DNA from: Dactylonectria macrodidyma
Taxonomy: Eukaryota; Ascomycota; Sordariomycetes; Hypocreales; Nectriaceae
Assembly (NCBI GenBank): GCA_020744425.1
Contig: JAGMUV010000038.1
Location: 434,001 to 498,000 of the forward strand
DNA: 64,000 nucleotides
Reading direction: 5' to 3'
The notes below the pieces were generated by a model. The model saw only the letters and a program-made list of their open reading frames with translations. It searched no databases and was not told the origin of the DNA. Position numbers and translations under genes: made by a program. Shown here piece after piece: positions 1-64,000 of the stretch (position 1 is the stretch's first letter; each line of letters starts with the position of its first letter).

Positions 1-1849
1 CTCCTCCTGACGGCCACGGTCTGCCAAAAGGAGCCCCGCGAACAGCTAAAGCGACAACGATACGAACGATTCTCGAACAAGCTCGTGCTGTGGCAGAAGA
101 AAATCCCCGCAAACGCCGTCGGCTCAACGATCAATCCGGAGATTCGATCGACCCTGACCAGCTCGAGGTATTATACGTGAGGTTTATTACAGCCTGCTCT
201 CTCCCATTTCGGCTCGTGGAATGCCCAGAGTTCCGAGCCCTCTTGGCCTACATCAATAACGATATCGATACTTGGCTTCCAGATACGCACGAGACTATCA
301 GGAAATGGATCATGCGGCAGTACGAAGACCAGAAGGAGAAGGTCAAGCAGCGTATACAGTCGGCGAAGTCAAGAGTTCACATCAGCTGCGACCTTTGGAC
401 TTCTCCCAACTCTTTGGCCATCTTAGGCGTAGTTGGTCACTATGTCACGGAAGACGGTCAGCTCGAACACCATATTTTGGCGTTGAAAGACATCGATAGT
501 GAGCATGACGGTTCTCACCTCGCTGAGGCAATTTTGGAAGTGGTTGACGAATGGGGCTTTGCTTCGAAGCTTGGATATTTCGTGATGGACAATGCTGGCA
601 ATAACGATACAATGATGAGATCCCTTTCGCTTGGTCAGTATAACTCACTATTTCTACTGATTGGCCCTAACATCCCACAGGCCTCCTACGCCGATATGAT
701 ATCCAATACGACCCCAAGGTTCACCGACTCCGCTGCCAAGGTCATATCATCAACCTCGCCGCCAAAGCTTTCCTCTTCGTCACCGACAATGAGAAGCTCG
801 AACGCGACGATGCTGGCCTGCATAATGTGACACTAAAGCATATTGAAGCGTGGCGGAAGAAGGGTCCTCTTGGCAAGCTTCACAACTTCGTCGTTTACAT
901 CCAACAGAGTGTTCAGCGCAGCCAAAAGTTTCTGGCTATCAGCCACAACCGTAAGCTTGCGCGAGACAATGACACAAGATGGAGCTCGTGGTATACCATG
1001 TTGAGGGCGGCATTGAATCTTAGAGATGCAATTGACGGCTATTTTAACAAATGGATGGACGCAGATTGCGATAGAGACGAGCTCTCTCCAGAGGAGTGGA
1101 CCGTCTTGGAGAAGATCAAGTTCTTCTTAGAGAAGCTGAAGATGACGACTAAGGCTCTCGAGTCATCGTTTGCAACACTCGACAATGTCCTCTTGGCGAT
1201 GGACTTCGTATTGGCACAATTCGAAGCCGGCAAGGAGGCAAGTATCGACGATCCGGTGATGACACCGATGTATAACTTGGGCTGGGCCAAGTTGGATAAG
1301 TACTATCGCCTTACTGATGAATCGCCTGCGTATGTTGCAGCCATTGTGCTCCACCCTTCGCATAAATGGCACTACATCTAGGAGAACTGGAAAAAGGAGT
1401 GGGTTGAGCCTTCAGAGAAGTTGATTGAGACACTGTGGAACGAATATAAACCTGTGGAATCACCGCTTCCTCTCTGCGAGGTCCCATCGACGACCACGAA
1501 CGAGTTCTTGAATTGGAGGAACAAGCACCTGCAGCCGTCACTTGTCATGGACGAATACGAGCGATATTGCAATTCTGAACGGGTTTATGGCTTTACAAGC
1601 GCCCTTGCATGGTGGCTAGAGGAGACGCAGCAGAAAACCTACCCGAGCCTGAGCAAGATGGCCGTGGATATACTGTCAATTCCTGCAATGTCAGCGGAGC
1701 CTGAACGACTCTTCTCTGGGGCAAAGATAACGATTACAGACCGTCGAAATCGACTTGGGAGTGATGTAATTGAAGCATTGGAGTGCCTGAAGTCATGGTT
1801 TGGGATACGAGATTTTCAGGGTGACGAGATTTGTGCAGAAGCGGTTTAG
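1..1849 (+). pseudogene. hAT-family transposase, one in-frame nonsense codon, 5' end outside window
   Basis: A DNA transposase of the hAT superfamily (cut-and-paste, 8-bp target duplications). The frame is open from position 3, so the N-terminal BED finger lies left of the window. A 47-nt intron (634-680, GT...CAG) joins two segments; across it the frame gives the hAT block RCQGHIINLAAKAFLF. Other family motifs are CDLWTS, a VMDNAGNND block, DNDTRWSSW and the C-terminal dimerisation block MSAEPERLFSGAKI. A single TAG at 1379-1381 interrupts HKWHYI/ENWK and the frame continues unchanged to 1849. CAG to TAG is a C-to-T change in CpA context. The rest is free of frameshifts, so inactivation looks recent. 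Confidence 0.9.
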
Positions 1850-2035
1850 TGATAGGGTCACGTGGGATATATTGGATGTATTGTCACACTGCCAATATAT
1901 TGGGTTCTTGGCAATAAATACAATATGAGTCATGTTCATATTGGGTAATACAATATGCACCCCTTGACAATACAATAATATTGCGAGGGGGTCCATATTG
2001 CCAATATCGTATTGTTTATATTATTAGCAACACTG
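1850..2035 (+). repeat. 3' terminal region and TIR of the hAT element
   Basis: After the transposase stop there is AT-rich DNA dense in CAATAT/ATATTG subterminal motifs. It ends at a hAT-like terminus: the reverse complement from 2035 begins CAGTGTTGCTAATAATATAA. The partner TIR would lie left of the window, so the target duplication cannot be checked. Confidence 0.65.
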
Positions 2036-2410
2036 ACCCAAAGCTTGCGCAAGTTCCGGACTCTTGCTCCCTCACCGACCGTACAGCCAACGACCCATCA
2101 AATCGCGTCAAATTCTGATCCATCGACTGTCCCAAGCAGCACAACTGATGCTGAGTACTCTTACTTGGCTTCTAGGTTCCATAAGGGCGGGAAAGACTCA
2201 CAAGATGATGCCTCCAAGGCTGAGGCGAAGGCAAGGCAGGTGGCTATACAGCGCGACCATCGTTCACGGCGCCGTGCGGAGGAGACTGTCTCCCTGACTC
2301 CCTCGATATCTCAACTGGGCGTCTCTGCAGTTCCTGATGAGCCTGGAGAAGGTATCCCTGGCGGTGATCGTCGTCGTTGTGCAGGCTAACCACTGGATTA
2401 GCCGACGGTC

Positions 2411-3338
2411 ATGGCGCACATCCAGAACATCGATGAGAAGAGCATGCTAGGACTGCGTCAGCTATCGTGGATCGATGACCGTCTCCGAGAGGCGTTCCCG
2501 AATAAGAACGAAGAGTTCTTTGGCGGCCTGAACACCCTGTTGGTTGGTGACTTCTTTCAGCTTCCCCCTGTGCTGCAGAAGCCGCTTTATTACGATAAAG
2601 AGGTTCAGGGAGTAGAGATCAAGGGCAGAAACGCATTGGCGATTCGATAAATCGGTCTTCTTGAAAGTTGTCCAGCGGCAGCGTGGCGACGATCAGGAGG
2701 CATTCTGCCTAGCTCTCGGGGAATTGCGGCTGCTTCAACTATCTGTGGAGTCCTGGAAGCTCCTTTCCAGCCGCGGACAGGCAAAACTAGACGATCAAGA
2801 GGTCGCAAGGTTTGTCAACGCCTTACGAGTATACGCCACTAAAGATAGGGTGAACGAATATAACCACTATCACCTCGACCGCCTCAGCCGGCCAGTCATC
2901 CAGGTCGTGGCTAAGAACGTCGGCCCCGGCGCGGCTGCTGCGCCTGATGACAAGGGGGCAACCTTGCGAAGCAGATCCCCATATGCATTGGCTCCCGTCT
3001 GATGCTGACGTCCAACCTTTGGCAGTGGCTGTCTCTCGCGTGAAAACGCTCGACGGTCTGATGTTGGATGCACCATTTGATCGTAATCACCTGGTCTACG
3101 GGTCTCCCCCGGATGGCATGAAGATGAAGATGAGGGATCAGGAGCTTAGGAAACGACAGGTGCTCACACGGAATCCGTACATGTCACATAATACTAAGAA
3201 TGGCCATGGCAGTGGATCAGTACGTAGATAATGCAGTAATAGTAATAGCTTCCCGGCCCGCGGACACACAGCCTTCGGCTGAGGCTACCCCATGCACCCC
3301 ATCGCCGCTCCAATGTGCATGGGGTGACGTAGTATTTT
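2411..3338 (+). mobile_element. Helitron fragment (PIF1-like helicase part), internally deleted
   Basis: Remnant of the Helitron Rep-helicase, a rolling-circle transposition protein. 2411-2640 reads as helicase with an IDEKSM Walker B-type motif and VGDFFQLPPV. A one-base frameshift near 2637 leads into RFDKSVFLKVVQRQRGDD, continuing through VVAKNVGPGA. A second shift near 2955 leads to IGSRLMLTSNLWQ. There the frame jumps directly into the C-terminal AVSRVKTLDGLMLDAPFD block, so the segment holding the HKSQ motif is deleted; the copy at 13358-14200 keeps that motif. The coding relic ends at 3231 and the element ends in the hairpin below. Sequence 2036-2410 is too decayed to assign beyond probable Helitron origin. 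Confidence 0.8.
3288..3338 (+). other. Helitron 3' terminal hairpin and end
   Basis: CCCCATGCAC (3288-3297) and GTGCATGGGG (3315-3324) form a perfect 10-bp stem with a 17-nt loop, followed by TGACGTAGTATTTT (3325-3338). The same hairpin and tail occur at 14150-14200, and the two copies diverge immediately afterwards. This defines the element's 3' end. Helitrons typically carry such a hairpin just inside the 3' end; the tail here is not the canonical CTRR. Confidence 0.75.
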
Positions 3339-3559
3339 AAACTCATCATAGTGATCAGTTGAGGGCAGTTCGGGGCTTAAATTAGGGTCGAGGTGGCGTA
3401 GTTTGAGACGCTTGCCTCCATGCTTTTAACAGCGCAGCAATCTGCGCGTGTTGGATGTTAACCCAATAGCGGAACGATAGTTCGCGCGTCGTGTCGTGGT
3501 CTGCGACGGGAGCTACGACGGGAGACTCCTAATGACCACTCAATTAGGCTTAGCTCTTG

Positions 3560-3707
3560 CCTTATCAGGTTAGACCATTGGAGCTCCAGGAGCTGGTTGC
3601 CAATCAATCCAATCCAGTCCAAATCTTCGAGAAACCCAAATCCAGTCCAGCCATTTTCCGACAAATCCAATCCAATCCAAATTGCCTCCAATCCAATAAC
3701 ATCACTG
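3560..3707. repeat. AATCC-rich subterminal array and probable hAT end
   Basis: About ten copies of AATCCAATCC-like words lie between 3600 and 3700. Read from 3707 on the minus strand the sequence begins CAGTGATGTTATTGGATTGG, the form of a hAT terminus with subterminal repeats. No transposase or second end is visible, so this is a stranded end or a deleted derivative. Confidence 0.45.
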
Positions 3708-4320
3708 ATCAGTCATTCCTGGATCCCGTCGTTTCTGACGATGAAGATAACGACAACGAGCTAAAGAGGCATTAAGCCTTCTCCCTCCAGGAACGCCGTC
3801 TTTACCAACCAAATATCAGACATCCCAATAATGAATAAATACATAATATTGCCATATTCTTATGTATTCATAGTCGTGCCCTTATATTCTTATCTATTCT
3901 TAAGCTTATGAATTATTTGTAATATAAGCTTGAGGGCCCACTTATATCGTCGTCGTCGCTGGCGAGTTCCATGACCTCGCCACCTACTGCCACATAGACT
4001 TTACGGATCAAGGCGTTCTTCACCCAATTGCTCAGGCAATGAAGTTTCTCGACAGTATCAGCCTAGTGCCGTGCCCCGACCCATGAAATTGTCCGTAGTG
4101 CGCGAGAGAATACCCGTTCCGGGTCGTCTGGCATCGCTGGGACACGGAGTACGTCAATGGCCAAGCACGAAACGTTGGAGGAGTTCGTCCAAATACTTCT
4201 AGAGGCTTCGTCGGCAGCGTGTCATGGCTGCAATCAACATGAAACATGCTCGTGTAAGCAAGCGTGGTGGGGCATCCCTGTGGGGAGGTGGCGGATCCAT
4301 ATTCTCAAGAATATAAGAAT
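3708..4320. other. Intergenic stretch with a diverged copy of the 100-bp repeat
   Basis: No gene recognised. 3818-3935 is an AT-rich, diverged, inverted relative of the 100-bp repeat at 4321-4420, sharing CAGACATCCCA and ATTCTTAAGCTTAT. The remainder has no long open frame or known motif. Confidence 0.4.
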
Positions 4321-4420
4321 TATGTATTCATTGGCGGCCTCTATATTCTTATCCTTATGCATAAGCTTAAGAATGAATATGCTCTTAAGAATGGATATAT
4401 ATTCATTACTGGGATGTCTG
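4321..4420 (+). repeat. 100-bp interspersed repeat, copy 1
   Basis: This block matches the reverse complement of 10581-10680 base for base by eye. It begins TATGTATTCATTGGCGGCC and ends ACTGGGATGTCTG. An older relative lies at 3818-3935. No coding content is convincing; a small MITE is possible. Confidence 0.75.
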
Positions 4421-5746
4421 CCAAATATCCTCTGAAATCTTTGAATTGGCCGACTTCAGTTGGTTGAATCTCCACCTACCTTCTTTACATCATCGTCTCC
4501 TGCTTGGTTGTCAGATGCACCCATCCGGATTACCCTATATTCTATGCCAACACGCAATAGCAACATATAAAACTATGGTTCCTCAGCATGAGCGGCGTAT
4601 TTCTCGATGCTCTCTTGGCGGTTTTAAGAGTGTTGAATTCTCGAGAAGGCCAGGTCTAGGATAATTCCGACTTTTCCCGTTGGCCGTAGACTTTCGTAAA
4701 TACAAAATACAATTCCCATACTCAGTAAAGGTTCTGCATTCCCCCCCACTGGACTCCAAGTACAACCCCTACCAGAACTCATTATGCCTAAGCTGGTTTC
4801 ACTGAAAAGGGCTGCTTGCGCTATCACCAGCATAAAAGTGGCACACATCAGGCTGAAACGCGCGTCCCGGCCAGTACAGCAATGTCCGCCTTCCTGAAAA
4901 GACAGTCTAGCCGCTGATCAGCTGCGTACCCCGCAATGCATTGGAGTGTGTGGATGCTTGTCTCCCGATACTTCCGTCTTAGCATTAGCTATTGGTTCTG
5001 TTTTGGCTTATTTCAGTGGCCAAACTCATGAGAGTCTAATTAATTGTCACCTTACATGAAAAGTGAGAGGAACAATAATAACCGTATAGTGTCGCTACCC
5101 TAGACGAGGTACAAATCACGTTACCGGTAATTGCGAGTGTCGCATCATTATTTCCTTGCTGCTCTACCACCCAGCTATGGTCTTCAAGTCAGCATACGAG
5201 ATTTTGATGCCGCCTTCCATATTTGATGAGGATCTCGCAAGCGAACTCTTCACCTGTCTGTCTCTCAGCCAACCCAGATACATCAATTTTAGAAGGCCTT
5301 GAGATCTCACGCGGCCCGCAATCGAGTCATTCCCACACCATCTAACGATCAGTTGCCCAAATCAGTAATCGAGATCCCTTTTCCCACGAATGCTTGGGCA
5401 ATCACATATTGATGTATTGGTGCCCAACTATTTGCAGCTTAGCTATCATGCCTGCGAAATCTGACAGTCTACCATCCCTCTTTGCAATTGAGATGCCCTT
5501 TTACTTTTTACTTTTACGTAACGCGGCTAATACTGGTTGATGGGATTTTATCATGTGGTCTCTGAGTGCACCTTATGAATGAATCAATGAATTTATTACG
5601 CCCGGGGGGAAGCCTCATAGGGCCCACACGCTAAGTCATTTACGTCCTAATCAATCGTAGTACACAATCCAGATGTTCCAATGCATTTTTTCCGAACCGT
5701 AATTCTCCTGTCGTCTTGACAATGTACTGGCCTCTGTTGGTGGTGG
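4421..5746. other. Intergenic, nothing recognised
   Basis: Only short unsupported frames. No RNA gene, TIR pair or recognisable domain was seen. 5647-5746 may be the outer part of the LINE 3' fragment that follows, but it does not match the other LINE copies. Confidence 0.4.
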
Positions 5747-5818
5747 GTGACAGGCCTGCTTGAAGGCCGATCTCTCCAAGTGTTCAGCATCCTATCTTCA
5801 GCGCCTGAAGCGGTTGGT
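5747..5818 (-). mobile_element. LINE (Tad-like) 3' fragment
   Basis: On the minus strand this carries the block GATAGGATGCTGAACACTTG plus the AAGCAGGC run. The same block occurs in the 3' part of the LINE at 30248-30330 and again at 62969-63036. It is a short 3' relic. Confidence 0.6.
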
Positions 5819-6212
5819 CTGTTGATTTTGAGGCCCAGACGCTCGTTGTCCACTTTGATCGTTGTTGTCTTCTTGGCTGTTGATTGCTCCGTCGTTCGTT
5901 ACTTAAGTCGTTCGCTGCTTCGGGGCCGAGAGAACAAGTATCCCAGTCCCCCAGTCCCGCCTTTTTTTGGTCCCCCTTGGCCAGATTCGAACCGACTGCC
6001 TCCTGGTTCCTTCAACCGGCTGCGGCCGATAGTGCCTTCGATTACACTATCCGGGAATATTGGGGTATCTTCGTGCATATCAGACTGATGACATCATGAA
6101 CCGCATTTTGCCGAAGGAGAAGAAATGTTGGCACAAGGGGATCGGGCCACGTAATATCCACGGGAATTCCCCACTATTCTTCGCCTGGTGCCTGCACTTC
6201 ATTCCGATGCCT

Positions 6213-7230
6213 GCTTGACCGGCTGCAGCCACATCAGCCCCGTCGTAGGGGTGGAGTCTAGCAAGGCAGATTTGAGCGCACGCTACGGACGACCATTTCA
6301 AAAGTCTTTGCCCGCGCTAAGGGCGCCACACTCTCGAATCCCTGCTCGGTACCTGACAGTACATTAAGCCTCCTGTTGCTACAGGTGAGTATCCGCTAAA
6401 TCTATCGCAGCTTTAGTGGCATAATGACTTATTATCTCCAGCTAGTGGGCTAAGTGCGCTATAGTATAGGGCCTCCTTTAGCGTCAAGGTTTACGCAATG
6501 TACTTACTGTACTTTTGAAGGAAAAAGCAAAATGTGGCTTGGGCGCGGGCAAAGACTTTTGAAATGGTCCTCCGTCGACAGGGGTCTAATCGCGGGCAGC
6601 TGACCACGTAGTGGCGGAGACACAGCGCCATCGGGCGTTCAGACTTGTGACAGACTGACAAATGCAGGCGAGCAACCTGAAAGCCAAGAAGTCGTCTGTT
6701 CAGCTCGGCGAGTCACTCAGCGGTGCGACGGGGGAATTGAGGCAGGGTAGCGAGGGGACCGGATGGGGAATCATTGGCTGTAGGACTAGGATCTTGCCTC
6801 GGTTGTGAGCTGACACGGAAGCGGTGGGTAGCTCAAAGCGTGTCGCTTACCCCGCACACCATGCCAGCATCAAGTCGTAGTAGGGCAGACCGGCCAGCCC
6901 CCGCGCTGATTGGTAGAACCGACTAGATGACTGCGTTATCTATTCGTCTTCAAAAGAAAAAAACTTGCTGCTGCATTGCAGGTTGAGCTACCCGTCTTGC
7001 CTTACACAATACGAAGACTTACGAGTTGCTTATGTTTGACGGCAGCCAAGGCGGGTAAAGCCGGCAAGATGCGGTATGCTCTCAACCAACGTTGCCGAAA
7101 ATGCATTGACCGACTGCTGCCTGATACTCAAATCTGCAGCCACGCCAAAACAGACATGCACTTTGCCAGCCGAATTGCACATCGTCTTTGTCGAGGTGTA
7201 CAGTACGTTTGAAGGAGGCCCGAGCGTCTG
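6213..7230 (+). repeat. Long repeat R1, copy 1 (with MITE)
   Basis: Aligns by eye, in the same orientation, with 19358-20700. It starts at TTGACCGGCTGCAGCC and runs through TTATCTATTCG, the AAAAAAACT run and TGCTGCATTGCA to TACGTTTGA. Differences are mostly transitions. No coding potential is shared. It may be part of a larger non-coding or decayed element of unknown class. Confidence 0.7.
6285..6575. mobile_element. MITE-like inverted-repeat element
   Basis: A perfect 27-bp inverted repeat (6291-6317 and 6543-6569, ending TTTGCCCGCGC) extends with one mismatch to 6285 and 6575 and encloses about 225 bp with no frame. The second R1 copy lacks this segment at the corresponding place, so it acts as an empty site. 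The target duplication is unclear. Confidence 0.7.
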
Positions 7231-7682
7231 TCAATGACCTAATGACCCTCTTTGTGTTGCTCAAGACACGCATCCTGACGTGACATTGGGTCCGGGAGGG
7301 ACGTCATTCCGTTGCGGCAGCCTGATGGTTCTTGGCATTGTGGATCCTGATCACAGCAGCGCTTCCGCGCAGGACTGTGGCTGAGCGCTTTGTATGGCTG
7401 TGCTCAGTCTAGCTTTCCGCCACCACAAATGTCCCTGCGTGCCGGAACAAAAATGATTGCGATGGAGGAGCGGGCCGGACGTGAACCCTGCTCATAGGAT
7501 TTGTGGCTTGGTTTCGAGGACACGAAGGGTGCCTAAGGCTTAAAGGCTGACACTAACCTCGACCAGCGCGAATCCTCAACGCTGTCCGTCCTCATCTTCC
7601 TTTACATTCCGCGGCGCGCACGAGCAGCCTCAAGCCTACGGTCGAATTTCCACGACCCTTTCTGCTTTTATTTTGTCTCGCA
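7231..7682. other. Upstream region of the HET gene
   Basis: No gene recognised. The last 100 bases have pyrimidine-rich runs suitable for a 5' leader; no clear TATA box was found. Confidence 0.4.
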
Positions 7683-10067
7683 ATGGACATAGTGCAATTC
7701 CAAACGCATTCATGCGACCAATGCCAGAAGATCATTTTCGGTCTCCGCCACGAATTTGAAAAGTCGGCGAAGGCGGTTTTCGACCTCGATGACCAGCTCA
7801 AGAAAGGAACCTTCGGTGCGAACCCCCAACCAGAGACTAATCGTCAGCCCCACTTTGGAAGCTTCCTGCGTCCGTTCCGTCACTTTAAACGGACGCAGGA
7901 AGCTTCCAAAGTGGGACTGACGATTAATCAAAAGGGTGAGACGAACATGGCTGAAAGAGGCGCGTTGTTCGATGTCACGTTTGGTGAACTTTGCACCGGC
8001 GCTGCGGCTGGGTGTCAGCTGCTCAACTGGATCATGGACGACGAGTGGATCTCCAGCGAAATAATTCACAGTCTCGCTCAAAGAGATATGATAATCGATG
8101 ATCCGAACCAGAAACTAGGGTGGGCCTTCAAAGACTCGTCGCTGTGGTTTGATGGATGGCTTGGGGAGCCATGCCCGGAAAACACACTACACAAGATTCG
8201 TCCCAGCCTAGGAGACTCTTTGAACCAATGTCGTCTGTGGGCTTCGACGTACCAAGGCACCGGAAACCCGCTTGATATCGAGTTCATCCAGTTCTTCGGC
8301 TTGTGGGATCCCGTAACCCAAAAGATTGTTTACCGAACAAGACATGGTTTTCAAGCTTTCGCACAACCAGAAGATCCCTCATCACGCACCGTCTCGAACA
8401 GGCCCATCGCGAGATACCCGGGCTCAAGCACAAATCTTGTGAGAATGTCTTCGTGGCTAAATCATTGCCAGGAGCACCACAATTGCAAAACCATGCCAGG
8501 TGTAATGCCCACGCGGCTCATCGAAATTACGGGCACACCAGAAACTATCAGCTTGCGACTCCGCCAGACGGAAGAAGTAGGACGCGTTCCATTTGCCGCG
8601 CTTAGTTATTGCTGGGGCGGTGAACAGCCTATGAAATGCCTTAGCTCCAACATCGTTTCGTATGGAACTGCGATTCCGTTCGAGAAGCAACCGCCAACGA
8701 TCAAAGATGCCGCAAAGGTCTGTCAGGGAATGGGACTTCAGTACCTTTGGATAGATGCGCTTTGTATCATCCAGGATGATTCCAATGACAAATCTGTTGA
8801 GATTGCCAAAATGCCCTCCATCTATGGCAGCGCTACGGTCACTATTGCGGCAGCCCGATCGTCCTCGGCCACCGAGGGATTCCTGGGGGAAAGATTTCCT
8901 GGCCCTAGAGGAGGCGCCATTGTTTCGTATCGCTGCATGGATGGTGAACTTGGTTCTATCACTCTCGTAAAGCTCGATGACGGCGGTTTTGAATCGGTAG
9001 AGCCAATCGACGAAAGGGGCTGGACTCTTCAGGAGCGGTTGTTATCCTCTAGGATCATTGAATTCGGCTCTCGGCAGACGAGATGGATATGTCCAGAAAT
9101 AAGATCTTCGGGGTTCTCCCTCGAAGGTTTTACAGATGGCTGGAAGAGGGATGTGAACTTCAGCAGCAAGCGAAAGACAGAGGCCTTGGACCTCGAGAAT
9201 ATCCGCACTGCCAAGTCCACGATTGACTTTTATGGCCGACCAAGGGACAGCAAATTCCAGGAGTATTTAAATTCCATGGAACATTGGGAGACAATATGCG
9301 AAACATTCACCGAGCGAGCATTGACACTCTCGTCCGATCGCGTGTTGGCCATTTCTGGAATTGCGCAAATCTTCGCCAGATTATCCGGGGATCAGTACAT
9401 TGCTGGTCTCTGGAAGTCGTGCTTCCACTCTGGGCTGCTGTGGAAGATTCAACACAGCCATCTGAGTCCCAAGAATATACCTCAGCCAACAACCTACCAA
9501 GGCCCTTCATGGTCATGGCTCTCTGTAAACGGGCCCGTCAACTTTGGCCAAGTCTGTAGGCCATCCGAATGCGTTGCAGAGATTCTCAGCTGCGAGACGG
9601 AGCCTGCAAACGAAACAGCACCATACGGCTTAATTCGTGAGGGCTCTGGCCGACTAGTGTTGGCTGCTCGTACTGCTCCAGGAATAAGAACCAAGGTGCC
9701 ATTGAGGTCTCCTGGAAAATTCAAAGATGAGGTGATGATTCTAGGCTTCGGCGAGTCCGTCGTTTGCTACGCTACCGCCGAGATGCACTGTGACGTTAAA
9801 GAGGCAAAGATCGACGAGGAAGAGGAAGCCGCTGGCTGTCTAGTTGTAGAGATCTCTCGGAGGAACGACGGGGACAAACTGTCCTGCCAGGGACTGGTTC
9901 TTCGGTGGAGCTCACCGGAGAGGAAAACATACTCCCGCGTCGGACGATTCTCCTATTACGGTGATCGTAAAGGACGCCTTTTCGCCGAGCATATTAAAGA
10001 TGGACAGTCTGCAGAGTTGGAGTTTGACTGGTTTACGGATGAGCCGAAGGTTATAGAGATCATCTAA
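7683..10067 (+). CDS. HET-domain (heterokaryon incompatibility) protein, 794 aa
   Basis: Single-exon gene with the HET domain (PF06985) at about residues 300-450. The visible blocks are FAALSYCWGG, LQYLWIDALCIIQDD, SIYGSATVTIAAA and ERGWTLQERLLSSRIIEFG, all hallmarks of the family. HET proteins act in fungal nonself recognition and trigger cell death when incompatible hyphae fuse. The start is the ATG at 7683, the first in frame. The N-terminal 90 residues look atypical and include a 39-bp inverted repeat inside the coding sequence (separate entry); the next in-frame Met, in a TNMAERGALF context after the hairpin, could be an alternative start. Nothing beyond the HET domain is recognised in the C-terminal half. 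Confidence 0.9.
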   Translation: MDIVQFQTHSCDQCQKIIFGLRHEFEKSAKAVFDLDDQLKKGTFGANPQPETNRQPHFGSFLRPFRHFKRTQEASKVGLTINQKGETNMAERGALFDVTFGELCTGAAAGCQLLNWIMDDEWISSEIIHSLAQRDMIIDDPNQKLGWAFKDSSLWFDGWLGEPCPENTLHKIRPSLGDSLNQCRLWASTYQGTGNPLDIEFIQFFGLWDPVTQKIVYRTRHGFQAFAQPEDPSSRTVSNRPIARYPGSSTNLVRMSSWLNHCQEHHNCKTMPGVMPTRLIEITGTPETISLRLRQTEEVGRVPFAALSYCWGGEQPMKCLSSNIVSYGTAIPFEKQPPTIKDAAKVCQGMGLQYLWIDALCIIQDDSNDKSVEIAKMPSIYGSATVTIAAARSSSATEGFLGERFPGPRGGAIVSYRCMDGELGSITLVKLDDGGFESVEPIDERGWTLQERLLSSRIIEFGSRQTRWICPEIRSSGFSLEGFTDGWKRDVNFSSKRKTEALDLENIRTAKSTIDFYGRPRDSKFQEYLNSMEHWETICETFTERALTLSSDRVLAISGIAQIFARLSGDQYIAGLWKSCFHSGLLWKIQHSHLSPKNIPQPTTYQGPSWSWLSVNGPVNFGQVCRPSECVAEILSCETEPANETAPYGLIREGSGRLVLAARTAPGIRTKVPLRSPGKFKDEVMILGFGESVVCYATAEMHCDVKEAKIDEEEEAAGCLVVEISRRNDGDKLSCQGLVLRWSSPERKTYSRVGRFSYYGDRKGRLFAEHIKDGQSAELEFDWFTDEPKVIEII
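7838..7926. repeat. 39-bp inverted repeat inside the HET coding sequence
   Basis: Arms 7838-7876 and 7888-7926 pair with one mismatch around an 11-nt loop; the frame stays open through the hairpin. The core is GGAAGCTTCCTGCGTCCG and its complement. It could be a tiny palindromic insertion or a replication-generated snap-back. Confidence 0.9.
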
Positions 10068-10479
10068 GAGGTGCGGTTATTGGCTTGTTCTTTACGAGAT
10101 ATTTTAATGTGCCTTTTTATGTATGTTTTGGTCGACAGAGCCCCTTGAATTTCTTAAAATGATCTATCATTTAGTGATAAATAGCGTTTTGCTCAGGTAT
10201 ATCCGGCTAAGAAATTGACGTTGAAGGCTGGCTCTAAAAGTTACTATACATTAACAGTCTGCGAAACCTGCACGAGTCTACTGCAGGAGACTAATCCGAA
10301 ATGAAGAGCGACGCAACCATTCTCAGACCTCGTGCGGCAGTCTCATATCACCCGCGCCGCTTTGACCTTTGGCACTGGTGCACTTTTCTCAGGTGCGGCA
10401 ATCTAATCCTCCGCAACCCGTGCGTCGCTCATCCGCGCCACTTTGGCCCTCGCTACCTTAACACGGGCGCAGCTGCCTC
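10068..10479. other. Intergenic, 3' of HET gene
   Basis: AT-rich just after the stop (possible 3' UTR and polyadenylation region), then GC-rich sequence with no recognised feature. Confidence 0.4.
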
Positions 10480-10580
10480 TTAGACAGGACTCTTGCGCTT
10501 ACGACCACGTTTCCCCTTGCCCATGGTGGCAGCTTCCTTCGCAGCACGCTTCTCTCTCGCCTTTACGATGTCCTTATACC
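10480..10580 (-). pseudogene. Basic C-terminal tail fragment, possibly of a transposase
   Basis: On the minus strand a short frame reads a lysine/arginine-rich tail (AREKRAAKEAATMGKGKRG) ending at a stop. Such tails occur at the end of some pogo-type transposases, but no diagnostic domain is present. The frame runs upstream into the 100-bp repeat and the pogo TIR only by chance. Confidence 0.3.
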
Positions 10581-10680
10581 CAGACATCCCAGTAATGAAT
10601 ATATATCCATTCTTAAGAGCATATTCATTCTTAAGCTTATGCATAAGGATAAGAATATAGAGGCCGCCAATGAATACATA
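10581..10680 (-). repeat. 100-bp interspersed repeat, copy 2
   Basis: Inverted, apparently identical copy of 4321-4420. It ends exactly at the TA target duplication of the pogo-type element that follows. Confidence 0.75.
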
Positions 10681-10986
10681 CCATCCAGTACCCCTCTGCC
10701 GATAAGACCCCTCTACTGATAAGCAAAAAAAAAGTTTCCCCATACAAAATGCCCAATTTCACTTACACGGTGCTTGGCCAAAATTGAAGTTATTTACGTG
10801 AAACAAGTTGTGTCTTATTGAGAGTTTCATGCTGTTTCGTATTATGCTATTGTTGCTTACGCTATATGGGTGGTTTGGCCGCATGGAACTATCGCAAAAT
10901 TTCTATCAATGCCTCCTCCACGAACACTCCTCCCCAAAGCTTGTAGGACTTTTATCTGCGCCGGCCTTCCATAATCGGCTTGAAAA

Positions 10987-13200
10987 ATGGCTCGAGCTTC
11001 TTACACAGAGGATGACGTTATTGAAGCAATATTGGATGTCACAGATAACGGTCTCTCGCAGAACCAATCCGCCCAGAAGCACGGCATCCCTCAGCCGACT
11101 CTTTCGAACCGATTAAGAGGTGTACCGCCAAAGTCCGAGGTCACCCATCCCGCCCAGCTGTTATCCAAGTCTCAGGAGTCCAGATTAGTTTCCTGGATAC
11201 TTCGACAAGAGGCCTTGGGCTATGCTCCTTCTCACAGTCAAGTTCGCGCCACCGTCGCTGCCCTCCTACAACAGCAAGGCAGGGAAAAGCCTATCGGCGT
11301 ACATTGGCTAGCCAGGTTTATGAAACGACATCCGTCCATAAAGACCAAGATAGGAAAACGCCAGGAGGCGTCGAGGTTCAATTGTTTTACCCCGACCGCC
11401 GTCAATTGGTACTTTGACATCCGCGAGAGCGAATATGGCTGGATCAAACCTGAGAACACTGTTAATGTTGACGAGGGCGGCATCATGGCCGGATTTGGTG
11501 AGTATTTTGTCGTTTCTTTCATGAGACAAACTAACCAGCTGCCAATATAGGCTTGGATTCCTTAGTTATCGGCAGTAGCGACCCCAAGAAGAAAGCCTTC
11601 CTCAAAGGCTCCCAGTCCCGCACTTGGACCAGCTTTCTCGAAGCCGCAACTGCAACTGGCCGTCTTCTGAAGCCGGGGATTATCTTTAAAGGCAAAGAGC
11701 TTCAGCAACAGTGGTTTATTGATGAGCTCAAGGAAGTGGCTGACTGGTATTACATCACGTCCGACAACGGCTGGACAGACAACCATATCGCGGTCGAGTG
11801 GCTCAAACAGGTCTATCTTCCCCAAACACAGCCGGAAGATGAGTCAGATGCGAGGCTTATCATACTAGATGGTCATCGAAGCCATGTATCTGTTCGTATC
11901 CGCCTTTTCCGGGCCACCTGGGCCGGGGATGTCGCTGGCCGTAAATCTAGGATGAGTGGATGGCTACGTGCTTTTTGAACAACGTGTATTGTTGTTACCT
12001 GCCGGCTCACTGCTCCCACGGCCTACAACCACTCGACAATGGTCCATTTAATGCATCCAAGGCGGCCTATCGCAAAGAACTCCAAAAGCTGACAAGCCTG
12101 ACCGATTCTGCGCCGGTGGACAAGGTCAACTTCATCAAGGCCTATGCCAAAGGCAGAGAAGTGGGTATGACGAAGAAAAACATCCTTTCTGGTTGGAGAG
12201 TGACTGGAAACTGGCCGATTTCTCGACGGAAAGCGCTCATACATCCTGAGATCCAGCCTGACAAGAAGGAAACGACGCCCGCATCAGACGGCCTCAGCGA
12301 CGGGCAACTGTGACGGTCAAGGTTCCCAACGTAGTAAACCGTAACCAGACTGGTTTATGTTGGCAGCTGAAACGGGGCGTAACGTACTGAGCGTGGGGTG
12401 GCGAATCACGTCTGATAATGTCAAGAAGTATTCTTGAGTAATCAAATTGTATTGAAAGCTGGAGAGCTATCTGGACATAGGGAAGTGGGAATGAGTGAAG
12501 CTATATATACTATTCTTGTCTGCTTGGTCGATCGTGGCCGAACGTGCTCTTGTTCGGCCTGTTCGACCATTTAAGGTTAAGGTTTCAATGGGAGCGATGG
12601 AGCGCGAGGAGCGTTGCTCCCTCGTTCCCATCGCTCCTGTCGCTCCATCGCTCCTTCCCTGATTCGCCCGTAAGGCTGACTCATCAGCCTCGCCGCTTGG
12701 TTCTCAACAGGTCCAAGGGTTTTGCCACCCTTCGCCACTTGGTCCCTTGGACGCCTTAACTTGGGTCGTGACAGCAACGCGACTCTGATAACACGCCAAA
12801 GACCAGCCGTCACATCAGGGATCTAGGTAAGAACAAAAGCCCTTCGACAAGAAGGCGCTATTCTGTGATATCGAAAGGTTTTGAAGCACAAGAGTCAAAG
12901 ATCGCTTCTCTAAGCTCAAGAGTAGCCAGTTTAGAGGAGGAAGTCGGGAGGCTGAGCAGAGGCAAGAAGAGGAAAGCGATACCGAATCCCAACAGGAAGT
13001 TTATGACACTGGCCGAGTCTCTAGTGACCGGTGACACTATTTCTGAGCCAAACGAAGTGATTGAAGAGACAGAGAGTGTCGAAGAGGTGATCGAGGTGGG
13101 AGGAGTGGAAGAGAATGAGGGCTCAAATTCGGAGGCAGAAGAGTTAGCTGTCACACGCGCGCGCGCAGGCCGTGCAGTTAGAAGACCAAGACTATATTAA
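10987..13200 (+). pseudogene. pogo/Fot-like DDE transposase split by a solo LTR
   Basis: Transposase of the pogo group. Three exons: 10987-11497, 11551-11891 and 11951 onward, with introns of 53 nt (11498-11550) and 59 nt (11892-11950), both GT...AG and both restoring the frame. Order: N-terminal psq-type helix-turn-helix (QNQSAQKHGIPQPTLSNRLR), CENP-B-like DNA-binding region (WLARFMKRHPS), then a DDE core with acidic positions in NVDEGG, LIILDGHRSH and LQPLDNGPF. An LTR at 12309 puts an early stop at 12311-12313, giving about 404 aa. If the LTR and one duplication were absent the frame would run on to 13200 through a C-terminal coiled coil (IASLSSRVASLEEEVGRL), about 543 aa, the usual family length. 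No other lesion is seen. Confidence 0.9.
12309..12773 (-). mobile_element. Solo LTR, copy 1 (465 bp), TSD GCAAC
   Basis: On the minus strand it begins TGTCACGACCC and ends CCTTGACCGTCACA, the TG...CA form of an LTR. The flanks 12304-12308 and 12774-12778 are both GCAAC, a 5-bp target duplication. A second copy lies in opposite orientation at 20150-20650. No internal retroelement region remains, so it arose by LTR-LTR recombination. Confidence 0.93.
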
Positions 13201-13357
13201 AATACATTCGATTCCAAGCTGGAAAAATAGGAATTGACTTGTTTTTCGTATTTCTGGTGGCTCTTTGTGAGGGGGTTGAAAATTAGCAGTTTGTATGGGG
13301 AGACTTTTTTTTTGCTTATCAGTAGAAGGGTCTTATCGGCAGAGGGGTACTGGATGG

Positions 13358-14200
13358 TATCTCAAGCAATTAGGGGTAGAGTGCGATTCCGAACCAGGGG
13401 ACAAAGGCGAGAAGGACGAGAACGAGGATGAGTCAGTGGATAAGAGCCCTCTTCCCCTTCGCTCGAGGCAGCCTTCCGCACAGCCGTCTCATGGTCGTCG
13501 TGGTCGTCGTGGTCGTCGTGGTCGTCGTGGCCCTGCCCCTGGTACAGGAGGGCGGCCGAGAAAATCTCAGACGCAAGCTCAACCTCCACGGCCGCCGCGA
13601 CGGTATCGGAGTCCAGTGATGATTTCACCTGAACAATCGGCGGTATTCCACGCACAAGATCCGGTGTGGAATGGAGACCTCAACGCTTGCGCCTTGGCCG
13701 ATTGCGATAAGGCCATCCTTCGCGAGTTCTGGATCACGCTTGACAATGACCAGGTGCAATACTGCAGTAGATGCCAAGAGCGCTGGTTCATCGTATGCTA
13801 CTACCGTGCACAAGTCACAAAGCATCACCGAAGACATGATAGTTACAGATCTGTCCTGCCGGGACTTTCAGACTGGTTTAAGCTACATGGCTGTCTCTCG
13901 CGTGAAAACGCTCGAGGGTCTGATGTTGGATGCTCCATTTGATCGTAATCACCTGGTCTACGGGTCTCCCCCGGATGGCATGAAGATGAAGATGAGGGAT
14001 CAGGAGCTTAGGAAACGACAGGTGCTCACACGGAATCCGTACATGTCACATAATACCAAGAATGGCCATGGCAATGGATCAGTACGTAGATAATGCAGTA
14101 GTAGTATTAGCTTCCCGGCCCGCGAACACACAGCCTTCGGCTGAGGCTACCCCATGCACCCCATCGCCGCCCCAATGTGCATGGGGTGACGTAGTATTTT
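13358..14200 (+). mobile_element. Helitron fragment, copy 2, internally deleted
   Basis: From 13358 the frame reads an N-terminal Helitron-type region: acidic, then GRRGRRGRRG from a 9-bp tandem repeat, then a cysteine block CSRCQERWF near 13770. At about 13795 it jumps, with a frame change, into YATTVHKSQSITEDMIVTD and the C-terminal MAVSRVKTLEGLMLDAPFD block, ending at 14093. The whole Rep (HUH) region and most of the helicase are missing. The 3' hairpin (14150-14159 with 14177-14186) and tail to 14200 match copy 1. It can only move, if at all, using proteins from another copy. Confidence 0.78.
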
Positions 14201-14517
14201 TCAAACCTATCAGTCGCCACAATTCCCCTGCAATTTGCCCATAGCGGACCAGTTCCAGTGTCCCTCAGTCTCCTCCCTCCCGCTTCCAAAACCACGTTTC
14301 ATCGCGCTCTTCTGGCTTCAAAAGCTGACAAAAGTTCAAGAATGCAACGAAGCAACGGTGATCATTTGATGGACACTACCGTATCAACTCGGTAAACTCG
14401 TGCAAGTAGCGCTCCCCACTTCTCGTACATATTTCCACTGTTAACCGCAGATACGTCAGAAAGTCCTAACTTAATTGGTTGCACGTGACTATTTATGGGC
14501 CATGCGTGATTAAGTCC
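14201..14517. other. Intergenic with half of a 41-bp inverted repeat
   Basis: 14377-14417 is an inverted copy (two mismatches) of 14558-14598, which lies in the last exon of the next gene. The pair encloses 140 bp spanning the gene's stop and 3' UTR. Nothing else recognised. Confidence 0.7.
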
Positions 14518-15889
14518 CTAATCTAATTGGCCAAACCCCTGGAGATCAGCTTCAAGCGGGGCGCGCTTCTTGCACGAGTTTACCGAGTTGATACGGTACT
14601 CTTCCACTTCCTCAACGGCCCAAACCTGTCGGAAGCGAAGCTTTTTCTCCTTTCGCATCGATTCCGGATCTATATAGAATCGCAGATCAATGTCGTGCTG
14701 CTGTAGGTTTGAGACTCGGGCAACCATGTAGATGGTCGGTCGCTTTGACGAAGAGGGCCTGGGTTTTGCGTTCTCCTGCATCTGTGCGACACCATATGGT
14801 TAGTAATGCCAACCCAACGGACTCTAGGCGTCGTCCTATGATGCATACCCTATCGTACTGGTTGCTGCTGAGGTAGAACTCCTTGTTCTTATTTGCCAGG
14901 GACGACTTGACCTCAATCAGATAATGTGGTTTCTGTCCACGCCATATCCTGCTGTCAAGGTAGCCACTCTGAATGAGGAGCTTTGTAAAGGTACCAGTAT
15001 CGTCGAGGAAGTCCAGGTCGGCCGTCTCACCGCCGACGTAATCGGGGAAATGCGCCAGATCCGGGTGTTGTTTAGCCCAATTTCGCATGTTGCTCTTCCA
15101 ATCTGCAAAGTAGATACCATTTGCAGGAAGAAGAAAAGAGATCAAGGCCCACACCTTGTAGCATATTAGCTGAAAAGCAGCAGGAGTTCCTTCATGGACT
15201 GGACTCACATATAACTCCCCAGCAGCACCAATCTTTGAATGTCTCTCGAAATCAGTAGATGAGCGGATTTTGAATGGGATGGGAGCCTGGGTCGAGCTAC
15301 TAATAGCTGGCAGTGCGTTCCTGAGGTCTGACATGTCCGGCATTTGGCTGGGAAACCTCTTTTTTTCTGCTATGGTAAAGATATGTTCCAGAAGACGAAT
15401 GAGTTCTGGGTCCTTCCGAGTGTATAGCGGCTCGTCATTGCCGAAGGGTCTATTTCTCCTAGGTTCTTGGGGAGAGGTATAGCTCGAATCACCAATCCTG
15501 CCAGTCGGCTGTGGCCCCTTGTAGCTTGATGGAGTTGCTGGAGGAGTTAAGTAGGAAGGCCCTGGTGCCTTCTTTGACGGCCATCCTTTGTAATCGGACA
15601 TGTTGCAACGGCCCACGGCGCATGATTTGAATGGTTCTCCCGTTCTCTTGGTTCCGTTGCGAGAGTAATAGCCACAATCGCAGAGCGGGTTTCCGGGCTC
15701 CACTCCCTCGGTGTCGTCCCACGTGCTCCAGACTGGCTGCTGGTTCCTAATGTAACAATAACAGCACCAACACCATCGCCTTCCGCGCGATTCCCGCTTA
15801 CAGGCATGGCCACACTCCTTGCACTCGGGTGGTTCTCTGAGAGGAAGCGGAGGCATCTGAGGGTCATAGTTATTTTCGGTTTTCCCCAT
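14518..15889 (-). CDS. Zinc-finger and DUF3883 (NOV_C) nuclease-like protein, 434 aa
   Basis: Two exons (15889-14849 and 14781-14518) with a 67-nt intron that keeps the frame. N-terminal residues 20-105 hold cysteine clusters (CKECGHAC, WCWCCYC, CDCGYYS, CAVGRC) suggesting two zinc-binding units, followed by a proline-rich linker. Residues about 215-400 resemble the DUF3883/NO VEIN C-terminal domain, a PD-(D/E)XK-type fold: GAAGELYV near residue 222, ADLDFLDD near 283 and the D/E-x-K-like YLIEVKSS (Glu326, Lys328), then FYLSSNQYDR. Such domains occur in nucleases and defence proteins; activity here is inferred, not shown. No partner gene is adjacent. The 3' end takes part in a 41-bp inverted repeat. 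Confidence 0.78.
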
Positions 15890-18076
15890 TGCGGACGAAG
15901 GTGACGGCTGTGTGATGGGCTTGGGATGAAGGGTTGCAGTAGTTTAGGGATGTGGCAGATGGGATTTGTGAGTATTGGTCGTCGTAGCTGAAGAAAATAG
16001 ACAAGGCAGGCCGATTGCGGAAATCTGCAAAACAAGGCAATTCAACGAAAGATGAGATCGTTTTACGAGTTTGAGGAACCACGCCTGACAGATTTGGTCA
16101 GTATTTAAGCTTTAATATATGACAATCACAACCCAAGCCGGGCGAGCTCAACAAGCCACGGCGCTAACCGACACAACTACCTCGACAGGCGCCTTTGATG
16201 CACACATGCCGGCCATGGTCTTCCTCCACTATAGCGTGTACCCCGCCTGTGTGAGAGAGCGCCAAGCGAATCACACTCAGGCCCGTGGAATGACATTCCT
16301 TTGAGTGATTTGTTGTCACTACATATTGCTCAAGGCTGACATTCAGCTGTTTCATGGCGGCATTGCTGAGCCAATTTGGCAGTTTCATGTCCAGCCACAT
16401 TGTGAGGGGTGACTTTGATTTGCAGGGTTGAAATAGTGTCACGGCATAGTGAGAAGGGTGCGCTTGCCTCTTTCATCAAGTTTTAACAGGCTGCCTCCTG
16501 CGACTGTAACAGCGGCTGGTCGACGCCTGAGGGGTCTGGCTGGTAGGAAATTTAACACAAACTAGCCTAGGATTATCATGCAGTTATGAGGGGGTGTGTG
16601 TATTTAGCGTCCCGGCAAGTCCCTGGAGGGTCACATAACGTGCTGAGCTCGGTAAGTTTACAAGAAAATCCCATCCTCCACCTCCAGCATGCCATCGGCT
16701 TAAAGGTGCTCATATCTTCAGGGTCCGTACTCGCCAGCGGGATCAAGGGCAGGTGTGGTCAGCCCATGCTGCTACAAGCTATATCTCGGTGGGAGAGGAT
16801 GGGCAGTTTTCAGCTGATCAATGCCCGGGGGCTGGCATTCCCTGCCAAGTCCATATTTACCCATTTCGCCAACGCCTTCGCACCTGCCAGGCGTTTCCAA
16901 TTCTACCTCCGTCTGTGCTTTATTTTACTTTATTTCCATTTTACATATATATTTTTTTTCTTCTCTTAGAGTTGGTACGGGAAAGAGCCAGCGACTTATC
17001 GGACAGAAGCCTGGCAGACCATGGGGGTATGAGCAAGGATGCAAATTCCACTCAACCAGAGACCTCCGTGGAGTGGCTTCAGAGCTGGCACGTGGCACTA
17101 AACGGGATGTGCACGCGTGCACGGTTCACGAATAAGTGATCCGAAATCCACTGAAGGGATGCGTGGAGTTGAATGGATTGCATCCTTGGATTTGAGCTAG
17201 CAAAACGACAGTGTGGCGCCGTAGCGTCTTCTCCGGCCAATGGCTCTCCAAATGCCCTGAACTCTGCTTCACATGATCAGTCACGATGTTCCCCTGTTGC
17301 AGCCCAAAGAATATAAATTAGGTTGTGGATGCGCTGTGATGTGGCGTGGCTTGCTTGGTCCAAGGAAGACGGCCTACGTCACCCGTCTGTCTCAGCTGCG
17401 CAGACGGTGGAGCGGCTGCTACGCGCCTTGGAGAATATGAACATGCAGGAACGGCGGCAGCCACATCGAACAGGTGTCGAAGGTCAGGAGCCAAAAGAAT
17501 CACTCACGCAACCCTTTCTTGCCCATGACATTTTAATCGGAATTGGCGGGGCGCGTCTGCAAAGTCACGCCGGAGCTTGTGACAGAGCTCGAACGGCCTT
17601 GATGATGTCGCTGACGTCGGAGCCAAGACTCATCTTGTCTCCTCGTTGCGATTTGTCTGTACCTGGTGTCTTCGGAGAGTTAGAGGTTTTGGATGGTTTT
17701 GGCTCTACCCCGCCTCTGGTGAGGATTCAGCTGCCTGAAGGCGGCTTCTCGAACAGGTCGCGGGGTCTTACAGAGTCAGCCCCGTGTTGGCGCAGTGGCA
17801 TGAGACAATAGAGCCCTGGGCGCTTAGCAGACGAGCTCACTGGTCACATTTCGCGCAGCCTCAACCTTTGCCATTGTGATTGGCGCTGTTATCGCTGTGG
17901 AGCCCTTTATGCAGCAACCAAGCCAGGTGGAGCTCGGTAAGGTTCTGGGTGGATGGCGCTGAATGTCGGATTCGTAGGCCTGTTGTCCAGCCTGGCGTCG
18001 TGGGAGACCAAACACGGAGCCCAGGCATCTTTTACGGCAGCCTGCAAGGCTCACTGTGTCAAAAATCAAAACTTCC
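15890..18076. other. Intergenic, promoter side of the nuclease-like gene then nothing recognised
   Basis: 15890-16120 serves as upstream region for the minus-strand gene, with ATTTAAGCTTTAATATAT at about 16105-16122. From 16120 to 18076 frames are short and show no domain; 16915-16970 is T-rich. No repeat partner was found in the window. Confidence 0.4.
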
Positions 18077-18772
18077 TGTCACGAGCTCTTATTCTGTGAG
18101 CCGTCTGATTGGGTGTGTGTTTATTCTTGCTTTTGTCAAGTCCCCGCTCCGAGTCCCTGTACATCCTTTATGCTAAAGTAGCTAGAAGGATATTGCTATC
18201 TCCTTGACCTCGAAATTATTACGTTTTTCAGCCACAAGGCTTGGGGCCAATCAGATGGGCCATAATCCTTGTCATAGACCCACCGGTACAAAAAGGTACA
18301 TACAACCACAAGCCAAACACGAAAGTCAACCTTCCGAATGCCATTGATTCTAACAGTTCCTCTTCGAATTACTACTACACAACGCGACGCCGCATTCTTG
18401 GCACCCCGTAATAACAAAGTGTTTCTGAGATGGTCGTTTTACTAGTTGTGGTTGATTTAGTGACATGTTTTGTCATTTTGAAGAGCAGAAGGCACAAAAG
18501 CCACGTTTTCGTGAGATGTACCTTCAAGTGGGTTACCGCCAGCCCGCTGTTTCGAAGCGCTACCTGCCGACCGAACCCCTGGAAGATCTCGAAATACAGG
18601 CACTTTCGAAATCTATTCTGACTCGTAGTTGGTTTATCCCAGCCATGACACTGAAGGGGTCATGTACCGAAAGTCAAAAGTGGGTCCGCTAAAAACGTAA
18701 TAATTTCGAGGTCAAGGAGATAGCAGTAACACGCCATGTACACGCCCTGCTACCCAAATACACATCGTGACA
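18077..18772 (+). mobile_element. Small LTR (about 172 bp) interrupted by a TIR element
   Basis: Starts TGTCACGAGCTCTTATTCTG and ends CACATCGTGACA, so the ends are inverted TGTCACGA/TCGTGACA. Relatives are at 26947-27122 and 27128-27243. Flanks CTTCC (18072-18076) and CTTTC (18773-18777) are a 5-bp duplication with one C/T difference. A 522-bp element (next entry) is inserted near the 3' part. Confidence 0.85.
18199..18720. mobile_element. 522-bp non-autonomous TIR element with TA duplication
   Basis: Perfect 30-bp inverted repeats (18199-18228 and 18691-18720) begin TCTCCTTGACCTCGAAATTA. TA flanks both ends (18197-18198, 18721-18722), and comparison with the uninterrupted LTR at 26947 confirms the insertion point. 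No open frame of note, so it is a MITE probably mobilised by a Tc1/mariner-type transposase. Confidence 0.9.
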
Positions 18773-19357
18773 CTTTCCTTTTTGGGTCATCTTCTTAAAC
18801 TGCGAATACCCCCTCCGTATGGCCTGAGATCGTATTAATTTAACTCCTCTGTAATTGCGAATAGGAGGTATCCACCTGTAAGCGAGGGCACAGACAAATC
18901 TGATCACACTCATAATTTTCATCGAGAATGAGTCTCTGGGCAACTGTCAACTAACGTGGCCACTGTCACGATCCAGATGAGATCAACTCAAGAGGTACAC
19001 GTTGGTCAAGGCCATGGTATTGCAAAAATACTACTCTGTACGGTGAAGTGGAAAGAGAGCATGCGGGCCGGCGTGCGCGCGTGTGGACGCGTAATCTCTT
19101 TGAGTGCTCTTACGCTGGTGGGGCTGCCTGGGACAAATCGGATCAGTGCCGATACGTGCCTCAGTTAGCAGATACCTCACTTACCGCTGAGCAGCTCACG
19201 GATAAGCTGGTATCTGTCGAACCTGGGGAAGTCGCGAGCTGCCCCACCAGCATAAGAGCACTCAAAGAGATCTTCTCTCTGGGGAAAGAGAAAACTGCGT
19301 CGATCCATTGCCGTTTTTGGGTTTGATGGAAACCCTTGTCTAAGACCCCCGTGACGG
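18773..19357. other. Intergenic containing a 178-bp MITE-like element
   Basis: 19094-19124 and 19241-19271 form a 31-bp inverted repeat with one mismatch (ATCTCTTTGAGTGCTCTTA). Inner sequence partly pairs as well. No gene recognised. Confidence 0.6.
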
Positions 19358-20700
19358 CTTTGACCGGCTGCAGCCACAACAGCCCCGTCGCAGCGGTCGA
19401 ATCTTACGAGCAGGGCGGACATGAGCACAGGCTACGCAGGTGCCTAATTGCAGGCCGCTAATCAAGTCGTGGCGGGGACACATGGGTATCGGACCTTGCG
19501 TTGCGCTTGATCGTCGGGCGGGTGTGGGGGTAGGCGACCCCGAGGGCGGGGAAGCGTTTGTTTAGCTTGGCGGGTCACTGGCTGGTGTGGGAGGGATAAG
19601 GCGCAAGCGTCTTGAAGGAAGACAGACGTATGTAGTAAGAAATCGTGGTGTGTCAGTGAGGGGAGAAACTGTCGACTCAGCCGCAAGGATTGGGAATAAT
19701 CGCCGTGGTATCTTGCATCGGCTGAGAGGTGACACGAAAGGTTGCAGCAGTGGGTGTGTCGCTTTGCCCCGCACACCCCTGTCAGTATCAAGTCGTCGCA
19801 GGCAGGCCGGCCCGCCCCGTGCAGATCGCTGAGAGCCGACTGCCTAGATGATCTGCGTTATCTATTCGCCCTCAGGAAAAAAACTCGCTGCTGCATTGCA
19901 GATGTTGGTTGTGGCCGAGCTTGCTGTCTTGCCTCACACAATACGAAGACCCATGAGTTGCTTGTCTACCGGCAGCAGCCAAGGCGGATAAAACCGGCAA
20001 AATGCGGTGTTTTCTCAACCAACGTTGCCGGAAATGCAGAGACCCATTGCTGCCTGATGGTCAAACCTGCAGCAACACCAAAGTCATACACTTTGCCGTC
20101 CGAACTGCGCGTTGCTTGGTCGAGCTGAGGTGGCTTACTAGGGGATTGCTGTCACGACCCAAGCTAAGGCGTCCAAGGGACCAAGTGGCGAAGGGTGGCA
20201 AAACCCTTGGACCTGTTGAGAACCAAGCGGCGAGGCTGATGAGTCAGCCTCACGGGCGAATCAGGGAAGGAGCGATGGAAGCGACAGGAGCGATGGAAGC
20301 GACAGGAGCGATGGAAGCGACAGGAGCGATGGGAACGAGGGAGCAACGCTCTTCGCGCTCCATCGCTCCCATTGAAACCTTAACCTTAAATGGTCGAACA
20401 GGTCGAACAAGAGCACGTTCGGCCACGATCGACCAAGCAGACCAGAATAGTATATAGCTTCACTCATTCCCACTTCCCTATGTCCAGATAGCTCTCCAGC
20501 TTTTCAATACAATTTGATTACTCAAGAATACTTCTTGACATTATCAGACGTGATACGCAACCCTGCGCTCAGCACGCTACGCCCCGTTGCAACTGCCAAC
20601 ATAAACCAATCAGGTTACGGTTTACTACGTTGGGAACCTTGACCGTCACAATTGCGGGGGCGCGTGATCGGCCGTGCTACGTTTGAGGGGGGCCCGAGGG
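19358..20700 (+). repeat. Long repeat R1, copy 2 (with solo LTR)
   Basis: Second copy of the sequence at 6213-7230. It lacks the MITE found there but contains a solo LTR at 20150-20650; similarity resumes after the LTR at TACGTTTGAGGGGGGCCCGAG. The two copies act as each other's empty sites. Confidence 0.7.
20150..20650 (+). mobile_element. Solo LTR, copy 2 (501 bp), TSD ATTGC
   Basis: Begins TGTCACGACCCAAGC and ends CCTTGACCGTCACA; flanked by ATTGC at 20145-20149 and 20651-20655. It exceeds copy 1 (12309-12773) by 36 bp, equal to two extra copies of an 18-bp unit (GCGACAGGAGCGATGGAA) near 20270-20330. A TATATAGCTTC promoter-like block lies at about 20451. Confidence 0.93.
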
Positions 20701-21819
20701 GTGGTCGGTGATCAAGTGGATCACAAGTAATGAGGCCAGAGGCCAAGTGGGGCTCAGATCGCAACAGCGTGTCCACGATTACGGATTTAAAATGTCCGAC
20801 TCGACTGTTGCCCAACCCCTTTGGAACGCCCGTTTCAACCCGAAGCGCGAAGCCCAACATTGATAACATTGCTAACATTGCTCTCTCCCTAACATTGCTC
20901 TCTCTAACATTGCTAACATTGCTCTCTAACATTGCTAACATTGCTATATAACCTAATCAGGAAATCGTCACGCTCACCAAGATTTGTACTAGTCCAAAGG
21001 ACACGGTCTAGCGATGGCGGTCCGTATTATCAAGTCTGACACGCAACTACAACAGCAATATAGATCTAATCATTTAAAAATTGCATTTTCATGTTCTTTT
21101 AGGCATTAAACTTCCTAGGATGACTAAATCAAAGAAGAACCTTGGTTGTGGCTCTGAAGATCTACTACCGAATTGGCCCCTAGAAAAATTTTGCCTCTTC
21201 TTACCTGTTCTGCTCTTAACCACAATGGGCTGGCGCCTGTCCTTTCTCCAGAATAACAAGTGGTAGTGATGTAGTCCGGTAGAAGTTCGGTTGTTTTGGG
21301 TGAAGTTGCTTTTTTGGGAGAGTGCATAGACGAAAATGTAGTTTCCTGTGGAGAATTCCAGATCGTCGACAGAAAACGACAGGTCCTTTGTACAGTAGTA
21401 GTAGTAGTAGTAGTACAAGTAGTAGAAATATACCAAGCGGAAGGCTCTGTGGAACTTGGTGTGGAGGGTATCTCAAGTCATTCCCATAGTGCATCGGAGT
21501 AATTTTCTCTGTAAGGCGAGCCAAGGCATTTCGGAAGGCATTTGGGTGGCTGAATGCTCTCCAGCCCTATTGGCCGTTTGGTCCGCCAGAACCTTGAGAA
21601 GGCGGTGTGATCTGGATGCCAAGGCAGACAAGGCGGCTGCTTCGCCTCCACCACTGCGTGGCTGACGCAAAGTCTGAGGATGTCCACCGACTTCCGTGGA
21701 TTACTTGACCACAACCCTTCCGGCCTAATAACTTCCTCATCTCTCCGTCCAGAGACTGGTATGGCGGACACCTCCATTCCCTGATATTCGGTATCCGCTG
21801 CTCTTTTCATGTGGTAGCC
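20701..21819. other. Intergenic with AACATTGCT array and microsatellite
   Basis: 20856-20945 is an irregular array of AACATTGCT units followed by TATATAA. Its inverted relative is at 24243-24290. 21396-21418 is a (GTA)n microsatellite. No gene recognised; 21700-21819 is the leader of the next gene. Confidence 0.6.
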
Positions 21820-23708
21820 ATGTCTGGGGGTGTGCTAGAAATTCCGGCCTTCGTCATCGGAGTTGCGGGGCTCTTCACTTCCTGCGTCGAGGCCTTCGCC
21901 TACTTCAAGCTCTACCAGCATGCGACCAGGGAAATCGAGGTTGTCTTGCTGAAGCTCGACACCGAAAAGGCGCGGCTCCTGATATGGGGCGACAATGTCG
22001 GCATCTTTTCCGCGACCCAGCGCAACCCACATCTGCTAGACCAACGAGTGGCAGACGTCATCGAGCGGATACTTGAACAGATACAGGACCTCCTCACCGA
22101 TTCGGACAAGCTGCGGACCACCTACGGAGTGCGGACCCTAGACTCGCCGCTTGCTAGGGCGGTCGACTACATTAGCTCCAAGAGCCTTTCTGTATTCAGG
22201 ACCTCGGCGAGTCGGTTCTTGACGCGAAATGCGGCTAGGCTGAACGGCTTCACCCGTGGCAGCACGGCCGCTAGGACCAGATGGGCTATTCACGAGAGGG
22301 AGAAGTTCCAAGAGCTCGTCATCGACCTAAGTCATTTTGTGGACCGCCTGTTCGAGCTGATTGATATCGGCCGAGCGACCCAAGACCGAATAATCATCGA
22401 GGACATAGAATCCATCCTCGACATCTCCCGCCTGGATATCGTCGAGGAAGCCACGGAAAACTATCCCGCTTACTCCAAGGCTGCGAGGTCTGCCAAAGCT
22501 TTGACTGAAGCCGGGACACTTGATCGCAGGACCGTCGAGGAGCACATACGAGACGTGGAGGATATCCGAGGTTTACATCCCGAGACGGGAGATCCCAACC
22601 CCAACGCATCAGGTACGGCCTCATGGCGACAACAAGCCGAATGAATTCCCCATACTTCGTAAGTAGGCTACGCGCTAATTGCCACAAAGATTCGTTTCTG
22701 TGGGAAATACAAGTTAGGATGAACGAAAAACAACGTTTAAGTGCGTACTTCGTGTTCACGAACCCATGCCGCAAGCAGAGGTCCGACCAACCCTGCGATC
22801 TTCGAGTGCTTGGCCGCCAGGTCAATGACAACGAAACCGTACAGCCTCCAGGAAGGCTTACCTGGGATTTGTCCTCCGGTGAGAGTGTGCGGCGAAACAC
22901 CCTCGGGGACTTGGTGTACCGCGCAATCGGTGTCCGCCAAGCGATTCGTGATCAAGAATTCAACCTCCTGGGCGATCTGTTGAAGCTCGGAACGACGTTC
23001 ACAGAGCCAACCGCTGAGCAACAAGCATTCATTGATGCCGAACTCCCTATTGTTGACGTTTTCATCTACTGCGCACCGTGTGTGTGCCTTATCCATACGG
23101 CACTCTCAATCTGCAGGAAACTTCAGTCACCATATGTCGGGGCGCATCTTCGACCTGACGACCGACTGGTGTCTAGCTGTTGCAGAACGGTTGACCGAAG
23201 TTTGGGCGTGAGAAGTGTTTGTGAATGGGTCAGAGACTGGGAAGCCTCTTCGACGCACGCACGAGCCAACTTGCTGGGTTCACACCTGGATATCGTCTGG
23301 CTCGATCGGCGTCTGGAACACCTTGACTACGAAGAACCGTACGACTACCGGGAGCCCTGGGCCCTCAACAATCGGTTTCTAATCCTTGGTGAGGTAGATT
23401 CTGTAGCTCACATGGTCCAAGGGGCACCAGGGCGGATGCCCAGGGCAACCGATATTTGGCAGGTAACGTGGCATCCAACTCCCAGTCGCAGCTTCTTCTG
23501 CCGCTTCATCGAGTCCAGGCCCTCAGGACGGCTGGTTCCAGCCACAGAGGTGCAGGACAGTAATGCTTCGACACCGACAATGCCGCTCTACCCTGCAAGC
23601 GTCCTACCACCGGCTTTAGGGGTCCGGAGACCTGCGAGTCCGCCCTCATCCGCCTCGGAAAGCAAAACGACGGAGGTATGTGACGGAGCACCCGACCGTA
23701 GGAAATGA
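21820..23708 (+). CDS. HeLo-domain protein (HET-S/LopB-like N-terminus)
   Basis: Residues about 1-230 match the HeLo (prion-inhibition and propagation, PF14479) domain: hydrophobic N-terminus EIPAFVIGVAGLF, then EVVLLKLDTEKARLLIWG and repeated amphipathic helices. In HET-S the HeLo domain inserts in membranes and causes incompatibility-type cell death. The ATG at 21820 fits the family better than the upstream GTG. Read straight through, the frame ends at 22644. A 77-nt GT...AAAG intron (22613-22689, with a CTAAT branch site) would instead join the domain to a further 340 codons ending at 23708, about 603 aa. I do not recognise that C-terminal part. An acidic tail in another frame ends at 23757, so the 3' model is uncertain. 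No prion-forming repeats are evident. Confidence 0.7.
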
Positions 23709-24361
23709 TAACGAAGGTGGTAGCGCAAGCAGCGATGACGCTGATATGGAGATCTAGGAACTCTTTTTCTAATGTGGCTATCTGAGAATCTGGGTCTGGG
23801 TCTGGGTCTGAGGATCTAACGATCTGCCTATAGAGTCTGGTTATCTGTCTTAGCCTCCAAGGTAGACTCGCTAATAACGTACATGACAACGTATATTATG
23901 ACTGATTATCCTGAATCTTGTGTTCGATGGCGAGGGCGTGCTGCGACGCGAGTCGAGCCGGGTGCTCCTCGGCGAGCGGTCTCCCGCGAACGGCGACCAC
24001 ATGCTCCAGTAGGCCACCGCCTCTACTCCACCTTCATCAACTTGAAAACGACGAGATATCGCAAGACGCCTTCCGGTCAGGTAACGATATCGGGTCGCCC
24101 GTAAGCACCTCACGTTTAAAACACTCATTTGACGATAAATGCGCTATATTTGGGCTTAAGCGCAACCCCGTGTTAGTCATAAACTGTTGGAAGGATTGAG
24201 GGTTCCCCCTCGACTTCATGCAGCGCTGACTTCAATTCAAAAAGCAATGTTAGCAATGTTAGCAATGTTAGAGCAATGTTAGCAATGTTGGGCTTCGGGT
24301 TGCGGGTTGGCACGTGTGTTCCGAAACGGTAGGAAACATAATTAACTCTACTAAAAATCAG
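23709..24361. other. Intergenic with inverted AACATTGCT array
   Basis: 24243-24290 holds AGCAATGTT units followed by a TTGGGCTTCGGGTT block that matches, inverted, the flank at 20840-20856. A short GGTCTG tandem lies near 23795. No gene recognised. Confidence 0.55.
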
Positions 24362-25185
24362 GCTATCTCCGCCCTTGTAACCGACGTGATGTAATCGCTT
24401 CTGACTTCCATCTATGTCGCTAGATTCGGCTCGCACCCTCAAATATACTTCCTACCACCATTGCTCACTATTGACTTCTACGTCTTGGGGAAATGTTCAC
24501 TCCTGCCACTGTTTGCACCAGTTATCTCCGGGAATGGCCTGATTCTCGGTATCGTACATGCGATAGATGTCGGTCTCGAACACGACCCTACCACTGGATT
24601 CGACGGCAACCTGACGTTCCTGAGAACACCATCCCTTCAATTCTTCCACCCAACTTCGATCCGTTTCACAATTCTATAAACCTGACGCTTCTAACGGGAG
24701 GTCCTTTATCGGGGAATCCTCCGCCGAACTGTGTGAAACTTGCTGTGGGCTTGTTAGAAGAATCTTCCCAGCCCAGCACAGCAGAACCACTTCTACATCC
24801 TCTTTCCCTCTTTATCTCGAAGACTTGCTTCAACAAAGGGATCAAGGTACTAAGATCCCTTTTCAAGGCCTTTTCCTCTACACACCGGGGATGCCTGGGG
24901 TAATTCTTGCTAACATCTGCACCCTTCTTGGACATGTCAATGGCACACGTGGCATTCCTTCAGGTATCGTTATTGACCCATCAGGTGTGCCTTCCCACGA
25001 CCGATTACACGACATGCAGTTACACTAACAATGGACAGCGGACTTTTTCGAGATTGATGAGCTGTTCATCTTATGTACTAAACCGCCAGCCTGTGTTCTA
25101 TTCCGCCAAGAGAATCCGAAGCACCTTGGCTTTGAACATCTCCAGGCTAACGGCTTCCCTGTTTTCCCTACCGGTACAGAACGGT
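24362..25185 (+). mobile_element. Helitron fragment, copy 3: 5' end joined to helicase piece
   Basis: 24362-24763 matches the 5' end and N-terminal coding start of the minus-strand Helitron at 45430-45822 (cysteine block YRTCDRCRSRTRPYHWIRR). At about 24763 it jumps to a PIF1-like segment (YTPGMPGVILANICTLLG, then after a probable intron at about 24983-25037, ADFFEIDELFILCTKPPACV). Rep and most helicase motifs are absent. This is a deletion derivative or a recombinant of two elements. Confidence 0.7.
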
Positions 25186-25189
25186 GGAA

Positions 25190-26321
25190 TACAATGCGTT
25201 ATCGCCGAGCCGGATGGACTGCCCCAGGCCCTGACTTTATCTGGTCACTTGACGCCTACGATAAACTTAAGGCTTGGGGGTTTGAGATTTATGCTTCAAT
25301 TGACGCTTACACACGGTTCATTACGTGGTTCTGCGTTGGCATATCATCCGGTACGTCAAGAAGTGTTATTGGCCAATATCTCAGCGTCCTTTCACAACGA
25401 AAAACTATGCCCAATCTCGTCCGTTCAGACCGAGGCCGAGAAACTATCCTTATGGCCGGAGCTCATTTCTACCTTTCGCAGCAACGCGTGCGCGTACGAG
25501 CTGGTTCTACGGCAGGAGCACCCATAATGAGAAGATTGAGAGTTGGTGGCACCGGCTGAATCAAGGCAGGGCTAAGTTCTGGCGAGTACGTGTCATAATA
25601 TCTCTCTTATTGACCTCGTACTAATACAGACCTAGGAGTACTTCTCCGAGCTAACAGGGCGTGGGTATTTCACGAACGACTCCCTACCTGACCGTATTGC
25701 AATGCTATATATTTTTATGCCATTGATTCGTACGGAGTTCTCCGAGTTCGTACTTCTGTGGAATTCGCATTATATTCGGAAAGAGAGCAATAGGCCGCAT
25801 GTGGTTCCAGAGCAGCCATGGGTCCTCTACTTCCAGCCCGAAGCACGACAAGTTGAGAGCTTTGCTGAGTTATCCCCCAGGAACGGCTTGATACGCTTTT
25901 GAATCTCTACGCACAGGATCATATTGACCTTGATGCGTGCTTGCCAGAAGACACGCTGGCTGTTTTTGAGCATATCTTAGAGGGTCGGCAAGACGAACCA
26001 GAGGACCCGCCTGAGCAACCGCAACTCTCAACCTATCTATTCCTACGGAACACTCTACAGCAATATATCACAAGCCAGGAAACCCCAGCCGTTGGGCTAT
26101 TGCAGACGCCTACGGGCGGCCTTGACCGCGTACGGTATCACTTAGCGGAGTACGATATTGATATGGATACTGTTTTTGACCAAATTGACGGGGAATATCA
26201 TAACGACGAGGAAGGCAAAATAGAGAACAAAACACATAATCGATCCAGGCAATTCAGCCACAAACTAATCCATATTCTTCTTCTTCCCCCTAGTAGTGCG
26301 AACAGGGAGCCTCCTCTCTAG
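25190..26321 (+). pseudogene. Integrase-core (rve-like DDE) transposase remnant
   Basis: Reads FIWSLDAYDKL, then IDAYTRFITWFCVGIS, VRSDRGRETILMAGAHF and, after a one-base shift near 25482, WFYGRSTHNEKIESWW. These fit an integrase-type D...D...E core: Asp in SLDAY, Asp in RSDRG, Glu in KIESWW. A likely intron near 25587-25629 leads to EYFSELTGRGYFTND and RTEFSEFVLLWN, preceded by an in-frame TAG. Another shift near 25890 leads to the C-terminal part (LLNLYAQDHIDLDACLPEDT). Several frame breaks make it inactive. The exact transposon family is not clear to me. Confidence 0.65.
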
Positions 26322-26598
26322 CGGTTCGCCGGCTATAGCTGTCTGCTCGGTATCACTTACGAAAGGATCACTCAATACAGCATCATCAGTAGCCGTATCC
26401 ACAATAACTTCGGAGTAAATCTCATCCTTGATTTCGGTCTTAGCAGGGCTTTCAGATTCCTCCTTAAACGTCGCCAAAGATCCAGTTGCTGCCCCGGATT
26501 CCTCCTTAATAGTCGATACGCGCTCTGACTTGGTCGTACGGGAGACCTTCCGCTTTGGGGGGCTTAGCGATCTCTCCGACTCTAAATCATCCGAGGGC
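26322..26598. other. Short intergenic stretch
   Basis: An acidic frame on the minus strand (26265-26477) overlaps the integrase tail and has no recognised domain. Nothing supported. Confidence 0.35.
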
Positions 26599-26735
26599 AG
26601 GGATCACGATCATCGTGAACTTGTTCACGATGAGAGTGAACGACCACAACTAGCATCAGGCAGCAGCTTGCTGCCTATGATATCGGCAGATTGAACATAG
26701 GTATAAGAGGCCAACCATCGTCGCTCCCTTAGATA
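26599..26735 (+). repeat. LTR-like segment with TATA box, copy 1
   Basis: Matches 63469-63602 in inverted orientation: a CATCGTGAAC/GTTCACGATG palindrome, GATATCGGCAGATTGAACAT and TATAAGAGGCC. The promoter-like layout suggests part of a retroelement LTR whose ends I cannot fix. Confidence 0.5.
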
Positions 26736-26946
26736 GAAGAAAACAGCGAAAATACAATCTCTTCGGACCACACTCTTCGTTGCACAACTCGTCTCGTGAG
26801 AAACTTCCTCTCTACAATCTCCGCCCAATCGCTCGCATTGCCCCATGCTCTTCCCGCATGTTGTCCGGCTCCAAAAATGGGACAGACCCCACTTTCAGTC
26901 CTGAAGAAGTTGACCTGCCGAGGTTTACGGTTGACTGTAGCTCAAT

Positions 26947-27122
26947 TGTCACGAGCTCTTATTCTGTGAGGCGTCTGATTGGGTGTGTGTTTATTCTGAG
27001 TTTCCTCAAGTCCCCGCTCTGGGTCCCTATACATCCTTTTATGCAGAAGTAGCTAGAAGGATATTGCTATGGCCGTCACACGCCATGTACACGCCCTGCT
27101 ACCCAAAATACACATCGTGACA
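26947..27122 (+). mobile_element. Small solo LTR (176 bp), TSD TCAAT
   Basis: TGTCACGAGC...ATCGTGACA with inverted ends; flanked by TCAAT at 26942-26946 and 27123-27127. It is the complete version of the interrupted copy at 18077. Confidence 0.9.
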
Positions 27123-27127
27123 TCAAT

Positions 27128-27243
27128 TGTCACGAGCTCTTATTGTGTGAGTCGTCTGATTGGGTGTGTGTATGTTCTTGCTTTCGTCAAGTCCCCGCTC
27201 TGAGTCCCTGTACATGCTTTATGCTAAAGTAGCTAGAAGGATA
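27128..27243 (+). mobile_element. Truncated small LTR directly after the previous one
   Basis: Starts with the same TGTCACGAGCTC immediately after the TCAAT duplication and follows the family to CTAGAAGGATA, then loses similarity. The last 55-60 bp are missing. Confidence 0.85.
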
Positions 27244-28511
27244 ACGTACATGATAAGCAGAACTTATCGCCGTTCCAGCGCATGGACCATCACATGAAGC
27301 TGGTAGCACGACGAAGTGTAAAATGGGAATTAGAGACTCTGAAAGCTTGATTTTGTCGAGAAAAAGACCTCAGATGACTCTAGTCATCACTATATTCGAC
27401 TTTATCATGTTTTGAGGTTGAAAACAGGCCGGAATACATCTTTTTTAGACATGTGATTTACGCGACCCTTAACAACTCTCTTCTCAACGTCCACTGAAAT
27501 CCGAACCCGATTTCCATGACCTATAGTCTCAGTAAATTGGCTCATAGTATTACCAGGCCCTATGCCACTGTATTGCGAGAATACTACGATGGAGAGGAAA
27601 GAGAGAAGGGCAAGGCGCGTAGACGCGTAGACGCGTATGAAAATTAGTCCCTGTGGCCTGCCCCGTGCGCCCTAGTTACGTATTGTTGCATCTAGCAGAT
27701 GGAAATGATCATATGTGTGAGAAGCTCTTGATATTCTTGCTATCTAATGAGGGTCTTTGGGTCAGTCTTATAGACGATGAACATGATGATGACCTCGGAT
27801 GACCTCGGACAGCCGAGAGGCCCCGGGTGCTTCGGGGTCTTTGGCTTTATCTAGCTATTGACCTGAATGGAAGGAAAACTAGGTTGCTGACGAGGCCACT
27901 GACGAGGCCGCTGACGAGGCAGGTGGCGATGGACGCCTATGATGATGAAGGAAAAGCTTCACTTCTGCAATAGCCGTTGAAATCCGATATCCCGATACAT
28001 GTGACAGATATAGATGTGATAGATTTTAAGAGGGAATTCTTACTTGACTGGCCTGTCTATTACTGTGTTTAGTATAAATGCGACTTAAACCACTTGGGCT
28101 TTTTAAAATTATATGTCCTTGGAGAAGAAGATGCAGAAGAAGACTTTATGTTTTTGTGGCCTGACTTTTCCCAAATTCCATAGGATAAACTATCACTAGC
28201 ACAGATAGAGGCTTTTCTCAATAAATGGATTGATGATCCCCCGGAGCTTCCATTTACAACCCTTGAAAAGACCGTCTTTTATAAGGAAATCGAACACAAC
28301 AGATGGCATCCCGATACAGGGATATCCTAGGTTTAATGAGGGGTCAAGATGACGATCTCTAGTCATCTTACTAATAACATCATAGTAGCCGGGCTATTCA
28401 ATCTATCCGGCGGGGCAATTTGAAGCCGTAATAAGGAAGGAAAGCTGATACCTTTGATCCGTCTCAATCCGCTGATATCCGTAGCTGTGCGACACTGCAC
28501 AGGTCAACGTT
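27244..28511. other. Intergenic, nothing recognised
   Basis: A short CTGACGAGGCC tandem lies near 27890-27915; 28000-28330 is AT-rich without a supported frame. 28395-28511 is the 3' side of the hydrolase gene. Confidence 0.4.
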
Positions 28512-29985
28512 TCATCTCCTCATTGCTCGTCCGCCAGCGCATGCGAGCAACCTGGAACGATTTCCATACTCATAGTCCATTCTGAGGCTGTATTGGGTCC
28601 CGAACAGGTGACCGACCCAGTCTTTGTCACGGTTGATGAAGACAGACGACCTGTCGTGTATGTAGCCAGCTCTGCGTAGGACTTCTTCCTGGTTAGTCCT
28701 CAGCACCCCGAGCTTTGCTACGAAATCCCACTCATTCGCAAAATGCTCGGTGAGGTTGACGCGCTCACAGAGAGGGGTAGGGGTCCCGTTTCCCTGGGCA
28801 TCCGTGCCCATCCAGTCGACGCTCGGGTTCCCGAACGTGAAGACTCTCAGTCGATCCGCCATCGCTTCCCGATGCCGGTCTTCCCTCACGAATTCTTGCA
28901 ACACATGCCTCAACAAGAGGCAGCCCTGAGAGTAGGCGATCATCACGATGAAGCCATCGGACCCCCTATCCTGAAGCGCGGCGGACAATTCATGCCTCAG
29001 AATGTTCTGGGCCACTGTGCTGCTCTGTGTCCTTTGAATGAGAGGGTTTTGTTTCCCATTGATATCCCTCTCCCCTGCACATTCGACCAGGTCCCAGAGT
29101 ATGCCGTCGCTCCTGTTGAAAACGCCCTGGATGTCCCTTTGATATGTGTCCCGCAGCTTTTCGCAGTACAACTGAAGCCAGAAGTACTCTCCACCAATCC
29201 CATTAACGAAAAGCCACTTTTCGCCATGGTTGGTGGAGCCACCCAACGAGCCGGCCGGGGCAGTGACCGTGAGCGTTGCTGGAATTAAAGAGTCTCCATT
29301 GTGGTCAAGGTCGCTCCTCAGTTCCGTATTCATAACGAGCTGCTCGAGTGATTTTCCTTCCTTACCCATCAAGAGAATGTGGGAGAGCGATGCGGCTAGG
29401 CGTTGCAGTTGGCAGATCACAGCATGCCTGTTCATCAACTTCCTCAGGTCCAACTCGTTGTAGTCTCGGTAGCTAGCGTGCGAATTTTGGCTCATCGGGC
29501 TGCCAAGCGCCGTATCATAGAGCTTTGCTGGTTCCAGTAGGTTGATCAGAAAGAGGGCCAAATCAGACTTATGGTCCAGTATGAATGCCAGAGTCTCCGT
29601 ATTGGCCTCGTTGGTGAATATTTCTCTCCATATAAGGAGCGCCTGCTCAAAGTCCGTCTGGCCCATCACCACAAGGGTGCGCCTCAAGGCTTCGAAGACC
29701 ACTCCCTTCACAATATCGCCCGCTGCTTTGCAGTAGATTTGGCTTGCCGCCTCCAGGATGGTGTTCGCCTCCGGCTGGTCGATCGCTTCCAGAAAATGCT
29801 TCGTTGCTTCGGAAAGAAATTCCCCACGCGCTTCTTTCTTCGCCATGCGGAGAATCTTTCTGGCAATCGCCAGGTTCTCGTTCGGATCAGACACGAACCT
29901 GTAGATGATGCCACCGGCCGCCGTACTAGCCCAGGAGACTCCTCCAAAGAATCCTCCAACCGCTCCTCCAACCACGGGCAACCGA
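28512..29985 (-). CDS. alpha/beta-hydrolase-like protein, 5' end cut by a LINE
   Basis: A long minus-strand frame whose C-terminal half looks like a lipase-type alpha/beta hydrolase. It has a KWLFVNGIGGEYFWLQLYC strand-loop (oxyanion region) and MIAYSQGCLLLRHVLQ, a nucleophile elbow in which Ser sits in AxSxG form instead of GxSxG, followed by RVFTFGNPSVDW and a possible catalytic His near DWVGHLFG. The N-terminal half is helical (ARKILRMAKKEARGEFLSEA) after a small glycine-rich hydrophobic segment. The frame runs on to 30125 only because the antisense of an inserted LINE 3' end happens to be open; its ATG is not the original start. The first internal Met is in RMAKKEARG (about 29847). Substrate unknown. 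It is probably partial or chimeric. Confidence 0.6.
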
Positions 29986-30486
29986 GACGATGGAACATTT
30001 TCTCTTTCGCTGCACCAAGTGGGATGCACAGCGCGAAGGCATGCGGCGAATCGGACAAAGCGAGATGGGAAACCTCTCATTCTTTCTGGGAGGAAAGTCG
30101 GCGTTGGACGGACCGAGATGGTCACCTAACCTACAGGCGGTGCAAGCAACGATCAAATTCGCGATGGAGACGGGAAGACTAGGAGCAAGGGAGGAGAATT
30201 GAACACATTAACAACCAGAACCGGGAAACCCTAACACAACACAGCCTCATTTTGACAGACCACGTTTCAGCTGCTGAGGATAGGATGCTGAACACTTGGA
30301 GAATCGACCTTCAAGCAGGCCTGTCAGACGGAGTCAAGCGAGGCCAAAAGAAAGCGATTCAGGGAGAGAAAGTGGGGCTTTACTTTGTGGTCAGGATTGA
30401 AGTGGCAGAAATGTAAATAGCATAGCGTGTTCCATGGCCCTATGAGATCCGTTCTCCCGGACGTAATAAATCTACTACTACTACTA
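29985..30486 (+). mobile_element. 5'-truncated LINE (Tad-like) 3' end
   Basis: On the plus strand, 29990-30202 reads the C-terminal end of a Tad-type non-LTR reverse transcriptase (HFLFRCTKWDAQR, NLSFFLGGKSALDGPRWSP, AMETGRL). It is followed by a 3' UTR shared with 5747-5818 and 62969-63036 and a (CTA)n tail at 30472-30486. 5' truncation is normal for LINE insertion. Confidence 0.8.
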
Positions 30487-30590
30487 TGCGCCGTCAGGGG
30501 TACACCACACGCGTTCATGAATCCCCAGGACCGCGTTCGTGTCTCGTCTTTGCACCGTTTGAGGTATCTACGATCAGCAGCTTTGTGAAA

Positions 30591-33116
30591 ATGGCACAGA
30601 CAACTATCGATGAGTCTATCCTGGTTAAGGAGAACACTACAGCGCCAGGTCTACCCACGACAGACGCTGAAGAGTCGGTTCTTTGGGCTAAATTCCGCGG
30701 TTACTCCTGGTCGGAGAGATCGAGAGACCTTTCCTCGTGGGTTTGGCCCTTTGGCTTCGACATACAGAACGACAAGGAGAGACGACGGGTCTGCAAAACA
30801 TGTGTATTGAAGAGGAGGATACCAATTGCCAGCTATAAGGCCGAGGGCACCCAGAATATCGAACGTCACCTCGATGAGATCCACAAGATCCGTGACCCAA
30901 CGGGAAAGCGCAAACGACCCTTGAAGAAGGCGTATCCATCTGTTGCCGACCGCTTGTGTATGGATAGAGAAGACCCTCAGCAGCAAGCCATTGTCAACGC
31001 TTATGTCAAGCGTTTTGATCGAACCCAATTTCAGAAACTCGTCGTCAACTGGGTTGTCGAACGACAGCAATCCTTCAGAGAGGTAGAGAGCGAGAGTCTC
31101 CGAGCCATCTTCGAATACCTCAATCCCTCTATTTCAGTCCAGGATGCGCACATCAACCACGACACCGTTTGACACCAAATCACTAATGCTTATAATCAAC
31201 ATAAGCAGACGATTATCCATGCTCTTGCTCGCGCTCCCGGCCAGATTCATATCTCCTTCGATTGGTGGCGATCACGCAACCGCCATGCTCTATATGGGAT
31301 CTGCGCCTTCTTTCGAGATGAGAATAATCGGCCTATGAAAGTGGTCTTAGGTATCCCCGAGATTGCAGAACGACACTTTGGGGAGACGATTGGTGCTCAG
31401 ATCCTCAGCATTATTCACGAGTTCAAGATCGAAGAGAAAGTCGGCTATTTCTGCCTCGACAACGCAGCCAATAATGATACCGCCATGGAGACTATTGCCG
31501 ATGAGCTTGGCTTTGAGCCTAAAGCTCGCCGTGGGCGTTGCTTCGGCCATATTGTGAATCTCGTCGCTAAGACCCTTCTCTTTGGCAAAGGCTGCGAAGC
31601 ATTCGAGGCTGATCTGCAAGCCCAGAAGCTTGCTGAGGCTGAACATGAGTTGTGGATGAGGAAGGGCCCAGTTGGCAAGATCCATAACCTCGTTGTGTGG
31701 ATTCGTGGCAGCGACACGCTTACTCACCTACTACGCAAAATCCAACAGTATGCTAATGAGGTCAGCCAGAATCCAAAGATTAGGGCTCGTAAACCTCTCG
31801 ACCTCATTGTGGACAACGATACTCGATGGCTTTCGCAGCTTTTTATGATGCGCCGAGCCCGACTCCTTCGACCTTTCCTCGAGACCCTCCTCTTCGAGTA
31901 CAAACAACTATGGGAAAAAGAAAATCTAAGGAAGGACGGTACACAGAAGAAGGGCAAGAGGTTGCCATTATGCCTCGAAGAACAGAGTAGATTAACAGTC
32001 GCTGATTGGAACGTGATCGACGCCTTCATTGAACTACTTGAGCATTTCGAGAACACGATCCTTATTCTGGAAGGCGACGGGCAGGCTCGTGAGCGAGCAA
32101 GACACCATTTCAAGGAGTCCTACGGCAATATCGCTGATGTGTTGATGGCGTATGAATACCTTCTCTCTAACCTTGAAGAGGCAAAGGAGAAGATTGACCA
32201 GTACGCCGAACCAGAACACTTCCGAGTAAATGTTCAACTGGCTTGGGAGAAGCTCAACGAGTATTACGATAAGCTCGACGACACTCCGATGTACTACGCC
32301 GCCCTAGCCTTCCACCCCGCGTTTGGTTGGAATGTCGTCGAGCGTGAGTGGGATACTCGACCGGAATGGGTCCGAAACGCGAAGAAGATGGTTAAACAGG
32401 TGTGGGACGACTGCTACTCGAAACTTGAGATTACTCATATGAGCGGTGAGCCCGTTGCGAAGAGGAGGAAGACGTTCCATAATAAGTTCAGCCAGTTTAA
32501 GGAAGATAAGAGGCAGAAAGCCTTGATATCGCCATCAGCCAGCTCGGTAGGCGGCGAGTACGAGCGCTGGCTGCTGAGTACTTCAGAGGCTGACAGCGAG
32601 GTAAGTGACCCATATGAGTACTGGCATTCTAGGCGCAAGAAGTTCCCGAGGCTATCGATAATGGCCCTTGACTTCTTATCGATCCCACCGATGTCTGCTG
32701 AGTGCGAGAGGCTATTTTCGGCCGCTGGGCGCATGGTTGCCCCCATTCGGAGTCGACTGGAAGCCACGATGATTGGGATGGCTCAGTGTCTCCGATCTTG
32801 GCTGCGTTCTGGACTAGTTGACGAGCTCGAGAGCTTCTTGCTCGTCAATCCTGAAATCTCCAGGGGCAAGGACGTGAGCTATGCTGAAGAAGAGGAGGCA
32901 TGGTTAGCTGCAGAACGAGAGCACGAGAGTGACGAGACGGCCTGTGGGGAGAACGAGAAAGGATTGATCATGTATTGGTTGTCAGACGTTTGCTCCACCG
33001 GATGTCAATTCCACCCACTTCAACTCCACAGGGAGCTTCGGTTGATCAACTCCACACAGGTGATTCGGTGGGACGTCCACTCAATTCAATATGCCCTCGG
33101 TGGTGGATTGAATTGA
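30591..33116 (+). pseudogene. hAT transposase with a single nonsense codon
   Basis: Full-length hAT transposase frame from ATG 30591: N-terminal BED-like finger (CKTCVLKRR... HLDEIH), IHISFDWW, YFCLDNAANNDTAMETI, RRGRCFGHIVNLVAKTLLFG, VDNDTRWLSQLF and the C-terminal dimerisation block MSAECERLFSAAGRMV. One TGA at 31170-31172 breaks it; the frame is unchanged on both sides. The related intact gene at 38653 has CGA (Arg) at the aligned codon, so this is a simple C-to-T change. The right terminus is near 33132 (reverse complement CAAGGTGGCGATCAACTC) after subterminal TTGAATTGA repeats. No left TIR is visible: the LINE tail at 30486 sits close upstream. Confidence 0.88.
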
Positions 33117-33132
33117 GTTGATCGCCACCTTG

Positions 33133-35976
33133 CTCACGCCCATTGCTGCGTTGAGCGTGCAGCCTGTCGAATGTAACGGGACTTTGAGGGATCGAAACAC
33201 CGGCTACTTTGTTCAAGACCTGAAGGTGGACGTGTTTTTTGTTGAACCAAGCACCCAAGCCTCTTCAGACAACACAGCCGTAGAGGCCCGCCTGCCCTCT
33301 TCGTCAATTCGATCGTCCACCGAAAGCAACAAAGAGCATGAATCACCCAGCAACTGTGAACAGACACTGCTCGGAACATGCTCATCGTAATGGCATCGTA
33401 ATGGCATCGTAATACTGCGGCATCCCAAGCCCGTGTGCCTCGTGTGACTTTGTGTGGCTTTGAGGTTACGCAATGTATTCGTACCATAGCTTCTGCGGCA
33501 TAAAATATCAAATCTTCTACCTAAGGATGGACACCAAGCTTAGGCTAGTGGCGGATCTTGGACTGGCTGACAGCAGGCATTGTCGATGGCTTCGGCGATT
33601 TAAGCTTCAGGGGCTTGGCCAGATTGCTACTCTGCAGCTGAGCACTGGGTGCATGCTGCCTCAATGCAAGCCACTCGTGAAGATAAAGCATGCCAATGGT
33701 CGAAGCATGACACATAGTGTTTCAGTTGGGAGCAAGCAAACCATTCACGACCTGCAGACATGAACTCTACCTTGTCGATGATTCGCTGGGTAGCACATAG
33801 TTTTCCTGAGGAAAAGTGAGACGTTGTTGGTGACATTTTTACGCCTGATTCTATTCGTCACGCTTCAAGCCCTCGGTGATAGATAGTTTGTGGCGTTTTG
33901 TTCAGCTCTTGCTTAGGTTGTCGCTCAACCCCCCCCAATTGTCTCGCTCTGCGCCACTCACGCCTCGATAACTCCGACTTTAATTTAGTAAATATAAAAA
34001 TAACAAATCTAGTCCTTAACGTTATGCCTTATTATCTAATTATTACCTTTCAAAACCTTAGCAAAATTAACTGTAAACTTTTAAGAGTTCTTGGAAAACA
34101 CACAGAGACAGGGTGACATCAGCGGCTACCCCCCCGACCTCCCCAGTGGTAGGCCTCAAAGGCAAATTTAGCGGAGAAAGCAGGCTTAACGCTCACCGCC
34201 GGGATCATCCCCAGCTGGCCAGCGGCGCCTGGGTGCCGTTCCATGGTTTGCCCCACACTTGACCATATCGACCTGGATGAACAATAAATTCAACCCGGGC
34301 TCAATACATTAATTCGGCTTCAAACTACTCAAAAGCTCTTATCTCCTCGGCGGTCTTAAGCCTCCAAGCCGTACTCGGCCCTACTGCTAGGTCGTTAACA
34401 GATTAGCGCCTTATACAGAGCGGCATAAGGCGCTATTACGAGACTACCTTCTGCTCGGGCAGAATATAGCAGACGATAAAGGTATCCTCACTACCGAGTG
34501 CTCTGATTGGCCTGAAACCCTCGGTGAGTCTTTCGGGTCTATAAGAAGAAAATCAAGATTTGCACCAGCACCAGCCATGTGTAATAAAAATAGATCGAGT
34601 ACAGAGCTGGATCGATGGCAAAAAGTAATATTCTGTAAAGGCTACGCGCGAGTCGGCGGCCGAGAAAGTTACGGAGATAATCAATTCATTCCTAAGTTGT
34701 GTTGTACGTCACTCAGCTGTGTAGCTTCCCGCTTTGTTCGAGTAAAGACGCATGTCGCAAGGCAACTCCCGTGGTGGAACCACAATTTGCAGCCTTGCTA
34801 CCTAAGTCGTCCTGTCCAGATGCAGAGACATTAGCACCTGGGAATGGTCGCATTATTTGCTCACTGGAAGCTGCCTTGAGATGTCTTCAGCTGGCTTGCA
34901 GCCGCAATGTCCTTGTATTTGTCTCCCAGCAGTCTGCTCCCAGGTGCATGTGAAATTAGCGGATCCCGATAACCTTCTCAGAAAGATCGAGACCCTGATA
35001 TGATCATCATAATCATACCACACTTTCCAAAGATCATCTCTTTGAACAAATCTTTTGTTCACATGCTGAACTTGTCCTTCCCACCATATTCCTTATTATA
35101 CTTCAGACGATGTTCCGTCACGAACTGGTGTTTTCCACCACTTGAAAAAATGTCCATTTGGTATTAACATGTGATTTCTTGGTATTTAGACTATGAAAAT
35201 GAAAAGAGATCTGGCGCTGAACGAATATCTGCGCCGTGGAATGAGACATACTAGACATCATTGGGAAGCCCTTCGAGGCGCTGCTCAGCGTTAGGAGCTG
35301 GTGGTTGACGTGATGGTGAACGGATCGTGACAAAGAGGCGTCGGTATATGGGCCTTCGATCTGCAGGGGGTGGTACCATTCCCGAATGTCTGGGCTGGCA
35401 GGGCTGGAACTCAACACCAAGGTACGGAGAATAGCTACGAAATCTCGCTGGTGCACCTTGTGGATGCTGCTTCTACGATTAAATCACAGCAGGTCCCATC
35501 TTTATGGCGGAGCCGTCCAAGGGGCTCCTCGCCGAAGATCTTGCATTCACCAGCTCATATGCGCTGGACGGGGCATTTTAAGTTTAGGTGGCGAGAGAGA
35601 AATACGAGCACGCGATGCTAGAAAGCGACGGGCTAAATCCATTCCCTCAATAGCTAAATTATACAAATCTAGTCAGCTGCCGCTACCAGGGCTTATCTGA
35701 GTTTCTAGTACCGGTATATATCCCGACCTCCCGCCGAGTTCCGCCTCCGACGCCCCGCATGCGGGGAACATGTGAAGAGGTAGTCGTCATTGTTATGGAC
35801 GCCGCGTGAGGTAGATTGGTCAGGTAAAAGCCCAGAGGCCAGACTTGGAGGGTCGGAATCAACTTCCCCGACTGTAGAGGGGTGACCCACAACCTCGAGC
35901 ATCTTAGTAACTCGGTTAAATTGAGGTGGCTGGCTGGCATGACGTATGTGGTTTGAGGAATTCCATCCCCCTGGGG
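33133..35976. other. Long intergenic stretch, in part AT-rich and probably mutated
   Basis: A 13-bp GGCATCGTAAT-type tandem (three units) lies at 33386-33416. 33960-34090 is strongly AT-rich (TTTAGTAAATATAAAAATAA), as expected after RIP-like decay. No gene, TIR pair or RNA gene could be supported. 34550-35690 holds only short frames. Confidence 0.4.
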
Positions 35977-36180
35977 AATAAAAGTATAGTGTTGTCTCTC
36001 AGCAACTAGCTTGTTTTTTCCTTACTTATCTTCTCCTCTACTCTTCTCCTCTACTTATCTTCTCCTCTACTCTTCTCCTCTACTTATCTTCTCCTCTGCT
36101 TATCTTCTTCTCTGCTTCTCTGCACCTCATACCTAACTATTCACCAAAAGACCCGAGTGTGTGTACTAAAGCGGCTTGCA
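35977..36180 (+). promoter_or_regulatory. Putative promoter and pyrimidine-rich leader of the module-array gene
   Basis: AATAAAAGTATA at about 35977-35988 is a TATA-like box. Next comes a long CT-rich tract (36015-36125) made of a roughly 29-bp tandem unit (ACTTATCTTCTCCTC...), then the ATG at 36181. TATA plus CT-rich leader is typical of strongly expressed fungal genes; function is inferred. Confidence 0.6.
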
Positions 36181-37594
36181 ATGGCTAGACTCCTCTTGCT
36201 GAGTTGGCTCCTTAGTGAGTTTCGGAGGCACTCTTAACGTGGCGTTCTGTTGTTCTCGCTAATGGATGCGGCAGTTGTCACTACCTGGGCCATTCCACAG
36301 GGAGGAGGCAACAGTGACTGTGCACAGTGGTGCCAAGACTATTTTTCGCCGTGTTGGAGGAATGTTGGACAATGTGCTTCAGCTGCAGCACATAATGACT
36401 TTCAGTGTTGCTGTCCACTGGTGCGTGTGTTCTTCATAAAACATGATTTTGTGCTCCACAATCTGTAAAGCTAACCACTGTACGGGAGAAATAACAGTGC
36501 GAATCTCCCAGGTTTTGTCAAAATCACGAGTGTGTGTGCCCGTCTGGTGGCGGTAATTGCGGACCTCAATGCTTAACAGTAAGTAAAATCCTTCTGTCCT
36601 ATAGATTATAGAGCTGACTAGCTACAGTGCGTGGCTCCAAAAACTTGTCAGGATGGCCATTGCAAGTGTCCGTCTGGTGGCGGTAATTGCGGACCTCAAT
36701 GCTTAACAGTAAGTAAAATCCTTCTGTCCTATAGATTATAGAGCTGACTAGCTACAGTGCGTGGCTCCAAAAACTTGTCAGGATGGCCATTGCAAGTGTC
36801 CGCCTGGTGGCGGTAATTGCGGACCTCAATGCTTAACAGTAAGTAAAATCCTTCTGTCCTATAGATTATAGAGCTGACTAGCTACAGTGCGTGGCTCCTA
36901 AAACTTGTCAGGATGGCCATTGCAAGTGTCCGCCTGGTGGCGGTAATTGCGGACCTCAATGCTTAACAGTAAGTAAAATCCTTCTGTCCTATAGATTATA
37001 GAGCTGACTAGCTACAGTGCGTGGCTCCAAAAACTTGTCAGGATGGCCATTGCAAGTGTCCGTCTGGTGGCGGTAATTGCGGACCTCAATGCTTAACAGT
37101 AAGTAAAATCCTTCTGTCCTATAGATTATAGAGCTGACTAGCTACAGTGCGTGGCTCCAAAAACTTGTCAGGATGGCCATTGCAAGTGTCCGCCTGGTGG
37201 CGGTAATTGCGGACCTCAATGCTTAACAGTAAGTAAAATCCTTCTGTCCTATAGATTATAGAGCTGACTAGCTACAGTGCGTGGCTCCAAAAACTTGTCA
37301 GGATGGCCATTGCAAGTGTCCGCCTGGTGGCGGTAATTGCGGACCTCAATGCTTAACAGTAAGTAAAATCCTTCTGTCCTATAGATTATAGAGCTGACTA
37401 GCTACAGTGCGTGGCTCCTAAAACTTGTCAGGATGGCCATTGCAAGTGTCCGCCTGGTGGCGGTAATTGCGGACCTCAATGCTTAACAGTAAGTAAAATC
37501 CTTCTGTCCTATAGATTATAGAGCTGACTAGCTACAGTGCGTGGCTCCTAAAACTTGTCAGGATGGCCAATGCAAGTGGCCCAGAGCACAGTAA
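36181..37594 (+). CDS. Secreted cysteine-rich protein with tandem 27-aa modules, 11 exons, 294 aa
   Basis: No family recognised. Exon 1 (36181-36214) and exon 2 (36275-36420) encode a signal peptide (MARLLLLSWLLIVTTWAIP) and a seven-Cys domain (DCAQWCQDYFSPCW...QCCCPL). Eight 81-nt exons follow (36498-36578, then every 130 bp to 37408-37488), then a terminal 57-nt exon with the stop (37538-37594). Each module has spacing C-x5-C-x4-C-x-C-x6-C-x3-C; a typical half reads CVAPKTCQDGHCKC. Introns are 60, 77 and eight of 49 nt, all GT...AG with branch-site-like CTAAT, CTAAC or CTGAC. Exons 1+2 total exactly 60 codons and every module exon is 27 codons in phase 0. The first module differs in its 5' half. 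Likely an extracellular disulphide-rich protein; effector, adhesin or wall roles are guesses. Confidence 0.72.
36498..37537 (+). repeat. Tandem array of eight 130-bp exon-intron units
   Basis: Unit = 81-nt exon plus 49-nt intron. The marker GGACCTCAAT recurs at 36561, 36691, 36821, 36951, 37081, 37211, 37341 and 37471, exactly 130 bp apart. From the second unit on, only two sites vary among units: CCA/CCT (synonymous) and TCT/CCT (Ser/Pro). Introns look identical. Confidence 0.97.
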
Positions 37595-38294
37595 AAGGGA
37601 TGGAACCTGTGAAGACTGATGTGTAACGGTACGTGAATTTTTAAGTAAACTATGATTTCATGCTCTGTTCGCTGTGAAGCTGACTAGTTGAGATGTTATA
37701 ATGTAGTGTCCCCCCGGGAAATATGCAGATGAAGCTACAGACATTGTGATGGGGAAATTGGGGCATTGATGACAATTTTGGTATAGTGGATGATATTTCA
37801 GGGTGGATTTTCATTTTCTTCCTTCTTGCGCGGTAGCCGCTTCCTGGTCGCATACCAAGTTGATCATCTCCTACATGCTGTGAGAAGCTGTCGCTCATTC
37901 TACACGCAAGCAAGTTGAGAAGTTGAGTGAGATTTCAGAGCGAATTTTTATCATTCGTTTTTTTCCTCTGCAGAATTCGCTCTACAGATGGGACAGTAAT
38001 GGATTATATATGCAGCAAAAGGGGCTGTATTCCTTCCACGGGCAAGCAAACTCAAAAGTTGACAATCAATTTGGGACAATTTGAAAACACAGTCGCTTGG
38101 CATGATTTGATTCGATGACGATTTGGATATTTTGATAATGTTACAAGGCAATCTTTATCTGTCGTTAAGAATCCATGAGATCCCAATTCCAAGATTGCAA
38201 AACCAAATCCTGACTAATGTGAGATCCAAAAGTGAAATAATTCCTTCCGCTGAAAAATCGCGGGAGAATTTTCCGCATAGTGTGGTGTGCTCTG
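37595..38294. other. Intergenic between module gene and hAT element
   Basis: 3' UTR region of the array gene, then no recognised feature. Two similar short blocks (TTTCAG, GATTTTCATT/GAATTTTTATCATT) near 37797 and 37934 may be an old local duplication. Confidence 0.4.
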
Positions 38295-41200
38295 CAAGGC
38301 TCGAACCCACTACACTGTAAATCCACGTGGACCACATATAAGTGGCCCATCTCTATTACATCCACTTGTCGGCGCTCAGATTACGTAATAATCCACTACA
38401 CTTGGACACGAAAGTGGATGTAATGGAGTGGATTTAGGTGGATTTAGGTACAGTGGGATATTCCCTGACCCTGTATGGTTCATAGTACTTATTTTTGTAT
38501 ATGACTGCCCATTAAATCGAGGTACCTGGACCCAAGTTAGCCGAGGTCGATCACCCCTACAGCTAATCTAATACTATTGACGAGAAACTACCCCTATTGA
38601 GTGCGTTTTCTACAGATTTCCTGCTTTGTTTTTGCCAAAAAAAAAAAAATTAATGTCAGCCAACCAGCCAGGCCAACCAGGCCAACAGCAGCAGCTCGAA
38701 GACCGTCTTTTTCGCCATTTCAGAGGCTGGAATTGGTCAGAACGCGCTCGTGATACTAGCTCTTGGCTGTGGGACTTTGGCTATGATATTCAACGTCATG
38801 GCTTACGCAAATGGGCTTGCAAGGACTGTATCCTCGGAAATCGTCCCATTATCGCGACTTTTACCTCTTCAGGTCTCCAGAACGCGGCAAATCATCTATG
38901 GCGTGAGCACAAAACACCAGCACCAGAGGGAGAGAAAAAGAGCACAGCACAGCTCAAATCCGAAGGCGCACTGAAATCGATCCAGCCGACTATTGCCTCT
39001 GTTTTGAAACTGGACGTCAACAAGCCTACGGAACAGAATATCGCGAATAGCTTCATCTCACGCTTTGATAAGCAACATTTTCAGCGTATGCTAGTCGAGT
39101 TAATCGTCAGTAGCAACCAGTCATTTTCCTTCGCCGAGAACCCCATCCTCCGAGAAATCTTCGACCATTTGAGTCCCTCCGTTTCCATCCAACACGCCAA
39201 CTTGACTGCCACGGCTGTCCGATATAAGATCATTCAAGAGTATAACCGCCACAAGCAGACGGTTATCGAGGTGCTGAGGAACTCCCCTGGAGCCCTTCAT
39301 ATTTCATTTGATGGCTGGACGTCTCGAAATAAGCTTGCCCTCTACGGTATTGCTTGTGTTTTCAGAGACGAGAAGAATCGGCCCTGCAAAATCATGATTG
39401 GAGTTCCAGAGGCTCATCGTCACTTCGGCTCAACGATCGGTGGGGAGGTTCTCGACGTCCTACACACTCTTGGCGTGGGTCCAGAGAAGGTTGGCTATTT
39501 CAAGCTCGACAATGCAGAAAACAACGATACTGCCATGGAGGTCATTGGTGCTGAACTTGGGTTCGATGGCCGACTGCGCCGAGGACGCTGTATTGGCCAC
39601 ACAATTAACTTGTCAGCCAAGGCGCTCTTATTTGGCCAAAACGCCGACGCGTTCGAGAAGCAATTGTCAGGCGCAGAAGCGTTATCTGATACTGAATACG
39701 CTCAATGGCGCCGAAAAGGACCAGTTGGCAAGTTACACAATATCGTAGTTGATGTGCGTATTAGCCACCGGCTGATTTACTTGTTCAAGGAGGTCCAGAG
39801 GGTAAGCGGTTTAACTAAATCCTATTCGTCTCATATTAACTCGGTATATCTAACAGGACGAAATTAATCGCGCCACTACCCTTAAACTCCGATCGAAGAA
39901 ACCACTCAAGCTAATTATCGACAACGACACGCGTTGGCTGTCACAACTCTACATGATCCGCAGGGCTCTACGGTTGAAAACCTCTATCGAACTCCTACTG
40001 ATCAAGTATAAGGCGCAATGGGAGGACGAAAATCGGTCTAAAAAGACTGGCCAAGTGACACAAGCCAAGTTGGCGAAAAAACCACGCATCCTCCGAGACG
40101 AGAATCAGCTAACGGACAAAGACTGGGAGGTTCTTTACCATTTGGAGGCTATTCTGACTGTTTTTGAGACCGTGGTAAAGACGCTTGAGGGTGATGGACA
40201 CATCCGCAGGCGTAAGCAAGGCTGGACTGGCTCCTATGGCAATATCTGGGACGTGGTGCTTGGCTATGAGTTGCTGCTTAACACACTGGAAGAATATAAG
40301 CAGCTTGCTGCTGATTTTCCTGATCCAGAGCACTTCCGCATCGGAATCAACCTTGCTTGGGATAAGCTGGATGAATATTATCGGCGGCTGGACGAGACGC
40401 CCATCTACTATACGGCTATGGCGCTCCACCCAGCTTATCGTTGGGACTGGTTTGATGAAACGTGGGCTCATAAGCCTAGCTGGGTTGAAAAGGCAAAAGA
40501 GATGGTTGCCGACGTCTGGCTGTCCGATTACGCTCGTCTCGAGGTTAGAACCAGCAACAGCAGAGGCGACGACGAGCCACCAGCAAAAAGACCTCGGTTT
40601 TTCAATCCCTTCGAGAAGAACAGTCGTCTGCCAAGCTCAATACCAGCCTACGCAGCAGCTATTGTGGGTGACGAGTACCAAGCGTGGCAGACGGATCGTG
40701 ACGCCAGCGACGGCAACGTTCGTGATCCAATTGGTTACTGGATCACTAAGCAAGGCAGATATCCTCGGTTATCCAGGATGGCCTTGGACTTCCTGACGAT
40801 CCAGCCGATGTCAGCCGAGTGTGAGAGGTTATTTTCAGCTGCTGGCAAGATGGTCTCGGGGTTGCGTACGAACCTAGATGCTGAGATTATCGCCATTTGT
40901 CAGGTCTTACGCTCTTGGTACCGTGCTGGCCTTATCAAGGACCTGGATCCATTGCTTAAGTCACACCTTGAAAGTAAGCTGGATGCCGGCTGTGGGACTC
41001 TAAGCGACGACGAGCTGGCTCTTGCTGAGTCAAAATGGCTATTTGAGGGCGAGGACAGCGCCAGCGAGGTTGACGATTCATCACAGCAGCAAGAGGCTGA
41101 AGAGTTAGTGTCAACCTCTGAAAGTGAGGCTGAATAGGCGTCGACGAGGTTGTGAATAGCCTCAAAAGTCCACTTACAAAAATCCCACTTATAAATCCAC

Positions 41201-41319
41201 GTGTACATCCATTCCACTCCGGTCGAAAGTGTGCTACATCCACTTTGTAATTGCCTAAAAATGGTCCATCCACTCTACTTGGTCCAAAAGTGGAGTGGAT
41301 GTAGTGGTTTCGAGCCTTG
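38295..41319 (+). mobile_element. hAT element with intact transposase (3025 bp)
   Basis: Ends are inverted: left CAAGGCTCGAACCCACTACA at 38295 and right, on the minus strand from 41319, CAAGGCTCGAAACCACTACA. Both subterminal regions carry GTGGAT/ATCCAC repeats. The flanking octamers (GTGCTCTG left, CCCTAAAG right) do not match, so no target duplication is visible. The right flank is the inside of a Helitron helicase gene; the left flank is not. Confidence 0.85.
38653..41137 (+). CDS. hAT-family transposase, intact, 809 aa
   Basis: Cut-and-paste transposase. Two exons, 38653-39801 and 39857-41137, with a 55-nt phase-0 intron (GTAAGC...AACAG). ATG 38653 follows an A-rich run and is preferred over the upstream TTG. 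Domains: BED-type zinc finger near residues 50-95 (ACKDC ... HLWREH); catalytic core with HISFDGWTS, YFKLDNAENNDTAMEVI and RRGRCIGHTINLSAKALLFG; IIDNDTRWLSQLYMIRR just after the intron; hAT C-terminal dimerisation block MSAECERLFSAAGKMV near residue 700, followed by an acidic tail. No stop or frameshift. Related to the dead copy at 30591-33116. With both TIRs present it could be autonomous, and could act on related non-autonomous ends. Confidence 0.93.
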
Positions 41320-44300
41320 CCCTAAAGAGGTATGGTAGGTATTTCCACTGATATTGTCAGCAGCAGCTCCTGTAGGCGCCATCAAGATGACCTCATGCTT
41401 TCGCATCATAAGGTCCATGCCGGCAACAATGGCTTTGATGACTCGACTCTTGCCAGTTCCGCCTTCTCCTCCAACGTAGAGGAGCATCTGATCCCGCCTG
41501 GATGCATCATATGGATTATCTCTCCAAGCTATTGCGGCAGAAAGCACTCTTTCTATAATAAGTCTCTGCTTTGTGTTGAGAGGGAGAACTTTGCAGACTA
41601 GTGTGGTAAGAGTTGTACCAGAAGGGCTATCGCCGACTTGAGAGCGAAGGTTTATTAAGTTTGGTATGGCTTGGAGTGAACTAAGAGTAGGGTGGAAAGT
41701 GCCATCACCAAGATCAGGACCGAAATTGTCGCCCTCGAGTGCAATACGCTCTTCTGGTTCGATGTTATCAAGCTCATCGCGTGTAGCAAGGCCTTTGATT
41801 TATAGCTTCCAGCTTTCTAGTGTAGGGTTGGGGAAGAATCTAATGCCAGAGGTAGTAAACGTGGGAAGTCGAAAAATATCAAGAGGCACAAGACTTCGTG
41901 ATTGCAGGCATTGAACAAGGTGCGCTTTGGAAGATAAGAATGGAATACGCTGGCTGGCGGCATGAAGTTCCTTGCGCCAAGATGTAGCGATGGAATGGTA
42001 GGCCGATATCAGAGCCTCATTGGTGAATTCCTGTTGTGGAGAATCCTGAGATTCTTCGGCATCCAAGTCGGAATTAGCAATTTCCATATCGTCAATGTTA
42101 TGGTCGAGGTCGTCCTGAGATATCGCCGTTGCGTTACGGAGAGCGGCGTCAACCATTGCATCCTCTCTGGATTTCCGAAGGAGCTCCATGTTCCTAGCGA
42201 AGTTGCGATTATGAGGCGAAAGCGTGGGTTCAACAATGTCCCATATTCTCGAACAGGCATCCCGTTTTGTGTCATACTCAGAAGCGTGTTGTTGAAATAG
42301 GGCCGGCAGTTGGTCCCATGGTAGGAAAAACCCCAATTGCACTTCGGCGAGGTCATTCTTGATAGCAGTTGTGTTTGGATGACCTCCACGAACACCTTCC
42401 TCCTGGATCTGGTACTGAGAGAATTGGCCGTTGAAGGACACGGTCTTCACCTGAGACTCGGTACGTGCCATGCGCTGCACGTGTGTGTTGCTCTTGGGGT
42501 GGATCGTATCGAATTCCACGTCGGATGTCGTTGCGTCAGACCTTCTCTTAACATCCACTAACATGCAGTATTCGAAAAAGGTAAGATGAGCTAGATCTGG
42601 ACCACGCCATCTGTAGTTGTCGAAGCGGCTTACAGGAGCCGTATCCTTGGGTTGAAAGGTGCATTCCTCTTCGCCTGTGAACTCGGGAGAGCCATCGAAC
42701 AGTGATCCGGTAGACTCAATAGCGGTGCGTACATATCGCCTTAGCCACCAGAGATTGACTTGGACAAAGTTGTAATTCCTTGTGTAATATGTCGGTAGCT
42801 GAAGCAAGGAGTTGGCGATCTGTACACCGCTAATCTCGCGGTCGTGAGACAGAGTGTTGAAGCAGCGAAGAGCAAATTGGTCCATATCCATTTTCCGAAA
42901 TCGCATGTCGGCACCATATGGTGTCTGAGTGGCCTTTGCCTTATCCATGCTTTGTTTCAGCAATGCAGCCTTTACTAGCATTTGGTGTGGGGAAACGTCA
43001 TCCTTCGTCGCATAATTTGTAAGGTAGTAGATGAGAGCCAGGGCACTTGGTAGTGGTTGGGATCCAGGAGATATCGTGATTTGATCGGGTGCAACTGGCG
43101 ATTGCTGGATTCCATGGATTGACCCAACCATGGTTTCGAGCGAGATGGACCACACCTAGCTCGTCTACTTCAGAATGCGGCCGAAGGTCCCGTGGCATAC
43201 CAAATCTGCAAGCATCCTTCCCTCGCCCCCTTTGACGATACTTGAAACAGGTAGCGGTGTGGTTCGAGGAATGGATTTGACTTTTGCTAGCAACTGCATT
43301 GCTATCAGCCGTGAGCCTTTGACGGAATTCGTTATCAGAACCCGGATCCTTAGAAGAAAGTGGCGTATTTGCGGGCCCTGATTCCGGAATGCTATCATTC
43401 TCCGAGTTTATGCTGTGAACAATGATAGATTCAAGATACCGTATCACCCGTTGAGCAAAGGCCCCATCTTGTACAAGCCGTTCCCGCAGAGTGCCGAAGG
43501 CAAGATTGCCCGTAAGCCATATCAAGACATGAAGATGTAGCATGCCACGACCGTTTGTCTCAACAACGCCGTAGTGATTTGCCACTTGCCCAAGGATTCC
43601 AATACGTCCTGTGCCAGACTGGATGAGACCATCAAAGATGGCTTTACAAACGTGATTGAAGAATTGGGCAACTGCCACTGGGTTTGACGTTGCTGCTGTA
43701 TGACGAATAGCCGCGGTCGCTGCAGGGACGGCATCGGCAGGGATTTCGATTCCTGCCAAGATTAGAACGAGAGGGTTCCGTAAATCGGAAGGATTGATCG
43801 TCGCCCAAATTGCCGGTTCGGCACCCCGTACAATAAGTCCTTTGATTTCAGTCCGCATCATCAGCTTTTGGGAGAATGATTCAGGTACTCGCATGCCAAT
43901 TGTTGTAAGGCCTTGCTGAAGTCTGCGGACTGCGGGGTCCTTAATGGGTTGTCCATTGGAAACTGCTGTTGCGGCAGTCTGCAACTGATCGACAGTCAAA
44001 GAGGCGATATCATCCCTAACAGATCTCCAGTTTTGGCGTTTAACAAGCATAGCGTTTCCGAGAGATGATCGGCGCAGCTGTATCACGTCGTAGAGAAGGT
44101 ACATGAATGTCTTATGGCGAGCAAACCTGCGAAGGTCAGTATAATATCATAGTTTCGGAGACTCTAACCTTCTGCTATGGTGGCTTAATGCCCACTGTGC
44201 AAAAGTATTAAGTGACACTGGTATGGGCCTCTGATCTTGATGGCCACCGAGGCCATTAGGAAACAATGTCGGGAAAGCGCCAGTGAAATAATGGGGATCT

Positions 44301-45822
44301 TCCCAGCTACTCATTAGTGTAGCCTGGCTGTGAATAGCATAAGAGATTGTTGGCAAATCTCTTTGTCTATGCTCGTGCTCGGGCTCATCCGAACTATCTG
44401 CAGCTTGATCTGTTTCATCCACCCAACGCGTGTTGCCTGTTACCACTCCTAACAAGGCATCAATCAACCGAAGGTTAGAATCCGTCCGTTCTCCATTGAC
44501 ATCCGTGTAGACTGAGCCGGTCACGAACGGATCATTGTCATTGGGAAGAAATGCCTCATCTTGAGCCGCCTGGAAGTCATTTTCATAGTTCCCAGTTTGA
44601 AGGCTAACACTATATCCTTCGCGTTCGTGATGATCCGGATCCTCAAGATGAATGATGCTATCAGCGATTTCAGGCGGGATAAAGTCGGAAGGCCAGGCGT
44701 CTGTCATCGTATGGTTGATTGTGATATCGTGATAAAGATGGTTGTGCTGGACAAGATAATGCAACGCCGTCAGAACTTTGTCCTTTTGAACGCGTAAGAA
44801 CGGTTTTAGATCCTGATTGGTGGGACGGTGTTTACCAAGCCAGAAGACCTTGAATAGATTGTCTAACCTCAGTTCAGGGCTTGGGAGGATCTGAAGGAGG
44901 GGTCCAGGGTCTTGCGGAATGACAATCATGTGGCCTCGCAACGCATTGTAGTTTGTTGGAGAGGCATGGCCACCAGGTCGCAATTTGAGGATCGTACCAA
45001 CAGGGTGGCATTTCGCGATAAGGCATTCCTCGACGGGCGTAAGGTCTTCCAATGCCGATGGATAATGCTGGCACATTGAGACGTTGACAAAGTTTTCCGC
45101 CGAAAATTTGGGAATGCTGCTGCGTCTAATGGCTGTATAGCATTGACTACAGAAATCCCAAGAATCTTCGTGAAGGCCACATCGATCCAAGCTCGTTTGG
45201 TGGGTTTGGATGAAATTATCGTGATCGTCAATTTGATATACATATCCTGTGAAAAACTTGCCGCACGAACAGCATATTGATCTTTGGGATGCAGCTAACA
45301 TCTCATCTTCGTATAGGCTGATGGAAGACCGAATATGGGAAGAAGAGATTTCTGGTGGAAATTCTCGCGAAGCCACCTCTCGCAGGTCGAATTCATCTTC
45401 TAACAAGCCCACAGCAAGTTTCACACAGTTCGGCGGAGGATTCCCTGATAAAGGACTTCCCGTTAGAGGCGTCAGGTTTATAGAATTGTGAAACGGATCG
45501 AAGTTGGGTGGAAGAATTGAAGGGATGGTGTTCTCAGGAACGTTAGGTTGCCGTCGAATCCAGTGGTAGGGTCGTGTTCGAGACCGACATCTATCGCATG
45601 TACGATACCGAGAATCAGTCCATTCCCGGAGACACCTGGTGCAAACAGTGGCAGGAGTGAACATTTCCCCAAGACGTAGAAGTCAGCAGTGAGCAATGGT
45701 GGCAGGAAGTATATTTGAGGGTGTGAGCATGGGTGTACAGTATGTGGACATTGACCGAATCCAGCGACATAGATGGAAGTCAGAAGCGATTACATCACGT
45801 CGCTTACAAGGGCGGAGATAGC
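41320..45822 (-). mobile_element. Helitron, 5' part with Rep-helicase gene, 3' part missing
   Basis: The 5' end is set at about 45822 by comparison with 24362, where similarity starts at CTATCTCCGCCCTTGTAA. The element runs leftward until it stops abruptly at the hAT terminus (41319). Helicase motifs after the first third, the C-terminus and the 3' hairpin are absent. Confidence 0.8.
41322..45664 (-). pseudogene. Helitron Rep-helicase, one frameshift, one nonsense, 3' truncated
   Basis: Rolling-circle replication initiator fused to a PIF1-like helicase. Exon 1 (45664-44169) has N-terminal cysteine motifs (RTCDRCRSRTRPYHW, CSCGKFF) and Helitron_like_N sequence (FPTLFPNGLGGHQDQRPIPV). A 42-nt intron (44127-44168) joins it to RFARHKTFMYLLYDVIQLRR. 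The Rep HUH motif is GRGMLHLHVLIWL. A one-base insertion near 43045 shifts the frame between ISWIPTTTK and ALALIYYLTNYATK. A TAA at 41800-41802 (CAA in the inferred ancestor) precedes IKGLATRDELDN. The helicase begins with Walker A GGEGGTGKSRV and APTGAAADNISGNTYHTSL, then ends at the hAT junction. Confidence 0.88.
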
Positions 45823-46193
45823 GGCAAGACATGCCGATTTTGTTTGTTTGCAATGGTAAGAAACCCCGGGGTGACGGGAGGGGAGTGGCGAAAACAAAGC
45901 AAGGGTGGCAGGAACAAATTTTATCCGAGTTTAACACGTGCTTCGAGTTCATCACCCGAGATCACGTTACTGCAAAACCGAATCGGGAAGGCTTGGCGTC
46001 AGATTTGTAGTCGGACAACCCCCTGTCGGTTCCCGGGGTAGTAGTCCCCTTCACCTCTCGCTTCGCTTTCAGTTCCGGGGCACTACGGACATTTATCTGG
46101 GGCCTGACATTGTCTTCCCTAAACCGTAACTTCCTCAACCACCACCTGCATAGTTAAGACATGTTTGCAAACTTTGAGCTGTGGTCGGGTGGC
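45823..46193. other. Upstream region of the Zn2Cys6 gene
   Basis: Contains CGG-rich palindromic words (GTCGGTTCCCGGGG near 46025) of the type bound by Zn2Cys6 regulators, so self-regulation is possible but unproven. No gene. Confidence 0.4.
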
Positions 46194-47722
46194 ATGGTCG
46201 AGCACTCGAACAAGGCAAGTCTACCGCGATCCACAAGCGGTTGCATTCCATGTACGTTCCTTGACCCCTGCTCTCAGCGCAACTCGCCTACTGCCAACGG
46301 CGCTAATTACGTGTGACCAAAGGCCGCCGCACCAAGAAAAAGTGCGACGAGAGGCGGCCGGCTTGCGGGCGCTGTGTACGGCGAAGTCAAGGCGAGTGCA
46401 CTTGGCCGCGGCCTACATCCTCGCCCTCCTCCGCCACGGGCCCAGATGACGGACAGCAGCCTCAGGATGGGAGAGAGACTACTCTGTGCACAGTGAGGCC
46501 TAGCACCGATTCTGTGCTTGGCATATGTGCCACCATGCCGGGTATCCAACCTGCGTTTGCCTGGGAGCTGATGTGCTATGCCAACCGCGCAATTCACGGC
46601 GCCTACTTTGACGATCACTACTCCATCTTTATCCCCTTACTCCCGCTGCTGGCCGAGTTTCCCTCTTATGCTTACACATGGCTGGCACTAGGGGCTGCTC
46701 AACTGGCGCAGCAACTACCGTCCGCAGAGAACCCATTGCGACTCATGTCGCTAGAATACCACTCGCAGGCAATAGGCAGCCTGCGCCAACACCTCCACTC
46801 TGCCCCAGTACCTCAGGAATGGGCCCTGTGCTCCATGCTGCTACTTCACATTTTCGAAAAGTTTGGCGACGGGTACCGATCGCCCTCGGATGCACATGTC
46901 AAGTCGGCGCGAAGCATCTTTCTCCGCCATTTCACCCATTCGCCTCCGAGCGACATGCGCCACATTCTACAGCTAGAGAGCCTGGTATACCGAGTCGCCA
47001 TTACTAGCACTTTCCGGCTAGGGCCCATGTGTCACCTGGAGGACTACTCCTCCCTGGACGAGCTCCTCGATATATGGGCGTCGTCACCGATCACTTGTGG
47101 TTTGTGGCAACATAGCCTCTGGATCGGTCTGCGGCCGCCCATATTCAATGCAGTCTTTAAGCTATCAGTCCTCCTCCGTCTCGTGCCCCTCCAACCTTCC
47201 TGGAGGTCTGAGCTGGACAAGCTAGAGGGCAACTTTCGGCACTATCTTGGGCCTTATGAGGCGTGGCCGTCGCACATGGACGACCCAGATCATCCACCGG
47301 ATAGCGGTGGCAGGCCTTGCTTGTCGCTAGCAGACCAGGCCCGCGCCGCGCACTGCCTTTACGCTTATGCCTGCCACATAATCACGACCAAATTGCGGGA
47401 CCCTGAGTCAACGCAGTCCGGGGATCATGTCCGTCGAGTATCCCGCCTCGGTTTCCGCCTTCTGGCGTACCTGGCAAAAGCCGGGTTCCTATCACCAGTG
47501 TTGATATGGCCAGCCACCATCATCAGTCTCGCCGCGTCGAGTCCGGAGGACCAGGATATAGCGACGCTGTACATCAACGGTCTAGCCCACAAGTCTGGAT
47601 CACGGGCCATTACATCAGTAATGCGCCTTCTGCACCTTGCATGGACGAGAACCAGTAAAGAATGGCCGGCCGGAACGAATATACTCTTTGACTTCGAAGC
47701 GCTCGGCGACGTTTTTATCTGA
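46194..47722 (+). CDS. Zn(II)2Cys6 transcription factor, 485 aa
   Basis: Two exons, 46194-46251 and 46323-47722, with a 71-nt intron splitting a cysteine codon. The spliced product has the zinc cluster C17-IP-C20-RRTKKK-C27-DERRPA-C34-GR-C37-VRRSQGE-C45. An intron inside the cluster is common in fungal genes. The remainder is a fungal-specific regulatory domain, probably Fungal_trans_2 (PF11951), with helices such as FAWELMCYANRAIHGAYFDD and MLLLHIFEKFGDGYRSPSDA. It should be a nuclear DNA-binding regulator; the targets are not deducible. It is flanked by transposon remnants on both sides, and no co-regulated cluster is adjacent. Confidence 0.88.
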
Positions 47723-48140
47723 ATGGCAATGAACTTGCATGGCTTTGGGCAAGCGTGGGAGACCCTGAAGACAATGGACTATCTGTTCGTAAATTCAGGC
47801 AGGCTGCGGAGGACACCCGGTTCGAGGAAGCCTCTCATTTCAAGTCGGGAATTGACTGCGGATGGGCGAAGCTCGAAGAGACTATTACGTCAAAACGGAT
47901 CGTACACCTGTCTATCGAGCCGCGCTAGCGCTTCACCCATCCTATGGCTATGACTACTCTGAGCGGCACTGGAAAGTCGCGATGGACAAGCCGCAATGGT
48001 ACAGAGACATGCAGTCCGCTGTTGGTAACCTGTTCGATGAACACGCCAGACAGGCTGAAGTGGAAACGCAGGCTCAGGCGGGGCTTTTGGAGAGTGAAGG
48101 TGGCGAGACCGATGCTGAGGTCGACGATTATGGTTCCTTT
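47723..48140 (+). pseudogene. hAT transposase fragment
   Basis: Reads CGWAKLEDYYVKTDRTPVYR and ALALHPSYGYDY in adjoining frames, the segment just before the hAT C-terminal region. Both ends are missing. Near 48140 it fuses without a break into MULE sequence. Confidence 0.6.
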
Positions 48141-49437
48141 GGGAAAAGGTCAATCCGCTCCTTGAGTACGCAGCGAAAGAAAGCCAAGACAATCAGGCTT
48201 GTTGGCATAGCATGGACCGTCCCATACTGTCTCCGAATGTGGAAACGCTATCCGGAAATAATGAGCTTCGACAACACGTACAATACAAACCGCTTCAAGC
48301 TGCCGCTCTTTCAGATTATGGGCTGACCTGCCTAAAATCTGTTTACAATGCCGCATTCGGTTTGGTCGATAATGAGAGACGCGAAGGGTTCCAATTCCTC
48401 ACGGCAGCGGTCAGAGGCTTGACCGAGAGGCATGCGATTCCACTACCAGATGTTGTTATTACCGACTACGATCAGGCGATGAAGGAAGCACTGGATAGCC
48501 AGTATCCCGAGATGCCAGCAACAGCTATGTATCCACCATATCAACGCAAACGTTCTTCTCAATGCGAAGCGGAAGTGGAAGAACGCAAAGGAAGATGGGG
48601 AAAGTGTCGAAGGCGGTAGCTCTGGCAGTGAACAGACGCAGGCAGTGTTGTCTCCGGGTGATATGGAGGTTGTGCTCGCAGCAGAGAGACAAGAATGCCC
48701 GCTGGCCCAGAGTAACCTCACTGCGCCTGTACCGCACAACTACCGCGGTGTCCTCGACCTGTGGAAGTTCGTCGCTTTTGCAGAGACAAAAGAAGAGCAC
48801 GAAAAGGCTTGGGTACGCCTATGTGACAAGTCCAACGACCAGCAGGCCATCCTTATGTACCTCTACAAGACGTACCTGCCCATACGAGCGCAATGGGCAC
48901 AATGCTTCATCAAAAAGTACCGCAATTTTGGGGTTCGGATGACTTCCGGCACCGAGGCCAGCAACAACAATGTTCAGAGTTACCTGCTCAAGGGGATGAG
49001 CCATTTGTACTCGCTGTTTGAGGCTTTCGAGGCCATGCTGAATGATCAAGAGCGAGACTTCATCGATGCCTGTTCGCAGGATGAGGTACTGACTTCTCGT
49101 ACACATTCTGGCCCCGGCTCAGAGTATCTGGGAGAACTTCGCTCGGTGATGTCTGAGCCGGGGCTCAAGCTTGTTGCCAAAGAACATCGGCGTGCTTTGA
49201 GATCGACACCAAGCAAGTCACGTCCTTGGCCGGAGACGGTAGGGGATTGCAACGAGGATTGATCCGTCTCATTGCAGCTGGGGATACCGTGCTACCATAC
49301 AATTTACAGGAAATTAGAAGCAGGAACGCCCTTGACGAAATGGGACGTTCACCCTCGGTGGCATCTTAGGGAGCCAGACTCGCGCAATCCCTGTCGTCGA
49401 ATTCTCGACCCCAAGATCGCGGCATGTCAGTGAAACC
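48141..49437 (+). pseudogene. MULE (Mutator-like) transposase remnant
   Basis: MULE core: WTVPYCLRMWKRYPEIMSFD then NTYNTNRFKLPLFQ, with the first catalytic Asp in FDNTYN. A frame change near 48325 leads to LTCLKSVYNAAFGLVDNERR and PDVVITDYDQAMK (second Asp). Another near 48518 leads to QLCIHHINANVLLNAKRKW, WAQCFIKKYRNFGVRMTSGT and EASNNNVQSYLL. A TGA at 49260-49262 sits inside a SWIM-like region (...IPCYHTIYRKLEAGT), and the frame then continues to WDVHPRWHLREPDSRN and a stop near 49437. The N-terminal part is missing. Confidence 0.82.
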
Positions 49438-49467
49438 CTTTTTCTCTTCGTACGCAAGCATTAATTA

Positions 49468-49656
49468 CTACACTACGAGCCCTCTCATTAGCCAGTGCTT
49501 TTGGAGTTGATCTGCCTCGACTATCTCAGGTGCTAGCCGATTGCGCTCGTCGGTGATCATCTTCTTTGTCTGGCTAAACACCCTCTCGCATTCAGCACTC
49601 ATGCCAGGAATTGAGAGCAGATCTAGCGCCATTCGATACAAGACTGGATATTCCAA
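49468..49656 (-). pseudogene. hAT C-terminal dimerisation fragment
   Basis: On the minus strand: RMALDLLSIPGMSAECERVF followed by SQTKKMITDERNRLAPEIVE. This is the 3' end of a hAT transposase in opposite orientation to the fragment at 47723. No termini identified. Confidence 0.75.
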
Positions 49657-50561
49657 TTGATGTCGGTTCCACCATTCAAGAGGGTTTGCAACGTCGAGAT
49701 CTTGGGGGTAAATTGGCCGTGTCTGGAATACCGGTATGGCAGACGCGAGAGGAGCTTACTCAGGTACGCAGAGAGCTGGAGCACACCCGGCTACAGTTGA
49801 ACACTGTGACCGAGGCACATACAGCAGTCTCTGCCAGCCGTTCATATGCGGATGCCGCCAGAATGACACCTGTTACCACCCAAACTCCCTCTACAGTTTG
49901 ATCGGCAAGGTGTTCTGCACAGTTGATACGTCCAGGGTACCCGAGGATCATGCCGGAGACACTACTCCAGCGTCGCTTCGCAGGGCCATCGAGCAGGAAA
50001 TGCGAACATCTAGCGACCAACCTAGTTGGCGATGTGCTGCAGTGACCAGAGATGGACGAAATACCAACCGCCTGAGGGTCATCGGCAGGAACGAGGAAGA
50101 ACTGAAGAGGATTATGGCTATCACCGAGGCCAAGAAGGCTCCAGGTGCGAGAGTCCTCCAGTCAAAGTTGACAATATCAACCGTACCGCCGTCTCGACCA
50201 GGAAGGCAAGGTCCTTCCTGGAGCAATGGAAGCCTTGGGCCAGGAGAACGAAGTCCAGATTGCCAAGATGGCCTGGTTGAGTCGAAAAGTCAGCGCGAAG
50301 GCCTATGGATCCATGGTGGTGTACCTTACCAAAAACAGCGATGCCAAGAGACTCCTACAGGAACGGTACTTCCACGTTGCGGGTGAATCAGCTTATACCA
50401 GCGTGTTCGAGCGGAGAACTGGACCGGTACAATGCTATAACTGCCAGGAACTCGACCACAAGGCTTTCTCGTGCAGCAAGAGTCGGGTGTGTGCGAGGTG
50501 CGCTGCCGCAATATCAGGATACCAATTCAGATTCTTGCGACATGCTCCCTGGTATGGCTAA
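49657..50561 (+). pseudogene. LINE (Tad-like) ORF1/gag remnant with zinc knuckle
   Basis: Three overlapping frames give one decayed ORF1: a coiled-coil start (REELTQVRRELEHTRLQLNT), SASRSYADAARMTPV, then CTVDTSRVPEDHAGDTTPAS and VIGRNEEELKRIMAITEAKK, then IAKMAWLSRKVSAKAYGSMV and the CCHC knuckle CYNCQELDHKAFSC. At least two frameshifts (near 49895 and 50220). ORF2 (reverse transcriptase) was not found downstream. Confidence 0.72.
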
Positions 50562-51847
50562 TCATCCGCACGTTCCTCGCCATATTCCACTGCGTTCCCG
50601 TACAGGCTTCTGGGACAAGACAATTGAGGGTGCCGTATGCAGCATCAACGATTCCAAGTTCTTTTTGGCACGGTATTGGTTCATTTAATCATCGACGTAT
50701 TCATCCTGGTGCTCCCTGTTTTGCAGGTCAAGCGTCTGCAGCTTTGATCTGCTCAGAAGGCAGCTGTTATATCGCTCTTCATGTTTGGAACATTGTAAGC
50801 GCATCATCAGTCTGACCTACTTGGGACTACCGCTGACTGTTTCAGAGTATGCGTTGCATCTATCGTGGTTCTTGTCGAGTCGCTCAATTTTGATCCCTCG
50901 TCCCCCGAAAAGCCTTCAGATATTGCATCCATCATGGTTTGGGCTACTGTGGAGGTCAACCTCGCGATTGTATCCTGTACGTTTACCGGTCCAAGTAACG
51001 CCTTCCATCGTTACTGAACTTGTTTTAGCCTGCCTTCCAATTCTGCGACCGATCTTGTCCACGATAGCACCCAGTTCTATGCCCATGTCCGGCCGAGGCA
51101 ACCAGCAGCGTCTTTGTGGGCAAAGTGAAGGGATCGATCTCAGGAGGGTCACGACACACAAAGAAGTTGATGACTCTAGTTCCACGCGGCGTCTGGCTCA
51201 TCCAGAACAGTTGGGATGTTATCGGGATGATTATGTGGTTATGGATGGACGTCGTGGACCACAGATTGTCATATCAGCCCGTCACGATGAAACCTTTCTT
51301 GGGAGACAGGTCGAGAGGAAAGGGGGTATCCAGGTTAGGAATGAGATGACCGTCCAAATTGAACGAACTTGGAGCGATTATGCTTGAAAGCCTTCACTGT
51401 TTACGCCAGCTTTTCAGGCACTTTTATCATAGTCTCGGTGGAACGTATTTTGTTCCTCACATGAAGCTCTGCAAGGCCCAAACGCTCTTGTATGTCAATC
51501 CCGTGATTAATCGTACAGTTTCTTTTCTCGCGTCCCAATGAGGCCAACCACCACTCAGACTCAGATACTGGAAGGGTTCCTTCCAATGGTTTGGTCGGAA
51601 CGCTAGGGAATGGAGAACGCTCCAGGCACAGCCAGCGCCCCCAAGACTATTTTGGCACGCCGAGAACCAATACCATGCCCACCTTCATTAGCCAGTTACT
51701 GCGCAAAGTCCACATCGTCCATCCCGTAGCCGATCATCCAGTTCCAGGTTAAGATCTTAAATGTATTCCAACCAACAGTTGTCTCGCATCAGCAGTTGGT
51801 CATCATCCTTCTCCGCTCGTTCCTCCATATCGTGACCAGCGGAGTGA
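50562..51847. other. Intergenic or decayed LINE continuation
   Basis: Frames up to 200 aa exist but show no recognised domain. It may be the heavily mutated start of the LINE reverse transcriptase or the lost N-terminal part of the glucanase; I cannot support either. Confidence 0.35.
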
Positions 51848-52669
51848 TGTAGGAATGGACGTCGCTACTCAGTTGTAGTAGAATTTACTTACATCAAGAA
51901 CCTGCTCTATGCGAACATCAGCTATGTTGACTTTGTTGGGATAGTTCTTGGTATGAAGCTTGTCACAAAAGACGGGAGAATCCACACCACAGCAGGACTC
52001 GAAGCAGATGCGGTTATCAAAATCTGTGACGACCTGGTTGAGCAGAGAAAGATAGACAATTTTGAGTGGACTTCGCTATGCATCGCGGATACTACTGGAA
52101 AGCCGATCCGAGTGTTATCTCCCGGTAACCAGTATGATACAGATCCCAGCATATTTGCAAGTTATTGGAAAACCTACGTTGACAAAGTTTGGGAGAGATA
52201 CACCACTCAGGACCTCATGATAGACACGCAATCCAAAGCGGGCATAGTCAAATGCAGGGTCGTCGATCACAAGCTGAAATGTGAGGGACATGATCGTGGG
52301 CTCCATAAACCTAACGATAGAGACATCTAGGGCTGCAATAGTGGACCATTTACTATCTCAGAGAACGCTAGCCTAATTCATACTGCCATCGTCCCGCGCG
52401 TGTGTGCCGGTCTTGTACGATCTACTTTGTTACTCGATGGCGGGTTTATGCAGCCAAGCTTGGGTCAGGCATCGTACTACACTGTCAATCCTACTAACCA
52501 TTATAGCCGAATCGTTCACTCATACGAGGTCGATGGTAGGGGTTATGCATTCTCTTACGATGACGTCAATCCAGATAACCACGAGGACGCATCTGGTGTG
52601 GTGAGTTCCGATAATGTTCAACTGCTGATCATTCACGCCGGCGGTCCGCTTTCAGAGTCCTCGCTATAA
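51848..52669 (+). pseudogene. GH64-like beta-1,3-glucanase, truncated and with a nonsense codon
   Basis: Glycoside hydrolase family 64 enzymes cleave beta-1,3-glucan. Visible blocks: RYSVVVEFTYIKNLLYANIS, YVDFVGIVLGMKLVTKDGRI, FASYWKTYVDKVWERYTT, GCNSGPFTISEN, HTAIVPRVCAGLVRSTLL, NPTNHYSRIVHSYEVDGRGY and AFSYDDVNPD. The frame is open from 51848 to 52669 except for TAG at 52328-52330, where the family expects Trp before GCNSGPF (TGG to TAG, a G-to-A change). The N-terminal signal peptide and first domain are missing; a complete member is about 400 residues. Confidence 0.75.
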
Positions 52670-53576
52670 TAGATGATTCCTCGTTTTATATTACTTTACA
52701 GTATCCTTTTATGACACATGATCCCATTCATCAGTTTATGACAACCAGCCTACAGTCCAAGTCACCACTAACGTTCATCAAGACCATTGTGGAGTCAGGA
52801 GAATTGACCAAATCAACTTCCGAAACTTTGTATGGGCATAGCGTAATCAAGGTTTCCGGTGATTTTTAGTGAGCAGCTGCACTAGACATAGATGGAGCAA
52901 TAATCTTTCGTAAACTATACCCTTTCTCTTGATTCTAGATGTATTAGGCGAATATGCCAGTTCGAGGAACGATTGAATGCACCTATGAATTGAGCTTGAA
53001 ATATGGAAGCGAAATTTAGAGTCTAGGGTAGCAGAATTGGAGAAAAGAAATCGGCCCATAAATGCCGCTGAAGCCGAATCTTGCGTTTTCTTTACGTTAC
53101 AAACATGTAGCACAGTCTAATACCTACCATCCATCCCCATGGTGTAGATATTGCGGACTATGGTACATGTTCGCTCGTAGACTTCACTAATCAACCATGG
53201 ATGCTTTCACACTATTGATCTCCGCTAGCTAAAGTCACGACGTAGCCCTGATCGAAGATCATGCTGTGCCAATTTCGGAACAACCACCAACTCTGTTTCT
53301 ATATGGAGTGAAACTCTCTTTTCTGGCGAGGTTGATGAATTTTGTTAGATGTATGCCCAGCCATCTGGTAAAGAGAAGTTGTGACTAGGAGGTTTGTGTC
53401 TGGATCCCATCATTTACACGGATATGGGATCCAGTATCGGCTCTTTGTGGGTGGCCTTTAATTAACAGCACAAATTAGACGATGAGGTACAGTACTTGTT
53501 CATCGGAATCAGCACCACTTTCATTTCTGACTAATTCGTAAACAGCCAATTTCCAGTATAGGCACATCTTTCGTGA
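52670..53576. other. Intergenic, nothing recognised
   Basis: Short frames only. 53440-53620 has several AG acceptor-like sites (TAAACAGCC, TTTCCAGTATAG, ATCGGCAG) and may contain a 5' exon or intron of the next gene that I could not resolve. Confidence 0.35.
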
Positions 53577-54212
53577 AACGCCCGTTATCTACATGGTCTA
53601 AGTAACCCATATATATCGGCAGCATACCTGGAAACGCTCCAGCAAGACCTGGCTGAGGCTATCACCAAGTACGATTCGGCCAAGCAGAGTCTGGATCAGA
53701 TCTCAACTCGACTTCATGATGCACGAGCTGCTTGCTATATGATCGATCTCGACGATGCCATTCGGCAAAAAGCCTCTGCTCAACGTCGCGTCCAATCTTT
53801 AGCAGAGCAGGCCGAAGTCCATCATCATCATCACCACCTCCGCATTCAAGAAGACATTAGCAGATGGGGTGATCGAACTGCCAGATACATGAGAGACTCG
53901 TTTGCCCATTGCTTGACAGCCATTGAAGCCCTTAAGCATGATCAGCGTGAAGATCAACGTGAGTTTACTGCCTGCGATGCAAGCGAGCGTGAGGCCCAGG
54001 AGAGCGTGGTCAATTTTGAAGCCAGCATGAAAAGCCTCCTGGATCAAGAGATGGGACAGAGGATGGACATGGAGCAGGCTGAGCTGGAGATCAATGATTA
54101 TCCAGCAGCAATTGTCTTGGCTGATGTTGGACCGGTTGTAATAACGGCTCTGGGCTATGACGGGCTGGATCAGTTGATTAGTCTTGGTGAGGATGTCGAG
54201 ATGGACGATTAG
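53577..54212 (+). CDS. Coiled-coil protein with a natural His6 run, 5' end uncertain
   Basis: No family recognised. The frame is open from 53577; the first ATG is 53739 (157 aa), but coiled-coil coding sequence clearly continues upstream (AYLETLQQDLAEAITKYDSA), so the start is either in an upstream exon or at a non-obvious codon. The protein is almost wholly helical with charged heptads (QRRVQSLAEQAEV, EALKHDQREDQREF). It contains six consecutive histidines (CATCATCATCATCACCAC at about 53821-53838) and ends in an acidic tail (SLGEDVEMDD). It is probably cytoplasmic or a structural partner; no catalytic motif. Confidence 0.55.
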   Translation, partial: NARYLHGLSNPYISAAYLETLQQDLAEAITKYDSAKQSLDQISTRLHDARAACYMIDLDDAIRQKASAQRRVQSLAEQAEVHHHHHHLRIQEDISRWGDRTARYMRDSFAHCLTAIEALKHDQREDQREFTACDASEREAQESVVNFEASMKSLLDQEMGQRMDMEQAELEINDYPAAIVLADVGPVVITALGYDGLDQLISLGEDVEMDD

Positions 54213-54591
54213 ATTGCTTGGGTAGGTGTAATGCTATACCGGAGTATGATTTGGGCCAAAGGCTAAACAGACATAGTGTTTTCGGTGAAACTACATCCTT
54301 ACCTACCGTCAGAGTTTTTATACCTTAGCTAGGGGCGGAGTTATTGATTTTTGAACGGCTTTGCATTATTCTCTAAGTTATTCTAAAGCTTTTTGTCTAT
54401 TCTATAAGTCCTGGTGATGGTGTTGTTGTGGTGTTAAGAATGGGTCGGTCTACAGGCCTTAGCAAGTACCGGTAGTAGGAGTATCCGCCTGGTTGATGCC
54501 CCAGTCCACAGTCCGACCTGACCCCAATGAGTTCTGAGTTATACAATGCTAGAAATAAAAACATAGTTTACCTAGCCGTGATTTCACTACT
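54213..54591. other. Convergent 3' region
   Basis: Lies between the ends of the coiled-coil gene (+) and the esterase gene (-). AT-rich, no feature recognised. Confidence 0.45.
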
Positions 54592-56402
54592 CTACCAGTC
54601 TAAGCTAGGTGCTAAAGAGGAAAACATATCAATTGCCTCAGCCCTCCAAATGTCTTGTTGCAGTGAGACTCCATTCTCAGCGCTAAAAACCAGGTTTCTT
54701 GGGTTGTCCCGGGAGTATACTGGCCACTTTACTTTCAAATCGGACACTGCTTAACATTAGCCGGCTTTCTTTAAAAACAGGCGCTTTCTCCAAAGCACTC
54801 AATGGTAGGAATAATTAACTATGGCAGGGAAGACTTACCATAGTGAAAGTTAGGTGATCCTGTAACCACGAAGCTGATCCACATACGACTCATAATTTCA
54901 GCTAGCTTCAAATACTTCTGCCTCTTCTTAGGCTCAGAAGGGAAAGGGTCGGTATCCCAACCAACGGCTTTGGTATTAGCAAAGGTAAATGGAATTTCCT
55001 GAAAGTGAGCCACGCCGAGTGTTTCGAGGTCCAGGTTGGCAGGCGGAGTGTCAAAGAAATAACTATAGCTTGGCGTGCGGTAATCAGCCCACTTCTGGTT
55101 GGCGAATCGTCGACCAGCCGTAAAGAGAGCGTCTCCAAGCCAGAGGCTTGTCTTTCCATACTGAGCTCCTAGCTGTGGGCCTGGATTAGACAGAATTGTT
55201 CCCAAGCCTGCAGGAGAGGGCCTATCGACTTCCATCTGATACAACGTGGACCAATTGGCCAAGGCTGCTTCTTCCACGGGTCGCCCAAGAAGTCCCTTGA
55301 CGGACGCCAAAAACTCATCATCAGAGTTTACTGTTAAACCAAGTAGCTGCGTAAAAGACGTGCCTTCATTTCGGTTAGACCCAGTCAGGAGAGGAACTTT
55401 AACGAACGATCCCGACTCGAGAAGACGTGAGCCAGTTGACGTAAAAAGCTCACCATCGACGACCCAGGCCGTAGGAAGCATCTGACTGACTCTTCTCAGC
55501 GCCTCGGCGGGAACAGCACGCAGACATGATAGCTGATCTTTCGCCTCAGTACAGCCCGTTTCCTCTAGTACTTTGTTCGAGTAGGCCTCCGTCTCAGTTG
55601 CGTTGCGATATGAAGACGATGATAGAGGACCTCCGCTTTGCGCAATAGCGCCGCTGAAAAGCCCCTTGTCCCGACCTCCATAAGCGATGAGGTGCTGACC
55701 GACAGAAGAAGCGCCTGCAGATTCCCCAGCAATAGTGACTCGCGAAGCATCGCCGCCGAAATATGCGATGTTTTCCTGGACCCATCGAAGCGCCTGGCGT
55801 TGGTCGTGGATGAAGACATTCGGTGGCCCAGCCTTTGCTGCAGCCGGCCCGTTCATCATGCCAAAAACGCCCAGGCGGTAATTAAAACTGACAAAGATGA
55901 TAGGCGTGCCCATCTGAACTGACGTCTCGACTAAAAATGAGCCATTGTATCTGGGATCCCCTGCGCTACCCTCAACCCAGGCGCCGCCGTGAATCCAGGC
56001 AAAGACCGGAAGCTTGCGAGACTTGTTGATGCCAGACGGACGGATGATGTTAATCTGGAGGCAATCCTCGCTCATGGGCGCAGACGTGTTCTGGCTGAAT
56101 CCTACGAGTCCAGCAGAGTTGCCCAAACACAACGGTCCATATGACTTGGCTGATTTGATCCCCTTCCAAGGCTTTGGTGGCTGAGGCAAGCTAAATCGAA
56201 GGTTTCCGGTCGGGCTCGCTGCGAATGGTACGCCGAGGAATGCATCTTGATGGCGGACTGAGTCATATGAGCCTGCTAATGTTCCATTTCTGATATTGAC
56301 AATGGGAGTGGAAATGTGTGTTGTTGGAGTAGCCCAAGAAAGTGGTGCAAGGAAAGGGAGAGCCCACAGTATGTGGAAAATGAGCTTCAGAGCACGCTGC
56401 AT
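54592..56402 (-). CDS. Secreted type-B carboxylesterase/lipase, 572 aa
   Basis: Two exons, 56402-54839 and 54746-54592, with a 92-nt intron (GTAAGT...AAGCAG). Stopping at the unspliced TAG would lose the conserved C-terminus; splicing gives VKWPVYSRDNPRNLVF and DIWRAEAID, as in the family. Residues 1-24 are a signal peptide (LIFHILWALPFLAPLSWATP). Carboxylesterase family (PF00135): EDCLQINIIRP, FAWIHGGAWVEGS (oxyanion hole), and a catalytic triad of Ser228 (GESAGASS), Glu346 (GSNRNEGTS) and His466 (GVAHFQEIPF). Several N-glycosylation sequons (NGT, NTS, NGS). It should be an extracellular esterase; the substrate (lipid, plant ester or xenobiotic) is not predictable. No defects. Confidence 0.92.
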
Positions 56403-56975
56403 TTTAGCAGTATTTAGACTGGTTAAAGTATATAGAGATAGATGCCCAAGTGTGAGGAGTTGAGGACCTTGACTTTAAGGAGTCGTGCTGCATTTATATA
56501 ATTACGGCAAGCTAAACTACAAAATCGCAAAGCGGCAGATGACAACGGACAACGGAAAAGTGCGAAGTGCGCGCCCTTACAAATCAGCCTCGACATGTAA
56601 AAAGATCCGAACACAGATGCGACCGCTATTTAGATTAGCTTGATCCAAAAGTTCCACAAACGCAATATCAGGAAATTGCGGCATAGGCTACCTCCACCTT
56701 ACCTCAGACATTAATCAGCATCAGTCGCCCCACTGCCAAATTTCCATCAATTACAGTATTTCCTATTTTAGCTTTAAAAGGAAACCTAGGCATGCATAAG
56801 GACATAGCACATGACAATAAGACCACGATACTCGCATCTTAGGACTGTAGTTAATTAAGACCATGAGTAGAATGAACTGGTCATGATACATATCCTTCAA
56901 TACATTTTGAACAAGGTGTGTGTGTTTGTGTGTTTCTCTTTCTGGCCATCAACCAGTCTCCATCTCTTCGAAACA
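56403..56975. other. Esterase upstream region
   Basis: Promoter side of the minus-strand esterase; TATATAGAGATAG is present near 56429. Otherwise AT-rich without features. Confidence 0.4.
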
Positions 56976-57402
56976 ATGATTTCATCAGTTAGTTCTCAAC
57001 AACCAGATTTGTCATAACCAAATTACAAGGCTAATCTTAATCTTGCACTTCAGGCCCTTCAAGATAAACCAAAACTAAGTATCCCACGCGCCGCAGAGAT
57101 CTATACAGTCAATCGTAATAACTTACGTCGCCGCCAGCAAGGGGTTTAATCTCGATGCGATACTCTGCCTGACTCACGGAAGCTATCTGACCTAGAAAAA
57201 GAGACTCTTCTTGAGTTTATTATCGACCTAGATTCGCGAGGATATCCCCCGCGACTGCGTGGTATTGAAGAAATGGCTACTCGACTGCTTAATAACCGCG
57301 ATGCATCACTAGTTGACAAGCGATGGGCTATTAATTTCATTAAGCAGCAACCAGACCTTAAGACGTGTTTTCAGCGGAGGATATACAACAGATTTAAATA
57401 CA
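56976..57402 (+). pseudogene. pogo/Fot-like transposase 5' fragment with two nonsense codons
   Basis: From ATG 56976 the frame reads an N-terminal psq-type HTH (LALQALQDKPKLSIPRAAEI, YTVNRNNLRRRQQGV) and a CENP-B-like region (DLEKETLLEFIIDLDSRGYP, LVDKRWAINFIKQQPDLKTC). TAA at 57015-57017 and TAA at 57147-57149 interrupt it in frame; both fit CAA to TAA. Similarity ends near 57402, so the DDE core is gone. Confidence 0.8.
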
Positions 57403-57927
57403 AGAGAACCCTGCATATATCTCACTCGATACCACCCACTCGGCTTGTAACCCTGTCTTAGTGCTACTGTGATCTGTCGTCCGAGATAGACCCCAGTTAA
57501 ATTGCGGCTCAGTGAGTTTTCCTGGCTGACCGCGTCGGTCACTCCGGACGTTGAGCGCTACCACTCCAGAGCCAGGATGAATGGATCTCCATGCGCAACA
57601 GAGTGGTTCTGGTCCAATGAAAAAGAATACACTGCTGCGAGTTTCAGTCACCACCTCAGCCGAGTCCAGACTAGGTGGCATCTAGTTCATGGGCAACAGC
57701 GGTTCCGGGCGCAACTGAGGCCTTGCATGAATAACGGACAAACATGGAACTTATGCAACGCTACCCGAAGGACTGTATCGCCTTGGGTTCTCGGTAAGAA
57801 GCTCTGAGGGAGATATCACCACGGCCGTATTAAACCCCTCCTGGAGTCAGAGTAATTCATTCATACTCATTAGAGCTAATTTATCCATCCGTCATGGCCT
57901 TAATCGACCAGGTTGCGGACCCCGGAT
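57403..57927. other. Intergenic, nothing recognised
   Basis: Short frames without domains; follows the truncated transposase and precedes the 3' end of the dehydrogenase gene. Confidence 0.4.
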
Positions 57928-58744
57928 TTACCACGGGAGGACCTCACCCCGCTTGGCCAAGAACTGATTCACCTCGTCGTCCCTATCACCCCTCACAATC
58001 TCCGTTATCCCCTGGGCACTAGTCTCCGAAGACTCTGCCCCTCGGTCAATCTTGCTCTGCTTATCCTCCCCGGTCAAGTTGGTGACCACGAACCCAGGGC
58101 AAAACGACCAGACCTTCGCTGGGTGCTCCCATTCCTTGTACTTATAGGCCTGAATTCCGGTAACCATGTTCAGCGCCGCTTTGCTGACGCGGTACGTCTC
58201 TCCCGTAACCTGTGTATATGGGGACGAGTGATCGTTCCGCACCGTGATGGAGCCGAGGACCGAGGAGACGTTGATGATCCGAGGATCGCGGGACTTCCGC
58301 AGCAGATGCTCCAGGGCCTGGGTCAGGAGCATGGTGCTGAAGACGTTGGTGTCGAAGACGGTGTGGAAATTCTCTCGCGAGACCTCTTCCTTGCCTGAAA
58401 TGCCGGCGTTATTGACGAGTACGTCGAGGACGCCAAAGTCAGACTCTAGTTTCTGCGCGGCAGCCTTGATGGACTCGTCGGAGGTGATATCGAGCTCAAG
58501 GAAGCTGAGTGTGCCGGCAGGCTTACGTGCCTGGATCTCGTTGAGAGCTGCAAGGCCCTTGACGCTGGAACGGGCACCCATGATGATGTGGTTGTCTGGC
58601 GAGTCATTGGCGAGGGCGTAGGAGGTGTCATAGCCAATGCCGGAGTTGGCGCCTGGGAAAGCTAAGAGTAAGCCAACAGAAAATTGACACTTGACGAAAG
58701 TGATACTGACCAGTGATGAGAATGATCCTCTTGTTGGGTGCCAT
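57928..58744 (-). CDS. Short-chain dehydrogenase/reductase (carbonyl reductase-like), 252 aa
   Basis: Two exons, 58744-58711 (34 nt) and 58652-57928, with a 58-nt intron; the small first exon completes the cofactor motif. Classical SDR features: TGANSGIG at residues 11-18 (Rossmann nucleotide binding), ELDITSDES, NNAG at 92-95, and a catalytic set of Ser at 141-142 (INVSSVLG), Tyr165 and Lys169 (YRVSK), then a CPGFVVTN segment. Length is normal. It should be a cytosolic NAD(P)H-dependent oxidoreductase; the substrate is unknown. No secondary-metabolite core gene is nearby. Intact. Confidence 0.92.
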
Positions 58745-58907
58745 GATAATGTAATTGGGTGCTGATTCGGGCTGAGCAGAAATTGATGGAGAGAGCAGGT
58801 TCGAAGACTGTTGCGGTTGGAATGTGCATTCGGTAACTCAGGGGATGATGCTGTCTGGTTTTATACACTTTTATAGCGAGATAGGAATCCAGTCTCGCCA
58901 TACCACG

Positions 58908-59484
58908 TGGTTTTGCGTGACTGCGCACCTCTACGGGCTGGATGTCCGAGGTTGAGAGTCGATTATGGACTGGCGGACCATCTTCGTCCGCGTGAGATGT
59001 CGTAGGCTAGTCTACTTCTGGTAAGTTACCTGGCCGGACCAGTGTTTTAACGCAGTAGTTGCTCGTAGTTCAGCTTTGTGGTGTCGTCTGCGGCAAAGTA
59101 AAAGCTTGATTATAATTACCGGGCTCGAAGATCCGCTGATCAGTTAGTACCTGGAAGTATTGTATTAGTACATTACCGCTGGTTCTTATCCAAATGGCAA
59201 GATACGCCGTTGCATCAGCAAATAAACAAACCAATGTCCTCTCGGAGACTATGGCTCAAGCTGTCATCGAGCCTTGAGCACAGGAACAGAGCAGCAAACT
59301 CCACGGCATGGAGACTTCTCAGGAGTCATGGGCGGCAGCGATTTGGGTACGTTCGCACGGTAGTCAGCACTCTCGGCCTGGTGCCCCCCAGACATTGAAA
59401 GAATGGAAGAGGAGCGTTCTAGTGGAGCTAAGTTTGGAAGTGAAGGAACGCTTTGTCATAAGGCCGAGTCGAGACCAAGTCTGT
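58908..59484 (+). repeat. Repeat R2, copy 1 (uninterrupted)
   Basis: 58908-59189 matches 61908-62230, and 59195-59484 matches 63716-64000, both in the same orientation. Here the halves are continuous across GGTTCTTATCCAAATGGCAA. No coding content is convincing. Element type unknown. Confidence 0.75.
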
Positions 59485-59485
59485 C

Positions 59486-60154
59486 CGTATCTCAAACTCC
59501 GCTAAGAACTCTCCCGACGCCGGCTCGGGCTTAGGCGCTCTACCCCTAAAACGTCATGTGGCTTGAGATTAAGCTCGAGAGTCGGCGAGAAGGTTTCGCC
59601 GGTTGCGAAACGGGGAAGCTTCTGGGTTCTGAAAAAGCCCGACGGCACTTGACTGCCGAGTTACCCTGCCGCACGCAATAGGTACAATCTGGAAGAAAAG
59701 ACTCGGCCCTTGTTAATTCGGCGTAATGAGACGTAAACTGAGAAAATCTCAGGGTCTTAGGTGTGGACCTTGAAGAGCTAGCTATGCTAAAAAGAGGGAC
59801 ACGCTTATTCGGAAGATATCCATAGCCTGGGTGGGGACTCGCCGATCTGGTTGTTCCCTGCGCACGGACGGTCTTGGGTGCGTATTGCGCGTATCAAGAC
59901 GTATAACAACGTATTCGCCAAATTGTGGTGGATCCTAACGGGTCCTGGACTTTGGCGGCGTCATTGGATTGGTCCAAGGTCAAGCCGTCTTAGCCCCGTT
60001 TTGCTACATCCTTAGCCCAAACTTAATTTTAACACTACTTATTCTAGGCCTTGGACCCGCGAGGAGCGTATTCTTCGTATAGCCCGCTTACTTCTTCTTT
60101 GACACGTCTGTCTCTACCTACAGCCTGTAGTTGTTCCACGCGGCTCTCAGTTCC
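59486..60154. other. Upstream region of second Zn2Cys6 gene
   Basis: No gene. Pyrimidine-rich and TTCTTC-containing sequence at 60060-60130 could be a leader. GC-rich words with inverted symmetry at 59500-59600 were not resolved. Confidence 0.4.
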
Positions 60155-61410
60155 ATGAATGAGAATACCCCACCTACTGACCAAGGTGGTAAAGTCGTCC
60201 ACCGAAGGGCCCATAGAAAGTCACGTCATGGATGCACGTTCTGCAAAAAAAGGAGGATCAAGGTAACGAACGCCTAACCCGGCAGTCGAGTCGACCTGCG
60301 TTCCAAAATGATTCAAGCTAATTCTTTGGTCCAAATCTCCAGTGCGATGAGCAAAAGCCGGCTTGCACCAACTGCGTCAGGCGATCGCTGGTGTGCAGTC
60401 TTGGCACAAACCAGAGCACTGCTTCCAGCCCAGCTTCGACGGCGTGTGTGGCAGCATCCGTCCGGTGCTGTGCAACCAGTCTAGATGTGGGGGATTTTGA
60501 GCTGTTTCATCATTTTTGCCATGTCACATCTAAGAGTTTCAGTAACGAGCAAGCCACCCAATACTTCTGGAGCGTTACAGTCCCGAGGCTGTCTTTTAGA
60601 CACCAGTTTCTTCTCCACGCAGTCATTACTCTAGGCGCGTTGCACCTACGTCACATGAAGTACCAGCTTGAGAGAGACATGCCTGCTGGCCTGTTGGACA
60701 AGGCTAATGTGCATTGGGAAGAGGCCCTGAGGCTTGCCTCGCCGCTTCTCTCACGCGTCACTGAGTCAAACTGTGCCGCACTCTATCTCTTTGCAACAAT
60801 AACTTGCTTGCATACATTTGCCCTCGGCCCATGCCCAGGAGAGCTGCTTATATTCAACCAGAATGGCCCATCGCACTGGCTGACACTTTTTCGCGGACTT
60901 CGGTCAATCGAGCAAGCATGTGACTTCGCAAGTGTCCAGAACGAGGAGCTGCACCCAATATTCCCGCTCTCTGGCTTAGAGTTGAACAAAGTTCCAGTCA
61001 AAGCCCTCGATCCATCCGTCCAAGAAGCTCTAGAGGCTTTAGCATCCTTCATAGATATCAACGTCACGAAGGATGACGAGCGGTGCGAGAGCCTGGTGGA
61101 AGCTCTCACGCTTCTGCGTAGGTGCTACACAGTGGTGCATGACGAACCAGCGCAAGTCTCGGCTTACACAGTCTTCAGCTGGTTACATCGTGTATCGGAT
61201 CATTACCTGAAACTGGTACAGGCCACTGACCCAGTGGCGCTGCTACTCTTTTCATACTTTGTGGTGTTGATCAAGCGATTGGAGTGTGCCTGGATGGTAA
61301 AAGATTGGCCTACACATCTCATGTCAGAAATCTACGCTTGCATGCCACTTGCGAAACGTTTCTGGCTGAGCTGGCCTATGGAGCAAGTCGGCTGGCTGCC
61401 GGCTGAATGA
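60155..61410 (+). CDS. Zn(II)2Cys6 transcription factor, 391 aa
   Basis: Two exons, 60155-60262 and 60343-61410, with an 80-nt phase-0 intron inside the DNA-binding cluster. The product has C27-TF-C30-KKRRIK-C37-DEQKPA-C44-TN-C47-VRRSLV-C54, a perfect binuclear zinc cluster, preceded by a basic RRAHRKSRHG segment. The rest is a helical fungal-specific domain (probably PF11951): DFELFHHFCHVTSKSF, FRHQFLLHAVITLGALHLRH, and ALYLFATITCLHTFALGPC typical of the family. Nuclear regulator of unknown targets. The neighbouring SDR, 1.4 kb upstream and on the other strand, is a possible target. Complete. Confidence 0.9.
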
Positions 61411-61907
61411 GTACAGCAACCGTGGTATAGACTATCTTGTAATTTGTTGTTTTTTTCTGACAAAAAGGAGAAGAGAAGACACTTCTACATGCGTCCACGC
61501 CTCATTTGTTCATAATGTTGTCTTGATAGAAGCTGTTCCTTGCATAGGTCAAACCCTACTGGTAGGATTCACCACAAGTATCGTGACCCGAAGGAAGGGT
61601 TTAACATGAAGCATGGGTGAGGAGGGTTTATCTCGCTTGAGGCTAGAAGTTGCGTGACGTCACACCATGTCTTTTTTCCAGTCCAAGAGGAGTTCCCACT
61701 AATCAGGATCAGAATTTATGGGCCGAGATCGACGCCTTGGCACAGCGTATTCAATACGTGATGATGAGTCCTTGACAATTTCTGCCTCGGGATGCCCGTG
61801 ACCTGCTGTTATTGATCAACTGCCTGCTAGCGCGTGCGGAATCACCACCGGAGACAGTTCTTGATGATGAACAACGTAACTTTCATGAAGCCAGATTTAA
61901 AGCCTCG
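61411..61907. other. Intergenic with a coding-like fragment
   Basis: 61797-61992 reads RDARDLLLLINCLLARAES and FHEARFKASWVLRDYAPLR, which looks like decayed coding sequence and runs into repeat R2. I do not recognise it. A TGACGTCA palindrome lies near 61657. Confidence 0.35.
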
Positions 61908-62230
61908 TGGGTTTTGCGTGACTACGCACCTCTACGGGTTGGATGCGAAAGCACAAAACCACAAGTTTTCATGTCCTGTTAGAGCTCACCCCGAGGCCGA
62001 GAGTCGATCATGGACTGGCGGACTATCTTCGTCCGTGTGAAATGTTCCAGCCTAATCTAGCTCTGATGGGTTACCTGGTCGGACCGGACGCTAAACGTAG
62101 TAGTTACTCGTAGTTCAGTTTTGTGGTGTCTTCTGCGGCAAAGTAAAAGCTTGATTATAAATGCCGGGCTCAAAGACCCGCTGACTAGCACCTGGAAGTA
62201 CTGTATTGGTGCACTATGGCTGGTTCTTAT
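61908..62230 (+). repeat. Repeat R2, copy 2, left half
   Basis: Matches 58908-59189 and stops at GGTTCTTAT; the right half resumes at 63716. The intervening 1.5 kb is inserted DNA. It contains about 40 bp (near 61935-61975) absent from copy 1. Confidence 0.75.
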
Positions 62231-62968
62231 GTACTAGTGCGCGCCCAACGCACCCCTAGCCGCCTTTTGTCCCCGTATACCTAAGGGTGCGGCACTTCTG
62301 CTTATAAATTATAGGTCTAAGTTATAACGTTAGGCTTTATAAAAGGATTATAGAGTGTCTATTGACTGACCGTGGGCTCCAGAGTAACTGCAATACCTTA
62401 TCTATCAGTCCTTTCGCGACGCAAGTGGCATTCCGTCCCTGACCTGTTGTTCGACGGTAGCCTCCTTTTCGAGGCGTCCCGGGGTAGGCTCGACATCGTT
62501 TATGGTCGCGGGAACGCCAGTTCCGCTATTATTCTCGTATACCGGTGACTACTAGGGCCCGTCCTTTCCGAGGAGTGTCGAGGCGGCTTTGCCGGAAGGA
62601 CCGGTCACGAGGGGGCAAACGTGAGCAGCGATGCCGATAGATAGGTAGAAGCAAGACATATTGATTCGGAAGGGAACATACAGCTGAAATCCCTAGCGTT
62701 ACAGTAAGTTACTTCCCACAAAAGCGATGTAACAGCGAGGCTACCTCCGCGCTAGACTACTAGTGAGGCGCTATACGAGGACATAGTTGAAAGAGATATC
62801 ATCTAGAGAGGTATTTCGGTTGGATGGTAGGTAGGTTTTTGTTCGCCCGGGAAGACACACCCAAGAGGGCCTTTGCACTAAGCTGTTTCCGTTTCATACA
62901 GAGCTTCCATAAATCACCTAAAGCCCCACAATTTCCACTTTGAATGACTGGTCCATCTGATGTATGCC

Positions 62969-63036
62969 GTGACAAGCCTGCTTGAAGGCCAATTTCTGCA
63001 AGTGTTCAGCATCCTATCCTCAGCAGCTGAAGCGCG
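62969..63036 (-). mobile_element. LINE (Tad-like) 3' fragment
   Basis: Third copy of the block seen at 5747-5818 and, on the opposite strand, 30248-30330. Confidence 0.6.
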
Positions 63037-63468
63037 GTCTGTCAAAATTAGACGGTTTCTATAGGTCCGTGAGTGGTTCTCATACCGCCGCTTAATAAAG
63101 ATATCTCTGCTAGGTGATTGGCGCGGTGGCGTACGTCCTCGTTAAAGAGGGCCTCCTTCACTAGCCAACAACCACACCGTCACAATGTGATACCGCGACA
63201 TCATGCCACCGCCTCGGCCACCGGCACAGGACTAATTACGGAGATTTGAGGCCGATCAGGTTGCCATCTCTGGTAGATGGCGGCTGAAAAGGCGCAAGTA
63301 CGGAGTCGCAACCGAGCCCCAAGCTGTCCCTTGGCTAACAGCGTTTAGCCACCGCGCACTTCGTCGTCGGGCCCTGAAACATGTCGCACGACACGATTGT
63401 TTGGATGACTGAACAACGATCGGGAAGAAGATCCCCTGTGAATCGGGCAACGAAAGACTCTTGATTTC

Positions 63469-63602
63469 CTATCTAAAGGAGCGACGAAGGTCGGTCTTTT
63501 ATACCTATGTTCAATCTGCCGATATCATAGGCAGCAGGCTGCTGCCTGATGCTAGTTGTGGTCGTTCACTCTCATCGTGAACTTGTTCACGATGATCGTG
63601 AT
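63469..63602 (-). repeat. LTR-like segment with TATA box, copy 2
   Basis: Inverted partner of 26599-26735, keeping the CATCGTGAAC/GTTCACGATG palindrome and the TATAAAAGACC box (minus strand). Confidence 0.5.
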
Positions 63603-63715
63603 TCTTGCCTCATTTTGTGAGCGAGCGACTTGATATTGACAAAACATAACCACCGATAACCGATTTTGTCCCTTTCGGCCCATCACAACCTGCGTCGATA
63701 TGAACTTGCAGAAAT

Positions 63716-64000
63716 TGGCAAGATACGCCTTGCATCGGCAAACAAACCAGTGTCATCTCGGGGATTATGGCTCAAGGTGTCATTAAGCATTAAGCACAGG
63801 AACAGAGCAGCGAACGCCACGACATGGAAACTTCTCAGGAGTCATGGGCGGCGGCGATTTCGGGTATGTTCCTATAGTAGTCAGCACTCTCGGCCTGGTG
63901 CTCGCCAGACCTTGAAAGAATGGAAGAAGAGCTTTCTGGTGGCGTTAAATTTGTATGTGACGGAGCGCTTTGTCATAAAGCCGAGTCGAGACCAAGTCCC
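63716..64000 (+). repeat. Repeat R2, copy 2, right half
   Basis: Matches 59195-59484 up to the window edge (ATTGAAAGAATGGAAGA-like and CGAGTCGAGACCAAGTC blocks). It probably continues beyond the window. Confidence 0.75.

Follow-up and report, generated by a model that had tools for sequence, protein, structure and literature searches.

Genes in which exon and intron are repeated together in tandem have been described in animals. In the cited part of the work on Schistosoma mansoni (PMC2576457), the SmPoMuc genes carry tandem units of exon plus intron, with homogenised introns, repeat types specific to each copy and concerted evolution, and spider silk is named as another tandem exon-intron case. 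Tandem 81-base exons in Schistosoma are named in a title (Davis et al. 1988) that PMC10526429 lists among its references; the cited sections of the latter describe micro-exon genes as having many small exons, mostly multiples of a codon, with secreted products, and as hard for automatic annotation. Progranulin, according to an excerpt of PMC4527844, consists of tandem near-identical disulphide modules that arose by exon duplication, some of them encoded in split exons. Two fungal systems are close in protein design. The SP7-like effectors of arbuscular mycorrhizal fungi are secreted proteins that carry a signal peptide and repeats varying in number, the last of them truncated, and partner binding by SP7 needs at least three repeats (cited part of PMC11333574). 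QID74 of Trichoderma is a secreted, Cys-rich tandem-repeat wall protein, which guards the wall by binding chitinase (cited part of PMC13170347). The word intron is absent from the QID74 text (PMC13170347), and no fungal tandem exon array following such a logic appeared among the results listed by searches of the open literature.

Here, we analysed a window of 64,000 nucleotides from Dactylonectria macrodidyma, comprising bases 434001-498000 of contig C32 in a genome of 77.3 Mb and 77 contigs. At 36181-37594 on its plus strand, 11 predicted exons of 34+146+8x81+57 nt splice in frame by computation. All exon and intron coordinates proposed for this locus in the initial annotation hold, its exon model is exact, and introns of 60, 77 and eight times 49 nt fit the in-frame reading with canonical sites at the sequence level. 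The predicted protein has 294 aa, 58 of which are Cys (19.7%), contains no N-glycosylation sequon and starts with MARLLLLSWLLIVTTWA, which reads as a signal peptide. Upstream of the ATG, a TATA-like AATAAAAGTATAG and a CT-rich tract (35971-36180, plus strand) form a putative promoter and 5' leader, as judged from the sequence. This stretch is conserved beside a second copy of the gene on contig C24, where one stretch of 29 nt is missing from the CT tract.

Exon 1 (36181-36214, 34 nt) encodes the signal-like peptide and ends in phase 1. After intron 1 (36215-36274, 60 nt, GT...AG), exon 2 (36275-36420, 146 nt) encodes an N-terminal seven-Cys domain (GGGNSDCAQWC...GQCASAAAHN...CCC), backed by a profile hit and by alignment with fungal and bacterial-looking relatives. 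Intron 2 (36421-36497, 77 nt, GT...AG with GCTAAC) leads to module exon 1 (36498-36578, 81 nt, CESPRFCQNHECVCPSGGGNCGPQCLT), the sole module type that C24 shares as such. The splice model places module exons 2 to 8, of 81 nt each, at 36628-36708, 36758-36838, 36888-36968, 37018-37098, 37148-37228, 37278-37358 and 37408-37488. The first of the 49-nt introns lies at 36579-36627 and the remaining seven start at 36709, 36839, 36969, 37099, 37229, 37359 and 37489; all eight share 100% identity, their donors being GTAAGT and their acceptors CAG, and contain a branch-like CTGAC. The last exon (37538-37594, 57 nt) encodes a truncated or half module with three Cys (CVAPKTCQDGQCKWPRAQ) followed by the stop, and is found in C24 with one change. 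Just past the stop, at 37628-37706, lies an intron-2-like stretch (GTACGTG, ATGATTT, GCTGAC) that is partly absent from C24 and may be what remains of an earlier exon or else an intron of the 3' untranslated region.

Tandem Repeats Finder describes the array as a repeat with a period of 130 bp, 8.0 copies and 99% matches; given its score of 2030, the repeat is far beyond chance. The six-Cys pattern C-x5-C-x4-C-x-C-x6-C-x3-C described earlier is present in all eight full modules, and seven Cys precede them behind the signal-like start, also as described. The exons had further been called identical, which is right for modules 2-8 save two positions, one silent and one Ser/Pro, and wrong for module 1, with only 57% identity to the others over the first 42 nt. 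No single frame spans the locus. The full window protein found no match among the 7996 scored candidates of a search of 5.8 billion proteins and no Pfam family at E 10. This class of gene is easily missed by gene finders, as the initial annotation had anticipated.

The second locus (C24:567635-566018, minus strand) splices by computation into an open frame of 13 exons without an internal stop, encoding 331 aa with 70 Cys (21.1%). Its start of 37+146+81 nt and its 57-nt end resemble the 34+146+81...57 of the window, exon 1 being one codon longer. In between, one window-type module is joined by nine 25-aa modules (75-nt exons) of another kind, eight of which encode CVAPKTCQHGQCKCPSNTCGRNCET, and the array introns measure 48 or 49 nt. 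With eight full modules in the window and ten in C24, the proposed change of length by whole modules is supported. Between the copies, identity reaches 96-100% in exon 2, the first module, the last exon and introns 1-3, with intron 1 differing at 2/60 positions and intron 2 at 0/77.

The duplicated segment comprises the gene and its flanks and covers at least 34526-38294 of the window, with 98.2% identity over 1259 columns upstream and 95.8% over 641 columns downstream. An extra 1.4 kb lies upstream of the C24 gene, at a point matching about 35863 in the window. By eye, this extra stretch (C24:567927-569337) starts a frame resembling a pogo-type transposase (L002:3363 on). Elsewhere in the genome, the upstream flank has partial matches (once more on C24, and on C15) and the downstream flank one short match (C8), an apparent rarity only, since the search skips very common words. 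Because these matches are few, the C32/C24 pair is taken as a segmental duplication and not as a mobile family. The possibility of a satellite was checked by whole-genome searches, which found at least two such loci, the counts being lower bounds, and the look of a satellite is absent. A Cys-rich 93-bp tandem repeat with units like KTCKPDCGDDAYWKYGKC was seen on C15 (L033:1784-1994, minus strand), near a diverged copy of the window's upstream flank.

Genes of the HET, fungal Zn-cluster, hAT and Helitron types are found in the window and mark it as fungal. Frames resembling hAT transposases lie at 31173-33113 and 38581-41137, the latter being split into two overlapping frames at 39854-39867; this second pair is assigned to hAT by likeness, and its first part has no Pfam match. 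Copies of its start (98.8-99.1%) flank the C24 gene on either side.

The modules of the window are of mixed composition. Over their first 42 nt, modules 2-8 are 88-95% like C24 modules 3-10, and over their last 39 nt they are 97-100% like module 1, whose intron they also share. The repeated unit of the window is therefore a hybrid, formed by exchange in mid-exon and multiplied later. Mean divergence among window units is 0.73% (largest 1.5%) vs 1.8% and 4.2% in the flanks, so the window array was made or homogenised after the two loci split. In C24, mean divergence among module exons 3-10 is 1.95% (largest 4.0%), not below that of the flanks, and recent homogenisation can therefore be claimed for the window array only. 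The order of variants in modules 2-4 and 5-8 and a two-unit period of 247 bp in the C24 array point to the copying of blocks of several units. The two arrays diverged separately, by whole codons. Since the repeated unit is, in the predicted model, one phase-0 exon plus its intron, unequal exchange would add or remove whole six-Cys modules and leave the frame intact, and we consider it probable that module number changes in this way. The segment was also duplicated, giving the C32 and C24 copies, the arrays of which came to hold different module types.

Searches with parts of the protein uncovered relatives of the N-terminal domain. A profile of exons 1-3 from both copies retrieved P0001 (E 6.5e-6, 60% identity over 43 aa) and P0002 (E 3.2). 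A second profile, combining these two proteins with both copies, yielded 32 proteins with E <=10 among 6993 candidates, 18 of them at E <=4.7e-4, with P0001 and P0002 themselves included. The hit to P0001 and the alignment place the GGNSxCAxWC...C.S.AAH...C domain in the window gene. Three relatives (P0007, P0011 and P0027) bear Fusarium names; others are bacterial-looking, and several of these carry what we take to be a TAT-like signal motif. The same domain is seen in a protein with a TAT-like signal from a Thermomicrobiales genome bin (L036:352-1050, GGGNSQCARFC...GQCTSDAAHGKGLC) and in several bacterial-looking metagenome proteins. The N-terminal domain belongs with a secreted domain found in fungi and, apparently, in bacteria.

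Library scans covered 22/32 relatives with Pfam and 9 of them with NCBIfam. In the relatives tested, no curated Pfam or NCBIfam model above cut-off covers the N-terminal domain from its start, and in the window gene, too, the domain is unnamed in the libraries tested, despite its kin. Stig1 scores above cut-off in P0011 (40 bits) and P0017, where its match begins only in the domain's second half, and the NCBIfam MXAN_6577-like model reaches 26.8 of 100 bits on P0011, far under its cut-off. A MopE-like part in P0001 and P0014, which adds to their bacterial look, stays below the cut-off of Pfam. The claim that no described family is recognisable is not supported in its strong sense, as the domain has kin in Fusarium and in bacterial-looking proteins and the module exon has a likely ancestral type. 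A tree built from 28 rows and 45 columns places both copies with five bacterial-looking proteins (7 rows, 100/100), and the fungal group is separate (11 rows, 100/98). On these 45 columns, the window domain is closer to the bacterial-looking subgroup than to the usual fungal form. Cross-kingdom transfer of the exon 2 domain (36275-36420) is possible on this basis, in a tree with too few columns to settle it and for which the program warns of long branches and an unsettled bootstrap.

A relative within the same genome lies at C35:52838-51642 on the minus strand. Over the first 85 aa it shares 74/85 residues (87%) with the Fusarium oxysporum protein P0007 (FOVG_17113), and even a frame-shifted stretch is alike at 41/46 positions. 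Taken with the 38 genome matches to a presumed mimp end motif described below, this likeness makes a Fusarium-like origin of the genome likely. The predicted first exon of the C35 gene, 37 nt long, is followed by a phase-1 intron, and all later introns are of phase 0. A short signal exon with a phase-1 intron, followed by phase-0 exons that start with Cys, is accordingly common to the predicted models of both copies and of C35. Exon 3 of C35 encodes CPAGTHCAVGACVCDNSNQPQCNSACPDYSSDPANCGTCGHA, i.e., C-x5-C-x4-C-x-C-x7-C-x3-C followed by an NCGxCG tail. All spacings but one equal those of the window module, which ends two residues past the sixth Cys. The module exons of the C35 gene, two in number, are single and diverged and measure 126 and 132 nt; its last exon is long. 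The NCGxCG tail does not occur in the window or C24 protein; therefore the window gene would be a derived and not a typical member of the family.

Among 11 fungal-type relatives, three named Fusarium and the rest assigned by sequence, seven have NCGxC plus three residues and then V-S or V-R. Such a run-on is what reading through a GTxAGT or GTxCGT donor would give. At this point P0007 jumps to the last bases of a stretch that is intron in C35, which makes splicing of its deposited model at this same donor likely. The end of P0006 is different, and P0004 and P0011 continue into the next module. Residue similarity between the modules is weak. In comparisons with C35, the score of window module 2 was reached by 163/5000 shuffles for exon 4 and 4012/5000 for exon 3, that of window module 1 by 285/5000 and 4124/5000, and that of the C24 module by 98/5000 and 2490/5000. 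Since similarity beyond the Cys spacing is weak, the case for module descent relies on order, phase and spacing, and from these we regard descent of the module exon from the C35 type as fairly likely. We interpret the window gene as a derived member that arose when unequal exchange multiplied a single shortened module exon.

Domain libraries add little to the modules themselves. At E 10, Pfam Stig1 (PF04885) matches neither the window protein nor its modules, and the window modules have no Pfam EGF match above cut-off. Modules of the C24 type reach E 0.0016 and 18.9 bits with EGF_laminin (cut-off 21) and 16.6 bits with EGF_Tenascin (cut-off 25). A structure model of the relative found no match among solved folds. 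Two long frames with Stig1-like matches and signal-like starts were observed at C6:113306-115288 and C6:226000-232000. A 19,324-aa open frame printed for the C6 Stig1 match was dropped, the longest frame in the 6 kb read being 903 aa.

We favour, with some reserve, a reading in which a split, spliced and secreted gene carries a frame-safe array of modules and its product binds in multivalent fashion outside the cell, at the wall or host interface. The ancestor would likely belong to a fungal secreted family with a signal exon, a small Cys domain and Stig1-like modules encoded by one phase-0 exon each; in the window lineage, one module exon would have lost its ..NCGxCG.. tail and then been amplified. 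Secretion of the product is considered likely. The protein would form a chain of three-disulphide units, each made up of Cys 4-6 from one exon and Cys 1-3 from the exon after it. This offset is suggested by the seven Cys at the start, six per module and three at the end, with even totals of 58 and 70; exons closing on themselves would leave an odd Cys at either end. We give the offset of the disulphide unit against the exon an even chance. The chain would bind outside the cell and be tuned by module number, and for the role of a multivalent binder at the wall or host interface we see the balance as equal. The repeat anatomy, the second copy, the relatives, the hybrid units and the agreement in phase of the predicted introns are read directly from sequence; splicing, secretion, disulphides and binding are what we infer. 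As all module exons are of phase 0 and of whole codons, any of them could be skipped without loss of frame, and a ladder of isoforms is therefore conceivable. More speculatively, and in our view rather doubtful, the intron-partitioned array might serve as a switch of length and type, through hybrids formed within exons, the exon-skipping ladder and copy-specific module types, joined to an N-terminal domain of the bacterial subgroup that may have crossed between bacteria and fungi.

The product could instead be a host-directed effector, the modules of which hit a host target or hide the fungus, with shifts in number and type escaping recognition. The signal-like start, the very high Cys content, the hAT and Helitron genes nearby and the different module type of each copy suit this idea. 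So do the unique exons, in which all 8 nucleotide differences between window and C24 change the amino acid and 0/8 are silent (P 0.15; P 0.06 against introns plus silent sites), a pattern that fits relaxed or diversifying change, with no sign of constraint there. Relatives of bacterial appearance with TAT-like signals point instead to a general role outside the cell, and the inverted repeat end that we take to be typical of mimp elements is absent from the 64-kb window at up to 2 mismatches. A slightly looser form of this presumed motif has 38 exact matches in the genome vs 0 for a reversed control. Altogether we hold the effector to be a possible but less probable explanation than the multivalent extracellular binder.

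A decaying or non-coding tandem repeat with a spliced frame open by chance is improbable. Relaxed constraint could yield the 0/8 silent changes in the unique exons, yet the 11- and 13-exon copies both keep frame, Cys and splice sites. Exon lengths differ between the copies by 3 and 6 nt, multiples of a codon. The introns, in contrast, vary by 1 nt, and in the 5' flank there are four single-base indels plus a 29-nt one. Inside the arrays, 5/6 variable sites are silent vs 21-24% expected (P 0.002-0.004), a count over window modules 2-8 and C24 modules 3-10 that excluded C24 module 2 and, in either array, the first module and the last exon. Two stricter counts weaken the P values: if codon 4, variable in both arrays, is counted once, 4/5 are silent (P 0.009-0.014), and if C24 module 2 is added, 6 codon differences are silent and 4 alter the residue (P 0.009-0.018). 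Array copies are non-independent, and these P values serve as a guide. Because C24 shares the splice structure with codon-sized exon and one-base intron differences, because variation in the arrays is mostly silent and because the diverged C35 relative has the same intron phases, we consider it highly probable that the gene is spliced and translated. The initial reading as a spliced gene of in-frame tandem six-Cys-module exons is thereby strengthened.

Cleavage of the array product into many small peptides, as in Kex2-processed repeat proteins or fungal cyclic-peptide precursors, would explain many near-identical units behind a signal-like peptide and is very improbable, as neither protein has a dibasic KR or RR site and the modules follow each other without a spacer, two residues only. 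A metallothionein-like metal binder, suggested by 19.7% and 21.1% Cys and one C-x-C per full module, is equally remote given the signal-like peptide, the secreted kin, the long Cys spacings and the lack of a Pfam metallothionein match at E 10.

The window gene can be set against its closest kin and the systems named at the outset. Closest by descent is the GGNSxCAxWC plus Stig1-like family (C35; FOVG_17113), which has, like the window gene, a phase-1 signal exon of 34-37 nt, a homologous N-terminal domain and phase-0, Cys-started exons with one module each, the phases being seen in C35. The two diverged module exons of C35 bear the NCGxCG tail, in contrast to the eight short exons of the window gene, seven of which are near-identical. 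In the SP7-like effectors, as far as the cited part of PMC11333574 describes them, the repeats are hydrophilic, one conserved intron precedes the first repeat and the target lies in the plant nucleus, whereas the window gene has an intron per repeat and its proposed chain is extracellular. QID74 offers an analogy for a multivalent function, but its repeats, in the cited part of PMC13170347, have 59 residues with eight Cys, unlike the window modules. Progranulin, in the excerpt of PMC4527844, is an animal protein with a 12-Cys granulin motif; the modules here are six-Cys and fungal. The window and C24 loci share with SmPoMuc the tandem exon-intron units with different types per copy. SmPoMuc, in the part of its description cited above, is an animal mucin with a 27-bp exon in a 1-kb unit and with transcripts shown, whereas splicing of the window gene is predicted. 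The schistosome 81-base and micro-exon genes, as portrayed in the sections cited above, differ from the window in their long introns and their animal host. We know of no domain that they share with the window gene.

By analogy, the window array appears to work like the known animal kind, in a host group where none was found described. It also links a repeat-making gene to a secreted domain that is unnamed in the libraries tested and occurs in fungi and, apparently, bacteria. Provided that it is expressed, the gene would give fungi an example of an architecture known from animals, with near-identical exons split by identical short introns, in which a change in copy number is harmless to the frame because the introns keep the exons apart.
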